Source: Rugosibacter aromaticivorans | GTDB taxonomy: Bacteria > Pseudomonadota > Gammaproteobacteria > Burkholderiales > Rhodocyclaceae | Length of the DNA stretch: 64,000 nucleotides | Direction of reading: 5' to 3' | Assembly (NCBI RefSeq): GCF_000934545.1 | Contig: NZ_CP010554.1 | Location: forward strand, 2,480,001 to 2,544,000 | Translations under genes and position numbers: made by a program | Notes under the pieces: model-generated | Databases searched by the model: none | What the model saw: only the letters and a program-made list of their open reading frames with translations | What the model was told of the DNA's origin: nothing | In this document: positions 1 to 64,000 of the stretch, piece after piece | Numbering within the stretch: position 1 is the stretch's first letter | Layout of the letters: each line of letters begins with the position of its first letter

Positions 1-1323
1 CACGCCATTGCAGCCGCAGACTTCGGCCTCATCCGACATCGCTGCCGCCTTCGATTGCCCGGCATGACCAGTGTCGCCCACGTGATTGTTGGTGAAGGCA
101 TCGCCAAACATCAGATGATCACGGATCGAGCCGACATCGCGACCTTCCTTGAGTAGCTGAAAATACCAGCCACCATCGCCCGTGTCGCCATAAAGTACGG
201 CACCCACCAGACGATCATTTTCGATCACCAGGCGTTTGTAAATACCGCCGCTTTTGTCGTACAGCACAATATCCTCTGTGCCATCGCCGCCTGTGAAATT
301 GCCCGCCGAGAAGACATCCACGCCGGTCACTTTGAGTTTGGTTGAGGTTACCGAACCCTGATAGCGGCTAATGCCCATTTGCGCCAGATGATTGGCGCAC
401 ACCTTGGCTTGTTCGAATAACGGCGCAACGAGCCCATACGCTATGCCGCGATGTGCTGCGCATTCGCCCACAGCGTAAATACGCGGGTCAAACGTTTGCA
501 TCGTGTCAGAAACAACCATGCCACTCAGTTTGCCAACCCCGCAATGCAAACCAGTGGCCTCAGCCAGCGCCGTGTTGGGACGAATGCCCGCTGCCATCAC
601 CACTAGGTCGGCAGGAATTTCAGAGCCATCTTTAAACCGAATAGCCCCGACACGGCCCGACGCATTGGCTAACAGCATTTCAGTTTGTTTGCTCAGCAAA
701 AATTTAAGGCCTTTGCTCTCCAGCGACGCTTGGAGCATATCGGCACTCGTCTTATCGAGCTGGCGTTCCATGATCCAGTCGCCGATATGCACAACCGTGA
801 CATCCATGCCGCGCAACTTGAGGCCATTCGCGGCTTCCAATCCCAGTAAACCCGCGCCTATCACTACGGCGTGTTTATGCGTTACCGCGGTGGCAATCAT
901 CATTTCAGTATCGGCAATATCGCGATAGGCAATCACACCGGGCAAATCGTTACCGGGCACCGGCAATATGAACGGAACAGAACCCGTCGCCAGCAACAGG
1001 CGGTCGTAGCCTGCGTCCATCGTCGCGCCGGCGCTATCTTCGGCGATCACTTTGCGCCCGACACGATCCACCTTCACGACCTTCTTACCCGTATGCAGGG
1101 TGATGCCGTTGTCCTTGTACCAGTCAAGGTCGTTCAACACGATATCGGCCAGCGTCATCTCGCCCGCCAGCACCGGCGACAGAAGGATGCGGTTGTAATT
1201 GGGGTGCGGCTCAGCACCGAACACCGTGATGTCGTAAAGATCGGGGGCCAGTTTTAACAGCTCTTCAACGGTGCGAATGCCCGCCATGCCATTGCCAACG
1301 ACCACTAATTTTTGCTTTTGCAT
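1..1323 (-). CDS. nirB: Assimilatory nitrite reductase large subunit, N-terminal part (cut by window edge)
   Basis: The reverse strand from 1323 stays open to the window edge for 441 codons. It begins MQKQKLVVVGNGMAGIRTVE, an FAD-binding Rossmann start, and has a second NAD(P)-binding motif, VVIGAGLLGLEAANGLKLRG, near residue 150. The last visible residues, EVCGCNGV, are the start of the BFD-like [2Fe-2S] cysteine cluster. This order is that of the NAD(P)H-dependent nitrite reductase large subunit, which reduces nitrite to ammonium in the cytoplasm. The sulfite/nitrite reductase siroheme domains would lie beyond position 1. It is preceded by its own sigma-54 promoter and NtrC box, in keeping with ammonium-repressed nitrate assimilation. 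Confidence 0.95.
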   Translation of the reverse strand, partial: MQKQKLVVVGNGMAGIRTVEELLKLAPDLYDITVFGAEPHPNYNRILLSPVLAGEMTLADIVLNDLDWYKDNGITLHTGKKVVKVDRVGRKVIAEDSAGATMDAGYDRLLLATGSVPFILPVPGNDLPGVIAYRDIADTEMMIATAVTHKHAVVIGAGLLGLEAANGLKLRGMDVTVVHIGDWIMERQLDKTSADMLQASLESKGLKFLLSKQTEMLLANASGRVGAIRFKDGSEIPADLVVMAAGIRPNTALAEATGLHCGVGKLSGMVVSDTMQTFDPRIYAVGECAAHRGIAYGLVAPLFEQAKVCANHLAQMGISRYQGSVTSTKLKVTGVDVFSAGNFTGGDGTEDIVLYDKSGGIYKRLVIENDRLVGAVLYGDTGDGGWYFQLLKEGRDVGSIRDHLMFGDAFTNNHVGDTGHAGQSKAAAMSDEAEVCGCNGV

Positions 1324-1359
1324 TTTCTATCTCCTACCAGGTTTATAACCATCTTAGTG

Positions 1360-1375
1360 AGCAAGACCTATGCCC
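1360..1375 (-). promoter_or_regulatory. Sigma-54 promoter for nirB
   Basis: On the minus strand the sequence reads GGGCATAGGTCTTGCT, a GG-N10-GC arrangement close to the sigma-54 consensus TGGCAY-N5-TTGCW. It lies about 37 bp upstream of the nirB ATG and downstream of an NtrC-type box. Confidence 0.65.
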
Positions 1376-1460
1376 GACCTTGTCAAGCCACTCTGGCACA
1401 CCAACGTCTTGATTCAAAAGGGAGGCTCACTGATCCTTTGTGTCGCAAGCCTATCTCTGC

Positions 1461-1477
1461 CGCACCGCCATGGTGCA
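1461..1477 (-). promoter_or_regulatory. NtrC-type enhancer box upstream of nirB
   Basis: The minus strand reads TGCACCATGGCGGTGCG, a 17-bp palindrome matching the NtrC consensus TGCACC-N5-GGTGCA at all but the last base. It sits about 90 bp upstream of the sigma-54 element, a normal enhancer distance. Confidence 0.7.
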
Positions 1478-1521
1478 TGATTTTTCAAACACCCCTAATT
1501 GGTTCAATTCACTGGCATACC

Positions 1522-3201
1522 TCATTGCCGCGACAACCAAAAAGCCAGCACCAGATTGAGCATCAGCGAAATACCCAGAATGATTTTCAACGTCAGCGAT
1601 GGATTCCGTGCCGCCAGGGGAATGCGCCGTGCTGAAGTCAGCGGCCGGTAAGCCCCGCGTTCAAGCGCCAAAACAAATTCCTCGGCGGTTTCAAAACGAT
1701 CCGCCGGTTCCCGCGCGCACGCCTTGAGCAAAATGGTTTCCAGCCACTCGGGAATATCTCGGCGATAGCGAGTCGGCGGTGTGGGTTGCGCAAAACGCGG
1801 AGTCTGAAAGGGCTCGATCTCGCCGTAGGGATACTTGCGTGTCAGCAGTTCATACAGTGTGACACCACAGGAATAAAGATCGCTCCCTTCATTCGCCGTG
1901 CCGTCCGTGAATAGCTCAGGCGCCATGTACGAGGGCGTTCCGGGGTTGTTGATTTCACTCAAGCGATCACCGTCGCTGGCGGCCACCCCCAGATCGAGCA
2001 CCGTGATCTGCCCCTGCACGCCAAGCTGAATATTGTCGGGCTTGATGTCGCGATGAACGATCCCCAGCCGATGCAGCAAACCAACGGCCTTGAGCAAGCG
2101 CAAGCCAATGGCGGCCACCTCGTCCACATCGAAACGATGCCCGCGCGACAAGCGCGCCTTGAGCGATTCACCCTCATGCCAGGTCATCAAGTAGTACAGA
2201 CAGGAACGCGCCGGATGGCTGACAACCTGTGGGAAACAAGGCGCAACAGCACGCCGCGCCAGCCATTCTTCATACACCAGCGCAGCGATTGATTCCGCAT
2301 CACCCGCCTCGGGCCGCAGCGTTTTGAGTACCCGTGTTTCGCTGCCCTGCGCGACTTTGTAGAGCAGCGTCATGCGCGACTCATGCAGCACATCGAGCAC
2401 ACGCAGGCCATCAATTTGATCGCCGACTTTTAACTGCGGCGGCAAAGGCAGTTTTTGCGCGCCGTCGAGCCGATCGCGCAAATTCGATTGCGGTACCTTG
2501 ATCACATGGGCGACCAACGCCGTGCAGTTATCGTTTGCGCCGCGCCGTACCGCTTCCAGCGCCAGGGCGTTTGCCGCCGCTTCGGCTGTGGCATGGCGCA
2601 CCAGCAATTCGTTGATACCCGCGTCCCTTAACGTGCCCCAGACACCATCCGTCAGCAGGACAAATCGGTCGCCCGCTGTTAATTCGCCAGCCGCGTGATC
2701 GATCACCAAATGCTCATCCAGCCCCAGTGCGCGGCGCAACACATTGCTCAGTTCGGGATGCGGCCAGGTATGGTCTTCGGTAAGTTGTGTCAGTACGCCA
2801 TCACGCCACAGATAAGCGCGCGAATCACCCACATGGCCCACGTAATAGCGGCTGCCGCGCAACACCAGGGCCGTCAAGGTAGTCGCCATGCCTGCGTATT
2901 CACGATTTTTGCGCGCCGTAGCGAGTAGCCAGCGATTGGCAGCGGTCAGCACCGTATCGAATGACTTTGCCACGCTCCAGGTATCCGGCGTGGCAAAATA
3001 ATCGTTGAGCAAATTACGCACGGCATACTCAGCTGCCTCGCGCCCCTGGGCGTGACCGCCGACGCCATCGGCCACTGCCAGTAGCATGCCTTTGGCATCG
3101 AGCTCATCGCCCTCAGGCGTTGCCGCGCCTACATAGTCTTCATTGCGACTACGCAGCCCGACGAGCGTCGAGTGGGCGACATCGATCTGCAATTGTCTCA
3201 T
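1522..3201 (-). CDS. Bifunctional PP2C-type phosphatase / Ser-Thr protein kinase, membrane-anchored
   Basis: 559 aa. The N-terminal PP2C domain (about 1-235) has RNED near residue 18, DGVGGH, GDSRAY, LLTDGVWG and DNCTA, the metal-binding motifs of the family. A kinase domain follows (about 270-520), with VLKTLRP supplying the likely ATP-binding lysine, HRDIKPDN as catalytic loop, DLG in place of DFG, and a GTPSYMAPE activation segment. A hydrophobic stretch near residues 535-556 is a single C-terminal membrane anchor, so both domains face the cytoplasm. It starts 16 bp after the nitrate transporter stop, so the two are co-transcribed. Proteins with this fusion recur beside nitrate transporters in proteobacteria; their substrate is not established to my knowledge. 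Control of uptake is an inference. Confidence 0.9.
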   Translation of the reverse strand: MRQLQIDVAHSTLVGLRSRNEDYVGAATPEGDELDAKGMLLAVADGVGGHAQGREAAEYAVRNLLNDYFATPDTWSVAKSFDTVLTAANRWLLATARKNREYAGMATTLTALVLRGSRYYVGHVGDSRAYLWRDGVLTQLTEDHTWPHPELSNVLRRALGLDEHLVIDHAAGELTAGDRFVLLTDGVWGTLRDAGINELLVRHATAEAAANALALEAVRRGANDNCTALVAHVIKVPQSNLRDRLDGAQKLPLPPQLKVGDQIDGLRVLDVLHESRMTLLYKVAQGSETRVLKTLRPEAGDAESIAALVYEEWLARRAVAPCFPQVVSHPARSCLYYLMTWHEGESLKARLSRGHRFDVDEVAAIGLRLLKAVGLLHRLGIVHRDIKPDNIQLGVQGQITVLDLGVAASDGDRLSEINNPGTPSYMAPELFTDGTANEGSDLYSCGVTLYELLTRKYPYGEIEPFQTPRFAQPTPPTRYRRDIPEWLETILLKACAREPADRFETAEEFVLALERGAYRPLTSARRIPLAARNPSLTLKIILGISLMLNLVLAFWLSRQ

Positions 3202-3217
3202 CCGCCTTACCGCCCGA

Positions 3218-4432
3218 TCAAATGCGGGCAGCCGTCATCGTGGCAGCACCCCACGTCGTGCGCCACCGCGTTTTAACCGAGGTGAGGCCCGCCAACGCTG
3301 TAATAGCAAGCACTGCAAAAATCAGAAAACCGGCCTGATAACTACCCGTAATCTGCCGCGAATAGCCGAGGGAGGATGCCAGCCAGAAACCACCCACACC
3401 GCCCGCCATGCCGACCAGCCCGGTCATGACGCCAATCTCTTTGCGAAAGCGCTGCGGCACCAGCTGAAACACCGCACCATTACCCATGCCCAGCGCCAGC
3501 ATGGCGAGAACAAAAACGCTCAATGCCATCCATGCCTGCGACAGGCCGATGCTGACGATGCCGAGAAAAATCGCCGCGAGCGCATACATGACGGTCAGGC
3601 TCCGGATGCCGCCAATACGATCTGCCACGCCACCACCAATAGGCCGCACTAATGAGCCGGCGAAAACACAGGCGGCAGTGAAAAAGCCCGCGGTTTTTGC
3701 ATCCAGCCCGTATTGCGTATTGAAATAAATAGTCAGCGACGACGCGAGGCCAACAAAACCACCAAACGTCACCGCATAGAAAAACATGAACCACCAGGCA
3801 TCTTTATCCTTGAGCACTGCCAAGTATTCAACCAGGCGCTTGGGCGGTGGGCACTCCGGCGCATCCTTGGCGAGCACTAGATACACCACGAATACGATAG
3901 CCAAAGGCACTAGCACAATGCCAAACACATTGCTCCAGCCATAGGCGGTGGCCAGGCTCGGTGCAAGCAACGCAGCCAGCGCTGTGCCAGAATTGCCCGC
4001 ACCCGCAATACCCAAGGCCTTGCCTTGATGCTCCGCCGGATACCAGCGCGAAGCCAGCGGCAGGGCCACAGCAAACGAAGCACCCGCCACACCGAGGAAC
4101 AGGCCAAACACCAGCGTTTGCTCATAGCTGTGAATGCCCGCTTGCCAGGCGTAAAACAGTGCGGCCATAACGACCACCTGCCCAATCGCCCCAGTCAGCT
4201 TCGGCTTTAAATGATCAACCAGCAGGCCCATGAACAACCGCAATATCGCACCTGCCAGCACAGGCGTTGCCACCATCAAACCGCGCTGGGCGTGAGTGAG
4301 CTGTAAATCCTGCGCGATCTGCACACCCAACGGGCCGAGGATGACCCAGACCATGAAGGCCAGATCAAAATAAAGGAAGGCGGCAAGCAGGGTCGGGGCA
4401 TGCCCGGATTGCAGAAAAGATTTCTTGTCCAT
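3218..4432 (-). CDS. nasA: Nitrate/nitrite transporter, MFS family (NasA/NarK type)
   Basis: 404 aa with about 12 hydrophobic segments. Both nitrate signature motifs of the nitrate/nitrite porter family are visible: GIAGAGNSGTALAALLAPS in the first half and ALGMGNGAVFQLVPQRF in the second. It imports nitrate across the inner membrane. I chose the ATG at 4432 (MDKKSFLQ) because AAGGAGAA lies 7 nt upstream; an in-frame start 69 nt further upstream has no such site. It heads a two-gene unit with the phosphatase/kinase, under a sigma-54 promoter. It adds to the ABC nitrate importer next door, so the cell has two nitrate uptake routes here. Confidence 0.93.
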   Translation of the reverse strand: MDKKSFLQSGHAPTLLAAFLYFDLAFMVWVILGPLGVQIAQDLQLTHAQRGLMVATPVLAGAILRLFMGLLVDHLKPKLTGAIGQVVVMAALFYAWQAGIHSYEQTLVFGLFLGVAGASFAVALPLASRWYPAEHQGKALGIAGAGNSGTALAALLAPSLATAYGWSNVFGIVLVPLAIVFVVYLVLAKDAPECPPPKRLVEYLAVLKDKDAWWFMFFYAVTFGGFVGLASSLTIYFNTQYGLDAKTAGFFTAACVFAGSLVRPIGGGVADRIGGIRSLTVMYALAAIFLGIVSIGLSQAWMALSVFVLAMLALGMGNGAVFQLVPQRFRKEIGVMTGLVGMAGGVGGFWLASSLGYSRQITGSYQAGFLIFAVLAITALAGLTSVKTRWRTTWGAATMTAARI

Positions 4433-4515
4433 AAGTTCTCCTTGTTTGGTTCTTTTGGTTCTTACTGGTGACGAACAGCCACCATCTAATCTTTGATGCA
4501 CTCTGAAAACTTACA

Positions 4516-4532
4516 TAGCAGGTCGCATGCCA
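4516..4532 (-). promoter_or_regulatory. Sigma-54 promoter for the nitrate transporter
   Basis: The minus strand reads TGGCATGCGACCTGCTA, with GG and GC separated by 10 bp. The downstream text GCTATGTAA is the same as at the nrtA promoter. It lies about 84 bp upstream of the transporter ATG. Confidence 0.65.
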
Positions 4533-4580
4533 GATATGCACCAAACTTGATAATCATTGGCTGCACAAGGATCTAGAGAA

Positions 4581-4607
4581 AAAGTCGGCGCTGGTGATAC
4601 GGCGGGA
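4581..4607 (+). repeat. Dispersed repeat copy, start of a ~90-bp block shared with the nrtA upstream region
   Basis: The core AAAGTCGGCGCTGG is followed by TGATACGGCGG. The repeat and the next 64 bp (NtrC box plus GCACCGGAATGAGGCGCGC) are closely similar to 9445-9536, so a composite block of about 90 bp exists twice within the nitrate cluster. Confidence 0.8.
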
Positions 4608-4618
4608 GTACGCTTTGT

Positions 4619-4635
4619 TGCACCGCAATAGCGCA
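4619..4635 (+). promoter_or_regulatory. NtrC-type enhancer box upstream of the nitrate transporter
   Basis: The sequence TGCACCGCAATAGCGCA is a 17-bp imperfect palindrome of the TGCACC-N5-GGTGCA type. It is identical to the box at 9485-9501 in front of nrtA. It lies about 90 bp upstream of the sigma-54 element. A second half-related element, GCACCGGAATGAGGCGC, follows at 4650-4666. Confidence 0.6.
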
Positions 4636-4691
4636 CACGCACGGCAGGCGCACCGGAATGAGGCGCGCCGTGCCGAACACCACCTATTAGA

Positions 4692-5942
4692 TCAAAACTT
4701 CGCTTCGCCCCAGAGCCACACCTTATCGGTATCGACCGAGAAAGTTTTCGCGTTGTAGCTAGCGTACTTAATGCCAATCAGATAGTTCTTGGCGATGGGT
4801 TTGGTGACCTGAAGATTCCATTCCGTGCCGTAACGCGCATTGCCTTTGTCGGCGCGATAGTCGTGATAGATCGCATCGAGCTTGATGCCATAAAGCGCCG
4901 ATCCCGCACCGAGGTAAGCATCTTTTAGCCCATTCACCGGCGTCGTCAAGAAGATATCTGCCCAGCCGTTGAAGGCATGCAAAGTAGCCAGCGGGGTCTG
5001 GAAGCTCTTCGTGCCATTGCCTTCAAGGAGTTCATAACCCAGTTTCACAATATTCACGCCTTTGGCCAGCCCCGCCTCAAGGAAGGCATAGTCGACACTG
5101 TAATTCGCCGGATTTTTTTTGTAGTCCGACTGTGATGCGTACTCGGCGGTATAGAGCAGCTTCATGCCTTCAGCGATAGCGGTGTCACCCTTCAAACGCA
5201 GGCCCCAGGTCTGTGTCGAGCTCGTGGCGAAATCGGCATAGTCGAGCAGATAACCATAGCCAACAATTTCGCCGACACGCCAGCCTTTGTAGCTAACGTT
5301 GAGAATCGGCGACTTCATGTGGGCATTGCCCACGTTGGCAAATGTGGCAACGGGGGGTTTGCTTTGGTCGCTGAACACTCGATTAGCGTTATAGATGTAG
5401 CCTGCGGTGATTGTCGTTGCGGGCAAGGATTGATTGACCACGGTCAACCCGTCGAAAGTTTGTTCATTTTGCCGCCAGCCGACGTTGCCGATGAAGCGCT
5501 GGTTATCCAGCACAATGCGCTGCCGACCATATTTCAGTTTGGTATTGGGCAACCCGGAGTAACTCAGGTAAGCCTGATTGACCTCGGTGAATTCCGGATC
5601 AGCAATAATGGAATAAGCGGTCTTGCGATTGGTCGTGCTGTTGTAATTGTCCGTACCCAGCACGCTCAAATGTTCGCCTTCCAGCATCACGCCAAACCCT
5701 TTGAATTCGCCGGTCTCGTAACCAAACCGCAGGCGCAAAGTCGAGGCATTGGCGGCTTTGAGCGCATTCTCCTGGCTCACGCTTTCATAGCGGTAGCGGG
5801 CGTCTAGCGAGGGCTTGCCGCCTGTGATGGCGTCAGCAAAACTGTCTCCCGCAAAGGCAGGCAACGCCAGCAGGGATAGCGACAGTGAGAGCGAAACGGC
5901 GTGCGCCAGTTGGGTTGAAATCAGTGATGAGCGACGTGACAT
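4692..5942 (-). CDS. Outer-membrane porin, alginate-export-like family
   Basis: 416 aa. The N-terminus is a signal peptide ending near ALPAFAG (about residue 31). The rest is rich in alternating beta-strand text with aromatic residues, as in RLRFGYETGEFKGFGVMLEGE, and ends in KVWLWGEAKF with the C-terminal phenylalanine typical of beta-barrel insertion. The text resembles the alginate export/porin superfamily rather than trimeric porins. TGGAG precedes the ATG by about 9 nt. It follows nrtD by 71 bp on the same strand, so it is probably the last gene of the nrt operon. Passage of nitrate across the outer membrane is an inference from position. Confidence 0.82.
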   Translation of the reverse strand: MSRRSSLISTQLAHAVSLSLSLSLLALPAFAGDSFADAITGGKPSLDARYRYESVSQENALKAANASTLRLRFGYETGEFKGFGVMLEGEHLSVLGTDNYNSTTNRKTAYSIIADPEFTEVNQAYLSYSGLPNTKLKYGRQRIVLDNQRFIGNVGWRQNEQTFDGLTVVNQSLPATTITAGYIYNANRVFSDQSKPPVATFANVGNAHMKSPILNVSYKGWRVGEIVGYGYLLDYADFATSSTQTWGLRLKGDTAIAEGMKLLYTAEYASQSDYKKNPANYSVDYAFLEAGLAKGVNIVKLGYELLEGNGTKSFQTPLATLHAFNGWADIFLTTPVNGLKDAYLGAGSALYGIKLDAIYHDYRADKGNARYGTEWNLQVTKPIAKNYLIGIKYASYNAKTFSVDTDKVWLWGEAKF

Positions 5943-6013
5943 AGCAGTATCTCCAGAAAAATGCTTGATAAATAAAAGTAAAAAAACAAAAATCGTTTGC
6001 GGGCGTTTGTGGC

Positions 6014-6829
6014 CTAGGCCACTTTTTTCAGTTGCTTGCGATAGAGGAACTCGAACACCGCCGCGCGGTAAGCGGCGAATCGGGTGTCATTTGCCAGCGC
6101 TACTCTGTCACGCGGGCGTGGCAGATCAACCGTGACAATCTCACCTATCGTCGCCGCCGGCCCATTGGTCATCATCACGATGCGGTCCGACAACAGCACC
6201 GCTTCATCCACATCGTGCGTCACCATCACCACCGTGGCGCCGGTCTTGGCCAGCACGCCATTGAGCTCATCCTGCAAACTGGCGCGGGTGAGCGCATCGA
6301 GTGCGCCAAAGGGCTCATCCATCAACAGGATGCGCGGCTCCATGGCAAACGCGCGGGCAATGCCGACACGCTGCTTCATGCCGCCGGAAATTTCATGCGG
6401 ATATTTATCCAGCGCGTGTGCCATATGCACCATTTCGAGCGCGGCAACGACTCGTTCGACGAGTTTCGCTTTGCGCTCCTTACGCCCGAAAACACGTTCA
6501 ACAGCCAGCATCACATTTTCAGAGCACGTCATCCAGGGCAACAAGGAATGATTCTGGAACACCACGGCACGCTCCGGCCCCGGCCCGGCGATTTCGCGGT
6601 TATCGCACAGCAGCACGCCATGTGTTGGCAACGTCAAGCCAGCAATGAGGTTAAGCAGCGTCGATTTACCACAGCCCGAATGCCCGATCAGCGACACGAC
6701 TTCACCCGGACTGATCGCCAGATTGATGTCACGCAGGGCAACAAAGCGGCCGGCTCGCGCAGGAAATTCCTGGCCGACACTTTCGATTTTGACGATGGGC
6801 TTCATGGCGGTATTCATCATGGGGTTCAT
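6014..6829 (-). CDS. nrtD: Nitrate ABC transporter, ATP-binding protein
   Basis: 271 aa. It has Walker A GHSGCGKST near residue 50, Q-loop VFQNHSLLPW, signature ISGGMKQR, Walker B RILLMDEPFGALD and switch histidine VTHDVDEA. The closeness to NrtD/NasD and SsuB/TauB proteins, together with the adjacent permease and NrtA, assigns it to nitrate. The ATG at 6829 (MNPMMNTAMK) has GAGGAGG 7-8 nt upstream; the longer reading from a TTG at 6844 would overlap the permease stop and has no such site. It energises import at the inner membrane. Confidence 0.93.
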   Translation of the reverse strand: MNPMMNTAMKPIVKIESVGQEFPARAGRFVALRDINLAISPGEVVSLIGHSGCGKSTLLNLIAGLTLPTHGVLLCDNREIAGPGPERAVVFQNHSLLPWMTCSENVMLAVERVFGRKERKAKLVERVVAALEMVHMAHALDKYPHEISGGMKQRVGIARAFAMEPRILLMDEPFGALDALTRASLQDELNGVLAKTGATVVMVTHDVDEAVLLSDRIVMMTNGPAATIGEIVTVDLPRPRDRVALANDTRFAAYRAAVFEFLYRKQLKKVA

Positions 6830-6840
6830 ATCGCGCCTCC

Positions 6841-7866
6841 TCAACGTGATTCGTAAGTAAATCGCTTGGCCAGCAACAGCAGCATCTGCTCCAGCGTAAA
6901 TCCCACAATGCCGATGACAAAGATGGCGATGATGATGTGTTCAACCTTGAGGCTGTTCCATTCATCCCACACCCAGAAACCGATGCCCACGCCTCCGGTC
7001 AGCATTTCCGCCGCGACGATCACCAACCAGGCGGTGCCGATGGATAAGCGAATGCCGGTCAACAGGTAGGGCAGCACAGCGGGGAAGAGAATCCTGGTGA
7101 TCACCTTGTCTTCGGACAAACCCAGCACCCGCGCCACGTTCAGATAATCCTGCGGCACGCGCTGCACGCCCTGTGCGGTGTTGAGAATCATCGGCCAGAT
7201 AGAACAGATGAAAATGGTCCACGTTGCGGCAGGATCAGCGCGCTTGAATACCAGCAAACCAATCGGCAGCCAGGCCAAGGGCGACACCGGGCGCAGCAGA
7301 CTGATGACCGGATCGAACATGCGATTCACGAAGCTGAAGCGTCCCAGCAAAAAGCCCATCGGAATCCCTACCAGCGCGGCAAAACCAAAGCCGACACCCA
7401 CGCGCTGTAGCGAGGAAAGCACATTCCAGCCGATGCCCTGATCATTCGGGCCATTGCGATAGAACGGGTCAGCAAACAACTTCGTCGCCGCATTCCACGT
7501 TTGCATCGGGCCAGGAATTGAACTGTTCTTGACGGCTATCAGTGCCCAGAGGCCGATCAGCAAACCAATACCCAGCAGCGGCGGAATTACCGTTTTCGCA
7601 AACTCACGCGCACCGTGAACTAACCGTTCTCCGCTTCCCGGCCCCAAGGCAGGAGAAACTTCTTGCGCGCTGGCCCGCACCGAGACCTTGACTCCAGCAC
7701 TGGATGGCGCGATTTCTGTAAAAGTCTTGAGTCCGTCTCTGGACGGCGCTGGTGACACGGCGGCCTGTGTGGACGAGGCCGCCGCTTCAACCACTATTTC
7801 CGCCGCCGCATCCCCTTCTGCCGCCATCATCGACCCCACGTTTTTAAAAACAATGACTGCGCTCAT
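6841..7866 (-). CDS. nrtB: Nitrate ABC transporter, permease protein
   Basis: 341 aa. Residues 90-341 form a standard BPD_transp_1 permease with about six membrane segments; the EAA-type cytoplasmic loop is at LNTAQGVQRVPQDYLNVARVLG. The first 85 residues are an unusual Ala/Ser/Pro-rich extension. Residues about 34-49 of it (AAVSPAPSRDGLKTF) are encoded by a copy of the dispersed repeat, nearly identical to DNA inside lpdA (53385-53428). The ATG has GGGAG upstream. It begins 24 bp after nrtA and ends 11 bp before nrtD, so the three genes form one operon. Confidence 0.93.
   Translation of the reverse strand: MSAVIVFKNVGSMMAAEGDAAAEIVVEAAASSTQAAVSPAPSRDGLKTFTEIAPSSAGVKVSVRASAQEVSPALGPGSGERLVHGAREFAKTVIPPLLGIGLLIGLWALIAVKNSSIPGPMQTWNAATKLFADPFYRNGPNDQGIGWNVLSSLQRVGVGFGFAALVGIPMGFLLGRFSFVNRMFDPVISLLRPVSPLAWLPIGLLVFKRADPAATWTIFICSIWPMILNTAQGVQRVPQDYLNVARVLGLSEDKVITRILFPAVLPYLLTGIRLSIGTAWLVIVAAEMLTGGVGIGFWVWDEWNSLKVEHIIIAIFVIGIVGFTLEQMLLLLAKRFTYESR
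7720..7764 (+). repeat. Dispersed repeat copy inside nrtB (long 44-bp form)
   Basis: The text starts AAAAGTCTTGAGTCCGTCTC and ends GGCGCTGGTGACACGGCGG. It matches 53385-53428 in lpdA with about three differences. It encodes part of the N-terminal extension of the permease on the opposite strand. Confidence 0.85.
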
Positions 7867-7890
7867 GATGTGCTCCCTTCTTGCACAAAC

Positions 7891-9222
7891 TCAGGCGTGA
7901 ATTTTGAAAGACGCGGCATATTTCTTCGGGTCTTTCCCATCCCACAGCACACCGTCGATCAATTTGCTCGACCGCATATCGCTCTTCGGCAACGCAACCT
8001 TGGCAGCCGCTGCCGCTTGCTTGTATACGTCAATGCGATTGATCTGTTTGGCCACCGCGAGATAGTCCGGATCGCTCTTCAGCAAACCCCAACGTCTGTG
8101 CTGGGTCAGGAACCACATGCCATCTGAGAGGTAGGGGAAGTTCACCGCGCCGTCGTTAAAGAACTTCATGTGATTTTTGTCATCCCACGTTTTACCCAGT
8201 CCATTGGAATAACGGCCCAGCATGCGTTCGAGAATCACATCCATATCGGTGTTGATGTAGGCCTTTTGCGCCACGGTTTCGGCCGTGAAGCGGCGATTCG
8301 CTAACGACGCATCAATCCAGCGGCCCGCATCGAGCACCGCCGCCGTCATGGCGCGCGCTGTGTTCGGATTTTTAGCAACCCAATCGGCTGTGGTACCGAG
8401 CACCTTCTCAGGGTGATCAGTCCAGATGTCTTGCGTAGTGGCCGCGGTAAAGCCGATTTTGTCGATAATGGCACGGTTGTTCCACGGCTCGCCAACGCAA
8501 AAGCCGTCCATGTTGCCAACGCGCATATTGGCCACCATTTGCGGTGGCGGCACCACGATGTTCTTCACATCCTTGAACGGATCAATGCCCTGCGCCGCCA
8601 GCCAGTAATAAAGCCACATGGCATGCGTGCCCGTGGGGAAAGTCTGCGCAAAGGTGTATTCACGTTCCTTCTTGGCGATCAATTTGGCCAGTGACGGGCC
8701 ATTGATCGCCCCTTTGTCTTTCAACTGGTTCGACAAGGTGACGGCCTGGCCGTTGTTGTTCAAACTCATCAGCACCGCCATGTCCTTCTTCGGCCCGCCA
8801 ATGCCCAGATGCACGCCATACACCAGGCCATACAGCACGTGCGCCGCATCCAGCTCACCATTCACCAGTTTGTCGCGCACCGCAGCCCACGAGGCTTCTT
8901 TGCTGGCAATAATCTTGATGCCATATTTCTCATCGAACTTATTCACCGCCGCCATGACAACCGACGAACAATCCGTGAGCGGAATGAAGCCGATGCGCAC
9001 CTCTTTTTTCTCCGGCGCATCCGAACCGGCTGCCCAGGCAGCAGAGCGGATGCCAGGTGGCACCATACCCATCAGCGCAGCGCCTGTCATGAGCGTTGCC
9101 CCTTGACGCAAAAAATTGCGCCGTTTTTGAGCATCGGCAGATGATTCCACAGACGACTCGACAGACAACTCAGCAGATGATTCCGCAAGCGCAGTAGGTG
9201 GCAGGCTATCTTCATGTTTCAT
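7891..9222 (-). CDS. nrtA: Nitrate ABC transporter, substrate-binding protein (Tat-exported)
   Basis: 443 aa. A twin-arginine signal is visible at residues about 33-60: RRNFLRQGATLMTGAALMG, then AAWAAG. The mature part (EVRIGFIPLTDCSSVVMAAV ... YGLVYGVHLGIGG ... TFPTGTHAMWLYYWLAAQG ... GNMDGFCVGEPWNNRA) is the NrtA/NasF-type nitrate-binding family, exported folded to the periplasm. The ATG at 9222 (MKHEDSLPP) has GGAG 7 nt upstream; an upstream in-frame extension would read through the regulatory leader and is rejected. It is the first gene of the operon and sits behind the ANTAR attenuator and sigma-54 promoter. Confidence 0.95.
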   Translation of the reverse strand: MKHEDSLPPTALAESSAELSVESSVESSADAQKRRNFLRQGATLMTGAALMGMVPPGIRSAAWAAGSDAPEKKEVRIGFIPLTDCSSVVMAAVNKFDEKYGIKIIASKEASWAAVRDKLVNGELDAAHVLYGLVYGVHLGIGGPKKDMAVLMSLNNNGQAVTLSNQLKDKGAINGPSLAKLIAKKEREYTFAQTFPTGTHAMWLYYWLAAQGIDPFKDVKNIVVPPPQMVANMRVGNMDGFCVGEPWNNRAIIDKIGFTAATTQDIWTDHPEKVLGTTADWVAKNPNTARAMTAAVLDAGRWIDASLANRRFTAETVAQKAYINTDMDVILERMLGRYSNGLGKTWDDKNHMKFFNDGAVNFPYLSDGMWFLTQHRRWGLLKSDPDYLAVAKQINRIDVYKQAAAAAKVALPKSDMRSSKLIDGVLWDGKDPKKYAASFKIHA

Positions 9223-9258
9223 TGCGATCTCCAAAGTTATGTCATTAATCAAAATGGC

Positions 9259-9314
9259 AAAAAAAAACAGCATCCGTTCCAGCCCAATATCAATGAGCAT
9301 GAAACAGACACCGT
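9259..9314 (-). terminator. Conditional terminator in the nrtA leader
   Basis: On the minus strand CGGTGTCTGTTTCA (from 9314) pairs over 14 positions, five of them G-T wobbles, with TGGAACGGATGCTG (9281-9268), with an inner GCTC/GGGC helix. Nine T residues follow (9267-9259). The 5' arm shares bases with the loop and 3' arm of the ANTAR hairpin P2, so the two structures exclude each other. It lies 36 bp upstream of the nrtA start. Confidence 0.7.
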
Positions 9315-9349
9315 TGTCTTTTGCGCCGAACCGCCGTTGATTCAGCGCA
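9306..9349 (-). promoter_or_regulatory. Two-hexaloop ANTAR target RNA (P1 and P2) in the nrtA leader
   Basis: P1 (9349-9322, minus strand) has an 11-bp stem, TGCGCTGAATC with GGTTCGGCGCA, closing the hexaloop AACGGC. P2 (9319-9306) has the stem AGAC with GTCT closing the hexaloop AACGGT. A linker of only 2 nt separates them. Both loops have A at position 1 and G at position 4, the known requirement of ANTAR-domain antiterminators. P2 overlaps the terminator at 9259-9314. The NasT-type protein encoded just upstream (9538-10113) is the natural ligand. The start of the RNA would be about 9350, directly before P1. Confidence 0.8.
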
Positions 9350-9360
9350 TAGGGATTACA

Positions 9361-9377
9361 TAGCAACCAGCGTGCCA
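9361..9377 (-). promoter_or_regulatory. Sigma-54 promoter for the nrtA operon
   Basis: The minus strand reads TGGCACGCTGGTTGCTA, a perfect match to TGGCACR-N4-TTGCW. The predicted start near 9350 places the ANTAR hairpin P1 at the very 5' end of the transcript. Confidence 0.88.
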
Positions 9378-9444
9378 GCAGCGTTCAATAAAAACCTAAC
9401 ACCCACTACGCCTGGAATTCAAAGGGAATCGAGGGAGTCACGCG

Positions 9445-9473
9445 AAAAGTCGGCACTGGCGAGACGGCGGAAT
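9445..9473 (+). repeat. Dispersed repeat copy upstream of nrtA
   Basis: The sequence AAAAGTCGGCACTGG is followed by CGAGACGGCGG. With the following NtrC box and GCACCGGAATGAGGCGCGC it forms the second copy of the block seen at 4581-4668. Confidence 0.75.
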
Positions 9474-9484
9474 AGCGCAAATGC

Positions 9485-9501
9485 TGCACCGCAATAGCGC
9501 A
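9485..9501 (+). promoter_or_regulatory. NtrC-type enhancer box upstream of nrtA
   Basis: TGCACCGCAATAGCGCA is identical to 4619-4635. A second related site, TGCACCGGAATGAGGCGC, lies at 9515-9532. They lie about 110-170 bp upstream of the sigma-54 promoter, between it and the nasT stop. Confidence 0.6.
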
Positions 9502-9537
9502 CAAATCCACTTTTTGCACCGGAATGAGGCGCGCTGA

Positions 9538-10113
9538 TCACAACAAAAACTTGGCCATCGCTACCAGATCGCCCGCCACTTTAACCAATGGCTGGGCGCG
9601 TTCCATCGCCAGTTTACGTAGCGCCGCATAGGCCTGACCTTCATCCAGCCCGCGCGTTTTCATCAGGATGCCCTTGGCTTTTTCCACGATCTTGCGCTCA
9701 GACAGCTTCTGCGTCGCTGTCGCCACTTCCCGCTTCAAACGCTGGTGTTCCTCAAAGCGTGCAATAGCCACATCGACAATCGGTTTCAGCCGCGCCAGAT
9801 CGAGGTTATCCACCACATAGGCTGAGACGCCAGCCTTGAACGCAGCACGCATGACGTCGCTATCGTTCTCATGCGTCAGCATGATCACCGGACGCGGCAT
9901 ATCGCGCGACATTACCGCCAGATTCTCCAGCGTATCGCGGGAAGGCGAATTGGTTTCGATCAAAATGACATCCGGTTTGATGGCCTCAATCTGTGCCGTC
10001 AGATCCAGCACGGACGGCAATACGGCCGCCACCTGATGCCCCGCCGTGACCAGTCCCGCACAGAGCTCTGCCGCCCGCACCCGGGATTCGTCGATGATGA
10101 GAATACGCAACAT
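9538..10113 (-). CDS. nasT: Nitrate-responsive ANTAR antiterminator (NasT type)
   Basis: 191 aa. An N-terminal receiver-like domain (MLRILIIDESRVRAAELCAG, with an atypical phosphoacceptor region around DVILIETNSPSRDT) is followed by a C-terminal ANTAR RNA-binding domain, LSERKIVEKAKGILMKTRGL then DEGQAYAALRKLAMER. NasT proteins bind paired hexaloop hairpins and prevent termination when released by the sensor NasS. The target is visible in the nrtA leader. The ATG at 10113 lacks a clear ribosome site; reading further upstream would run into CRISPR repeats and is rejected. NasS, usually adjacent, is absent: the CRISPR array starts 77 bp upstream. Confidence 0.92.
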   Translation of the reverse strand: MLRILIIDESRVRAAELCAGLVTAGHQVAAVLPSVLDLTAQIEAIKPDVILIETNSPSRDTLENLAVMSRDMPRPVIMLTHENDSDVMRAAFKAGVSAYVVDNLDLARLKPIVDVAIARFEEHQRLKREVATATQKLSERKIVEKAKGILMKTRGLDEGQAYAALRKLAMERAQPLVKVAGDLVAMAKFLL

Positions 10114-10298
10114 GCAGAAAATGCATGCAAGAGGTATGCCGAAAGACAACATACGTTCCGGTAGCGACATCGTGCAGATGTCTGGTCCGAGTTTCAATCC
10201 TCGCCCCCCGTTGCCGAGGGGCGCGACTAGATGTTTACTGGAATGGGCTGCTTGATAACGGGTTTCAATCCTCGCCCCCCGTTGCCGAGGGGCGCGAC

Positions 10299-12295
10299 CC
10301 AAACTATGTGGACAGTGTGACCCCCAGCGAGAATACAGTGGCGCATGCGCTGATGGAACGTGCTCAAGCGGTTCCACGGCTCCCAGAAGAAATGACACTC
10401 TTGGAATTGGTGCAGAGTAGAATCCCGGACGCGCAGCCGATTGACGTTATCGAGGCCGCAGAGGAGTATGCTTCAAAGGTTGAGGGAGGAGACGCGCCCT
10501 TTGACCAGTTGACGTTTGCCGAGCAGGCACAGTGGGTTCGAGCCTACATTAACTGGCAGGATGGTAGTATTACCTCGCAGATAATTACGCGTATTCGTGG
10601 AGACATTGCAGATGCCAACCGACAAGCTACCGTCAGAAAACAGACCCCCGAGCTACAAGGAGCGGCGTCTGGCCCGCGAGGCGACAATGACGCCCGCGGA
10701 GAGGGCCGAGCAGTTGAAAAAGGATCAACTGTGGAAGGAGTTTTCAGACCAGTTCCGGGCGCAGGTGCGGGAGCAGCACGGGGCCTCGAATCAAGCAGTG
10801 CCCCCACAACTGAAGCCGTCAGTGCTTCCCCACGAAGCAGCGATGCCCAAGAGTCAGCCAGCGCGCCCGAAGATCAAGGAGTAACCGCCAGGGCCATTGA
10901 GGCCCGGTGGAACGAAGCAGGGTCAGTTCCGTGGAGAGAGCTGACCGACGAACAGAAGAATTACATCCTCGGTTCCGGCACGTGGGCAGAAGTTGACGAA
11001 GCGGCTTCCGAGGTGCGGGAAGAGCTTGCGCGGGGGGGTGAGGACATGGTGTTCGCCCGCCAGAAGTCAACGGGGGCTCCGCTCAGTGTCGCTCGTGTCC
11101 AGACGATTGTCGACGGGATCATCCGGTTGTGGAAGCCGGAAAGTAAGGCACACGTAATTGTTCTTGGGCGCGCCGAAGAGCTTCCAGCGGAGGTCAAAGA
11201 CCACGCGGCTAAGGAAGGCGTGCCACTGAGTGAAATTCATGGGGTCCTCCATAAAGGGTACGCCTATATAGTAGCGGAAAACACCCGCACCGCAGCGGAC
11301 GTTAAAGAAGCGCTACTGCATGAATCACTGGGGCATGGAGGCCTTCGCGCCTTGCTGGGGGATAGCCGCCCCAAGGTGCTGCTTGAAATTTTCCATCAGG
11401 CGGGCGGTATCGAGGGGCTGCGCACGATGGCGAAGCGGTTCGGTGCGTTGGATCAGTTCGATCTGTACGTCCCTTCCAGCCTGACGACCGATGTCCAGAG
11501 AGTAGCTCTGACGGACGAGCTCATGGCGCAGGTCGCGGGTAAAGCCACGGGGGGTTGGAAAACGGCGATCCTTAAATGGTTGGGCGATCTGCGGCAGTGG
11601 GTGCGCGTGTTTGCAGAAAAAAACGACCTTCCCCTATTAGCGGGCTGGGTTGAGCAGTTCAACTCGGTGGACTTGATACGGATGCTAGCCGAAGCGCGCG
11701 ACGCCGCACTGTCTGGTGCTAGCTGGGATGGCAATGATGTTGCCTTCAGTGTCTCTCCCGATAGCGCGGCGAAAACCGCACCCAGTTCACTGCCGGAGTT
11801 CAAGACTTTTACGGAGTCAACGATTTCCGAAATGGTACAGCGGGCCAAGGCCACGGCGCTTGACCTGACGAGCAAGGCGCTCGACAAGGTCATGTTCCTG
11901 CACGATCTGGTTGAGCGGGCCACCAAGCAGGGGCTCACTTCCGCCGCGGCGTTCCAGCGCGCCATGAATGAAAAGGATCAGATCAAGAACCGCATGGAAA
12001 AAGCGGTCGATGAAATCATGGAGCGGGCCTCCAACGTCACGGACAAAGCCGCCGTGGAGAGCTTTCTGAAAGATTCCACCATGTCACGTAAGTGGGGCTA
12101 TGCACCGTTGTGGAAAAGCGATGTGGTTGTGGATGCGGGAATGAAGTCGCGCTATGAAGCCCTGTCTGCCAGCGGACGCGATGTGGTCGACGCTATCCTG
12201 CAACACGGAGAGAAAACTTATGCTGACGTTAAACGGCTTATGGTTCAGGCAGTCAACACCGAGCTGGATGCAATGGCCAAGCGCTTCCCGCACAA
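10299..12295 (+). other. Phage-like polyvalent-protein gene fragment lodged between two CRISPR repeats
   Basis: The 1,997 bp between repeats 2 and 3 is one uninterrupted plus-strand reading frame with neither start nor stop: an internal piece of a large gene. The encoded text has a helical N-terminal part (ENTVAHALMERAQAV), a Gly/Ala/Ser-rich linker, and then ALLHESLGHGGLRALLGD. The HExxGH-type motif is typical of the metallopeptidase-like domain of very large polyvalent proteins of phages and integrative elements. A helical region follows to KRFPHK. The frame happens to continue through the flanking repeats, but those codons are not part of the gene. Exact family membership is inference; the foreign origin is well supported. 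Confidence 0.8.
10612..10884 (+). CDS. Possible small overlapping gene inside the phage-like insert
   Basis: This frame differs from the main one and encodes 90 aa starting MPTDKLPSENRPPSYKERRL, charged and helix-prone (TPAERAEQLKKDQLWKEF), and ends in its own stop. It lies over the low-complexity linker of the main frame, and its composition looks more protein-like than the main frame there. No ribosome site is convincing. It could be a genuine overlapping phage gene or chance; I do not recognise the protein. Confidence 0.25.
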   Translation: MPTDKLPSENRPPSYKERRLAREATMTPAERAEQLKKDQLWKEFSDQFRAQVREQHGASNQAVPPQLKPSVLPHEAAMPKSQPARPKIKE

Positions 12296-14274
12296 GTTTC
12301 AATCCTCGCCCCCCGTTGCCGAGGGGCGCGACTTGAAAAGATCGCGCCGCTCGTTGCACAGGGGATGTTTCAATCCTCGCCCCCCGTTGCCGAGGGGCGC
12401 GACCCAAATCAGGAAGCACCGCGCCGGCCCCATCGTGTTTCAATCCTCGCCCCCCGTTGCCGAGGGGCGCGACCCCATCACGGCGTCGCCAATGACCCCT
12501 GACATCGTTTGTTTCAATCCTCGCCCCCCGTTGCCGAGGGGCGCGACACAGCAAGATGTGTAAATGCGGGTGCCAGCCATTGTTTCAATCCTCGCCCCCC
12601 GTTGCCGAGGGGCGCGACCTGGCTGTTTTCCGATCTGTGATGAAACTTGATCGGTTTCAATCCTCGCCCCCCGTTGCCGAGGGGCGCGACTAGCGAGATT
12701 ACCGCCTTCTTGCCACACTGCCCAGTTTCAATCCTCGCCCCCCGTTGCCGAGGGGCGCGACCCGGAAAACGGGGCAAGCGGCTGCTTTTTGGATGGTTTC
12801 AATCCTCGCCCCCCGTTGCCGAGGGGCGCGACTATGCGAATCGTTCGCGGCGTTTAAATCCACCACTGTTTCAATCCTCGCCCCCCGTTGCCGAGGGGCG
12901 CGACCCGAGTTGAAGAAGGTTTCCGGCTAGATCATGGAGTTTCAATCCTCGCCCCCCGTTGCCGAGGGGCGCGACGTTAAAAAAGCCTGTTCCTATTGGG
13001 TAAAAGCAATGTTTCAATCCTCGCCCCCCGTTGCCGAGGGGCGCGACTGGGGCCGAAGTTATTGAGTCGACGAAATGGGCAGGTTTCAATCCTCGCCCCC
13101 CGTTGCCGAGGGGCGCGACGAGAAAGAGAGGGCGATTCGTCTGCGTTTGCGAGATGTTTCAATCCTCGCCCCCCGTTGCCGAGGGGCGCGACAACGAAAA
13201 GCTGCGTTAACGAAGGTGGTGGCATGAGTTTCAATCCTCGCCCCCCGTTGCCGAGGGGCGCGACGTGGGCTCATCTTCTAATGTAAGCAAATATGCAGCT
13301 GTTTCAATCCTCGCCCCCCGTTGCCGAGGGGCGCGACTTTTGATGATGATTATGGAATATCGACTCTCAAAAGGTGTTTCAATCCTCGCCCCCCGTTGCC
13401 GAGGGGCGCGACAGGCTGGCCCTTGGCTGAGTTCGCGGAACTGGAATGTTTCAATCCTCGCCCCCCGTTGCCGAGGGGCGCGACCCCTAGCCACCTTTTC
13501 CTCGGCACACACGAAGAAGTTTCAATCCTCGCCCCCCGTTGCCGAGGGGCGCGACGACGGCTGGCGCAGAAGGGATGACGGCGTTTGAAAAGTTTCAATC
13601 CTCGCCCCCCGTTGCCGAGGGGCGCGACGAAGCGTTTGCGTATCCGCTAACAATCCAGCAATGTTTCAATCCTCGCCCCCCGTTGCCGAGGGGCGCGACC
13701 TTTCCGGTAGGTTTCCCACGCGCCTGGCGTCAAGTTTCAATCCTCGCCCCCCGTTGCCGAGGGGCGCGACGTCAACAAAAGCAGAAGTAAAAGCAAACCC
13801 TATGGGTTTCAATCCTCGCCCCCCGTTGCCGAGGGGCGCGACCGGCTATGACATGCGAATCATTCCCTCCGCGGGAAATGTTTCAATCCTCGCCCCCCGT
13901 TGCCGAGGGGCGCGACTTTCACCAGCTACATTTCTGCGAAGTACAAACTACCGTTTCAATCCTCGCCCCCCGTTGCCGAGGGGCGCGACCGTAATTCGGC
14001 CCGGTAACACCTTTTGAACTAGCGTTTCAATCCTCGCCCCCCGTTGCCGAGGGGCGCGACGCGGCCAAAGTTCGGCCACTTTCGCATTTCGCTCCGTTTC
14101 AATCCTCGCCCCCCGTTGCCGAGGGGCGCGACATCGGGGAGCGTTCCAAGTTTCCGTCTTACGATGGTTTCAATCCTCGCCCCCCGTTGCCGAGGGGCGC
14201 GACAAGAGTGCGCGAAGCTTTCGCCGCGCTTGGGCATGTTTCAATCCTCGCCCCCCGTTGCCGAGGGGCGCGAC

Positions 14275-14468
14275 GGTTCGCGCACAACAGGCGGAAATCA
14301 CGGATATTTCGGCACGCATTTCGCGAACCGGTGCTCGAACCATTTTCCGTGCTTCCATTGGATACCCAATCAACTGACGTTGTCCCAAGAATTCAACTAC
14401 TTGAATGTTGCGCGAACCTCCCCGCTTTTTCATGTGAGCTTAGGGTTCGCGCTACACGCCATCACCTT
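14275..14468 (-). promoter_or_regulatory. CRISPR leader
   Basis: These 194 bp separate the cas2 stop from the first (youngest) repeat and carry no gene. Four copies of an 8-bp motif are visible: GGTTCGCG at 14275-14282 and 14444-14451, and its reverse complement CGCGAACC at 14322-14329 and 14411-14418. One copy abuts the first repeat, where new spacers integrate. The leader presumably contains the array promoter. Confidence 0.75.
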
Positions 14469-14759
14469 CTACAACACGAGCGGCCCATCAAAATCGGTGG
14501 CTTTGAAAACCCCGTGCTCTCTCACTTCGCAGCCTCTCGACTCGGCCAAACGATAGAGACGCAGATTATCCTCCTCCGGCTTGATTTCGGCCAGCAGGCG
14601 CCGCTCCAATTCTTCCATTTTTGCCAGATCGATCTGAAATTCGAAGACCGATTTTTGCACTCGCTGCCCAACACCTTCGCACACGCGCGCGACGCGGCGT
14701 AGCCTGCGCCGCCCTTCGCGGGTTTCGGTATTCACGTCGTAGCAGACGATGACCAGCAT
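14469..14759 (-). CDS. cas2: CRISPR-associated Cas2
   Basis: 96 aa starting [20 protein letters not shown], with the conserved beta1 aspartate (D8). The middle [20 protein letters not shown] and the C-terminal part have the ferredoxin-like fold pattern of Cas2. It forms the integrase with Cas1, in which Cas2 is the structural bridge for the incoming DNA. The ATG at 14759 is chosen because the upstream extension would overlap cas1 and lacks homology. It starts 4 bp after the cas1 stop and is the last gene before the leader, the usual I-C order. Confidence 0.96.
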
Positions 14760-14763
14760 GACA

Positions 14764-15795
14764 TCAGCGTAGCAGGAAAGGCAAATAGCTTTCCATATCG
14801 CCGCGCAGGGTGCGGGCAAGAAAGCGCGCCTGCAACTGCGGCAGCAGACCGAGCGCGACCGGCTGCTCCAGCAGCGGATGGGACAGCGTTTCCTGTTTGC
14901 GTTCCTGCCACGCCACCACCACCGTCTTGCGCCCCTGCTCGGCGAGCGTCACGCCACCGCCTTCGTGCAGCGTGAAATCGCCGGCCTGCACCTGACCGCG
15001 ATTCACCAGCGTCAGGGCCAGTCGATCTGCCTGGTGGCGAAACTCTTCCATCAGGTCGAGCGCCAGCGCCGCCCTTCCCGGTCGCACGGCATGCAGGAAA
15101 CCCAACTGCGGATCGAGGCCGACCGATTCCAATGCAGAACGGCAGTCATTCATCAACATGGCATAGAGGAAAGAGAGCAGCGCGTTCATGCGGTCACGCG
15201 GTGGCCGGCGGGTACGGCCGTCCAGCGAAAAGTCCTCCCGCACATCGGTGCGCACGATGAAGTTGATGCACCCGAAATACTGCCGCGCCGCCTCGCCTTC
15301 AACGCCGCGCACGACATCCAGATCAGCCGCGCCGGGCAAAGCACGCAGGGCCGCCGCCAGGTCATCAGCACCGCGCGACAAGACACTGGCATCGGCCGCA
15401 TCCTTTGCCTCGCGCGCGCCGCGCAGCAACACCTGCCGGCTGTTGCGCAGCTTGCCGGCAATGCAGGCGCGCGCCACTTCCAGCGTGAAGGCCGCGTCAT
15501 TCGCCTTCTCATGCTGGGCACGGCGCAGCAGGATGTTGCCCGACACCGGACCTTCCAGCCGCGCCTTGAAACGGCCATTGCCGTCGAGCAGCACCAGACT
15601 CTGTCCGTTGTCCGCCAAGCGGTGCATCAGGGCTGGCGAGACCAGCACGTTGCCAAAGACGACGATGCCACCCAGATGATGCAGCGGTACGCGCAATTTC
15701 GTTTCGCGCTCCACTTCGATCCGCACCGTGTCGTTATCCAGGTGCAGATAGGACAGAGGCGTGGTGACGTAAAGGGTATTGAGGAGAGTTTGCAT
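14764..15795 (-). CDS. cas1: CRISPR integrase Cas1
   Basis: 343 aa starting [20 protein letters not shown]. The metal-binding residues are recognisable: Glu in [10 protein letters not shown], His in [11 protein letters not shown], and the acidic [13 protein letters not shown] segment. Cas1 integrates new spacers at the leader-repeat junction. The ATG at 15795 lies 1 bp after the cas4 stop, so cas4-cas1-cas2 are tightly coupled. The base composition is visibly richer in G+C than that of the effector genes upstream. Confidence 0.97.
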
Positions 15796-15796
15796 C

Positions 15797-16447
15797 TCAG
15801 TTTCCCGGTTCAAATTCCGGTTCGAATAAATGCGCCACCAGCCTGCGCCGCTTGCCTTGCCCCGCAAGCGGCGCAGGCTGGCAAAGATCGATCAGCGAAC
15901 ATTCCTTGCAACGCTGGTCATTAACCGGCGGCGGCAAAGTCGGCGCTGACAGGGCGGTGCGCACTTCCACCACGCACGTCTCAACCGCCTGCCGCAGTTC
16001 CAGCGTGATCGCCACCTCGCGCCGACGGCGGGAAGTAGCGTGGTAAATGGCGCCGAGGGGCACGGCCTTGCCGGTCATCTCTTCGAGACACAGTGCTTGA
16101 GCGGCAAGCTGAATATCGTCGTTGACCCACTTCTTGCGAGCGCCGTGCTTGTACTCGACCGGATAAGGCGTGCCGTCGACCAAGAACTCCACTACATCAC
16201 ACTTGCCAACCAAGCCAAGACGTTCGCACCAGACCGGCAGAGCCGTCTCGATCTTTCGACCACTCACGGTTTCAGGGTGAATGACATCCACCCTGTCATG
16301 TTCCGCAACGCCGCGTGCCGTATGGATATTATTCGTGAACTCGCCCTCAAGATGAATCAGGCAGCAACGGCGCGGACAATAAGTCCAATGGTTGAGCGCC
16401 GATAGCGGGATGGCATCGTCGGCATTCCAGGTCATAGATGACAGCAT
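15797..16447 (-). CDS. cas4: CRISPR-associated exonuclease Cas4
   Basis: 216 aa. The PD-(D/E)XK nuclease core shows DVVEFLVDG and PVEYKHGARKKW. The iron-sulfur cysteines lie at YCPRRC (about residue 24) and C-terminal CKECSLIDLC. Cas4 trims prespacers and selects the PAM, with Cas1-Cas2. The start at 16447 has GAG a few bases upstream; an ATG 12 nt inside is an alternative. The AT-poor segment at about 15936 resembles the dispersed repeat weakly, but encodes the normal LPPPVND text of the family. Confidence 0.96.
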   Translation of the reverse strand: MLSSMTWNADDAIPLSALNHWTYCPRRCCLIHLEGEFTNNIHTARGVAEHDRVDVIHPETVSGRKIETALPVWCERLGLVGKCDVVEFLVDGTPYPVEYKHGARKKWVNDDIQLAAQALCLEEMTGKAVPLGAIYHATSRRRREVAITLELRQAVETCVVEVRTALSAPTLPPPVNDQRCKECSLIDLCQPAPLAGQGKRRRLVAHLFEPEFEPGN

Positions 16448-16454
16448 GCCAATC

Positions 16455-16907
16455 TCACACGCTCAAAACTTCTTCTTGCGCAATAAACAAACGGATACGG
16501 CTTGGCAGTTCCTCTTCCGCAAAATGACAGCACACGGCATCCCGTACTTGCACGCGCAAGCTGTGCAGGTCGTCTGCTTCGGTAAAAATATCTACCTCAA
16601 TCGCACTGGCGACGTAGCCATCATTCGGTGTCTGCTCGGCCACAAACTGGATTTCGCTCGTGTGCGCCAGCTTTGCTCCGGGAGTCAGTGCGAGGAGTCG
16701 ACGCGCCGACGCAAGATGTTTTGCATAGGCCAGCGCGGCGAGGATGTCCTCCCGTGTGATATTGGGATAGGACTCCAAGATGTCATCGAAGGACCAGTCG
16801 CTGTCTAAACATCCCAGGATCAACTCGACGGATATCCGCGTGCCCTTGATGGTTGGTTTGCCGAGCAGGATGTCGGGGTTGGAAATGATGCGGTCGCGCC
16901 AGTCCAT
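16455..16907 (-). CDS. DUF433 antitoxin-like domain fused to a HicB-like domain, inside the cas operon
   Basis: 150 aa from the ATG at 16907 (MDWRDRIISNPDILLGKPTI). Residues 1-75 are DUF433 (GKPTIKGTRISVELIL, YPNITREDILAALAYA), a VapB-like winged-helix antitoxin family. Residues about 85-150 (EIQFVAEQTPNDGYVASA, IFTEADDLHSLRVQVRDAV, CCHFAEEE, IRLFIAQEEVLSV) match the small HicB-like proteins often mis-named 2-oxoisovalerate dehydrogenase. These normally occur as two separate genes of about 75 and 70 aa. No toxin partner (DUF5615, PIN or HicA) is adjacent. It ends 7 bp before cas4 and follows a 140-bp gap after cas7. Role unknown; an antitoxin or autoregulator is plausible. Confidence 0.8.
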   Translation of the reverse strand: MDWRDRIISNPDILLGKPTIKGTRISVELILGCLDSDWSFDDILESYPNITREDILAALAYAKHLASARRLLALTPGAKLAHTSEIQFVAEQTPNDGYVASAIEVDIFTEADDLHSLRVQVRDAVCCHFAEEELPSRIRLFIAQEEVLSV

Positions 16908-17047
16908 TGTCACTGTCTCATTGACATGATGTTCAGTTTAATGTGTTCCAGTTGGGTCGTCAGTCTTGCCGCATGGTAGTTAGGATAATTTCCAGAATAG
17001 CTGCGGTGGCTATCTGGGCATCAATGGCGCGAATTCTGCATGACAAA

Positions 17048-17998
17048 TCACGCATCGTGTCTGTTGTGCAGTCGCACACCTTTCGGCAGATTATCTTTCG
17101 TCCATCCGCAAGTCACATGGTAATCAGCAAAAGATTCGGGGAAGCCCTTTGCCTTCGCTTCGTTGGTCAGATCGACCTTGATGCCTTCAAACAGTTTGTG
17201 CGCATGTGCGCAGCCCAAGCGGGCTTCGCGTTTATTTTGCTCTGCGTTGTTCTCGTGCTGTGTACCAACGTGTTCGAAGTCGTAAAGTCCGCGCACCACC
17301 ATCTCGCCGCGCGCTGCGGAGCGATCATGCTCGAACATTTGCAGTATCGCTTTGAATAGCAAGTCGAGGTCGGCTTGTGTAAAGCCTGTGCGTTCTGCGA
17401 AGGCAGGAGAAACATAGCCCTTCGCGGCATAGAGCGCATACGGGACGATATGTTTATTGCCCATGGTGCGCTCCTTGGCCTTATCTGCCTCTTTGGTCAC
17501 AGCACAACGGGTGATGGTGATTTCAAGCGGTGTAATTGGATGAAAAGATTGGCCGAAGGTGAACTGCACCGGGCCGCGCACTTGACCCCACGCAGAGCCT
17601 TTCATAACGTCGTCGCCAGTAGAGAGCACTCCGCCGAAAGTGCGAACATCATAAAATTCCCGACATAGCCATTTCATTGCTGCTTCAGCCTGTTTATCCT
17701 TGTCCTTTTGCTGCGCCTTGGCCGCTTCGATTCCTTTTTTCTGCTCGGTTTCAATCACCGCCCCTTGCTTGATGAGGATGTTGAATCCATTGGCGTCGCT
17801 ATCGGCGCGACCATGTGGGAATTGTTCGACGAAATTTCTGACTTTACGCTTCAGGCACACGTCGGAGACAAGCCCGCGATTCGAGTTCGGGTCGAGCCGA
17901 GGCATATTGCCTGCATCAGGATCGCCATTCGGGTTGCCGTTGGTCACCTCAAACAACATCAGAAAATCGTGTCGGTTGGTCAGAATGTTATCGCTCAT
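17048..17998 (-). CDS. cas7c: Type I-C Cascade backbone Cas7c (Csd2)
   Basis: 316 aa. The start NRHDFLMLFEVTNGNPNGDP followed by NMPRLDPNSNRGLVSDVCLKRKVR is the signature opening of Csd2/Cas7 proteins. VRGPVQFTFGQSFHPI and MGNKHIVPYALYAAKGYVSP are further family blocks. Several copies polymerise along the crRNA in Cascade. The ATG at 17998 is well placed, 30 bp after cas8c. The length is in the usual range. A 140-bp gap to the next gene downstream marks the border between effector and adaptation genes. Confidence 0.96.
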   Translation of the reverse strand: MSDNILTNRHDFLMLFEVTNGNPNGDPDAGNMPRLDPNSNRGLVSDVCLKRKVRNFVEQFPHGRADSDANGFNILIKQGAVIETEQKKGIEAAKAQQKDKDKQAEAAMKWLCREFYDVRTFGGVLSTGDDVMKGSAWGQVRGPVQFTFGQSFHPITPLEITITRCAVTKEADKAKERTMGNKHIVPYALYAAKGYVSPAFAERTGFTQADLDLLFKAILQMFEHDRSAARGEMVVRGLYDFEHVGTQHENNAEQNKREARLGCAHAHKLFEGIKVDLTNEAKAKGFPESFADYHVTCGWTKDNLPKGVRLHNRHDA

Positions 17999-18027
17999 AT
18001 TTGTCTCCTATATTCGGTTGGTTAATA

Positions 18028-19953
18028 TTATTCGTTATCGGCAAGCTCTAACACGTCGTCAATTTCTTCAGGCTTCAGTTCGCCCGCTTTTTTCTTTTTC
18101 ATGTATTCATCAATGGCTGCTTTACGTGCCGCCATTTGCTGATAGAAACCCAATGCAAATCGCCCCTGCTCGACCAAGGTGAAGTAACGGGAAAATTGCG
18201 GAGGAGTGCCTGGTATTGTCGGCACAAACAAACCGGCAATTTCAATAATGGAAGTCTTGATTTTGGCGGCTGCCCGTTGGCCATTCTCACCTTGTTGCCG
18301 GAGCTTTTTCAAATGGTGTTGATGAAGTTTCCAGAGTAGGGAGAATGCTGTATTAGGTGTTGTCGAGGCGGAGCCAAAGTAACGTTCAGCAATGGTTGAT
18401 CCATCAAAACTACTTCCATGAGCAGATCGTTGGAGCGAGTCGAAAACTGCCAGCAATCTCCCGCAGTTATAGGCAGGATCATCGGTTTCAAAAACGTGTG
18501 TTTTCATTTCTGTTTTCCCCTCATTTCGTAGTTGGTGGTTGAGTATCAGTTTAATCAGGGCAAAGCGGCTTTGATCGTACAAAGCTTTCAAACCGTTCTT
18601 GGCGACGTTGGCTTTGAGGCGATCCAGAACAATCTTAAGCAATGTGATTGGAAGCGACTCATTCTTCAGTGCGGCGCGATAGAGTGCAGCAATCAAATCG
18701 GGATTGAGTTTTTCGCGGTCGAATTTACCATCGCTTTTTCGACTGATGGTGGTACATGCAAGCTGGTCAATAGACAAAGGGGCGCGGTCATCTTGTAAAG
18801 CACCATTGCCGCCGTATGGGGCAATGTCTAAATCCTCGAACCATTGCTTGAAATTTGACTCTGCATCCTGAACTGTAATTTGGAGCCAGTCCTTGACGAT
18901 AATGCGTGGCCCTGCCGCAGAAAACGTAATGGCGATAAATCGCTCAAGCCCGTTTGGTGGCTGTTGAAATCCGCTCCACGGCGTAACCATAAATGCCCTG
19001 ATGGTTCTCGGGTTTGGCTGCTTTAACAGGCGGGCAAAAATACTGGAAATCGCTTCCGTTTTTACAGCCCAAAAACACAGCCAAGCGGGGCCAATAGAAA
19101 GCCAATTATCTTCCTGTTTACTGAGATACTGTATGGCTGCGAGATAAGCTTTTGAAGCTTCGATTGATACCGGTGCATTGAAACTCTGCTCTAAGCCGTA
19201 AGAGCAAAAAGCATCTTTATCAAAACCAACCAACCCTGCACCCGTAGGCCTTGCTGGTTTCGGCAGGCCTGTCACCATCGGCGTATGGGTTCGCGCGATG
19301 GAAACATTCTGTTGGCCGGTGATTAGACACAATCCCTTTTGAGCTGTGCCATCAGTCTCCGCCACTTCGCCCTTATAGGCTTGCCGCCAATAAGGGCGAA
19401 CAACATTTTCGTCGTTGATGAGAATCTCGCCATCAACAGAAAATGTAAGAAGATCGGAACCTAATTTGATTTCACTGCCATCTGCTTTTCGAATCATCCA
19501 TTTTGGCGACCCCGATGTTTCCAACCTCAAGAACGATGGCGGGCTTCCCTGGAGCCGCTTGTAAAATCTAAGCAGCAAAGCAAATGCAGGGTATTGTGTG
19601 GTCGTAGATGCCTTAGCGATCTGCCGCCAAAAATCATCATGTTTTACACGAAGGTTGTTTGTAGCACGAAGATTTAGCTCTTGCTCAGGCTTCGTATTCA
19701 AGTTGAATAATGCGCCAATGTCATCCACCAGAAAATCGGAAACTTGCCCGCCGCCAGTTGGCCTTGTGGTTTTGGGTATCGAAAATTCAAGCGCTTTTTT
19801 CTCTTTGTCTATGTGAGTTTCGATTGGGCCTTCACCGATTAGCTGACCTTCCTTGTCGAGTTGGATAATCCAGCGAACGGCTTTTTTGACAAAAGCTGGG
19901 TCTTCCAACAGGTTTTTAGTTAACGCAAAGTCGTATAGCTCTTTAAGCAGCAT
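18028..19953 (-). CDS. cas8c: Type I-C Cascade large subunit Cas8c (Csd1)
   Basis: 641 aa starting MLLKELYDFALTKNLLEDPA. Blocks such as LCLITGQQNVSIARTHTP, GLVGFDKDAFCSYGLEQ, PWSGFQQPPNG and FSLLWKLHQHHLKKLRQQGE belong to the Csd1 family. It recognises the PAM and, in I-C, also supplies the small subunit by internal translation. It begins 2 bp after the cas5c stop. DNA here is distinctly less G+C-rich than the flanking chromosome, consistent with horizontal origin. Confidence 0.96.
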   Translation of the reverse strand: MLLKELYDFALTKNLLEDPAFVKKAVRWIIQLDKEGQLIGEGPIETHIDKEKKALEFSIPKTTRPTGGGQVSDFLVDDIGALFNLNTKPEQELNLRATNNLRVKHDDFWRQIAKASTTTQYPAFALLLRFYKRLQGSPPSFLRLETSGSPKWMIRKADGSEIKLGSDLLTFSVDGEILINDENVVRPYWRQAYKGEVAETDGTAQKGLCLITGQQNVSIARTHTPMVTGLPKPARPTGAGLVGFDKDAFCSYGLEQSFNAPVSIEASKAYLAAIQYLSKQEDNWLSIGPAWLCFWAVKTEAISSIFARLLKQPNPRTIRAFMVTPWSGFQQPPNGLERFIAITFSAAGPRIIVKDWLQITVQDAESNFKQWFEDLDIAPYGGNGALQDDRAPLSIDQLACTTISRKSDGKFDREKLNPDLIAALYRAALKNESLPITLLKIVLDRLKANVAKNGLKALYDQSRFALIKLILNHQLRNEGKTEMKTHVFETDDPAYNCGRLLAVFDSLQRSAHGSSFDGSTIAERYFGSASTTPNTAFSLLWKLHQHHLKKLRQQGENGQRAAAKIKTSIIEIAGLFVPTIPGTPPQFSRYFTLVEQGRFALGFYQQMAARKAAIDEYMKKKKAGELKPEEIDDVLELADNE

Positions 19954-19955
19954 CG

Positions 19956-20774
19956 CTATTCTCCCGCAACTCGATTACGTGCCAAGCGGACACGCTGCGG
20001 ATGACAATCGAGCTTTGCGTCTTTTATGTTCGCTTGGAAGAAAACCGCTTCAGGTTTTACCAACGAGCCTTCCCATCTTGGTGCTGCTTTTTTCTTGGGT
20101 AGTTTTTCTTGTTCTTCTTCCTTTAACCAGCGAAAGCCTTGTGTGCGCCGTTCGTGGTCGAACACGTCGTACAGCATTAACCCCAGGTCTTCTTCGGGCC
20201 AGATGCTCTTACAACTTTTGTCGAGTTCCGCTGAACGTCGTTCCAGTGCCGCTTGGGCATCGTCTTCCAAGTCAAAGTCGGCAGCGAATTCGCGGACACC
20301 TAAATACGGGCGGTGATAGCACTTGCCGCTTTTTGCCCGTCGCTCAATTTCTGTCCGGTATGTCTTGATCGGGTGACCTCTTCTTTTGCCTATGTCACTC
20401 AAATGCACTTCGGCGGTAATGAGGTATTCGACACCCGCCAGCGCGAGCATATTGCGCTGCGTGCCGTCCTCCGCGCCGCCACCTGCCCGAATCGGAGAAA
20501 CCTTCTCAGGCGATTTCATCCAGGTTTTTGCGTTGTCGATACTGATAACGCTGATGACTTCATTACGCCGAAAGGAAAACCAGCATCCGCGCCGGACGAC
20601 ATGTATCGAGTCAATCAAATAATAGATTTCCGGTTCCCAGAAAATCGCTTCGAGAACACCGCGAGCGGCTGAAGGCGTCATGACGGGATAGCTCACGCGC
20701 TCGATCTTCATTTCTGGGCGCGTGAAGCAGGCGTAATCGCCCCAAACGCGGATGGTGATAGAGTTGTCGCTCAT
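19956..20774 (-). CDS. cas5c: Cas5c, crRNA endonuclease and Cascade subunit
   Basis: 272 aa from the ATG at 20774 (MSDNSITIRVWGDYACFTRP), which overlaps the cas3 stop (ATGA). The RAMP fold text MTPSAARGVLEAIFW, and KTYRTEIERRAKSGKCYHRP then YLGVREFAADF, are typical of Cas5d/Cas5c, which replaces Cas6 in type I-C by cutting the repeat hairpin and staying bound to the 5' handle. No cas6 is present, as expected. Longer reading upstream would extend into cas3 and is rejected. Confidence 0.96.
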   Translation of the reverse strand: MSDNSITIRVWGDYACFTRPEMKIERVSYPVMTPSAARGVLEAIFWEPEIYYLIDSIHVVRRGCWFSFRRNEVISVISIDNAKTWMKSPEKVSPIRAGGGAEDGTQRNMLALAGVEYLITAEVHLSDIGKRRGHPIKTYRTEIERRAKSGKCYHRPYLGVREFAADFDLEDDAQAALERRSAELDKSCKSIWPEEDLGLMLYDVFDHERRTQGFRWLKEEEQEKLPKKKAAPRWEGSLVKPEAVFFQANIKDAKLDCHPQRVRLARNRVAGE

Positions 20775-23044
20775 GCAAAAAAGTCCTCCGTCGGGCGTTT
20801 GTCGATAACAATGCCAAGGTTGGGATGATACCAACCTTCGGCTAACACATTGATTTCAAGATTGGGTAACAGCGGCGAGATAGCTTTGTGCATAACAAGC
20901 TTTTGAAAATCGCGCGAATGCAGATTGACCATGTAGCGTTGCAGCCGTCTCAAGTCGTCGCGACTGAAGCGCGGCTGGCCTTTGATGACAGGGCGCGTGC
21001 GAATTTCTTCGACGAGGCTACAGCCTTTGCCATAAGGGACGATGACTGCCTGTGTGTCGTTTTCTATGACTTTCGCCAGCCTGGCAACTTTGCGGAAGTG
21101 CAGTTTTTCCCGTTCGCATTGAATATTTTTTTGATCGGTCGGCACGAGTTGATGAAGTCCATCAAAATACCGTCCAAACAGCTCGTGGTCGGTTGCAAGT
21201 GTGTCGGCCTCGACCTGTGCAAGCAGTGTAGCTGTAATGTCTGAGGCAGTGCGATACTCACCTGGGGGCAGCTTGTTGTCTTCAGGGCGAAAAACGATGA
21301 CCTCACCGAAAGCGGGCTTGCCCGCCTCGTCGCACAAGCGATTCTCGCGGTTGCAACGCCCGGCAGCTTGGACAATGGAATCAAGAGGGCCGAGAGCGCG
21401 CCAGACAATAGGGAAATCCACATCCACGCCCGCTTCGATCAGTTGGGTTGAGACAAGGCGGCAGGGCTGCTTATTGCGCAAACGATAACGAATGGTATCG
21501 GGCTCAGGTTCACGATCATCGCCAAGCACAGTAAAGCGGTGCTCGGCGCACATAGCCGAAGATAGATGAAACACCGCGTCTCTTTCTTTCTGAGGAACAG
21601 TACGGCGTAGTTTCTCCCATAAATCATAAGCGTGACTGCGAATATTCACGATGCACAAGGCTTGGTCACGTAGAGCCATTTGTTCGGCTAAAACATTCCA
21701 TCCGGTGGTTTCATCAGGCTTGGGTGGCTGAATAGATACCCGGCGCAGGCTGTGAAAATTAGCCTCGGTGCTGCCCTGAGTTATTTCTTGAATTTCACCT
21801 AGCCTGAAACCCTCGCTGAGAGATGAGGGACGATATTGGAAAGCAGGTTGGGTTGCCGTTGAGAACACGAAGCTGACGCCGTAGTGATCGCGCAGCTCAC
21901 GAAACACGTTGAGCAACGGATTGAGCAAGTGCGATGGCAGCGTTTGCACTTCATCGAAAATCACCACCGAATGCGCGATGTTGTGGAGCTTGCGGCAGTG
22001 TGAGGTACGGTTTGCGAACAGCGATTCGATGAACTGCACCGAGGTCGTAACGATGATAGGCGCATCCCAGTTTTCTGCCGCATATTCGTTTGGGTGTTTT
22101 TCAAAGGGGGCGCGCGACCTCGTTTCACCGGTATCTTCCGGCACATTCACAGCGGAGTGATGTTCAATGACTATGCCAAGGTTTGCTGGGTCGAGGATGC
22201 GCCGGTATTGAGCTGCGTTCTGTTCGATGATTGAAAGGTAAGGGATGACGACAATAATCCGCCGAAGCTCATGTTGGGGTTGTGCGGCATGAGCCAAGGC
22301 GAAAGCCATTCCCGCCAGTGTCTTGCCACCGCCGGTTGGAACGGTCAGTGAGAAGAATCCCGGTGATTCTTGTGCCTTGTCGAGGCATTGCTGAAAGATG
22401 CTGTTACGAATGGCATTGAGTTTGCCGTCGCTCGATTTGCTTTCTTTCTCGGTAATCAGCAGCCGGAGCAATTCGGCGGCTTGAAGTTTGTGGGTTGCTC
22501 TTGATGCTATTTTGTAGTGCGCCTCAGTATCGAGGAAATCGGCATCAACCAGCGTTGAGAACAGCATCCGAATGTAGAACTCGGCACTGTGGCTCTTGTT
22601 TTCTACAAAGAGCGGTTCGGCAATTTTTTGGGGAATCTTGCCCAACTCATCCTTGAATCGCTCGGCAAGCAACGGCACTCGCTCAGCCGTCCGATATGTC
22701 GCACCTTCTACCAAGGTTTGTAATTCGTTGTGGTCATGCAATCCGGCATGATGCCCAGCAATGGCGAATGCAGGACCAAGCCAGTCCTGCCGATAAGCCA
22801 AAGCCGCACCGTACACCGCATGATGAGTTTCAGTGCTGCTATCTCGCTCGGCTCGCAAGTATTGCTGAAACTCATCGCGATACTTGCCGAGATCGTGCAG
22901 CAGTCCTGCCCAGTAAGCGGCATCACTCAAGCCGGGAGAGTTTTTTTCGGCAAATCCGCGCGCTAAGTTGCCGACTGCTTGCAAGTGATCCCACAGCAGA
23001 TGTGTATTTCCATCTGAGTTGGCTGAATGAGCGAGAAATTCCAT
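20771..23044 (-). CDS. cas3: CRISPR helicase-nuclease Cas3
   Basis: 757 aa. An N-terminal HD nuclease (WDHLQAV, LLHDLGKY, THHAVYGAAL, IAGHHAGLHDH within the first 130 residues) is followed by a superfamily 2 helicase: Walker A VPTGGGKTLAG, motif II IFDEVQTLPSH, SAT-type FSTATQPAF, and motif VI QAAGRCNRENR. It degrades DNA marked by Cascade. It is the first intact gene of the cas operon. Upstream, 214-960 bp away, are two shortened copies of its N-terminal domain. Confidence 0.97.
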   Translation of the reverse strand: MEFLAHSANSDGNTHLLWDHLQAVGNLARGFAEKNSPGLSDAAYWAGLLHDLGKYRDEFQQYLRAERDSSTETHHAVYGAALAYRQDWLGPAFAIAGHHAGLHDHNELQTLVEGATYRTAERVPLLAERFKDELGKIPQKIAEPLFVENKSHSAEFYIRMLFSTLVDADFLDTEAHYKIASRATHKLQAAELLRLLITEKESKSSDGKLNAIRNSIFQQCLDKAQESPGFFSLTVPTGGGKTLAGMAFALAHAAQPQHELRRIIVVIPYLSIIEQNAAQYRRILDPANLGIVIEHHSAVNVPEDTGETRSRAPFEKHPNEYAAENWDAPIIVTTSVQFIESLFANRTSHCRKLHNIAHSVVIFDEVQTLPSHLLNPLLNVFRELRDHYGVSFVFSTATQPAFQYRPSSLSEGFRLGEIQEITQGSTEANFHSLRRVSIQPPKPDETTGWNVLAEQMALRDQALCIVNIRSHAYDLWEKLRRTVPQKERDAVFHLSSAMCAEHRFTVLGDDREPEPDTIRYRLRNKQPCRLVSTQLIEAGVDVDFPIVWRALGPLDSIVQAAGRCNRENRLCDEAGKPAFGEVIVFRPEDNKLPPGEYRTASDITATLLAQVEADTLATDHELFGRYFDGLHQLVPTDQKNIQCEREKLHFRKVARLAKVIENDTQAVIVPYGKGCSLVEEIRTRPVIKGQPRFSRDDLRRLQRYMVNLHSRDFQKLVMHKAISPLLPNLEINVLAEGWYHPNLGIVIDKRPTEDFFA

Positions 23045-23258
23045 TACGGTTTCATGCTCTCATAAGGCAGGTCTTGCATGTGACACGAGAACCCCCCATA
23101 TCCCGTCGAGTCCAAATAGCAACTGGCCCTGCGATTTCCGGTGCAATTTTGTATGGTCTCATCTGCCGCATACCAAGTGGGGCTTCAACTAAATGGCTCC
23201 GTTACAACAACCGTATGCTGTGACATCAGGGATATTTATTTCGCACTATGTTAATGCG

Positions 23259-23567
23259 CTAGCCTTGTGGTCCGAAGCTCTTCCGCGGGTATTGTTGTGG
23301 CCATAGCCCGCCCGCGGTCGAGTGCGTCTTGTCTCGTCCACCCGCCCAGCCTTCGATATGCCCAGTTGGGTCATGTACCTGCCGAATGTAATGCTGATAG
23401 CTGTAACGGTACTTGCCGAGGTCATGCAGCAACCCGGACAGACGCGCCTCATCAGCCCATGGCGTAGCTACTGCAAACTCTCGCGCAAGACGTGATACAG
23501 AGGTCAGATGATCAAATAGGGGATGCCAGATACCGACAGCATTAGCGCTGTGAGCATGAAATAGCAT
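23259..23567 (-). pseudogene. Cas3 HD-domain remnant (first)
   Basis: About 102 aa starting MLFHAHSANAVGIWHPLFDH, with LSGLLHDLGKYRYSYQHYI and KTHSTAGGLW, then a stop after PRKSFGPQG. It corresponds to the first ~100 residues of Cas3 and ends in the HD domain after the KxHxxAG block, with no helicase part. It is homologous to, but clearly diverged from, the intact cas3. It may start 33 nt further upstream. It could be a leftover or a small expressed HD protein. Confidence 0.75.
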
Positions 23568-23698
23568 ATGACACTCCGCCCTTTCCATTCTTTCGTTCAT
23601 ATGTTCAATTGAAATTATTCTTTGGGTACAAGCATAGAATCAGATCACGAATAACAGTATCCCATGGCGTAGGCTCACCAGATGCGCCATCATTGCGG

Positions 23699-24013
23699 TC
23701 AGCATGCAGTTGAAGGATGCAAAAAAACTGCGTGGATGAAGCCGGCAATCGCATGCTTGACCCTGCCCGGTGCTGTTTCAATGTGGGCATCGAAACCACT
23801 GACGGAGCGGATGTAATTCTGGAATTCCGGCTGGTACTTCCCGAGGTCGTGCCAGAGGCCGGCAAGATGCCCCCATTCGGAGAGAGCAAAGCACGCAGAA
23901 CCTTCAGTAGTACGGCGCGCTACTTCACGCAGGTGCTCTCCAAGTTCGTGGGTTTCCCACACTCCCTCCCTGCCTGGTTTGACATGCGCAAGAAACTCCA
24001 CCCCAGCCTCCAT
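23699..24013 (-). pseudogene. Cas3 HD-domain remnant (second)
   Basis: 104 aa starting MEAGVEFLAHVKPGREGVWE, with HLAGLWHDLGKYQPEFQNYI and RVKHAIAGFIHAVFLHPSTAC followed by a stop. Again only the first ~100 residues of a Cas3-like HD domain remain, cut at almost the same place as the neighbouring remnant. Its sequence differs from both the intact cas3 and the first remnant, so it is not a recent duplicate. Confidence 0.75.
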
Positions 24014-24085
24014 GACATTGCTTTATGCCGGGATTGTATCCCTGCCAAGTAAATCGGATGGCCGGTTACCAGAAAATTCCCACCT

Positions 24086-24202
24086 TTCTGGCGGTAGCTC
24101 CGCTTTGATGTGGAATATCGCCACAGCGATGCCGACCAGATAGCCACCGATGTAGCTACCGATGAGATTGACAGCTAACACGCCCAGCGGCAATTGTATA
24201 AA
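24086..24202 (-). pseudogene. crcB (fluoride exporter) fragment
   Basis: The minus strand encodes LPLGVLAVNLIGSYIGGYL then VGIAVAIFHIKAELPPE, the second membrane segment and loop of CrcB-type fluoride channels (family text PLGTLAxNLIGxYLxG). It loses similarity directly after ELPPE. Only about 40 residues remain. It marks the border between the CRISPR island and the conserved chromosome. The rest of 24014-24361 holds a dispersed-repeat copy and nothing else I recognise. Confidence 0.6.
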
Positions 24203-24257
24203 GACCTCATCGCCACAAAACCTAACGATGGCGTCGTCCGAGAAGTGGACTTGCTTC

Positions 24258-24287
24258 GCGGCGTATCGCCAGCGCCGACTTTTTAGG
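24258..24287 (-). repeat. Dispersed repeat copy
   Basis: The minus strand reads AAAAAGTCGGCGCTGGCGAT followed by ACGCCGCG. It lies upstream of the crcB fragment and is the first good copy after the CRISPR island. Confidence 0.8.
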
Positions 24288-24361
24288 GCGAAACCATTAT
24301 TTTTTAGCGGCAAACAATTCGCACACGCGAAAAGCAAAATATTTGGTGAGGTAACCCACCC

Positions 24362-25810
24362 TCACTTTTCCTTGGCGAGCCTCTTTTCTTCTTCGCGTCG
24401 TGCGCGAAACTCACGCAGACGCGCGTCCACCTGCGACTGCTCATAAAAACTGCCGTCACCCGCTTTCTGCGCCAGTTCCAACTGCCCTACGGCCTCATCT
24501 AAACGACCATCGAGCGCATAAGCTTCCGCTTGGGCGCGATGCTGTTGCAAACGCTGGCCTAATGCGGCGTAGGTTTTTGCCTGTAGGGCATGCACCGTTG
24601 CATCCGTGGCGTGCCCCAGCAAATCATCGGTGGCCACTTTTAACGCTTCTTGCGGCTGACGCACGGTGAGCAATGTCTCAATGAGCGCATACACCACGGC
24701 GCGTTCCTGAGGATAGCGGCTGTAGGCTGCGCGCAAAATATTTGCCGCTGCGGGGGCATCGTTCTGCTTTAGCCGCAGATCAGCGGCCAGGGTTAAAAAC
24801 AGGGGCGATTCAACTTTAAATCGGCGTATAGCCTCAAGCGATCGCTCGGCGGCGGCTAGATTGCCAGCGCGGGCATAACTTTGGCTCAACCCATAGTGCA
24901 CTGCGGCTTCATCGCCAGAAAAGGTATGATTTTTAAGTTGGCTAGCGAAATAAGTGACGGCGTCTTGTGCCGTTCCTTCTTGGGCGCGCAATTTGGCGCG
25001 GATGAGTTGAAACTCGAGTGAATCGGGCACTTGTTTGTAAGGCCGCCCTTGTATCCGGTTACCAATATCTGCCAGCCGCTCCGTTGTTAGCGGGTGCGTA
25101 CGCAAGTAGCCTGGCGCATTGTTGTCATACAGTCGGCCATACTTTTGCAGCCGCTCGAAAAAACTTTCCATGCCGCGGATGTCGAATCCGGATCGCTCAA
25201 GCAACTCCAGCCCGATGCGATCCGCCTCGCGTTCAAAATCACGCGAGTAGTTAAGCTGATTCTGGATGCTTGCCGCTTGACCCGCCGTTGCAGCCCCCAT
25301 CGCCAGATCAGGATTGCTGCGCGCTGCGAGCACGGCAACTACCAGCGCAGCGATGCTGGCAATCTGCCCTTGCCCGGCTTTACTCATCATCCGCGCCTGA
25401 TGATGCTGCGTGAGGTGAGAAATTTCGTGCGCAATGACCGAAGCCAATTCGGATTCGGATTCCGCCGCCAGAATCAATCCGGTATGTACGCCAATCACGC
25501 CGCCAGGAACGGCAAACGCATTCAATGTGGCATCGCGCAAAGCGAATAACTCAATGGTTAGCCGCCCTCCTTCAACGTGTCCTGCTAACCTGTTGCCCAA
25601 GCGGTTAAGGTACGCATTAACCTCGGCGTCACCCAGCCATGATGGATCGTGACGAAGTTCGTTCAAGACCTGTTCGCCAATGCGCCGTTCCATCGCGGGG
25701 GACATATCCGCTTGCGCGACATCGCCCAAATCGGGCAAATCATCGGCCAGCAATGGGGGGGGCATGGCGCAAGCCAAGGCTAGGCAAAGAAGCGGCAAAC
25801 ATGGTCTCAT
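24362..25810 (-). CDS. bepA: BepA-like periplasmic M48 metalloprotease with TPR repeats
   Basis: 482 aa. A signal peptide ([20 protein letters not shown], then LADDLPDL) precedes an M48 peptidase domain with the zinc motif [10 protein letters not shown] and a downstream glutamate in [13 protein letters not shown]. The C-terminal half is TPR-like helical repeats, as in BepA, which handles outer-membrane protein assembly (LptD/BAM quality control). I chose the ATG at 25810 because the signal peptide begins there; upstream codons add no sensible sequence. It is divergent from moaC, with a 15-bp inverted repeat (CCGCTATGATAGCGG, 25812-25826) between the two. Confidence 0.88.
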
Positions 25811-25858
25811 ACCGCTATGATAGCGGCTTTGCAACGAGAGATCGTGACAAGGTATTTC

Positions 25859-26362
25859 ATGCATTCACCCACCGATGCCCCCATTCCCACCCTCACCCAT
25901 TTTGATGCTGCAGGCCAGGCACACATGGTTGATGTGGGGCACAAACCAGAAACCCAACGCAGCGCACAGGTCAGCGGCAGTATCCGCATGGCACCGGCCA
26001 CTTTCGCGATGATCGCGCAGGGTTCCGCCAAAAAAGGGGATGTGCTCGGTATTGCACGCATTGCCGCCATTCAAGGCAGCAAACGCACGCCGGAGTTGAT
26101 CCCGCTGTGCCACCCGATTGCGCTGACTCGTGTGGACGTGAGCTTTGCGCTGGATGCTGCCACCTGCCGCATCACCATTGAGGTCACGGCAGAAACAGTC
26201 AGCCGTACTGGCGTAGAAATGGAAGCACTCACGGCCGCCTCGATCGGGCTACTCACCATTTATGACATGTGCAAAGCCGTCGATCGTGGCATGGTGATTG
26301 AAGACATTCGACTGCTGGAAAAATCCGGCGGAAAATCAGGCCATTGGATCGCCTCGGAGTAA
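25859..26362 (+). CDS. moaC: Cyclic pyranopterin monophosphate synthase (molybdenum cofactor)
   Basis: 167 aa starting [20 protein letters not shown]. The family blocks [36 protein letters not shown] and [20 protein letters not shown] then CKAVDRGM are complete, with the catalytic lysine in the last block. MoaC makes cPMP from the MoaA product. AAGG lies about 8 nt before the ATG; a longer frame beginning at 25817 has no support. Molybdenum cofactor would serve nitrate reductase. It ends 4 bp before ctaA. Confidence 0.96.
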
Positions 26363-26366
26363 AAAC

Positions 26367-27545
26367 ATGATGTCATCACCCAAACCATCACCCAACTTCG
26401 CTAACGAAACCACCGCACCACGCGCTATTGCTGTGTGGCTGCTCGTCTGTTGCGCCATGGTTTTCGCCACGCTCATGATTGGCGGTATTACACGGCTCAC
26501 GCACGCGGGGCTATCCATTGTTGAATGGCAACCGTTGGTCGGCGCGTTACCGCCGCTAACCGAAGCCCATTGGCAAGAGCTGTTTGCCAAATACCAGCTC
26601 ACGCCAGAGTTTCGTCTGCGCAATCACGACATGACACTCGCGGGATTTCAATTCATTTTCTGGTGGGAATGGGCGCATCGGCTATCTGGACGGCTCATCG
26701 GGCTGGTCTTTTTTGTGCCCTATGTCTGGTTTCTTATCCGAGGCCAACTGCGCGGACCCCTGGCGTGGAAGGTGCTTGGGTTTTTCGTCCTCGGCGGGCT
26801 GCAAGGTGCCATGGGCTGGTACATGGTGAAAAGCGGTCTGGTAGATGACCCCCACGTCTCACCCTATCGGCTGGCTGCACACTTGGGACTGGCGTTCCTC
26901 ATTTTCGGGTTGATGCTCTGGACAGCGCTGGGCCTTTTGCAACCGCGCCGCCGTTTTAGCGCCGTCCCCCAGGAGGACTTTCCAGAGACGGCTCTGCCCA
27001 ACAGCGGGTTCAAACATTTCCTGCGGTCAGATTCAAAGCTTCGCGGCATATCACCAGCGCCAGCGCCGTGCGTCCCTTCGGAAACTTTTACGCGCCGCCT
27101 GGGTGTCGCACTCATAGCGCTGGTATTTCTCATGGTGCTCTCGGGTGCGCTCGTCGCCGGCATCCATGCGGGCTTGGCCTACAACACCTTTCCGCTGATG
27201 AATGGGTTTATTGTGCCACCAGAAACGTTTCAGCTAGAACCCCTCTGGCTGAACTTTTTTAGCAACATGGCCACCGTACAGCTGGATCATCGCCTGATTG
27301 CCTGGACATTGCTGGGAGTCATTCCGTGGTTTGTCTGGCGTGTCAGGAGCGAATCGCCCTCTGCCCGCCCTGCCGCTGCATTGCTCCTGGTTTGGTTGGG
27401 TGTTCAAGCAGGTCTAGGCATCAGCACCTTGCTGCTGCGCGTGCCCGTGCCGCTGGCAGCGGCACACCAAGCCGGAGCGATGATCCTGTTCGGCCTCGTG
27501 CTATGGGTCAATCACGCGATTCGACGCGCGCATCGAACTATTTAA
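26367..27545 (+). CDS. ctaA: Heme A synthase (COX15/CtaA type 2)
   Basis: 392 aa with about eight membrane segments. Heme-ligand histidines are visible in GGITRLTHAGLSIVEWQP, EWAHRLSGR, YRLAAHLGL, LDHRLIAW and AAAHQAGA; the GGLQGAMGWYMVKSGL block is typical. It oxidises heme O to heme A for cytochrome c oxidase. The loop between the two four-helix halves (about residues 200-234) is encoded by a ~100-bp sequence that also occurs between gap and pgk, an apparent repeat insertion that keeps the frame. Start ATG at 26367, 4 bp after the moaC stop. Confidence 0.94.
   Translation: MMSSPKPSPNFANETTAPRAIAVWLLVCCAMVFATLMIGGITRLTHAGLSIVEWQPLVGALPPLTEAHWQELFAKYQLTPEFRLRNHDMTLAGFQFIFWWEWAHRLSGRLIGLVFFVPYVWFLIRGQLRGPLAWKVLGFFVLGGLQGAMGWYMVKSGLVDDPHVSPYRLAAHLGLAFLIFGLMLWTALGLLQPRRRFSAVPQEDFPETALPNSGFKHFLRSDSKLRGISPAPAPCVPSETFTRRLGVALIALVFLMVLSGALVAGIHAGLAYNTFPLMNGFIVPPETFQLEPLWLNFFSNMATVQLDHRLIAWTLLGVIPWFVWRVRSESPSARPAAALLLVWLGVQAGLGISTLLLRVPVPLAAAHQAGAMILFGLVLWVNHAIRRAHRTI
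26965..27067 (+). repeat. ~100-bp dispersed element inside ctaA
   Basis: It begins CGTCCCCCAGGAGGACTTTC and includes GACGGCTCTGC, then GGGTTCAAA, and TTCAAAGCTTCGCGGCATAT followed by CACCAGCGCC. The same modules in the same order occur at 41399-41483 between gap and pgk. The right end is the reverse complement of the common repeat core. Confidence 0.75.
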
Positions 27546-27567
27546 CGATTGAACTAACGATTGAACC

Positions 27568-28137
27568 TTACTCGTAGCGAATCTCGATAACTTCCAGCTC
27601 ACGCACACCGCCCGGGCTTGCAAAGCGCACCGCATCGCCCTCGCGCGCCTTGAGCAAAGCGCGCGCCAGGGGTGAAATCCAGCTAATGAGCCCCGCGCCT
27701 GGGTTGGCCTCATCAATGCCTACAATCTTATACGTTGCCTCGCTGCCATCGACATCACAGACGACAACCGTCGCCGCAAAAAATACCTGGTCGCGATTTT
27801 CCTGTGCAGCCGGATCGACGACCACAGCTGAATCCAGGCGCTTGCTCAAAAAGCGGATCCGCCGATCAATCTCGCGCAACCGCTTTTTGCCGTAAATGTA
27901 ATCGCCATTTTCCGAACGATCCCCATTGCCTGCCGCCCACGACACCACCTGCACAATGCTCGGCCGCTCAACCTTGACCAACTGCTCAAACTCAGCGCGC
28001 AAGGTGGCGTAACCTGCTACCGTCATGTAATTTTTGGTGCCTGCCGGCAGCTTGGCGGCCCCCACGCCCGCTTCATCCTCCTCGTCCTCGCCGGCATCCT
28101 CGCCTGCTGGGGCTTCCCTGACAAATGCCTTGTTCAT
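27568..28137 (-). CDS. greB: Transcript cleavage factor GreB
   Basis: 189 aa. After an acidic N-terminal tail (EDAGEDEEDEAG), the coiled-coil domain begins LPAGTKNYMTVAGYATLRAE, with GDRSENGDYIYGKKRLREID as the signature region and acidic tip. The C-terminal FKBP-like domain includes GIDEANPGAGLISWISPLAR. GreB rescues backtracked RNA polymerase by stimulating transcript cleavage. It converges with ctaA, 22 bp apart. Confidence 0.94.
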   Translation of the reverse strand: MNKAFVREAPAGEDAGEDEEDEAGVGAAKLPAGTKNYMTVAGYATLRAEFEQLVKVERPSIVQVVSWAAGNGDRSENGDYIYGKKRLREIDRRIRFLSKRLDSAVVVDPAAQENRDQVFFAATVVVCDVDGSEATYKIVGIDEANPGAGLISWISPLARALLKAREGDAVRFASPGGVRELEVIEIRYE

Positions 28138-28327
28138 GCGTTGGCTACTCCTGCCATTCTAAAAATCACCAACCGGCATCTTAAAGCATGCCCTACACAA
28201 TATGCTCACCAGCGATCCCCGTGGCCACTACTGGAAACTATCCACAGCCTGTTTTAACAGAAATAGCTAGCGATCCTGCCGCAGTTTCTCGCAACAAGCG
28301 GCATGCCAAGCCGCTACTATTTGCTGC

Positions 28328-28696
28328 ATGACGACGCAAATAAAGCTTTACGAAGAAATCAGCACTTTGTCTCAGCGCATGGTCAACGCAGCGCAAGCGA
28401 ACGACTGGGATCGTCTGGTCGAGCTAGAGCGCCGGGTCGCCACGCTGCGTAATGAGCTGATCGCCAGTGATGCCAGCCTGGCACTGAGCACGCCTGAGCT
28501 GTTACACAAGCAAGGTCTCATTCAACAGATACTCGAAGATGATGCAGAGATTCGCCGCCACACCGAGCCGTGGATGGAGCGAGTGCGCCATTTCCTGGGA
28601 ACGCAAAAACCTCACCCCGCTGCCTCACGTGCAACGCGGCACAGCGCTTCAGCCCAAACAGACAATCCTCGCACGTCCCGAGAAAAAAGCACCTAA
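28328..28696 (+). CDS. FliT-like flagellar chaperone family protein
   Basis: 122 aa, almost entirely helical: MTTQIKLYEEISTLSQRMVN, NDWDRLVELERRVATLRNEL, then QILEDDAEIRRHTEPWMERV. This is the layout of FliT-type export chaperones, which bind the filament-cap protein FliD. A basic, disordered tail ends it. It stands alone, with no other flagellar gene in the window, so the functional link is by family only. Confidence 0.65.
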   Translation: MTTQIKLYEEISTLSQRMVNAAQANDWDRLVELERRVATLRNELIASDASLALSTPELLHKQGLIQQILEDDAEIRRHTEPWMERVRHFLGTQKPHPAASRATRHSASAQTDNPRTSREKST

Positions 28697-28795
28697 CCCT
28701 GCTTAAAATTGACTATTTGTAGTTAATTTATGTCTATCTCCGATAAACACGCCCTCTCATCCAAGGATTGCGCAGAGAGTCTTTGAGTTACCCGG

Positions 28796-29617
28796 CTACT
28801 TTGCCTTTTCCGGCTTTTGCGCTTGAGCCTTGAGCGCTGCTTCGTAAAGTGGCATTACTTCGGGAAGATGTTTTTCAATTTCCTTGACCCGATTCTGGCC
28901 GGCTGGATGGGTGGATAGCAGCTCCAACGGTTTACTGTTATTCGCTTCTATCATTTTTTGCCATAACGTCACCCCGGCGCGAGGGTTAAACCCGGCGCGG
29001 GCAATCAGATCAAGCCCGACCACATCGGCTTCGGTTTCATCGTTCCGCGAAAACTTGAGCGACAACAAATTGCCGCCAAAGCGAAACGCATCGGTATACC
29101 GCCCGCCACCCAATAATCCACCCAAAACGCCTGCGCCTAATTGCGTCAACTGGCCTTTGGCAATGCGTGCGCGCGCATGCTCGCGTAACGCGTGGGCGAT
29201 TTCGTGCCCCATAACCATCGCTGCTTCATCATCGGTTAACTTGAGCGTATTGAGTATGCCGGTATAAAACGCAATCTTGCCACCCGGCATGCAGAACGCA
29301 TTGATTTGCTGCGAACTCAGCAAAATCACTTCCCACGGCCATTGCTGCGCCCGCGAATTGAAGCGGTCCGCCAATGGAATAATCCGTGCAGCAATCGCTC
29401 GCAAGCGCCGCACTTGTGGATCACTATCCGGCATCAACTCGCCCTTGGCGGCGGCTTGCTGTTTGATTTGTTCATATTCAGCCACAGCGGATTGTTCAAT
29501 TTCGCCTGCAGGCACCAAATTTCGCAGGCGGGAAGCTTTACCCACATTAACGCCATCGGCCCACGCTGGCAGGGTAAAAACGAGACTGCACAAAAGAATC
29601 AGTAGGCGTTGCCTCAT
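28796..29617 (-). CDS. Periplasmic M48 family metalloprotease (LoiP/YcaL-like)
   Basis: 273 aa. A signal peptide (LLILLCSLVFTLPAWAD) is followed by NAFCMPGGKIAFYTGILNTL, the zinc motif MGHEIAHALREH, and a second glutamate in NDETEADVVGLDLIARAGF, ending with the THPAGQNRV block. This is the short M48 form without TPRs, as in LoiP/YcaL. It overlaps rdgC by 4 bp (ATGA), so it is co-transcribed behind it. Confidence 0.88.
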   Translation of the reverse strand: MRQRLLILLCSLVFTLPAWADGVNVGKASRLRNLVPAGEIEQSAVAEYEQIKQQAAAKGELMPDSDPQVRRLRAIAARIIPLADRFNSRAQQWPWEVILLSSQQINAFCMPGGKIAFYTGILNTLKLTDDEAAMVMGHEIAHALREHARARIAKGQLTQLGAGVLGGLLGGGRYTDAFRFGGNLLSLKFSRNDETEADVVGLDLIARAGFNPRAGVTLWQKMIEANNSKPLELLSTHPAGQNRVKEIEKHLPEVMPLYEAALKAQAQKPEKAK

Positions 29618-30513
29618 TCACTCTCCCCGCCCAGCGCCTTGGTTAAATGCGCCAGCAGTTGCTCCAGATTGCCACACATCAAGCTAAAGTTAGCCGCAAA
29701 CAAATCATCCGCATTCTCGGCCTGCCGTTCAGCGTCTTCTTTCAGGATATCAAGAAAGGCAAGCCGTTTGATTTGTAGCTGCTCAGTCAAGGTGAAAGAA
29801 ACACGATCTTGCCAGGTCAGACTCATGCGGGTCACGGTTTTGCCTGCCACGATATGATTACGCACATCGTCGCTGTCCAGGTTATGCCGGACATACCGCA
29901 CGGCAGCGCGCTCTTCTGCCGCGGCACGCAACTCGCAGTCACGGTCGATAGAAAAGCTGCCCGGGGCTGCGCCCTCTGCCAACCACTGCGTCATGGCTGT
30001 TGCGGGTGCCAGCTTTGTTTTAAGCAGGCTCAATGGCAAGTCACCGAGCGATAATTTAAGCTGCTCGATCGCTTCGTCAGCACGTTGGCTTGATGCGGCA
30101 TCCACCACCAGCCAACGGTTTACCGGGTCAATCCAAAGATAGGTCAGACCGCGTTTGGCAAAGGCGCGCGGAAGCAACTCCAGCGTCATTTGCTCGATCA
30201 CTTCGCGCACCTGCTTACGTCCCGGTTTGTAGCCTTGTGCAGCTTCAATATCCACGAGTTTGGCTTGTGCATATTGGCGCACTACGGCCGCGGGCAGCAA
30301 CTTTTGCTCCACGCCGAGCGCGATCAGTTGCTGCTTTTGCTGGGTAAATACCAGCTCACCCTCTTCGCCACGCGGTGGCACCCAGCCACGTGCAATCTGA
30401 TCGGTTGCGCCACACCCGACAAACAATCCGCGGGTAAGTGCAGTGGCTAAATCTGCGCTGGAATACTGCCAAGCATCAGCAAGACGGAAAATCTGAAGGT
30501 TACGAAACCACAT
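29614..30513 (-). CDS. rdgC: Recombination-associated protein RdgC
   Basis: 299 aa beginning MWFRNLQIFRLADAWQYSSA, the characteristic RdgC opening (MWFRNLxxYRL). It continues with GWVPPRG, KQVREVIEQMTLELLPRAF and LYLWIDP-type text. RdgC forms a ring around duplex DNA and limits RecA access. The length is near the family norm of about 300 aa. Confidence 0.95.
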   Translation of the reverse strand: MWFRNLQIFRLADAWQYSSADLATALTRGLFVGCGATDQIARGWVPPRGEEGELVFTQQKQQLIALGVEQKLLPAAVVRQYAQAKLVDIEAAQGYKPGRKQVREVIEQMTLELLPRAFAKRGLTYLWIDPVNRWLVVDAASSQRADEAIEQLKLSLGDLPLSLLKTKLAPATAMTQWLAEGAAPGSFSIDRDCELRAAAEERAAVRYVRHNLDSDDVRNHIVAGKTVTRMSLTWQDRVSFTLTEQLQIKRLAFLDILKEDAERQAENADDLFAANFSLMCGNLEQLLAHLTKALGGESE

Positions 30514-30589
30514 GGCAAAGACGCACGAATATTTTTGGAGGGGGTGGATTTTACGCAGGCGCCGTTGAAAAAACGAAATGGCGCTGGCG

Positions 30590-31207
30590 TTATTCTTTCA
30601 TCACATCTGCACCGGCAGGCGGCGTAAAGCGGAAGAGGCTGGCCGCTAACGACGGATTCACTTCAAAGCGATCAAAGCGTAACAGGCTGATTTGGCCAAA
30701 GCTGTCGCTAATTTCCATACTCACCGGCTGATTCGCCTTAAAGCCAATTTTCACAAGCTCAAAACTGGCCTCCCCCGTGCGCGATGTGGCCTCGATAAAC
30801 TCGATGCCATCAACGGCCGGTGCTTCCTTTAGCACAAAATTCTTCTCTATGTCTTGCCCCGCCAATAGCGCAGCAGGGCTGGCACCCAGGGCCGTTCCCA
30901 CTTTTTTGATAGCCACCTGATTCAGTTCGGGGTCAAAACTCCAGAGCTGGACGCCATCGCTCACCAGCAGTTGCGGATAGGGCTTTTCATACGACCAGCG
31001 GAACTTTCCCGGCCGTTGCATGAAAAAACTGCCGCTGGATTGCTGTGGCTTGCGGCCTGATTTACTCACAACACTCTGACTAAACGTGCCGCGTGCACTC
31101 GCCGTGTGCGCGACAAAATATTTCAATTGATCAAGACCGGCAGCAATGGATACAGACGCAAAACCGGTGCTGCAAAGCGCACAAAAAACATAGAGGAGTT
31201 TTTTCAT
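30590..31207 (-). CDS. lolA: Outer-membrane lipoprotein carrier protein LolA
   Basis: 205 aa starting MKKLLYVFCALCSTGFASVS with signal cleavage near SIAAGLDQL. The blocks ARGTFSQSV, GSFFMQRPGKFRWSYEKPYP and LLVSDGVQLWSFDPELNQV are diagnostic of LolA, which ferries lipoproteins from LolCDE to LolB. I prefer the ATG at 31207, where the signal peptide starts, over a TTG 18 nt upstream. In many betaproteobacteria lolA lies next to ftsK; here the alkylation-repair genes separate them. Confidence 0.94.
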   Translation of the reverse strand: MKKLLYVFCALCSTGFASVSIAAGLDQLKYFVAHTASARGTFSQSVVSKSGRKPQQSSGSFFMQRPGKFRWSYEKPYPQLLVSDGVQLWSFDPELNQVAIKKVGTALGASPAALLAGQDIEKNFVLKEAPAVDGIEFIEATSRTGEASFELVKIGFKANQPVSMEISDSFGQISLLRFDRFEVNPSLAASLFRFTPPAGADVMKE

Positions 31208-31279
31208 GCTGCAATTATCGCTCAAGACTTTTTAAGTAGCCAGGATCGGGGACGCATACTTTCGTCTCCACCCCATAAA

Positions 31280-32200
31280 CTAACCTTCCAACGGCATTGC
31301 CCATAAATGGGCAGCGACCAATGCACGCCAGGGAGAAAAATCAGCCAGCCAATACTGTGCCCATTGTTCACTTATTTTTTCGTCAGATCTAAGCAATCGT
31401 TGCATTTTTCGCCGCACTGCAGCGTCACCATGTAGCGAACCATCAAGGAAACCAAACCCACGCAACAGCGCGTAGCTAACCGTCCAAGGGCCAATACCGT
31501 GCACCTCAAGCAATTGCCGACTCATTTCATCGGCTAGGGGTGTATCCACTATAGGCGCATTGACCCACGCATCGAGTGGCAGTCGATTTTGCTCAATGGC
31601 TTGACTCAGCACTATCAGCGTGCGGGCTTTTGCTTGCGAAAATCCAGCCCGCCGCAAAGCAGCCTCATCTATGCCAGCCATCTGGTGCGCATCCGGGTAA
31701 CACCACAAGCCGCCGGTATGCTGCACCCCAACGGTCTGAATGAGTTTTCGTCGCACAGAAACTGCGGCATTTACGCTGATCTGTTGTCCCGTAATCGCCC
31801 AAGTCAGCGCTTCGAATGGCGTCGCGGTTAGCGGAACACGCAGTCCGGGGTGGCCAGCAATCAGTGAGCCAAGTTGTCGATGATGTCGATAGTGCTGCTC
31901 AAAATCTTCGATTGCTTGCGTCAAGCCGAGCATTCTCCGCACCATGCTTGCCATGCGTATCAGCGCATCCGTTTCATTTTTAATCAGTCCATCAATAGCG
32001 AGCCCTATCGTTGCATGCCGATCATGAAATTGGATATTCAAGCAGGCGGGATGCCCTTGCCACATCAACCCCTTGAGCAGTAAATCTTCCGCCACCCGCT
32101 CGGCGATCATCTGAATATCGCGGCGGTGGAAATCCAACACATCGTCCCGACGAAAATTGTCGGGCAGTTTGACAGTGCAAGAGAGGTTTGTCGTCTTCAT
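31280..32200 (-). CDS. alkA: DNA-3-methyladenine glycosylase II (AlkA)
   Basis: 306 aa. The helix-hairpin-helix motif is LLEVHGIGPWTVSYALLRGF, followed by LDGSLHGDAAVRRKM, in which the aspartate of GDAAVRR is the expected catalytic residue. FEALTWAITGQQISVNAA is the preceding family block. It removes alkylated purines. It overlaps alkB by 4 bp and is the last gene of ada-alkB-alkA. Confidence 0.93.
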   Translation of the reverse strand: MKTTNLSCTVKLPDNFRRDDVLDFHRRDIQMIAERVAEDLLLKGLMWQGHPACLNIQFHDRHATIGLAIDGLIKNETDALIRMASMVRRMLGLTQAIEDFEQHYRHHRQLGSLIAGHPGLRVPLTATPFEALTWAITGQQISVNAAVSVRRKLIQTVGVQHTGGLWCYPDAHQMAGIDEAALRRAGFSQAKARTLIVLSQAIEQNRLPLDAWVNAPIVDTPLADEMSRQLLEVHGIGPWTVSYALLRGFGFLDGSLHGDAAVRRKMQRLLRSDEKISEQWAQYWLADFSPWRALVAAHLWAMPLEG

Positions 32201-32859
32201 CCAGCCTGGCGAAACGTCAGGTTGATGCGCGCATCGCCAAGCAGGGGATGGCAGCCCGCCTTGAGTGGTTGCACGCCGTGATAACGCAACCGATCCTGCC
32301 CGCCCCAGACAAGGACGTCGCCGTGGATCAATGCCAGGCGTTGCGCCCGCTCCGTTCGCTTTGCCCCGCCGAGTAGAAAAACGGCAGGCAAGCCGAGAGA
32401 AACGGAAACGATGGGCGCGCGAAAATCGCGCTCATCCTTGTCTTGGTGTAGCGACATACGAGCACCCACTGCATAGCGGTTGATCAGGCAGGCATCCGGC
32501 GTAAAACTTGAAAACCCGGCTTGGATCGCCGCCGCTCGCGCCAGATTTGAAAATGAATCCGGCATCGGCGGCCAGCGATGGCTGCTCTGCGGATCAAACG
32601 ACGAATAGCGATAACCGGCGGTATCAGACAACCACCCCAAAGCTCCGCAGTTCGTCATGGCGACCGACATGGGGCGACCATCTACGATGACCATGTGGCG
32701 GAACGGCGACGTCTCAATGATGCGCGCCAAGTCAGCAAGGATTGCGGCAGCGTCAGTAGTGGCAAACCCGTGCAGTAGTACCGTTCCAGACCCTAGCCAC
32801 TCTGACCAGGGTTCGCGCGCACCATCCCGTCCAAATAGATCGCCGTTGACAGCATTCAC
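32197..32859 (-). CDS. alkB: Alkylated-DNA dioxygenase AlkB
   Basis: 220 aa from a GTG at 32859 that overlaps the ada stop (GTGA), with GAGG upstream. The Fe(II) ligands are in LHQDKDERDF and RYHGVQPL; the 2-oxoglutarate-binding RINLTFR (RxNxTxR) is C-terminal. PMSVAMTNCGALGW then YRYSSFDP forms the nucleotide-recognition region. It oxidatively reverses 1-methyladenine and 3-methylcytosine. Confidence 0.95.
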   Translation of the reverse strand: MNAVNGDLFGRDGAREPWSEWLGSGTVLLHGFATTDAAAILADLARIIETSPFRHMVIVDGRPMSVAMTNCGALGWLSDTAGYRYSSFDPQSSHRWPPMPDSFSNLARAAAIQAGFSSFTPDACLINRYAVGARMSLHQDKDERDFRAPIVSVSLGLPAVFLLGGAKRTERAQRLALIHGDVLVWGGQDRLRYHGVQPLKAGCHPLLGDARINLTFRQAG

Positions 32860-33926
32860 TGCGCGGCCTCTTTTTCGAGCAGAATGCGTTTGCGTTCGAT
32901 ACCCCATCGATAACCGGACAAATCGCCATTACTCCGCACGACGCGATGACAGGGAATCGCCACAGCCAACGTATTGGCGGCACAAGCCCCGGCCACAGCG
33001 CGAACCGCTTTGGGCGCGCCGATGCGGCGGGCGATGTCGGTATAGCTAACCGTCTGCCCCTCCGGAATATCCCGCAAAGCCTGCCATACGCGCTGCTGAA
33101 ACGCCGTGCCACGTATATCGAGCGGCAGGTCGAGGCCAAGCCGGGGGGCTTCAATAAAATTAATAACCTTAGCTACCAACTGCTCAAAATCAGCGTCACC
33201 AGCGATCAGCCGCGCAGCGGGGAAGCGCGCATGGAGATCGCGGGCTAACTTTTGCGCATCATCGCCCATCAAGATCGCGCAAATACCGCGCACACTTTGT
33301 GCGACCAAAATCACGCCGAGTGAGCATTTGCCGATGGAAAAACGAATGTCGTTATTAGCACCACCGGCGCGATATTCGCTCGGTGTCATGCCCAGCACTT
33401 GCGGAGATTCGCCGTAAAAGTGGCCACTTGAATTGTAGCCAGCGCTGTAGATTGCTTCGGTCACGCTGGCGCTATGCACCAGTTCCCGCCGAACCCGTTG
33501 CGCCCGATGTGCGGTTGCGTAGTTTTTGGGCGTCAGGCCGGTAATCGCTTTGAAAACACGGTGCAAGTGGTAAGTGCTCATACCCCCCTGTTGAGCAAGT
33601 TCGCCTAATGTCGGCGTTCGCTCGGCACACTCGATCAAACGACACAGTTCAGCAATTTTTTCAGCCTGTCGAATCGCCACCGACGGTTGATTCGGCTGGC
33701 AGCGTTTGCAGGGACGAAAACCAGCGCGCCCTGCCTCATCTGGTGTGTTGTAGAAAACCACGTTCTCGGGTTTGGCTCGCCGCGACGGGCAGCTTGGTCG
33801 ACAATAGACACCCGTAGTTTTGACTGCATAGACGAACGTCCCCTCGGCCGCCGGATCGCGCGTCATGACAGCTCTCCAGCGAGGGTCGCTCCGCGTTGTC
33901 ACGGCAAGTTCAGCTTGGCTGGTCAT
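32856..33926 (-). CDS. ada: Bifunctional Ada: methyltransferase and transcriptional activator
   Basis: 356 aa with the full three-part layout. The N-terminal zinc domain (GVYCRPSCPSRRAKPENV, FRPCKRCQP) carries the methyl-phosphotriester acceptor cysteine. A central AraC-type helix-turn-helix follows (LGELAQQGGMSTYHLHRVF). The C-terminal O6-methylguanine methyltransferase has AIPCHRVVRSNGDLSGYRWG. Methylation of the N-terminal cysteine turns it into an activator of its own operon. GAAAGGA precedes the ATG. An Ada box lies about 75-87 bp upstream. Confidence 0.97.
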   Translation of the reverse strand: MTSQAELAVTTRSDPRWRAVMTRDPAAEGTFVYAVKTTGVYCRPSCPSRRAKPENVVFYNTPDEAGRAGFRPCKRCQPNQPSVAIRQAEKIAELCRLIECAERTPTLGELAQQGGMSTYHLHRVFKAITGLTPKNYATAHRAQRVRRELVHSASVTEAIYSAGYNSSGHFYGESPQVLGMTPSEYRAGGANNDIRFSIGKCSLGVILVAQSVRGICAILMGDDAQKLARDLHARFPAARLIAGDADFEQLVAKVINFIEAPRLGLDLPLDIRGTAFQQRVWQALRDIPEGQTVSYTDIARRIGAPKAVRAVAGACAANTLAVAIPCHRVVRSNGDLSGYRWGIERKRILLEKEAAQ

Positions 33927-34000
33927 GTTTAGTCCTTTCGACTGCGCGTTGATGACTAGATCAACTGTAGTCGCATCATGAATTCATGACACTCCGAATC

Positions 34001-34013
34001 TTGCTTTCAAATT
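34001..34013 (-). promoter_or_regulatory. Ada box upstream of ada
   Basis: The minus strand reads AATTTGAAAGCAA, that is AAT-N6-GCAA, the methylated-Ada recognition sequence. It lies 75-87 bp before the ada ATG, where an activator site is expected. A 12-bp palindrome, CATGAATTCATG, lies between them at 33978-33989. Confidence 0.6.
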
Positions 34014-34042
34014 CGCTGGGGCTTGCCAAGGTTGACTGAGGT

Positions 34043-36355
34043 TTATTCAGAGCGCTCCGGGGCAATCACTTCACGGCCGCCGGCGTTATTCATCGGCGAA
34101 ACCAACCCGGCTCGTTCCATCGCCTCGATCATGCGCGCAGCACGGTTATAGCCGATGCGTAAATGGCGCTGCACGAGAGAAATTGAAGGACGACGGTTCT
34201 TGAGCACGATCTCGACGGCTTGGTCGTACATCGGGTCGGTCTCGGCATCATTATTCGCCGTATCACCAGCGCCGACTTCTTGTGCATCGGTTAGGCTGCC
34301 CACAAGAATTTCATCGATGTATTCGGGCGGGCCGATCTTCTTCAGATGTTCCACCACGCGATGCACTTCATCATCCGCGACAAATGCACCATGAACACGC
34401 ACAGGCAAGCCGGTGCCTGGCGGCAAGTACAACATATCGCCCTGCCCCAGCAACGCCTCGGCGCCCATCTGGTCGAGGATGGTGCGCGAATCGATCTTGC
34501 TCGACACCTGAAACGCAATGCGCGTCGGGATATTGGCCTTGATCAGGCCAGTGATGACATCCACGCTCGGCCGCTGGGTTGCCAGAATCAGATGGATACC
34601 TGCCGCACGCGCTTTTTGCGCCAGACGAGCGATCAGCTCTTCAACTTTTTTGCCTACCACCATCATCAGATCCGCCAGCTCGTCAATCACCACGACGATG
34701 TGCGGCATCGTGGTCAAGGGCTCGGGGCCCAGGTCTGTTTCTGCAGTCAGCGAGAACGGATTGGCAATATGCTCGCCTGCCTTTTGCGCGTCATTAATCT
34801 TGCTATTAAAGCTGGAGAGATTTCGCACACCCAGCGCCGACATCAGCTTGTAGCGGCGCTCCATTTCGCCGACACACCAGTTCAGGGCATTGGCCGCCTT
34901 GGTCATATCCGTCACCACCGGCGCCAACAGATGCGGGATGCCTTCATAGATCGACAACTCAAGCATCTTGGGGTCGATCATGATCAGGCGCACATCCTGC
35001 GGGCCAGACTTATAGACCAGCGAGAGAATCATCGCATTCACACCCACCGATTTGCCCGAGCCCGTGGTGCCGGCCACCAGCAGATGCGGCATTTTCGCCA
35101 GATCGGCCACCACCGGCTGGCCGCCGATGTCCTTGCCCAGCGAGATGGACAGTGGCGAATGCATGCCGTGATACGCCTGCGAGCCAATGATTTCGGATAG
35201 ACGCACGATCTGCCGCTTCGGATTGGGCAGTTCCAGCGCCATGCAGGATTTTCCGGGCACGGTTTCCACCACGCGAATCGACACCAGAGACAGTGCGCGC
35301 GCCAAGTCTTTGGCCAGGCCGACAATCTGGCTGCCCTTGACGCCAATGGCTGGCTCGATCTCATAGCGTGTCACCACCGGGCCGGGGTGGGCCGAGACCA
35401 CTTTGGCCGTGACATTAAAATCGGCCAGCTTGCGCTCGATCAGACGCGAGGTAAATTCCAGCGTCTCGGTTGAGGGCACATCCGCCGGGTTATGCGTGGG
35501 TTCTGTGAGTAAATGCAGCGGGGGTAACGCGCCACCTAGCGCATCAAAAAACAAGGCGGATTGGCGCTCCTTCTCAACCCGCGCAATCGCTTTGGGTGCC
35601 AGAGGAATATCCAACTCAACAGGCTCGATCTTGACCGGCGGCAACGGGTTCTCTTCAATCTTGCGGCGCTCAGTTTCCACGACCGCTTCGCGCTGATCCG
35701 CAACCTGCCGACCATAGCGCCGATCTTGCCACCGTTCCCTCAGCAGCTGGCCACCGGCCCAGGCAGATTCGAGCAAGGCGCCACACTTTTCAGCCACGCC
35801 CATCCACGAGGTGCCGGTAAACAAGCTAAATCCCACCATGATCAACACCAGCAAAACCAACGTGCCACCGTCAAAGCCGAGAAACTGTGCAGCAAACCGG
35901 CCAACTTCAAAACCCAGCATGCCCCCCGGCGCCAAAGGCAGCGCCAGCTTTGCGCTCCAGAAGCGCATCGCCTCCATGCCGGCGCTTGCCAGCAGCAACA
36001 CGCTAAAGCCGATGAGCGAGATGAACAAAGACCGCCGATCGCCATCAAACAAACGGCTCAGGCGGTGATAACCCCACGCCAGCAGAAAAAAAGGCAGGGC
36101 AGCGAACCACCAGGCGGACAAGCCAAACAGATACAACATCAGATCAGATAGCCAAGCACCCATCCGCCCACCCGGGTTTATCACCCGATCAACCGTCGCC
36201 GCATGCGACCAACCGGGATCTGCGGGATTAAATCCCCACAAAATGATGGCCAGATAGACCCCGCAGACCCCCACTAAAAGCCAGCGCGCTTCTTGCACCA
36301 GCAGCGCAATTTTTTCCGGCAGGGGTGGGGATGTCGTGGAGATTGATGTGTTCAT
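34043..36355 (-). CDS. ftsK: DNA translocase FtsK
   Basis: 770 aa. Four N-terminal membrane segments (about 20-170) precede a short linker and the RecA-like motor with Walker [17 protein letters not shown] and Walker [13 protein letters not shown]. The C-terminal winged-helix gamma domain is [20 protein letters not shown] then [20 protein letters not shown]. It pumps chromosome ends through the septum toward KOPS/dif. Between motor and gamma domain (about residues 690-700) the text [12 protein letters not shown] is encoded by a dispersed-repeat copy. Start ATG at 36355; an earlier in-frame codon only adds six residues. Confidence 0.96.
34256..34281 (-). repeat. Dispersed repeat copy inside ftsK
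   Basis: The minus strand reads AGAAGTCGGCGCTGGTGATA followed by CGGCGA and is read in the frame VGAGDTA. It lies in the flexible linker before the gamma domain. Confidence 0.75.
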
Positions 36356-36542
36356 ACGGGCGAATAGAAGCAAAGGGATGCGTCAACGCATACCCGGCAA
36401 GGTAAAAGAAACGCTTCATTATGGCCTAGTAGCATGGAGGGGTAAAGCCTGCCAGAACGTTAGTCAGAACACCTTTCCAACCTGTTATTCAAGCGCCGCG
36501 CGCACTCATGCTGCACACACGCTTGCACCTTGCCTGCACGTT

Positions 36543-36600
36543 AAAAACGTCGGCGCTGGCTATACGGTAACAGCGCGGTAACAGCGCGGTAACAGCACGA
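36543..36600 (+). repeat. Dispersed repeat copy followed by an 11-bp tandem repeat
   Basis: AAAACGTCGGCGCTGGCTAT then ACGGTA is followed by two exact 11-bp units ACAGCGCGGTA (36570-36580, 36581-36591) and a third partial unit. This lies in the 297-bp gap between ftsK and purC, which holds no gene that I can see. Confidence 0.7.
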
Positions 36601-36652
36601 CAAAAGAGGGTACAGCACACACCAACACAGCATGCGCCGTGCTGGCCGCATA

Positions 36653-37555
36653 TTACACTTTTGGCGTCAAACCGGTCAGGCGGGTAAGTGCTTCACGATA
36701 CTTGGCGGCTGTTTTTTCAATCACGTCCGCAGGCAAGCGGGGGCCTGGAGCCTGCTTGTTCCAATCCAGCGTACCCAGATAATCGCGCACAAACTGTTTA
36801 TCAAAACTGGGGGGACTAATACCCACTTGGTATTGATTAGCGGGCCAGAAACGCGATGAATCGGGCGTTAACACTTCGTCAATCAAATACAACCGGCCAT
36901 CCTTATCCTGACCAAATTCAAATTTCGTATCCGCAATGATGATGCCGTGGATGCGTGCAAAAGCGGCCGCTTCGCGGTACAGGCGTAGCGTGGTTTCTTT
37001 TACTTTCTTGGCCAGATCAACGCCAATCAAATTCTCGACGGTAGCGTAGTCAATATTTTCGTCGTGATCTCCCATTTCCGCCTTAGTCGCCGGCGTGAAA
37101 ATTGGCTCAGGCAATTGCTGCGCTAGTTGCAACCCCGCTGGTAAGGCAATCCCGCAGACTGCGTGGGTGGCCTGATAATCCTTCCAACCTGAGCCGATCA
37201 GGTAACCGCGCGCCACCGCCTCAATGGGCAAAGGCTTAAGGCGTTTGACCACGACTGAACGACCACGCACTTGCTCCCGCTCGGCTTCCGTTTCCACCAC
37301 GGACTCAGGATCTATCCCCGTGAGCTGATTCGAAATCACATGCGCTAATTTACCAAACCAAAAATCAGCCACCGCAGTCAGCACTTCGCCCTTGCCAGGA
37401 ATCGGGTCCGGCAAGATGACATCAAAAGCAGATAAGCGATCGGTCGTAATAATGAGCAATAGATCATCGCTCACGGCATAAATATCGCGCACTTTGCCGC
37501 GTGCCAACAGGGGCAAACTAGTCAGGGAAGATTCAAACAAGGCAGGCTGTGTCAT
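36653..37555 (-). CDS. purC: Phosphoribosylaminoimidazole-succinocarboxamide synthase
   Basis: 300 aa starting [20 protein letters not shown]. The family blocks [52 protein letters not shown] and [10 protein letters not shown] are present. It ligates aspartate to CAIR in purine synthesis. The ATG at 37555 is preferred over a TTG 12 nt upstream. It is the last gene of the tkt-gap-pgk-pyk-fba-purC run. Confidence 0.96.
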
Positions 37556-37642
37556 AGGAAAAATCAAAGTAAGAAAAAATTATTTACCTTAGCGGACTGC
37601 AATATGCACGATGCAGCCAGCCTATTTACCGCAAAACCAGAT

Positions 37643-38707
37643 TTACTTAACAATGGAATCAAGCTCGCCACTGATGTATCGCGTGGCCATTTTTTCCATC
37701 GACATCGGTTTGATTTTACTCGCCTGACCAGCGCAACCAAAGGCCTCGTAGCGCGCTTTGCAAATCGCCTTCATGGCCTTTTTAGTCTCGCCCAGATATT
37801 TTCGTGGATCGAACTCTTTGGGGTTTTCTGCCATGAAACGGCGGATCGCGGCTGTCGAGGCCATGCGTAAATCAGTATCAATATTGATCTTGCGCACACC
37901 GTGCTTGATGCCTTCAACAATTTCTTCTACCGGCACGCCGTAGGTTTCACCCATAGCGCCGCCATATTGATTGATCGCCGCAAGCAGATCCTGCGGCACG
38001 GAGGACGAACCATGCATCACCAGATGCGTATTGGGTATGCGCGCATTGATTTCTTTGATGCGATCAATTCGCAGCACAGCACCGGTGGGTGGGCGGGTGA
38101 ATTTGTACGCGCCGTGTGACGTGCCGATGGCAATCGCCAGCGCATCGACACCCGTGGCCTTGACGAAATCGGCCGCCTCGTTGGCATCTGTCAGCAACTG
38201 GTCGTGGGAGAGCACCCCTTCGGCACCGTGGCCGTCCTCCTTTTCGCCCATGCCTGTTTCCAGCGAACCGAGACAGCCCAGCTCGCCTTCAACCGAAACC
38301 CCGATCGCGTGGGCTATTTCAACTACCCGGCGGGTGACATCGATGTTGTAATCAAACGAGGCGGGCGTCTTGGCATCCTCTTTCAATGAACCATCCATCA
38401 TCACGCTGGAAAAGCCCAGGCGCATGGCCTGGATGCAAATCGCCGGACTCGCGCCGTGATCCTGATGCATCACCACAGGAATATCCGGGTTAGCTTCCAC
38501 GGCCGCTTCAATCAAGTGCCGCAGATACGCTTCACCGGCATATTTACGCGCACCGGCTGAGCCCTGCATGATGACCGGGCTGTTAGTCTCGGCTGCCGCT
38601 TCCATGATGGCCTGCACTTGTTCCAGGTTATTCACATTGAAGGCAGGCAGGCCGTAACCATTTTCTGCCGCATGGTCGAGCAATTGACGCATTGATACGA
38701 GAGCCAT
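37643..38707 (-). CDS. fba: Fructose-1,6-bisphosphate aldolase, class II (Calvin-cycle/glycolytic subtype)
   Basis: 354 aa starting [20 protein letters not shown]. Zinc and catalytic residues are visible in [28 protein letters not shown], and [11 protein letters not shown]. It cleaves or forms FBP. AAGGAGA precedes the ATG by 6-7 nt. It follows pyk by 21 bp, so both are in one transcript. Confidence 0.96.
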
Positions 38708-38728
38708 TTAAATCTCCTTAGAAAAAAA

Positions 38729-40168
38729 TCAGGCGGCTGGCCGCCGGTGTTCGCCGACTTTTACCAGTTTCAAAGTATTCGTGCCACCTGCCAGACCGAT
38801 CGGCTCGCCGATGGTGAGGACAATTAAATCGCCCACCTCCACCGCACCAGCGGCAAGTAGAGTTTCTTCAGCCTGCCAGAGTAACTCATCACGATCATGC
38901 GTAGCAAAATCGGTAATCAACGGAAATACATCGCGGAAAATACTCACCCGATATCGCGTGCGGATGCGTGGCGTCAACGCATAGATGGGCACGCCAGAAT
39001 TGATGCGGCTCATCCACAACGCGGTAGAACCGGAATCCGTCAACGCCGCAACAGCTTTAACTTTCATGTGCACCGCAGTAAACAAGGCGGCCATGGCAAT
39101 GGATTGATCGATGCGGGTAAACGTGCGATCTAAAAAGTGAGCATCCACTTTTACTTCATGTGACTTTTCAGCTGCCACACACACCCGCGCCATGGCTTCC
39201 ACTGCGGCTACCGGATACATGCCAGAAGCTGTCTCGGCCGACAACATCACCGCATCCGTGCCATCCAACACCGCATTCGCTACATCGGACACTTCAGCGC
39301 GGGTCGGCACCGGGCTGGCAATCATCGATTCCATCATTTGCGTGGCGGTGATGACAAAACGATTCGCCTCGCGCGCCATGCGGATAATACGCTTTTGCAA
39401 AGCGGGCACAGCGGCATCACCCACTTCAACCGCCAGATCGCCACGCGCCACCATCACGCCATCGGTGGCATGCAAAATATCTTGCAGATTATCGATCGCC
39501 TCAACGCGCTCAATTTTTGCGATGATCAGCGCATCCGATCCTGCCTCGTGCAGCAGTTGCCGCGTTTGCCGCATGTCGGCGCCCGTCTTGGGGAAAGACA
39601 CGGCAACAAAATCGACATTCAACGCGGCAGCTGTCTTGATGTCCGCCATGTCCTTGGGTGTCAGCGCCGGGGCCGACAATCCGCCGCCCTGCTTGTTGAT
39701 GCCTTTGTTATTCGAAAGCTCACCATCATGCCGGTTACGACAATGGATTTCGCTGCCCTCGACGCACTCCACATCGAATACCGTACGGCCGTCGTCCAGC
39801 AACAGCACATCGCCTGCCACCACATCCTCCACCAGATCAGGGTAATCCAGGCCGACGCGTGTGGCATCGCCCAAGGTGCAGGTTGCATCGAGGATGAAAT
39901 GCTGGCCAGCCTTGATCGCTATTGGACCGGCAGCAAACTTGCCGATGCGGATTTTTGGCCCCTGCAAATCGGCCATCACGCCAACCGTGCGCCCCGCGTG
40001 ATGCGCCGCTGCGCGCAAGGTTTCCACGCGCTGCCGATGATCATCCACCGTGCCATGTGAAAAATTCAGCCGCACGACATCCACACCTGCCGCCACCAAT
40101 TCAGCCAGCCGTTCCGCGCTGCTAGACGCCGGGCCGAGGGTCGCTACAATTTTGGTTGCGCGTTGCAT
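38729..40168 (-). CDS. pyk: Pyruvate kinase
   Basis: 479 aa starting MQRATKIVATLGPASSSAER. VVRLNFSHGTVDDH is the nucleotide/substrate region, IAKIERVEAIDNL contains the catalytic lysine, and MVARGDLAVEVGD and ITATQMMESMIASPVPTRAE are the metal and active-site signatures. It makes pyruvate and ATP from PEP. It lies 29 bp after pgk. Confidence 0.97.
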   Translation of the reverse strand: MQRATKIVATLGPASSSAERLAELVAAGVDVVRLNFSHGTVDDHRQRVETLRAAAHHAGRTVGVMADLQGPKIRIGKFAAGPIAIKAGQHFILDATCTLGDATRVGLDYPDLVEDVVAGDVLLLDDGRTVFDVECVEGSEIHCRNRHDGELSNNKGINKQGGGLSAPALTPKDMADIKTAAALNVDFVAVSFPKTGADMRQTRQLLHEAGSDALIIAKIERVEAIDNLQDILHATDGVMVARGDLAVEVGDAAVPALQKRIIRMAREANRFVITATQMMESMIASPVPTRAEVSDVANAVLDGTDAVMLSAETASGMYPVAAVEAMARVCVAAEKSHEVKVDAHFLDRTFTRIDQSIAMAALFTAVHMKVKAVAALTDSGSTALWMSRINSGVPIYALTPRIRTRYRVSIFRDVFPLITDFATHDRDELLWQAEETLLAAGAVEVGDLIVLTIGEPIGLAGGTNTLKLVKVGEHRRPAA

Positions 40169-40197
40169 GGAAAATTATGATGGCGTGTAATGGCGTT

Positions 40198-41370
40198 TCA
40201 GCTATCCGCGCGTTGCTCAAGAATTTCAACAGCAGGGAGTTTCTTGCCCTCAAGAAACTCCAGGAAAGCGCCCCCGGCTGTCGAGATGTAACTCACCTTG
40301 GTACCAAACGCGTTAATGGCCGCAATGGTGTCACCGCCACCGGCCAGTGAAAAAGCTTTGGAATCGGCAATCGCATGAGCTAACGTTTTGGTACCGCACG
40401 AAAACTGCTCGATCTCAAACACGCCGACCGGGCCGTTCCATACGATCGTGCCCGCCTGAGCCACGATTCTGGATAGCTCTTGTGCTGCCATCGGACCAAT
40501 GTCCAAAATCATGTCGTCGTCAGTCACGTCATCAATGCTTTTAACCGTCGCCACAGCGGTTGCTGAAAGCGCCTTGGCGCAGACCACTTCCGCTGGCAAC
40601 GGCACGGACACTTTTTGCATCACCCGGCGCGCGGCTTCAACCAGATCGGGCTCGGCGAGCGATTTGCCGATCTTCTTGCCTGCCGCCAATAAAAACGTGT
40701 TGGCGATACCGCCACCCACAATCAATTGGTCCACCTTATCCGCCAGCGATTCAAGCACGGTCAGCTTGGTTGACACCTTGGAACCAGCAACAATGGCCAC
40801 CAGCGGATGCGCTGGTTTAGCTAACGCCCGTGTCAAAGCGTCAAGTTCAGCCGCAAGACACGGCCCGGCACAAGCGACCGGCGCATATTTGCCCATGCCA
40901 TAAGTAGTGACCTCGGCACGATGCGCGGTGCCAAAGGCGTCATGCACCCAGATGTCGCAAAGCTTGGCCAGCTTTTGCGCCAGCGCATCATCGTTCTTTT
41001 TCTCGCCTTTGTTGACTCGGCAATTTTCCAGCAGCACGATCTCGCCAGGTTTCACCGCATCTGCCAAATCCGCGCCATCCACCCAGTTTTGCACCAGCGG
41101 TACCGGACGACCCAGCAGTTCAGCCAGACGCACGGCGATTGGGGCGAGCGAGTCTTCGGCTTTGAATTCACCTTCCGTCGGACGGCCAAGATGCGAAGTG
41201 ACCATCACCGCCGCGCCGCCTGCCAGAGCATAGCGAATGCCCGGCAACGCCGCGCGAATGCGCGTGTCATCGGTAATCGCGCCATGTTCGTCCTGCGGCA
41301 CATTCAGATCGGCGCGGATAAACACGCGCTTGGCTGAAACGTTCAGATCGGTCAGTTTCTTGAAGTTCAT
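40198..41370 (-). CDS. pgk: Phosphoglycerate kinase
   Basis: 390 aa. The signature [13 protein letters not shown] is near the N-terminus, [12 protein letters not shown] follows, and the C-terminal nucleotide-binding [16 protein letters not shown] is intact. It transfers phosphate from 1,3-BPG to ADP. A 146-bp gap to gap upstream holds a dispersed ~85-bp element. Confidence 0.97.
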
Positions 41371-41398
41371 GCATCAACCTTTACTGTGTAAATTGCGC

Positions 41399-41483
41399 CG
41401 TCCCCCAAGGGGACTTTCCAGGAACGGCTCTGCATTCCCTGCAGCCGGGTTCAAAGCTTTGCGGCGTATCACCAGCGCTGTCC
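41399..41483 (+). repeat. ~85-bp dispersed element between gap and pgk
   Basis: It starts CGTCCCCCAAGGGGACTTTC, includes AACGGCTCTGC and GGGTTCAAAGCTTTGCGGC, and ends GTATCACCAGCGCTGTCC. It shares module order and most bases with the segment inside ctaA at 26965-27067. Confidence 0.75.
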
Positions 41484-41516
41484 GGATACCGCTTCGCATA
41501 ACTTTTTACGTGCTAC

Positions 41517-44601
<3,085 letters not shown>

Positions 44602-44693
44602 TGTGCCTTCCTGAAAACTCGCTATTATCGACCAAACTGGGGGCGTTACGCTAGTGCAGCAAACCGACTACCCCCCAGCAGATAGCGTGCGCA

Positions 44694-44714
44694 AAACGCG
44701 TAAATGCCGCGTTT
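44694..44714 (-). terminator. Possible terminator after sodC
   Basis: The minus strand has AAACGCG-GCATTTA-CGCGTTT, a 7-bp stem with the 3' arm ending in a short T run. It is also symmetric enough to act on the plus strand. It lies between sodC and tkt. Confidence 0.35.
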
Positions 44715-44747
44715 GTCAGTTATTCGCTGGTTTTTGCTGAGTTTTGA

Positions 44748-45272
44748 TTATTGAATCACGCCACAGAACAAGCGCGCACCCCCGCCACCCAGAGGGGCTG
44801 GATGGTCTGCGTGGTTATCGCCCCCCGCATGAATCATCAAAGAGCGACCCGTTACATCGGCCAACTTGAGCCTTGGCGCCAACACAGGCGTGGTGGCATT
44901 GCCCTGAGCATCAACGAAAAGCGCAGGCAAATCGCCCAGATGCCCATCGCCCCACGGCAGACCGTGGTGTTTACTCGCTGCTGGATCGTAATGCCCGCCC
45001 GCCGCTAAGGCGGGTACCTGTTTGCCATCTTTTTCCATCGGCGCGCAACTTGGTTTTTCATGCACATGAAACCCATGCACACCCGGCGGCAACCCCGCCA
45101 ACGTCGGGCTAAAAACCACGCCATACGGCGTTTCGCTAATAACAACCTGGCCCACCTGCGGGCCAGCACCCTGCTCATCTACCTTATTCATTGGCACGGT
45201 GATATCTGCATGTGCCGCCAAAGAAAAACACAACATAGAAGCGGCTAAAAATAGGACGGAACGTGATTTCAT
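44748..45272 (-). CDS. sodC: Periplasmic Cu,Zn superoxide dismutase
   Basis: 174 aa with a signal peptide ([20 protein letters not shown], cleaved near HA-DITVP). Metal ligands are in [35 protein letters not shown], and [19 protein letters not shown], with the intramolecular disulfide cysteines. It converts superoxide in the periplasm. AGGAG precedes the ATG. Confidence 0.95.
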
Positions 45273-45316
45273 TTTGTCTCCTGCGTGAAAAAAATATCGC
45301 GTTGATTAGGAAAAGC

Positions 45317-45355
45317 TTTGCAGGCTAAGAAGAGAGCAAATTTTCAGCCTGCAAA
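45317..45355 (-). terminator. Terminator-like hairpin after dodecin
   Basis: The minus strand carries TTTGCAGGCT and, 19 nt later, AGCCTGCAAA, a perfect 10-bp stem, followed by GCTTTT. It lies between the dodecin stop and sodC, separating the two transcription units. Confidence 0.5.
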
Positions 45356-45385
45356 ATTACCCGGGAAACTGCGGCCTCCTGCGGT

Positions 45386-45619
45386 TTATTTTTTCTTGGC
45401 ACTTGCCGTGGCTTTGGCACCCGCTAAAACAAAGGTGACTTTCATGGTCACACGGTATTCCGTCACCTTGCCTTTGCTCACCACGACTTTTTGATCTTTT
45501 ACCCAAGCCCCCTGAATATCGGCAATCGTTTCAGACGCACGTGCAATGCCGGAAGAGATGGCATCTTCAAAACTCTTTTTGCTGCTTGAAGTAATTTCAA
45601 TCACTTTTGCAACGGTCAT
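45386..45619 (-). CDS. Dodecin flavin-binding protein
   Basis: 77 aa starting MTVAKVIEITSSSKKSFEDA. The text IARASETIADIQGAWVKDQK with tryptophan in the flavin-stacking position and TEYRVTMKVTFVL at the end is the dodecin fold. It forms a 12-mer storing flavins. GGAG lies a few bases before the ATG. Confidence 0.93.
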   Translation of the reverse strand: MTVAKVIEITSSSKKSFEDAISSGIARASETIADIQGAWVKDQKVVVSKGKVTEYRVTMKVTFVLAGAKATASAKKK

Positions 45620-45992
45620 GATGGCTCCTTTACGTTACAGTGAAGGGGTGTCGCAGACGATTACGATAACCGACGACACCGCCATTAGCAAGGCATGACA
45701 ACCGATGCGTAGCGCAAGGCACTGGTGCCGTATCGCCAGCGCCGACTTTTAAGGTACAGTCGCGGAAACGAAGGCAACCTGAACCACGCCGCCTTCACGC
45801 ACTGCGCGAATGGCGCGCCACGTCTTGGCGCACCCCGTTCGTCTGCAGCGTTAGGCAATTAAGCCACAGCCTTTACTCCTTGCTCGTAGCTTGTGCCACA
45901 GGCAACGCTGTGGGTAAAGCGGCAGATACTGCAACAGGCGGCTACAGGGGCGGCTACGCTCGCGCAGTCTCCATCGCGATGCGGCGACCTTC
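45620..45992. other. Intergenic region between dodecin and comF
   Basis: These 373 bp hold a good dispersed-repeat copy (minus strand, 45752-45727: AAAAGTCGGCGCTGGCGATA then CGGC). I see no gene here. Short open frames on the plus strand have no recognisable protein text. Confidence 0.6.
45727..45752 (-). repeat. Dispersed repeat copy
   Basis: The minus strand matches the core AAAGTCGGCGCTGG and the extension CGATACGGC exactly. Confidence 0.85.
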
Positions 45993-46712
45993 TCAGCCAT
46001 GTTTCAACGCCCGCGCCAGCACGCGGTTTTCGACGCGCACTGCGCCATGGGCCTTGAGGGTGCGCGCCAGCTCATTCAGTGTGGCGCCGGTGGTCATGAC
46101 GTCATCCACCACCAGCACGGTTTTGCCGGTGAGATCAAGGCGGCATTCAAACGCATGGCGGATGTTTTTTGCGCGCTCTTTCCACGGCAGGGTGGCTTGC
46201 GGTGTGGTGTCGCGGTGGCGGTGGATGTGCTTGAGTTCCAACGGGACGCTCAGTTGCCGCGCCAGCGGGCGGGCAACCTCAATGGATTGATTAAAGCCGC
46301 GCTGCGCCAGCCGCTGGGCTGACAGAGGAACAGGCAGGATGAAGTCGGGTGGCGTACCAGGTAGCATCGCCAACTCGGCGCCGAAAAAGTCGGCGCTGGC
46401 GAGACGGCGCGAATACTTGAGCGACTGGATCATCCGGTCGAGCGGGAAGTCATATTGCCAGATGGCGGTGGTGGCGTCGAAATAGGGCGCCTGCTTGAGG
46501 CACGCGCCGCAGGGTTCAGCGTTCGGTGTGGGCAAGGCGCATTGCGGGCAGCGCTGCGTGGTCAGACGTGGCAGGTGATCATTGCAACTGGGGCACAATA
46601 CGGCGTTATCGCTGGCCGCGCCGCACAGCAAACAGTCGCGCGGCAACAGCGCTGCAATGGTGGCCTTTAGGGTTGCCTTGACTGCGTTTGCTGCCTGATT
46701 TTTGATTGACAA
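45993..46712 (-). CDS. comF: ComF family phosphoribosyltransferase-like protein
   Basis: 239 aa from a TTG at 46712 with AAGGAG 6 nt upstream. An N-terminal zinc-ribbon ([30 protein letters not shown]) precedes the PRPP-binding motif [17 protein letters not shown]. ComF is needed for DNA uptake and transformation in competent bacteria; the exact reaction is unclear. A dispersed-repeat copy (46384-46415) encodes [10 protein letters not shown] near residue 100 without changing the length of the family alignment. Divergent from bioB, 58 bp apart. Confidence 0.88.
46384..46415 (+). repeat. Dispersed repeat copy inside comF
   Basis: AAAAAGTCGGCGCTGGCGAG then ACGGCGCG matches the core exactly and the extension with one change. 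Compared with ComF proteins from memory, no residues are added, so the repeat appears to replace rather than insert. Confidence 0.75.
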
Positions 46713-46770
46713 GCGTTGCTCCTTCCACCAAGATGCGTGTCTTCCCCTGCATTCTATCGAGTCCACCGCA

Positions 46771-47781
46771 ATGACTGCTCTTGCTACAAAAGAAACCGTG
46801 AACAAAACCCCGGACACCACTCCGAACAAACCTGCGCCATCAGCCGCGCCGAATCTGCGCTGGAGCATTAAAGCGATCGAAGCGCTGTTCGCGCTACCCT
46901 TTAACGATCTGCTGTTTCGCGCACAGGAAGTGCATCGCCAACACCATGTGGCGAATGCGGTGCAGCGCTCTACCCTGCTTTCGATCAAGACCGGCGGCTG
47001 TTCGGAAGATTGCGGTTATTGCTCGCAGTCGGCGCGCCACGGCGAGGTCGAGCGTGAAGCCTTGCTGCCGCTCGAAGAGGTGATCGCCGCTGCGCAAGCC
47101 GCCAAAGACAAGGGCGCATCACGCTTTTGCATGGGCGCGGCCTGGCGCGGACCGAAAGAAAAAGATCTGGCACAGGTGGCCGGGATGATCGCGGCGGTCA
47201 AGGCGCTGGGGCTGGAAACCTGCGCCACGCTGGGCATGCTCAAAGAGGGGCAGGCCGAACAGCTGAAAGACGCGGGGCTGGATTATTACAACCACAACCT
47301 GGATACGTCGCCCGAATTTTATGGCCAGGTGATCACCACGCACACGCAGGCTGATCGTTTTGATACGCTGGCGCAGGTGCGCGGCGCGGGCATCAAGGTG
47401 TGCTGTGGCGGCATTGTCGGCATGGGCGAAACACGCCGCGCGCGTGCCGGTTTGCTGGCTGAACTGGCGAACATGTCCACGCCGCCGGAATCAGTGCCGA
47501 TCAACCAGTTGGTGCCGATGCCTGGCACGCCGATGGGGCATGTCGCGCCACTCGACCCGTTTGAATTTGTGCGCACGATTGCTGTGGCGCGCGTCCTCAT
47601 GCCAACGTCCATGGTGCGCCTCTCGGCGGGCCGTGAAGAGATGAGCGACGAGATGCAGGCGTTGTGTTTTCTCGCCGGTGCAAATTCGATTTTCTACGGC
47701 GACAAACTGCTCACCGCGGGCAACCCGCAAGCCGATCGCGACGAAGCGCTGTTTAGCCGTCTGGGACTTATTTCAGTGTGA
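46771..47781 (+). CDS. bioB: Biotin synthase
   Basis: 336 aa from the ATG at 46771. The radical-SAM motif is [16 protein letters not shown] (CxxxCxxC), followed by [20 protein letters not shown] and [13 protein letters not shown], all BioB blocks. It inserts sulfur into dethiobiotin. A longer frame from 46702 would overlap the comF start and is rejected. Its stop overlaps the bioC start. Confidence 0.97.
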
Positions 47782-48632
47782 TTCGCGGTGTGAGCCGCAA
47801 TTTACCTGGCACGGCGGCAGCTTACGATCAAGCGGCTGTGCTCGCCCGCCTCGTTGGCGCACGCATGGCGGAGCGCCTCGATTACATGAAGATTTCGCCG
47901 CAGCGCATCGCCGACATCGGCTGCGCCACGGGCGACGGCATACGCGCCTTGCAAGCACGTTACAACAAGACGCAGGCGCTGGCGATTGATGTTTCTCTGC
48001 CGATGTTGCACGGTGTGCGTGCCCACAGTTCACGCCTCACGCGCTTACTTGGACGCCTACTCAATCGCGGCCCGCAACTCATTAACGCCGATGCGCGCGC
48101 GCTGCCGCTGGCGGACAATACGCTGGATTTTGTGTGGTCGAATCTGATGCTGCACTGGCTGGATGACCCGCTACCCGCGCTGCGCGAAATACATCGCGTG
48201 ATGGCTGTCGGCGGCCTGGTGATGTTCGCCACGCTGGGGCCGGATAGCTTGCTTGAACTCCGCTCTGCTATGGAAGAAGTCGGCGCTGATGACACGGCGC
48301 GGCGCTTCATCGACATGCATGACATCGGCGATATGCTCGTGGCAGCAGGCTTTGCCGACCCGGTGATGGATATGGAGGTACTGAATTTCACCTACCGCCA
48401 CCCGCGCCAGTTTCTTGCCGATCAGCGCCATTTGGGTGTGCGTGATGCGTTTCTTGGCCAGCAGCCTTTTCGCACCTGGCGCAAGGTTTTTTCTGCCTGG
48501 CCGCGCGATCACGAGGGGCGCTGGCCGCTACGCTTTGAAGTGGTCTACGGCCATGCCTGGAAACCCGCGCCACGAGCACGTCCGGCGCACACCGCAGAGG
48601 GCCATGCCATCATGACATTTCATCGCCCATGA
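47778..48632 (+). CDS. bioC: Malonyl-ACP O-methyltransferase (BioC)
   Basis: 284 aa from a GTG that overlaps the bioB stop. The SAM-binding motif I is [31 protein letters not shown] and [20 protein letters not shown] are BioC-type motifs. It methylates malonyl-ACP to start pimelate synthesis. The stretch [14 protein letters not shown] is encoded by DNA resembling the dispersed repeat (48275-48300), which may be chance. Confidence 0.9.
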
Positions 48633-48913
48633 AGCAGGCCAAGCAAAAACAGCGCCAGCAGGCGTTACACCCGCGTCATCTGCTGGCGACACACCCGCTG
48701 ATGAAAAAAGGCAGCGCACATTTGCGCACCGACAAACGCGCCAGCCGCGCGCGACTCAAAGCGCAGCAACGCACACAGAAACGCCGCGAAGTCAACGAAA
48801 GCCAGCATTCGCGAGCCTACTTCCACCCGCATTCACTGCGCCATCGCACAGAGTGTTTTAGAATGGCCGCACATGATGCCGATTGCACTCTTACCCCGAG
48901 TGCAGTTGCATAA
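48629..48913 (+). CDS. Hypothetical basic protein
   Basis: 94 aa, overlapping the bioC stop (ATGA). The first 60 residues are strongly basic ([40 protein letters not shown]). I do not recognise a family. The translational coupling to bioC and the coherent basic composition argue for a real gene; the last third may be less meaningful because it reaches toward the aceE promoter region. Confidence 0.45.
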   Translation: MKQAKQKQRQQALHPRHLLATHPLMKKGSAHLRTDKRASRARLKAQQRTQKRREVNESQHSRAYFHPHSLRHRTECFRMAAHDADCTLTPSAVA

Positions 48914-48968
48914 AAAATTTTGTGGCGACTGGCCGCGAAATAACATTATTCTCACGAGGAAAATTAGC

Positions 48969-51665
48969 ATGTCCGTTACATCCATGTCCGCCACGCCTGA
49001 TGCGTCTTTAACTCCTGCCGACATTGACCCGCAGGAAACCCGCGAATGGCTCGATGCGCTGGCCGCCGTGATCGAAAAAGCAGGGCCGGAGCGTGCACAC
49101 TTTCTGCTTGAACAGTTGATCGCCGATAGCCACCGCGCAGGCATCAATATCCCCTACAGCGCCAATACGGATTACATCAACACGATCCCCGTCGGGCAGC
49201 AGCCCCGCATGCCGGGTGATCAGGAACTGGAGCACACCATCCGCGCCTATGCGCGCTGGAATGCAATGATCATGGTGCTACGCGCCAACCGTGACGATTC
49301 CGGCCTGGGTGGCCACATTGCCAGCTATGCTTCCGCCGCCACCTTGTATGACGTCGGCTTTAATCACTTTTGGCATGCGCCATCCGAAAATCATGGTGGC
49401 GATTTGGTGCTCTGGCAAGGGCATTCGTCGCCAGGCATTTATGCCCGCGCTTTTCTGCTCGGTCGCTTGACGGAGGATCAAATGGACAACTTCCGCCGTG
49501 AGGTTGATGGCAAGGGGCTTTCCAGCTACCCGCATCCATGGCTGATGCCGGACTTCTGGCAGTTTCCCTCGGTGTCTATGGGACTCGCGCCCTTGCAGGC
49601 GATTTATCACGCACGCTTCATGAAATATATGCAGGATCGCGGCCTGGCGACAACCGAAGGTCGCAAGGTCTGGGCCTTCATGGGCGACGGCGAGATGGAC
49701 GAGCCGGAATCCATGGGCGCCATTGGCGTGGCCGGACGCGAACGGCTGGACAACCTGATTTTCGTCATCAATTGCAATCTGCAGCGGCTCGATGGCCCAG
49801 TGCGCGGGAATGGCAAAATCATTCAAGAGCTGGAGTCTGATTTTCGCGGTGCGGGCTGGAATGTCATCAAGGTGGTTTGGGGCGGCTACTGGGATGCGCT
49901 GCTGGCGCAGGATAAAACCGGTCTGCTGCACCAGCGCATGATGGAATGCGTGGATGGCGATTACCAAACCTTCAAGGCAAAAGATGGCGCCTATGTGCGC
50001 AAACATTTCTTTGGCAAATATCCTGAACTCGCCAAAATGGTTGAGCACTGGTCGGATGCTGACATCTGGGCGCTTAATCGCGGTGGTCACGATCCGCACA
50101 AAATCTACGCGGCCTACGCCGCTGCGGTGGCGCATACCGGCAAGCCGACGGTGATTCTGGCCAAGACCATCAAGGGTTATGGCATGGGCCCTTCCGGCGA
50201 GGCGCAGAACATTACCCACCAGCAAAAGAAAATGGACAGCGATTCACTCAAGGCTTTCCGCAACCGCTTCAAGTTGCCGGTCAAGGATGACGACATTGAA
50301 AAACTGCCCTACCTCAAGTTCGCGGAAGGCTCGCCAGAACTGACTTACATGCGCGCACGGCGCGAGGCGCTGGGCGGCTTTACGCCCGCCCGCCGCCGCC
50401 GCGTCGAACCGTTGCCGGTGCCACCGCTGTCGGCTTTCGAGGCCTTGTTAAAAGCGGGCGGTGAGGGCCGCGAGTTCTCATCCACCATGGCGTTTGTGCG
50501 TGCGTTGAATGTGATGCTCAAAGACAAGGTGATCGGCCGCCGCGTGGTGCCCATCGTGGTGGATGAATCGCGCACTTTTGGCATGGAAGGCCTGTTCCGC
50601 CAGATCGGCATCTGGAATCAGGACGGGCAGAAATATGTGCCGCAAGATGCCGACCAGTTGATGTTCTACAAGGAAACCAAAGACGGCCAGATTCTGCAGG
50701 ACGGGATCAACGAAGCCGGTGCCATGGCCGACTGGATCGCGGCGGCAACTGCCTATTCAGTGCATGGCGTGCAGATGATTCCGGTGTATGTGTTTTATTC
50801 GATGTTCGGCATGCAGCGCACCATGGACTTGGTGTGGGCGGCGGGCGATCAGCGGGCGCGCGGCTTTCTCATCGGCGGCACGGCAGGACGCACCACGCTG
50901 AATGGCGAAGGCCTGCAACATGAAGACGGCCATTCGCATGTGCTGGCCAGCGCCGTGCCTAACTGCCTCTCATACGATCCGACCTTTGCCTATGAAGTCG
51001 CGGTGATCGTGCAGGATGGTTTGCGTCGCATGGTGGCAGAGCAAGAGGATGTGTTTTATTACCTCACGGTGATGAACGAAAATTACGAACATCCCGCCAT
51101 GCCGGAAGGCAGTGCCGAGAGCATTCTCAAGGGCATGTATGCATTCCGCAGGGGAGCTGCCTCCAACGGGCCACGCGTGCAGTTGCTGGGTTCGGGCACG
51201 ATCTTCCGCGAGGTCATGGCGGCAGCCGATTTGCTGCGCGAAGATTGGGGTGTGGAGGCTGATTTATGGTCTTGCCCGAGCTTTAACGAGCTGGCGCGCA
51301 ACGGGCAAGACTGCGCACGCTGGAACCTGCTGCACCCCACAGACACACAGCGCATATCGCATGTCACCGCGTGCCTCACGGATACCCGCGGGCCCATCAT
51401 CGCCGCCACCGATTACATTCGGCTCTATGCAGAACAGATACGCTCACTGGTGCCACGCCGCTACACCGTGCTGGGCACCGATGGCTTTGGCCGCTCTGAT
51501 ACGCGCGAAAAGTTGCGCCACTTTTTCGAGGTGAATCGTTACTGGATCACGCTGGCTGCACTGACTGCCCTGGCCGATGATGGCCAGATTGAACGTAGCC
51601 AGGTGGCTGCTGCGATTGCCAAATATGCGCTGGATGCCAACAAACCCAACCCGGTAAAGGTTTAA
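48969..51665 (+). CDS. aceE: Pyruvate dehydrogenase E1 component (homodimeric)
   Basis: 898 aa. The start ATG at 48969 has GAGGA 8-9 nt upstream. The text NTIPVGQQPRMPGDQELE, ASAATLYDVGFNHFWHAPSE, the thiamine diphosphate motif FMGDGEMDEPESMGAI with INCNLQRLDGPVRGNGKI, and AATAYSVHGVQMIPVYVFYS are standard for the gamma/betaproteobacterial AceE. It decarboxylates pyruvate and reductively acetylates the lipoyl groups of E2. First gene of aceE-aceF-lpdA, 3 bp before aceF. Confidence 0.97.
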   Translation: MSVTSMSATPDASLTPADIDPQETREWLDALAAVIEKAGPERAHFLLEQLIADSHRAGINIPYSANTDYINTIPVGQQPRMPGDQELEHTIRAYARWNAMIMVLRANRDDSGLGGHIASYASAATLYDVGFNHFWHAPSENHGGDLVLWQGHSSPGIYARAFLLGRLTEDQMDNFRREVDGKGLSSYPHPWLMPDFWQFPSVSMGLAPLQAIYHARFMKYMQDRGLATTEGRKVWAFMGDGEMDEPESMGAIGVAGRERLDNLIFVINCNLQRLDGPVRGNGKIIQELESDFRGAGWNVIKVVWGGYWDALLAQDKTGLLHQRMMECVDGDYQTFKAKDGAYVRKHFFGKYPELAKMVEHWSDADIWALNRGGHDPHKIYAAYAAAVAHTGKPTVILAKTIKGYGMGPSGEAQNITHQQKKMDSDSLKAFRNRFKLPVKDDDIEKLPYLKFAEGSPELTYMRARREALGGFTPARRRRVEPLPVPPLSAFEALLKAGGEGREFSSTMAFVRALNVMLKDKVIGRRVVPIVVDESRTFGMEGLFRQIGIWNQDGQKYVPQDADQLMFYKETKDGQILQDGINEAGAMADWIAAATAYSVHGVQMIPVYVFYSMFGMQRTMDLVWAAGDQRARGFLIGGTAGRTTLNGEGLQHEDGHSHVLASAVPNCLSYDPTFAYEVAVIVQDGLRRMVAEQEDVFYYLTVMNENYEHPAMPEGSAESILKGMYAFRRGAASNGPRVQLLGSGTIFREVMAAADLLREDWGVEADLWSCPSFNELARNGQDCARWNLLHPTDTQRISHVTACLTDTRGPIIAATDYIRLYAEQIRSLVPRRYTVLGTDGFGRSDTREKLRHFFEVNRYWITLAALTALADDGQIERSQVAAAIAKYALDANKPNPVKV

Positions 51666-51668
51666 GCC

Positions 51669-53036
51669 ATGTCTGACATTGTAGATATTCTCGTTCCTGC
51701 GATTGGTGACTTCACCGATGTGCCGATTATCGACGTGCTGGTCAAGGTCGGCGATGAAGTCAAGGTAGAAGATTCATTAATCACTGTTGAATCCGACAAA
51801 GCCACGATGGATGTTCCTTCGCCAGTGGCAGGCGTGATTAGCGAACTACGCGTCAAGGTAGGCGATAAAATTTCCGAGGGCGTGCTGGTGGCGCGCGTGA
51901 AAGTATCGAATCCTATAAAAATCGGCGCTGGTGATACGGCAGCATTGGTTGAAAAATCGGTTGAAACTTCAGCTGAAACTCCGGTCAAAACCCCTGCTGA
52001 AACGGCGCCAGCGGTCGCTGCGCCTGCCCCTATTCCAGCCCCCACGCCAACGGCAATAGCCGCACCCGCACCCTCAGCTGAATCATCGGCAACGCCAGGC
52101 ACTCACGCGCATGCCAGTCCCTCGGTGCGCGCCTTTGCCCGCACCCTGGGCGTGGATGTAGCCAAGGTTTCCGGCACGGGGCTTAAAGGCCGCATCACGC
52201 AGGCGGATGTGGAAGCCTTCGTCAAAGGCGTGATGACGGGTGCGGGCTCTGCCGCCGTAGCATCAGGACAGACTTCTGGCGGTCTCAACGGGCTCAATCT
52301 GCTGCCCTGGCCGACAGTCGATTTTGCCAAATTTGGCGCCATCGAATTGCGTCCGCTCTCCCGCATCAAGAAGATTTCAGGGGCGAATCTGGCGCGCAAC
52401 TGGGCGATGATTCCTCACGTCACACAGTTTGATGAAGCCGACATCACCGACCTGGAAGCCTTCCGCGTTGCGACCAATAAAGAGCTGGAAAAAAGCGGCG
52501 TCAAACTCACCATGCTGGCGTTTTTGATCAAGGCCGTGGTAAGCGCGCTGAAAAAATTTCCCGACTTTAACGCTTCGCTCGAAGGCCGGGGTGATGAACA
52601 GCGTCTGGTGCTCAAACAATATTTCCATATCGGCTTTGCGGCAGATACCCCCAACGGCCTGATGGTGCCTGTGTTGCGTGATGCCGATAAAAAAGGCCTG
52701 GCCGACATTGCCCGTGAAATGGGTGCGCTCGCGCAAAAAGCGCGCGATGGCAAACTAGGGTCTGCCGATATGCAGGGCGGCTGCTTTTCCATTTCCAGCC
52801 TGGGCGGCATTGGCGGTACAGCATTCACCCCAATTATTAACGCGCCGGAAGTCGCGATCCTTGGCGTCTCCAAAACCCAAACCAAACCGGTGTGGGATGG
52901 CGCAGCCTTTGTGCCTCGCCAGATGCTACCGCTGTCACTCTCTTACGATCACCGCGTGATTGACGGTGCTGCCGCTGCGCGGTTTACCAGCTATTTATCG
53001 GCCTTGCTGGTAGATATGCGCAAGGTGCTGTTATAA
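51669..53036 (+). CDS. aceF: Dihydrolipoamide acetyltransferase, pyruvate dehydrogenase E2
   Basis: 455 aa. One lipoyl domain (1-78, lipoylated lysine in VESDKATMDVPSP), an Ala/Pro-rich linker (about 80-145), a peripheral-subunit-binding domain (SPSVRAFARTLGVDVAKVSG then TGLKGRIT), and the catalytic domain ending with LSYDHRVIDGAAAARF. Only one lipoyl domain is present. The linker starts with IKIGAGDTAALVE, encoded by a dispersed-repeat copy at 51917-51945. Confidence 0.96.
   Translation: MSDIVDILVPAIGDFTDVPIIDVLVKVGDEVKVEDSLITVESDKATMDVPSPVAGVISELRVKVGDKISEGVLVARVKVSNPIKIGAGDTAALVEKSVETSAETPVKTPAETAPAVAAPAPIPAPTPTAIAAPAPSAESSATPGTHAHASPSVRAFARTLGVDVAKVSGTGLKGRITQADVEAFVKGVMTGAGSAAVASGQTSGGLNGLNLLPWPTVDFAKFGAIELRPLSRIKKISGANLARNWAMIPHVTQFDEADITDLEAFRVATNKELEKSGVKLTMLAFLIKAVVSALKKFPDFNASLEGRGDEQRLVLKQYFHIGFAADTPNGLMVPVLRDADKKGLADIAREMGALAQKARDGKLGSADMQGGCFSISSLGGIGGTAFTPIINAPEVAILGVSKTQTKPVWDGAAFVPRQMLPLSLSYDHRVIDGAAAARFTSYLSALLVDMRKVLL
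51917..51945 (+). repeat. Dispersed repeat copy inside aceF
   Basis: ATAAAAATCGGCGCTGGTGA then TACGGCAGC is read as KIGAGDTAA just behind the lipoyl domain, at the beginning of a flexible linker. Confidence 0.75.
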
Positions 53037-53055
53037 AACTTTACGGAGAAGATCA

Positions 53056-54948
53056 ATGAGTCAACTGGTTGAAGTGCGGGTTCCTGATATTGGTGATTTC
53101 AAGGACATCCCCATCATCGATCTTCTGGTGAAGGTCGGCGATAGTGTCAAGGTGGAAGATGCACTCATGACGCTTGAATCAGATAAAGCCACGCTGGATG
53201 TGCCCTCGCCCGTGGCGGGCGTGATCCATGAATTGAAGGTAAAGCTGGGCGATAAAGTCTCTACCGGTACTCCGGTGGCGATGGTGACGGTGGCCGATGC
53301 AGCCACCGTCACCGTGGCAGCCACGCTGAATCAAGAAGCCCCATCCTCCGCTGCTCAATCAAGTACACAACCAGAAGCTGCACCAAAAGTCTTGAGCCCG
53401 TCTCTGGGCGGCGCTGGTGATACGGCGGCACCGCCAAATAATCAGGCCGCTACGCCAACCCCCGCCCAGGCAGGGCGAACAGCGGCACACTTTTCTGGCA
53501 CCGCTGACATCGTCTGTGATCTGCTGGTATTGGGTGCAGGGCCGGGCGGCTATTCAGCAGCTTTTCGCGCGGCGGATATGGGTTTGAAAACCGTACTGGT
53601 TGAACGCTACGCCACCTTGGGTGGCGTGTGTTTGAATGTCGGCTGCATCCCCTCAAAGGCCTTGCTGCATGTGGCTGAAGTGATGGATGAAGCGGCACAT
53701 GCCAACACGCTAGGTATTCAATTTGCGGCCCCGACCATTGATCTTGACCGCCTGCGTGCGCACAAGGCAGGGGTTGTCAGCAAACTCACCACGGGCCTGG
53801 CCGGTATGGCCAAAGCGCGCAAGGTAGAGGTCGTGCGTGGGCTTGGACGCTTTCTGGACGCCACTCATCTTGAAGTGGAAACCACGACTGGCAACGCACA
53901 GGAAAAAACCGGCTCAACGCGCGTCATACGCTTTACGCAATGCATCATCGCGGCAGGCAGTGCGGCCATTCATTTGCCGTTTATTCCCGAGTCACCCAAA
54001 GACCCACGCATCGTTGATTCAACCGGCGCGCTCGAATTGCCATTCACCCCGAAGCGCATGCTGGTGATCGGCGGCGGCATTATCGGACTGGAAATGGCCA
54101 CGGTTTATGCCGCTCTGGGCGCCAAGGTGGATGTTGTCGAAATGCAAGACACCTTGATGCAAGGGCCGGATCGCGACCTGGTTGCAGTTTGGGAAAAGCA
54201 GAACGCCAGCCGCTTTGAGCGCATCATGCTCAAAACAAAAACAGTCTCCGTCGATTCGCAAGCGGATAGTCTGGTGGTTACCTTTTCGGGCAAAGAAGCG
54301 CCTAAAGAGCGGCAACACTATGACCTCATTCTGCAAGCCGCTGGCCGCGTGCCGAATGGCAAAAAAATTGATGCGGCCAATGCGGGCGTCATCGTGACTG
54401 ACCGTGGATTTATTCCAGTCGATAATCAGATGCGCACCAATGTGCCGCACATTTTCGCCATCGGCGATATCGTCGGCCAGCCCATGCTCGCTCACAAAGC
54501 CGTGCATGAAGCCCATGTCGCCGCGGAAGTCGCCGCTGGCATGAAGAGCTATTTCGATGCCCGCGTGATTCCCTCGGTAGCCTATACACATCCTGAAGTC
54601 GCCTGGGTTGGCGTGGGTGAAGACGAAGCCAAAGAGATCGGCCGCAAAGTCACCGTGGCCAAATTTCCGTGGGCTGCCTCGGGCCGCGCGATTGCCAACG
54701 GGGCGGAATACGGTTTCACCAAGCTCTTGTTCGATGCAGAAACACATCGCGTCATTGGCGGCAGCATCGTCGGACCCAACGCGGGTGACATGATCGGCGA
54801 AGTGGCGCTGGCCATCGAGATGGGAGCGGACGCAACAGACATCGGCAAAACCATCCACCCGCATCCCACGCTGGGCGAGAGCATCGGCATGGCAGCAGAA
54901 GTAGCGCACGGCAGTTGCACCGATTTACCGCCACCGCGAAAACGTTGA
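53056..54948 (+). CDS. lpdA: Dihydrolipoamide dehydrogenase with N-terminal lipoyl domain (PDH E3)
   Basis: 630 aa. A lipoyl domain (1-78, LESDKATLDVPSP) precedes a linker and the flavoprotein: FAD site LLVLGAGPGGYSAAF, redox disulfide GGVCLNVGCIPSKALL, NAD site MLVIGGGIIGLEMATVYAAL, and C-terminal HPHPTLGES active-site histidine. The lipoyl-E3 fusion is common in Neisseria and other betaproteobacteria. The linker (about residues 110-124) contains VLSPSLGGAGDTAA, encoded by the long repeat form shared with nrtB. GGAG precedes the ATG. Confidence 0.97.
   Translation: MSQLVEVRVPDIGDFKDIPIIDLLVKVGDSVKVEDALMTLESDKATLDVPSPVAGVIHELKVKLGDKVSTGTPVAMVTVADAATVTVAATLNQEAPSSAAQSSTQPEAAPKVLSPSLGGAGDTAAPPNNQAATPTPAQAGRTAAHFSGTADIVCDLLVLGAGPGGYSAAFRAADMGLKTVLVERYATLGGVCLNVGCIPSKALLHVAEVMDEAAHANTLGIQFAAPTIDLDRLRAHKAGVVSKLTTGLAGMAKARKVEVVRGLGRFLDATHLEVETTTGNAQEKTGSTRVIRFTQCIIAAGSAAIHLPFIPESPKDPRIVDSTGALELPFTPKRMLVIGGGIIGLEMATVYAALGAKVDVVEMQDTLMQGPDRDLVAVWEKQNASRFERIMLKTKTVSVDSQADSLVVTFSGKEAPKERQHYDLILQAAGRVPNGKKIDAANAGVIVTDRGFIPVDNQMRTNVPHIFAIGDIVGQPMLAHKAVHEAHVAAEVAAGMKSYFDARVIPSVAYTHPEVAWVGVGEDEAKEIGRKVTVAKFPWAASGRAIANGAEYGFTKLLFDAETHRVIGGSIVGPNAGDMIGEVALAIEMGADATDIGKTIHPHPTLGESIGMAAEVAHGSCTDLPPPRKR
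53385..53428 (+). repeat. Dispersed repeat copy inside lpdA (long 44-bp form)
   Basis: AAAAGTCTTGAGCCCGTCTC then TGGGCGGCGCTGGTGATACG and GCGG. Nearly identical to 7720-7764 in nrtB, but read on the other strand relative to the gene. Confidence 0.85.
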
Positions 54949-55002
54949 TTGTGATCATTACGATAACGGTGAACATTTCTTCGCCCTCCCGCGTATAACA
55001 CC

Positions 55003-55674
55003 ATGACGCAAGATGAAATGAAACAAGCGGTGGCGCACGCTGCGCGCGATTACGTGGCGGCGCATCTACCCGTGGGTGCCATTCTCGGTGTAGGCACCGG
55101 CTCAACGGCCAATTATTTTATTGATGCGCTCACCCCGATGAAAGATCGTCTAGGGGGTGTTATCGCTAGCTCAGAAGCCACGCACCAGCGGCTGGCAGGC
55201 CATGGCATGCTCGTGCTCGATCTGAACGATGTCGAGCACATCGGCATTTACGTGGATGGTGCCGATGAGATTGATGAAAGCCTGGCCATGATCAAGGGTG
55301 GCGGCGGCGCGCTCACGCGCGAAAAAATTGTCGCCGCAGTGGCGGATACGTTTGTTTGCATCTGCGATGCCTCGAAGCACGTTGCCACCCTGGGCCGTTT
55401 TCCGCTGCCGGTGGAAGTAATCCCGATGGCACGTGCCCATGTCGCGCGGCAACTTAGCCAATTGGGCGGCACGCCCAAGCTGCGGGAAGGCTTCATCACC
55501 GATAATGGTAACCTGATACTCGATGTGCATGGCCTGCGCATTAACCAACCCACGACGCTGGAAAGCCAGATTGATGGTATTGCCGGTGTCGTCAGTAATG
55601 GGCTCTTCGCCCGGCGTGGTGCCGATGTGCTGCTACTTGCCACGTCAAGTGCGGTTAAGGTGGTGAAACGATAG
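55003..55674 (+). CDS. rpiA: Ribose-5-phosphate isomerase A
   Basis: 223 aa starting [35 protein letters not shown], the active-site [20 protein letters not shown], and ALTREKIVA are present. It interconverts ribose-5-P and ribulose-5-P. It follows lpdA by 54 bp. Confidence 0.96.
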
Positions 55675-55775
55675 ACTATCGCTAGAACTTGGTGGACAAT
55701 GATGCCACTGAAAATAACTGCAACAATTCCTTCACAGTCCTTGCGTATAGTGATGAGAACATCAGAGGTGGCGAC

Positions 55776-56477
55776 ATGAGTCAACAACATATTCTCAAAA
55801 AATTTGATACCGATCTCGAAGACCTGCGTAGCCGTGTCTTGGCTATGGGCGGCTTGGTGGAACAACAATTCCTGCGCGCCATGGGAGGACTGGAAAGTGG
55901 CGACCTGAGCGCGATCGAGCAGATCATTGCCAATGATCACCTGGTTAACCGGCATGAAGTAGAGCTTGACGAAGCCTGCACGCACATCATCGCCCGACTG
56001 CAGCCAACGGCGGTTGATCTGCGCATGGTCATGACGGTAGTGAAAATCATCACTGACCTTGAACGCATTGGCGATGAGGCCAAGAAAATTGCCAAAATGG
56101 CGCGTGCTTTACACTCGGATAATCTACGCTCCGTTCCTCACATCGAGCTGCGGTCTACCGCCAATATCGCAGTGACCATGCTGAGAAAATCTCTCGATGC
56201 GTTTGCCCGCGTGGATGAAACGGTATCCTATGAAGTGGCACGACAGGATCGCGAAGTGGATGCCAGCTTCAAGGCAACGATGCGTCAGCTGATTACCTTT
56301 ATGATGGAAGATCCGCGCACCATTTCCAGCTCGCTGGATTTGCTGTTTGTCGCCCGCGCCATTGAGCGCATTGGCGATCACGCCAAGAATATTGCTGAAT
56401 ACGTCGTGTATATGGTCAAGGGGCGCGATGTGCGCCACATCGGGCTGGAAGCCCTGGAAAAAGAACTCTCGCAGTAA
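55776..56477 (+). CDS. phoU: Phosphate transport/signalling regulator PhoU
   Basis: 233 aa from the ATG at 55776, with GAGGTG upstream. The helical repeats with metal-binding (E/D)xxxD motifs are visible: MTVVKIITDLERIGDEAKKI and LLFVARAIERIGDHAKNIAE. PhoU restrains the PhoR-PhoB phosphate response through the Pst transporter, genes not in this window. A rho-independent terminator follows. Confidence 0.95.
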   Translation: MSQQHILKKFDTDLEDLRSRVLAMGGLVEQQFLRAMGGLESGDLSAIEQIIANDHLVNRHEVELDEACTHIIARLQPTAVDLRMVMTVVKIITDLERIGDEAKKIAKMARALHSDNLRSVPHIELRSTANIAVTMLRKSLDAFARVDETVSYEVARQDREVDASFKATMRQLITFMMEDPRTISSSLDLLFVARAIERIGDHAKNIAEYVVYMVKGRDVRHIGLEALEKELSQ

Positions 56478-56528
56478 GCCATCCTTTCACCCGCTCAACA
56501 CCCTTTAGTATCCTTTAGTCCCCCCCAA

Positions 56529-56561
56529 GGCTGCGTCGAGAAATTCACGCAGCCTTTTTTT
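56529..56561 (+). terminator. Rho-independent terminator after phoU
   Basis: GGCTGCGT (56529-56536) pairs with ACGCAGCC (56547-56554) around a 10-nt loop, followed by seven T residues. Confidence 0.85.
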
Positions 56562-56565
56562 GCCT

Positions 56566-56600
56566 GAAAATTCGGCGCTAGCGCTACGGAGGATACGGCG
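56566..56600 (+). repeat. Degenerate dispersed repeat copy
   Basis: GAAAATTCGGCGCTAGCGCT then ACGGAGGATACGGCG: the core with a few changes and a small internal duplication. It lies just behind the phoU terminator. Confidence 0.5.
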
Positions 56601-56642
56601 CGGGGAAGAAGAAATCGCCCCGCCAGACCCGCCATCTCAGCC

Positions 56643-56915
56643 TTAAGCTGCCGGGGGCACATAACCGCTGACTTGATCAGCGCCATCACCAAAGAAATGT
56701 TTTTGCACTTGCTCGGTTAAATATTTGCGATGCTGCGGGTCGGCCAGGCTCAAGCGGTTTTCATTGATGATCATGGTTTGCAGCTTGATCCATGCCTGCC
56801 AGGCTTCTTTGGATACACTCTCATACAGTTTTTTGCCCAACTCTCCTGGCATCGGGGGGAACTCCAGGCCTTCGGCTTCTTTACCGAGCTTGATGCAGTG
56901 AACCATGCGTGTCAT
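56643..56915 (-). CDS. yggX: Fe(2+)-trafficking protein YggX
   Basis: 90 aa starting [20 protein letters not shown]. The single conserved Cys7, [20 protein letters not shown] and [19 protein letters not shown] are diagnostic. It protects iron-sulfur clusters against oxidants. AAGGAA precedes the ATG. Confidence 0.96.
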
Positions 56916-57012
56916 GCTATTTCCTTTAAAGTTTCGTTGCCTTGAATACCACCGTCTTGCAAGTTTACTCTGAGAAACGTGGTGTGACTCATTGTCAGGC
57001 TCGTAGTCAACC

Positions 57013-58356
57013 TCATAGCGTCTTCACCAGAACTTTTGAACGGCGTTGCAGGTTATAAACCTCACGCCGCGCAGCGGGCAAAGCATCCACGCTGGATTCA
57101 ACAAAGCCACGCTCGATAAACCAGTGCGCGGTGCGTGTGGTGAGTACGAAAAGCTGTTTTAACTTCATTTTTCTTGCACGCGTCTCAATATAGGCACGCA
57201 GTTGATCGCCATACCCGCTACGCCGAAAATCAGGCATCACGGCAACACAGGCCAGTTCAGCCGACTTTGCATCGGTAAAAGGATAAAGCGCAGCACAACC
57301 AACCACCACGCCGTCATGCTCTACCAGAGAAAACCGGCTGACTTCCATTTCCAGCCGCTCACGACCACGCTTGACCAGCGTGCCATCGGCTTCAAGCGGC
57401 TCGATCAACCGCAAAATCGCCCCCACATCGTCAATCGTGGCATCACGCAACCGTGCCAGTGGTGCTTGCGTCATCACCGTACCCACGCCATCGCGGGTAA
57501 AGAATTCCATCAGCATCGCGCCATCTGATTGACGATCAAGAAAGTGTACACGCCCAACGCCCGCGCGACATGCCCGCACAGCACTGGGCAAAACGCGCGC
57601 AATTTCGGGTGCCTGCGCCTGCAAATATTTCCCCGCAATTTTTTGCGCTTCATCTGCCGTTAGCGCATCAATCAGCGCGCCTTTGGCATTCACCACGCCT
57701 GCTGCATCACACAGGTAAATCAATTTGTCCGCCTGCACAGCCACAGCCACGGCTTCGGCCACCTCCTCCCATGCCAGATTAAAAATCTCACCGGTAGGTG
57801 AGGCACTAATCGGCGTAATCAGCACCACATTTTCTTGCGCCAGATCAGCCTGTATTTCTTCGGCGATCACCTTGCGCACGGCACCTGTATATTGGAAATC
57901 AATACCATCTACCACGCCCACCGGCCGCGCCGTGACAAAATTGCCACCCGTCACACGCAAAAAAGCACCGGCCATCGGCGTATTGGGCAAGCCTTGTGAC
58001 AGCAAGGCTTCAATTTCGATGCGAGTCACGCCCATGGCGCGTTTAACGCATTCCAGCGCTTCGCCATCGGTCACCCGCAAGCCTTTGTGAAACCTGGGCT
58101 CCAAGCCGCGCATACGCATTTCAGCATCAATCTGCGGGCGTGCCCCATGCACGAGCACCAGCCGTATGCCCATGCTATCAAGCAACGCGATATCGTGAAT
58201 GAGTGCTTGTGCCGAACCTGTCTCGAGCACCTCGCCGCCAAACGCTATGACAAACGTACGACCACGAAACGCATGAATATAAGGTGCAGCTTGACGCACC
58301 CAAGCCACTAACCGCGCATCTGTATCGGGTTGTGCGCCACGAATATCCAGTGTCAT
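57013..58356 (-). CDS. argA: N-acetylglutamate synthase
   Basis: 447 aa. An amino-acid-kinase-like domain ([27 protein letters not shown]) is followed by a GNAT acetyltransferase domain with [20 protein letters not shown] as the acetyl-CoA loop. It is the first step of arginine synthesis, usually feedback-inhibited by arginine. It overlaps the end of the polyphosphate phosphotransferase gene by 4 bp. Confidence 0.95.
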
Positions 58357-59942
58357 GTTTTTGTTTTGCCTTTCTTGCGAGGGGATATTTTTGCGGATTT
58401 ATTGTTGTCTCTGCGGTTGTCTCTGCGAGGGAATTCACGTGTCATCCATTCTCCCACCACTTTCTCTTTTAATTCAGTCTCCAAGCGCTCGCACACGGTT
58501 TGCAAGATTTTCACGCGGGCGTAATTCTTGTCATTGGATTCAACCAATGTCCAAGGTGCCGCGCCAGTGCTTGTGCGGTCCACCATGTCGCAAGCCGCTT
58601 GCTGGTACTGAGGCCACTTCTCGCGGTTTCGCCAGTCGTCATCGGTGATCTTGAATCGCTTAAATGGCGTCTCTTCACGCGCCTTAAAGCGCTTGAGTTG
58701 CTCTGCCTGACTGATCTGCAACCAAAACTTGATCACAATGGCACCGGCAGCAGATAACTCGTGTTCAAAATCGTTAATCTCGCTATAGGCGCGCAACCAA
58801 TCGCGTTCTGAGCAAAACCCTTCAATACGCTCGACCAGCACGCGACCGTACCAGGAACGATCAAACAAAGTGATACGTCCGCAGCGCGGCACGTGTCGCC
58901 AAAATCGCCATAAATAAGGTTGTGCTCGTTCTTCTTCTGTCGGCGCGGTGACGGGAATAATCTGGTATTTCCGCGCATCCAGTGCGCCCGCAATCCGGCG
59001 TATCGCACCGCCCTTGCCTGCGGCATCCACCCCTTCGAACGCACAAATCAGCGAACGCTGTGCAAACCGGGGATCACGGCTTAATTCAGCGAGCCGCCCC
59101 TGCCAATGCGCAAGTTGATCCGCATAAGCTTTGTCGTTAAGTTTTTTCTTGAGATTAAGCTCTGAAAGTAAGTTGCGGCCATCAACACTGGGCCGCATCT
59201 GCGGCGCGACAGGGGTATCCTGATTGTCCCCCGTGGCTAGCCGCTGACGTAGCGAATTGAGTAGCACCTGGCCAACGGTCAGTGAGCGATAGCAGTCATC
59301 CGCGCCTTCAACGATGATCCACGGCGCCCAGGCCGTGTTGGTCATGCGTAGCATATGACCAGCAACTTCTTGCAGTTGGTCGTAATTTTTCAGGCGCGGC
59401 CCACTCCCTGGCGTCACGCGCCACGCAGTATGCGGGTCTTTTTCCAGCGCCTTCAAGCGTTTTTTCTGTGCGGCTTTGCTGAGATGAAACCAGAACTTCA
59501 GCACCAGCGCACCCTCATTCACCAACATAGCTTCGAAGCGGTTGATCTGGTCAATGCGCGCGTCCAGATCAGTCAATGCCAACGTGCCTTTCAAGCGCTG
59601 CCGAATCGGATCGGAATACCACGAGCCAGCAAAAATACCTGTCCGCCCCTTCGGTGGCAGCGCGCGCCAATAGCGCCACATGGCGGGGCGATCACGCTCT
59701 TCATCGGTGGGTTCGGCAAAGGCAAGCGTCGTCAGAAAATGCGGATCCATCCATTCATACAGAATATTGATAGTTTCACCTTTGCCTGCAAAATCCTGCC
59801 CGCTGATGAGAATGACGACAGGGATTTTTGCCGTCTCTTTCAGCTCGAATTGCGCATCCAGCAGCGCAACACGTAAATCCGGCACCTGCTTGCGCCAGGT
59901 TTTTTTATCGACCATGTGGCCTATTTCTGCTGACTCAAACAT
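58353..59942 (-). CDS. pap: Polyphosphate:AMP phosphotransferase (two-domain PPK2)
   Basis: 529 aa with two PPK2 domains. The first has Walker A SGQDFAGKGETIN (about residue 50) and the second has EGVDAAGKGGAIRRIAG (about 310) with DRSWYGRVLVERIEGF. Two-domain forms phosphorylate AMP to ADP with polyphosphate (class II PPK2). The C-terminal tail is basic. It starts 25 bp after rsmE on the same strand. Confidence 0.93.
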   Translation of the reverse strand: MFESAEIGHMVDKKTWRKQVPDLRVALLDAQFELKETAKIPVVILISGQDFAGKGETINILYEWMDPHFLTTLAFAEPTDEERDRPAMWRYWRALPPKGRTGIFAGSWYSDPIRQRLKGTLALTDLDARIDQINRFEAMLVNEGALVLKFWFHLSKAAQKKRLKALEKDPHTAWRVTPGSGPRLKNYDQLQEVAGHMLRMTNTAWAPWIIVEGADDCYRSLTVGQVLLNSLRQRLATGDNQDTPVAPQMRPSVDGRNLLSELNLKKKLNDKAYADQLAHWQGRLAELSRDPRFAQRSLICAFEGVDAAGKGGAIRRIAGALDARKYQIIPVTAPTEEERAQPYLWRFWRHVPRCGRITLFDRSWYGRVLVERIEGFCSERDWLRAYSEINDFEHELSAAGAIVIKFWLQISQAEQLKRFKAREETPFKRFKITDDDWRNREKWPQYQQAACDMVDRTSTGAAPWTLVESNDKNYARVKILQTVCERLETELKEKVVGEWMTREFPRRDNRRDNNKSAKISPRKKGKTKT

Positions 59943-59966
59943 AGCGTCTCCTCACATCGTGGCTGC

Positions 59967-60731
59967 TCACAGATCACCCCATAGCGCCATGATTACGGCC
60001 AGCGCGGTTACGCCGGCGGTTTCTGTGCGTAAGACGCGCGGCCCCAGCCGGATGGGCTGAAAACCGGCAGTGGTGGCGGCGAATAATTCAGTGTCGTCAA
60101 ACCCGCCTTCCGGGCCAACCAGAAGGGTGATCGGCTCATTTGGCCCTGCTGGTGGGGCTCGCTCGCGCAGGGATACAGTAGCACCGGGCGCGCAGATGAA
60201 ATCCAATCCCGTATCACTCGCCACATGCTGACCTAAATAACGCGGTAGCTCAACAATGGGGGCAATTTCAGGCACGCGATTGCGGCCGCTTTGTTCACAC
60301 GAGGCAATAGCGATATTGCGCCAGTGCGTCACCCGCCGCTCAGCCCGCTCACCCGATAAGCGGATCACGCTGCGCTTACTCATCAAGGGCTGTATACGCG
60401 TGACACCCAGCTCTACCGCTTTTTGCACGACCCAATCCATTTTGTCGCTGGCAGGCAGTACTTGCGCGAGCGTTATGTGTAGCGGGGTCTCGTTGTCTCG
60501 CGCATCAAACGTAGTCAGCGTGGCAAAAAGTGCGGCTTTAGGCGGCTTTCCGGTCAGCGAGAGGGTGGCTTGCCATTCACCCCCTTGGCCATCGAACAAT
60601 GTCGCCGTATCGCCAGCGCCGACTTTCAGGACGTTTACCGCATGATGAGCAACCTCGGCTGGCAACTCAACAGTTGCGCCAGACACTAAGCCAGACCCTA
60701 GCGGACTAGGACAGAAAAATCTCGATATCAT
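59967..60731 (-). CDS. rsmE: 16S rRNA m3U1498 methyltransferase RsmE
   Basis: 254 aa. An N-terminal PUA-like domain (MISRFFCPSPLG, LFDGQGGEW) is followed by the SPOUT domain with VGPEGGFDDTEL and RLGPRVLRTETAGVTAL. It methylates U1498 of 16S rRNA. The stretch LKVGAGDTATLFDG near residue 35 is encoded by a perfect dispersed-repeat copy without a change in the family length. Divergent from dnaE, 122 bp apart. Confidence 0.95.
   Translation of the reverse strand: MISRFFCPSPLGSGLVSGATVELPAEVAHHAVNVLKVGAGDTATLFDGQGGEWQATLSLTGKPPKAALFATLTTFDARDNETPLHITLAQVLPASDKMDWVVQKAVELGVTRIQPLMSKRSVIRLSGERAERRVTHWRNIAIASCEQSGRNRVPEIAPIVELPRYLGQHVASDTGLDFICAPGATVSLRERAPPAGPNEPITLLVGPEGGFDDTELFAATTAGFQPIRLGPRVLRTETAGVTALAVIMALWGDL
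60604..60631 (-). repeat. Dispersed repeat copy inside rsmE
   Basis: The minus strand reads GAAAGTCGGCGCTGGCGATA then CGGC, an exact match to core and extension. It is read as KVGAGDTA. Confidence 0.8.
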
Positions 60732-60853
60732 TATTCTGCAATTATCCTCAATATCTGGCGTGCGTGCATGATGTCGGCGCGCGGTCGGCGATAGAAATCC
60801 TTTTCCAGATTGAGCGGTGACGCCACGGCGCGGTGCGTTAAAATCATTCGCCT

Positions 60854-63800
60854 ATGTCTGCCTCCCCCCCCCCGCAATTTATCCACCTTCGCCTGCACAG
60901 CGAATACTCAATCAGTGACGGTATAACGCGTCTTGATGAAGTCATCGCGCGAGCAGTGGCAGATCAGCAACCCGCGTTAGCGCTAACAGATTTGGCCAAC
61001 CTGTTCGGTATGGTCAAGTTTTACTCAGCAGCGCGCAGCCAGGGGATTAAACCCATTATCGGCTGCGATGTCTGGATTGATGATGAAACCGCACTCGCTC
61101 TTGAAGCCCGCAGCACTCCTGCGCGGCTGTTGCTGCTGGTGAAAAATCCGGCAGGCTATTTACGACTGTGCGAACTACTATCCACGGCCTATCTTGCGCC
61201 GCGCCGTCATGGCCGCGCCGAGATTTCACTCACACAAATAAGCCAGGGCGATAACAGTGGCCTGATTGCATTGTCTGGCGGGCTATCGGGAGACATTGGC
61301 CAATGGCTTGCCGCAGGCAAAATCGCCCAAGCAGAAACCCGTGCGCGCCTATGGGATGGACTTTTCCCCGGGGCTTACTACATCGAGGTGCAACGCCCCA
61401 GCGGCCGCGCTGCCAACAACAATAGCGCCTCGGCGGAAAGCAGGCTGGTCGATGCCAGTGCGGACCTTGCCGCACGCCTTGACTTGCCTTTGGTCGCCAC
61501 CCATCCGGTGCAGTTTCTCGACCAGGATGACTATAAAGCGCACGAAGCCCGCGTGTGCATTGCTGAAGGCTATGTGCTGGGCGACACGCGCCGTCCAAAA
61601 AATTACAGCCCGGAACACTATTTCAAAACCCAGGCCGAGATGGTCGAGTTGTTCGCCGACTTACCCGAAGCACTGGAAAATGCAGTGCACATCGCACAAC
61701 GCTGCAATCTGACACTGGAACTCGGCAAAAGCCGCTTGCCGGATTTCCCCACGCCTCATGGTGAGCCACTGGAAGATTTTCTCGCGAGCGAATCACACGC
61801 GGGCCTGGCGCATCGGCTGGAGCGACTCTACCCCGATGCCGCCGAACGCGAACGACAGCGGCCCATTTACAGCGAACGGCTTGATTTTGAAATCAAGACG
61901 ATTATCCAGATGGGCTTTCCCGGCTACTTCTTGATCGTTGCTGACTTCATCAACTGGGCTAAAAAAAATGGCGTGCCGGTCGGCCCGGGCCGTGGTTCGG
62001 GCGCAGGCTCGCTCGTCGCCTACAGCCTCGGTATTACGGATCTTGACCCACTGCGCTATGAACTGCTGTTCGAACGCTTCCTGAACCCTGAGCGCGTCTC
62101 GATGCCTGACTTTGACATCGACTTCTGCCAGGAAGGCCGCGACCGGGTCATCGATTACGTCAAGAAAAAATACGGCGCGCACGCGGTATCGCAAATTGCC
62201 ACTTTCGGCACCCTCGCAGCAAAAGCCGTGATTCGTGACGTCGGCCGTGTGCTTGATCTGGGCTTTAATTTCGTTGACCAATTTGCCAAGCTCATCCCGA
62301 ATGAGCTGGGCATCACTCTCAAAGACGCACTGGATAAAGAGCCCTTGATTCGCCAGCGCATCGAGTCCGAAGAAGAAATTGCCGAGCTGTGGTCGCTCGC
62401 CATCAAGCTCGAAGGCCTCACGCGCAACGTCGGCATGCATGCCGGTGGCGTATTGATCGCCCCCGGCAAGCTCACCGACTTTTGCCCGCTGTATGCCGCT
62501 GCCGGCACGGATTCCGTGATTTCGCAATTTGATAAGGACGATGTTGAAAAAGCCGGGTTGGTTAAATTCGACTTTCTGGGTTTGCGCACGCTCACCATCC
62601 TCGATGAAGCCGTGCGCCTGGTGCAGGAAGTCGAAGGCGTATCCATTGATCTGGATACGCTGCCACTGGATGATCGCGAAACCTACGACGCGGTTTTCAA
62701 AAGCGCGAACACCACCTCGGTATTTCAATTTGAATCCAGCGGGATGAAAGAAACATTGATCCAGGCAAAGCCTGATCGGCTGGAGGATTTGATTGCGCTC
62801 AATGCCCTGTACCGACCGGGGCCGATGGATTTCATTCCCAATTTTGTTGCCCGCAAGCATGGCCGCGAGCGCGTGGTTTATCCGCACCCGAGCCTGGAGC
62901 GTGTGTTGTCTACTACCTACGGCATCATGGTGTATCAAGAGCAAGTGATGCAGACAGCGCAGGTCGTGGCGGGCTACAGCCTCGGTGGTGCGGACCTCTT
63001 GCGCCGCGCGATGGGGAAAAAGAAAAAAGAGGAAATGGATCAGCAGCGCGCCGTCTTTGTCGAGGGTGCTGGCAAAAATAATATCGGCGAAGCCCAGGCC
63101 AACGAAATTTTCGATGTGATGGAAAAGTTCGCTGGCTATGGCTTCAACAAATCCCACGCCGCCGCTTATTCGCTGGTGGCTTATCAAACCGGCTGGCTCA
63201 AGTGTCATCATCCGGCCGCATTTGCTGCGGCCACTTTGTCGTCAGAAATGGCCAACACCGACAAGATCCAGTTCTTTTTCAAAGACGCAATCGACAATGG
63301 TCTGACCTTTTTGCCACCGGATATCAACGCCAGCGGCGTGCGCTTTCGCCCCGTTGACAGCAAAACCATCCGTTATGGCCTGGGCGCACTCAAAGGCACG
63401 GGCGAAGCCGCGCTCACGGTGATTTTGAAAGCCCGCACCACCGATGGCCCCTTCACCGATTTGTTTGATTTTTGCCGACGGCTCGATAAACGCGTGGTCA
63501 ACCGCCGCGTGATTGAATCGCTCATCCGTGCGGGGGCTTTTGACAGCGTCGACAACCACCGCGCCAAGCTACTGGCCTCAGTAAGCATTGCGCTGGACGC
63601 CGCCGAACAAGCCGAGCGCAACGCCCTGCAAAGTGGTTTGTTTGACACCCCAGAGACCAGCAACACGCAAGCCACCGCACATTACATCACCACCGCGCGC
63701 TGGACTGAACGCGAGCAACTGTTGCACGAAAAAGCCGCGCTGGGGTTTTTCCTCTCTGGCCATCCGTACCATGCCTATGCCGCCGAATTGTCTGCTTTTG

Positions 63801-64000
63801 TGAAACGCCGCCTCGGGCAAGTCGAACCGCAGCGCGACCCGGTGTTGCTCGCCGGCATCGTCATCGCAAGTCGCACCCAGATGACGCGCCGCGGCAAAAT
63901 GGCCATCGTCACCTTGGATGATGGCAGTTCGCAAATCGAAGTCACCGTATTTAACGAACTGTGGGAAACAGAACGCGGCAAGATCAAGGAAGATGAACTG
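60854..64000 (+). CDS. dnaE: DNA polymerase III alpha subunit, N-terminal part (cut by window edge)
   Basis: 1,049 codons are open to the window end. The PHP domain opens HLRLHSEYSISDG; VPVGPGRGSGAGSLVAYSLG and MPDFDIDFCQEGRDRVIDYV carry the polymerase catalytic aspartates; GYGFNKSHAAAYSLVAYQTG is the fingers region; the OB-fold begins near LLAGIVIASRTQMTRRG. It is the replicative polymerase. About 100 C-terminal residues are expected beyond the window. No strong ribosome site precedes the ATG. Confidence 0.97.
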   Translation, partial: MSASPPPQFIHLRLHSEYSISDGITRLDEVIARAVADQQPALALTDLANLFGMVKFYSAARSQGIKPIIGCDVWIDDETALALEARSTPARLLLLVKNPAGYLRLCELLSTAYLAPRRHGRAEISLTQISQGDNSGLIALSGGLSGDIGQWLAAGKIAQAETRARLWDGLFPGAYYIEVQRPSGRAANNNSASAESRLVDASADLAARLDLPLVATHPVQFLDQDDYKAHEARVCIAEGYVLGDTRRPKNYSPEHYFKTQAEMVELFADLPEALENAVHIAQRCNLTLELGKSRLPDFPTPHGEPLEDFLASESHAGLAHRLERLYPDAAERERQRPIYSERLDFEIKTIIQMGFPGYFLIVADFINWAKKNGVPVGPGRGSGAGSLVAYSLGITDLDPLRYELLFERFLNPERVSMPDFDIDFCQEGRDRVIDYVKKKYGAHAVSQIATFGTLAAKAVIRDVGRVLDLGFNFVDQFAKLIPNELGITLKDALDKEPLIRQRIESEEEIAELWSLAIKLEGLTRNVGMHAGGVLIAPGKLTDFCPLYAAAGTDSVISQFDKDDVEKAGLVKFDFLGLRTLTILDEAVRLVQEVEGVSIDLDTLPLDDRETYDAVFKSANTTSVFQFESSGMKETLIQAKPDRLEDLIALNALYRPGPMDFIPNFVARKHGRERVVYPHPSLERVLSTTYGIMVYQEQVMQTAQVVAGYSLGGADLLRRAMGKKKKEEMDQQRAVFVEGAGKNNIGEAQANEIFDVMEKFAGYGFNKSHAAAYSLVAYQTGWLKCHHPAAFAAATLSSEMANTDKIQFFFKDAIDNGLTFLPPDINASGVRFRPVDSKTIRYGLGALKGTGEAALTVILKARTTDGPFTDLFDFCRRLDKRVVNRRVIESLIRAGAFDSVDNHRAKLLASVSIALDAAEQAERNALQSGLFDTPETSNTQATAHYITTARWTEREQLLHEKAALGFFLSGHPYHAYAAELSAFVKRRLGQVEPQRDPVLLAGIVIASRTQMTRRGKMAIVTLDDGSSQIEVTVFNELWETERGKIKEDEL

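Follow-up and report, generated by a model that had tools for sequence, protein, structure and literature searches.

The Cas1-Cas2 length ruler that sets the size of CRISPR spacers is regarded as strict. The closest described exception is SiL-E1, a pseudo-spacer of ~1.9-2 kb in the CRISPR_2 array of the archaeon Sulfolobus islandicus LAL14/1 (Jaubert et al., 2013; PMC3718332). Its authors were aware of no earlier description of a spacer this large. They trace SiL-E1, which covers five ORFs, to a conjugative plasmid resembling pING1 (82% identity) and propose, as its route of entry, either defective processing or recombination with one or more spacers already present, leaving the case unexplained. 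The array carries 24-bp family I repeats, and the cas cassettes of LAL14/1 are of subtypes I-A and III-B (PMC3718332). This was the only kilobase-scale spacer found in the open literature; subscription journals fall mostly outside that coverage, and others may exist. In the current study, we characterized a second known kilobase-scale pseudo-spacer, which is bacterial, lies in a type I-C array and is of phage type, and thus belongs to a kind known since 2013 and unexplained. Ordinary type I-C spacers in this array are 33-38 nt long, whereas the insert measures 1,997 nt. As described for SiL-E1, kilobase-scale DNA of mobile-element type sits exactly between two perfect repeats, is colinear throughout and has ordinary spacers after it; both routes suggested for SiL-E1 are also the leading ones here. 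In contrast to the archaeal, plasmid-derived element with its 24-bp repeat, the present case involves a bacterium, a 37-nt repeat and a piece of one giant phage-type gene instead of five ORFs, and its parent is known only through proteins that are 67-74% identical.

The window analysed here is a stretch of 64,000 nt from Rugosibacter aromaticivorans (GCF_000934545.1, NZ_CP010554.1, positions 2,480,001-2,544,000 of the forward strand), whose genome is a single contig of 2,934,611 bp; feature coordinates below are window positions. The type I-C array (10191-14274, minus strand), delimited by a repeat scan, Rfam model RF01322 and the cas genes to its right, holds 30 repeats, 28 normal spacers and the 1,997-nt pseudo-spacer. 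All 30 copies of the 37-nt repeat are identical, all are matched by RF01322 on the minus strand, and every exact copy in the genome falls inside the array; a scan allowing up to 8 mismatches found no degenerate copies beyond these. Rfam assigns the crRNA to the minus strand, and the cas genes are found on the right; the leader flank is therefore the right-hand one (14275), and the leader region would span the interval from the array to cas2 (14275-14468), as placed from their coordinates. Counted from the leader-distal end, the insert occupies the second position, with only spacer 1 (10228-10261) beyond it. Repeat 2 (10262-10298) adjoins its left end and repeat 3 (12296-12332) its right end, both perfect, and spacers 3-29 with their repeats follow (12333-14237), the repeat scan and length count showing them to be ordinary. 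The regular spacers comprise one of 33 nt, 12 of 34, eight of 35, four of 36, two of 37 and one of 38 nt.

The type I-C gene set is complete, in the order cas3-cas5-cas8c-cas7-cas4-cas1-cas2, and each gene exceeds the cut-off of one or more NCBIfam models. All are on the minus strand: cas2 (14469-14819; PF09827, TIGR01573), type I-C cas1 (14764-15867; TIGR03640, 495 bits against a cut-off of 385), cas4 (15797-16447; TIGR00372, 108 bits against 65), cas7 or csd2 (17048-17998; TIGR02589), cas8c or csd1 (18028-19953; TIGR01863), the type I-C cas5 (19956-20834; TIGR01876) and cas3 (20771-23044; core and HD domain models). The cas1, cas2 and cas4 genes are open reading frames; the coordinates of cas1 and cas2 are those of the longest ORF, so that their starts are uncertain. 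A DUF433 gene (PF04255, E 2e-23; 16455-16913, minus strand) lies between cas7 and cas4, where, to our knowledge, type I-C operons usually carry no gene, and an ORF of 113 aa with a weak HD-domain match (E 2e-4; 23259-23600, minus strand) is found immediately upstream of cas3. The exact repeat was found neither elsewhere in genome_contigs (84,980 species) nor in the eight remaining genomes of the genus, which are drafts of 60-100% completeness. Together with the undegraded state of the leader-distal repeat, this suggests that the array was recently acquired or recently trimmed. Between 10050 and 14500, terminator-like sites numbered five vs. 6.2 in shuffled sequence, and weak promoter-like sites three vs. 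0.9, all three among the normal spacers. When the block of 27 spacers and their repeats at 12296-14280 was compared with other elements, five plasmid records gave weak matches, three of them from Nitratidesulfovibrio, and phage records gave none.

An earlier note, made from the sequence alone, had described a 1,997-bp gene piece in a spacer position between two repeats identical to all others, in an array whose other spacers are 33-38 nt long, and had called it a start-less, stop-less open piece with the motif HESLGH. Our measurements agree on each count. The interval between repeats 2 and 3 (10299-12295) is exactly 1,997 nt, and both flanking repeats are identical to the other 28. On the plus strand, frame 1 of the insert has no stop in 665 codons, compared with 14-34 stops in the other five frames, and its GC content by codon position (0.66/0.46/0.62) is coding-like. 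The frame has neither a start nor a stop of its own, and HESLGH is present in it. The insert occurs once in the genome, and no Pfam family was detected in it at E 0.001. A transposon or insertion sequence was considered and rejected, as terminal inverted repeats and a transposase family are both absent: no inverted repeats of at least 20 nt pair the insert ends, only four of the first 20 bases agree between the ends, and the best 12-base match (eight) is like that of shuffled sequence (mean, 8.3). The idea that the insert is a row of ordinary spacers whose repeats have decayed was likewise rejected, as there is no repeat-like sequence within the insert. Among the control arrays described below, the sole long gap (100 nt) was of this decayed-repeat kind. 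It occurs in a related I-C array (L072; G524:C43:70000-86000), where one degenerate repeat produces an apparent 100-nt spacer; such repeats create false "long spacers" in automatic scans.

The identity of the captured gene was derived from its relatives. A plain protein search with the insert (5.8 billion proteins, 7,998 candidates scored) returned one relative, P0001, an 880-aa protein with 67% identity over 94% of the insert. Lengthening the query allowed full-size proteins to become candidates, and this search recovered the closest relative, P0002 (1,619 aa; 73% identity over 100% of the insert), as well as P0003-P0005 (29-42% identity over 17-28%). Residues 607-1274 of P0002 align with the insert from its first to its last residue. 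P0002 begins 606 residues before the left end and extends past the right end, so both ends of the insert lie in mid-gene; because the alignment reaches the terminal residues, there are no unaccounted bases between gene sequence and repeats. Colinearity with mobile-element-type sequence was thus found at the level of protein, from the P0002 alignment rather than from parent DNA. At the position of HESLGH, both P0001 and P0002 have HEAVGH.

Phages of ~60 kb, among them Erwinia phage PEp14 (Pavtokvirus) and Ochrobactrum phage POI1126, encode giant polyvalent proteins that P0002 resembles. Among 50,697 phage records, 11 matched it, through giant proteins of 57-61-kb phages (E 4e-8 to 2e-6; 21.9-27.3% identity), and nine of these alignments fall within P0002 residues 1143-1589, so that they lie mostly just downstream of the captured part. 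The annotations of the 11 include "DarB-like antirestriction" (three) and "PLxRFG protein" (one), the rest being various. The captured part itself had no match in the same 50,697 records at E 1e-5. P0002 scored 91 bits against NF032893, below the cut-off of 100; at E 0.001, it was assigned to no family of Pfam or PHROG. Insert residues 509-659 align with P0003 at 42% identity, and P0003 has DarB-like and other phage PHROG matches. Six IMG/VR loci carry P0003 relatives; the two that were inspected (L075 and L079) both encode a major head protein ~3 kb upstream of their P0003-like gene. PEp14 encodes a putative integrase beside its lysis genes. In a collection of 72,556 plasmid records, three matched P0002, and the insert had one match, to a PLxRFG protein encoded by a Chromobacterium phragmitis plasmid (31% identity over 23%; E 7e-6). 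On sequence comparison, therefore, P0002 resembles a polyvalent-type protein of the DarB-like/PLxRFG kind, to which the captured part is linked via P0002, P0003 and the one plasmid PLxRFG protein.

These relatives and phage matches support the phage-type polyvalent gene named in the earlier note. The note had also taken the source to be, probably, a targeted phage or element. Of this, the phage-type character of the gene stands, while its parent was not found and relatives also occur on plasmids, so that a phage-plasmid or other element is a possible source and "a targeted phage" is best regarded as presumptive. P0001 is a fragment from assembled public reads; its contigs, the longest of 5,060 bp, may be chimeric. 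Beyond roughly residue 800 it no longer follows P0002. Its final 53 residues resemble a chromosomal stretch of this genus (89% in genome G007, G007:C32:3864-4022), and its last 34 have a 68% match in the R. aromaticivorans genome itself (G000:C1:2684858-2684959). This tail may represent a second junction between a phage gene and a chromosome, or a chimeric contig. As the tail matches a chromosome of the genus, it hints that elements of the P0001/P0002 family may live in this genus.

The intact parent gene, which the earlier note had proposed to look for, was not recovered. Within the genome itself only the insert copy was found, and the comparison of the insert and its end segments with phage sequences brought to light no DNA-level parent in IMG/VR, phage or plasmid records. 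Pattern-based protein scans of IMG/VR with the insert, P0001, P0002 and the insert/P0001 alignment, which reach close relatives only, gave no relative, and 24-26-nt patterns of both insert ends had no match there. In blastn searches, the insert had two phage matches of 28-34 nt (E 0.2-0.6), which we read as chance, and no plasmid match. P0001 had three weak phage matches (E 0.02-0.05). Insert DNA matched six of 395 genomes of the family, namely its own and five with 28-38 nt, again read as chance. P0001 matched 13 of the 395 and P0002 10 of 399 genomes of the order, own genome included in each case; own copy aside, these matches are partial, at 24-49% identity, or concern the chromosomal tail of P0001. 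The insert protein had no match in genome_contigs.

Type I-C Cas4-Cas1-Cas2 is reported to cut directly upstream of GAA (PMC6519985). If the left end of the insert were an old spacer, a plus-strand GAA would therefore be expected after a left segment of 33-38 nt. None is found at those distances; the only candidate (10331-10333, plus strand) lies 32 nt inside the edge of repeat 2. The earlier suggestion that this GAA could be the PAM of a left spacer is not supported, as the required length of 32 nt occurs in none of 146 regular spacers (28 here and 118 in five related arrays). These range from 29 to 39 nt, and only one (29 nt) is shorter than 32. The control survey is small: the pattern was found in six of 379 genomes of the order, own included, and the five arrays were measured in four of the other five genomes, one of them partly (30 of 69 repeats). 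Assuming a PAM fidelity of 0.7 to 0.95 and a 32-nt frequency of 0.3 to 1.4%, a left spacer has a likelihood ratio of 0.18-0.70, i.e., 1.4- to 5.6-fold against, so that the PAM test mildly disfavours an old spacer at this end. At the right end the PAM would fall outside the insert, at a place where P0001 and P0002 have Lys-Arg. With the codon use of the insert, Lys-Arg predicts GCG (46%), ACG (40%), GAG (7%) or AAG (7%), not GAA, a prediction that rests on two mutually close relatives and that one amino-acid change would alter. Spacers 1 and 3-29 had no match in the insert DNA (best, 16-20 positions per strand of 33-38). Against P0001-P0005, one of the 28 (spacer 22, score 29) scored above all of its 30 shuffles (maximum 28), a number that chance predicts.

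The insert is most likely genuine, a pseudo-spacer derived from a phage or from a related mobile element. The explanations listed in the earlier note are the appropriate ones, two of them having been put forward for the Sulfolobus element. Had the insertion been random, two complete repeats and no spare spacer would not have resulted. Two routes that respect the array boundary are left. We lean slightly, in a close choice, toward capture of a ~2-kb phage-type fragment in one piece by the adaptation machinery, since the PAM test weighs mildly against a left spacer; this reading is tentative. A linear ~2-kb fragment of the polyvalent-protein gene would have entered the array as a single unit after Cas4 failed to trim it; Cas1-Cas2 would have joined each of its ends to one side of a repeat, and the repeat would then have been duplicated as in normal acquisition. 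The boundaries are exact at both ends with no leftover spacer, gene sequence judged by P0002 reaches both repeats without unaccounted bases, and cas1, cas2 and cas4 are present, open and above their NCBIfam cut-offs. No left-end spacer with a GAA is needed, and none of 33-38 nt is visible. Against it, we know of no case of kilobase-scale integration by Cas1-Cas2 in cells. Cas4 is also reported to inhibit integration of unprocessed prespacers (PMC6519985). If Cas4 had processed the right end, a PAM would be needed there, and the relatives predict GCG, ACG, GAG or AAG instead of GAA; the evidence against a left-end spacer is itself weak, at 1.4- to 5.6-fold. In favour of this route, faulty protospacer processing has been proposed in the published description of SiL-E1, which has the same layout at ~1.9-2 kb (PMC3718332). 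The broader claim, that type I-C adaptation can integrate a kilobase-scale foreign fragment as one unit and that arrays sometimes capture gene-sized pieces, is more doubtful than its application to this locus.

The other boundary-respecting route is possible and ranks only just behind. Two old spacers against the same phage gene, in the same orientation and ~2 kb apart, would have recombined with a phage DNA fragment, possibly released by interference at both targets; the intervening array content would have been replaced by the phage segment that reaches from the first spacer to the second. Exact boundaries would follow without new Cas chemistry, and a 32-nt left spacer would have the GAA at 10331-10333 as its PAM. 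The elementary step would be supplied by recombination of spacers with their phage targets, of the kind reported by Watson (2018) and Varble (2019) as summarized in PMC8616872, although what that summary describes is transfer of CRISPR-Cas regions by transducing particles, not a phage segment left in an array. Recombination was also among the proposals for the Sulfolobus element (PMC3718332). This route needs two crossovers in tracts of ~34 bp, and it has to contend with the PAM test (none of 146 spacers of 32 nt, no GAA after 33-38 nt, likelihood ratio 0.18-0.70) and with the remaining spacers, none of the 28 matching insert DNA and one of 28 matching P0001-P0005 at chance level. An assembly jump is unlikely as the origin of the insert. 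It would have joined array reads to those of a co-occurring phage through spacer-phage identity, and the single copy of the insert in the genome is in keeping with such an artefact of assembly or library; our verdict rests on the assembled contig rather than on reads. However, the contig resolves two inverted rRNA operons that are identical over 6,138 bp and 1.68 Mb apart. As an exact repeat of this length was resolved, long-range data were probably used, and such an assembly would not normally join on an overlap of ~34 nt; resolving thirty 37-nt repeats requires overlaps of more than 37 nt. An artefact, too, would depend on a left-end spacer, against which the PAM test weighs mildly. Slightly less probable still is a second-hand origin, in which the oversized unit arose elsewhere, in an array sharing this repeat, and arrived by repeat-repeat recombination, or in which repair copied phage DNA between repeats. 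Identical repeats permit exchange in principle, but the exact repeat was not found in genome_contigs (84,980 species) or the eight other genomes of the genus, and the question would merely be moved elsewhere.

The array transcript (minus strand) runs antisense to the phage-type gene, and one usable crRNA could still form, since the handle from repeat 3 would lead into the right end of the insert. Repeat 3 would presumably supply the 5′ handle of a crRNA starting at 12295, following type I-C biology, and the right end (12261-12295, minus strand), if transcribed with repeat 3, could form the guide part, as judged from its array position. The pre-crRNA would thus still yield one crRNA from the insert, made of the repeat-3 handle and the first ~35 nt of the right end, and the remaining ~1.96 kb of insert transcript would be a passive tail or be degraded. 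Within the array the insert should escape attack, because it is flanked by repeat and not by TTC, and the insertion should cost little, because spacer 1 is the only one downstream of it.

Finding a second case in a different domain of life and a different subtype suggests that the phenomenon is recurrent. Gene-sized pseudo-spacers mean either that the array boundary can be respected without the ruler or that phage DNA recombines into arrays through spacers, and such cases could show how CRISPR arrays take up DNA of the wrong size. Once sequenced, the parent element can decide between the routes through the bases beside its two ends. If kilobase capture is real, such events would go unnoticed in adaptation assays in which arrays are scored for growth by a single ~70-bp unit, and the independent archaeal (plasmid, ~1.9 kb) and bacterial (I-C, phage-type, 2.0 kb) cases, nearly equal in size, would represent one general failure mode of the integrase.
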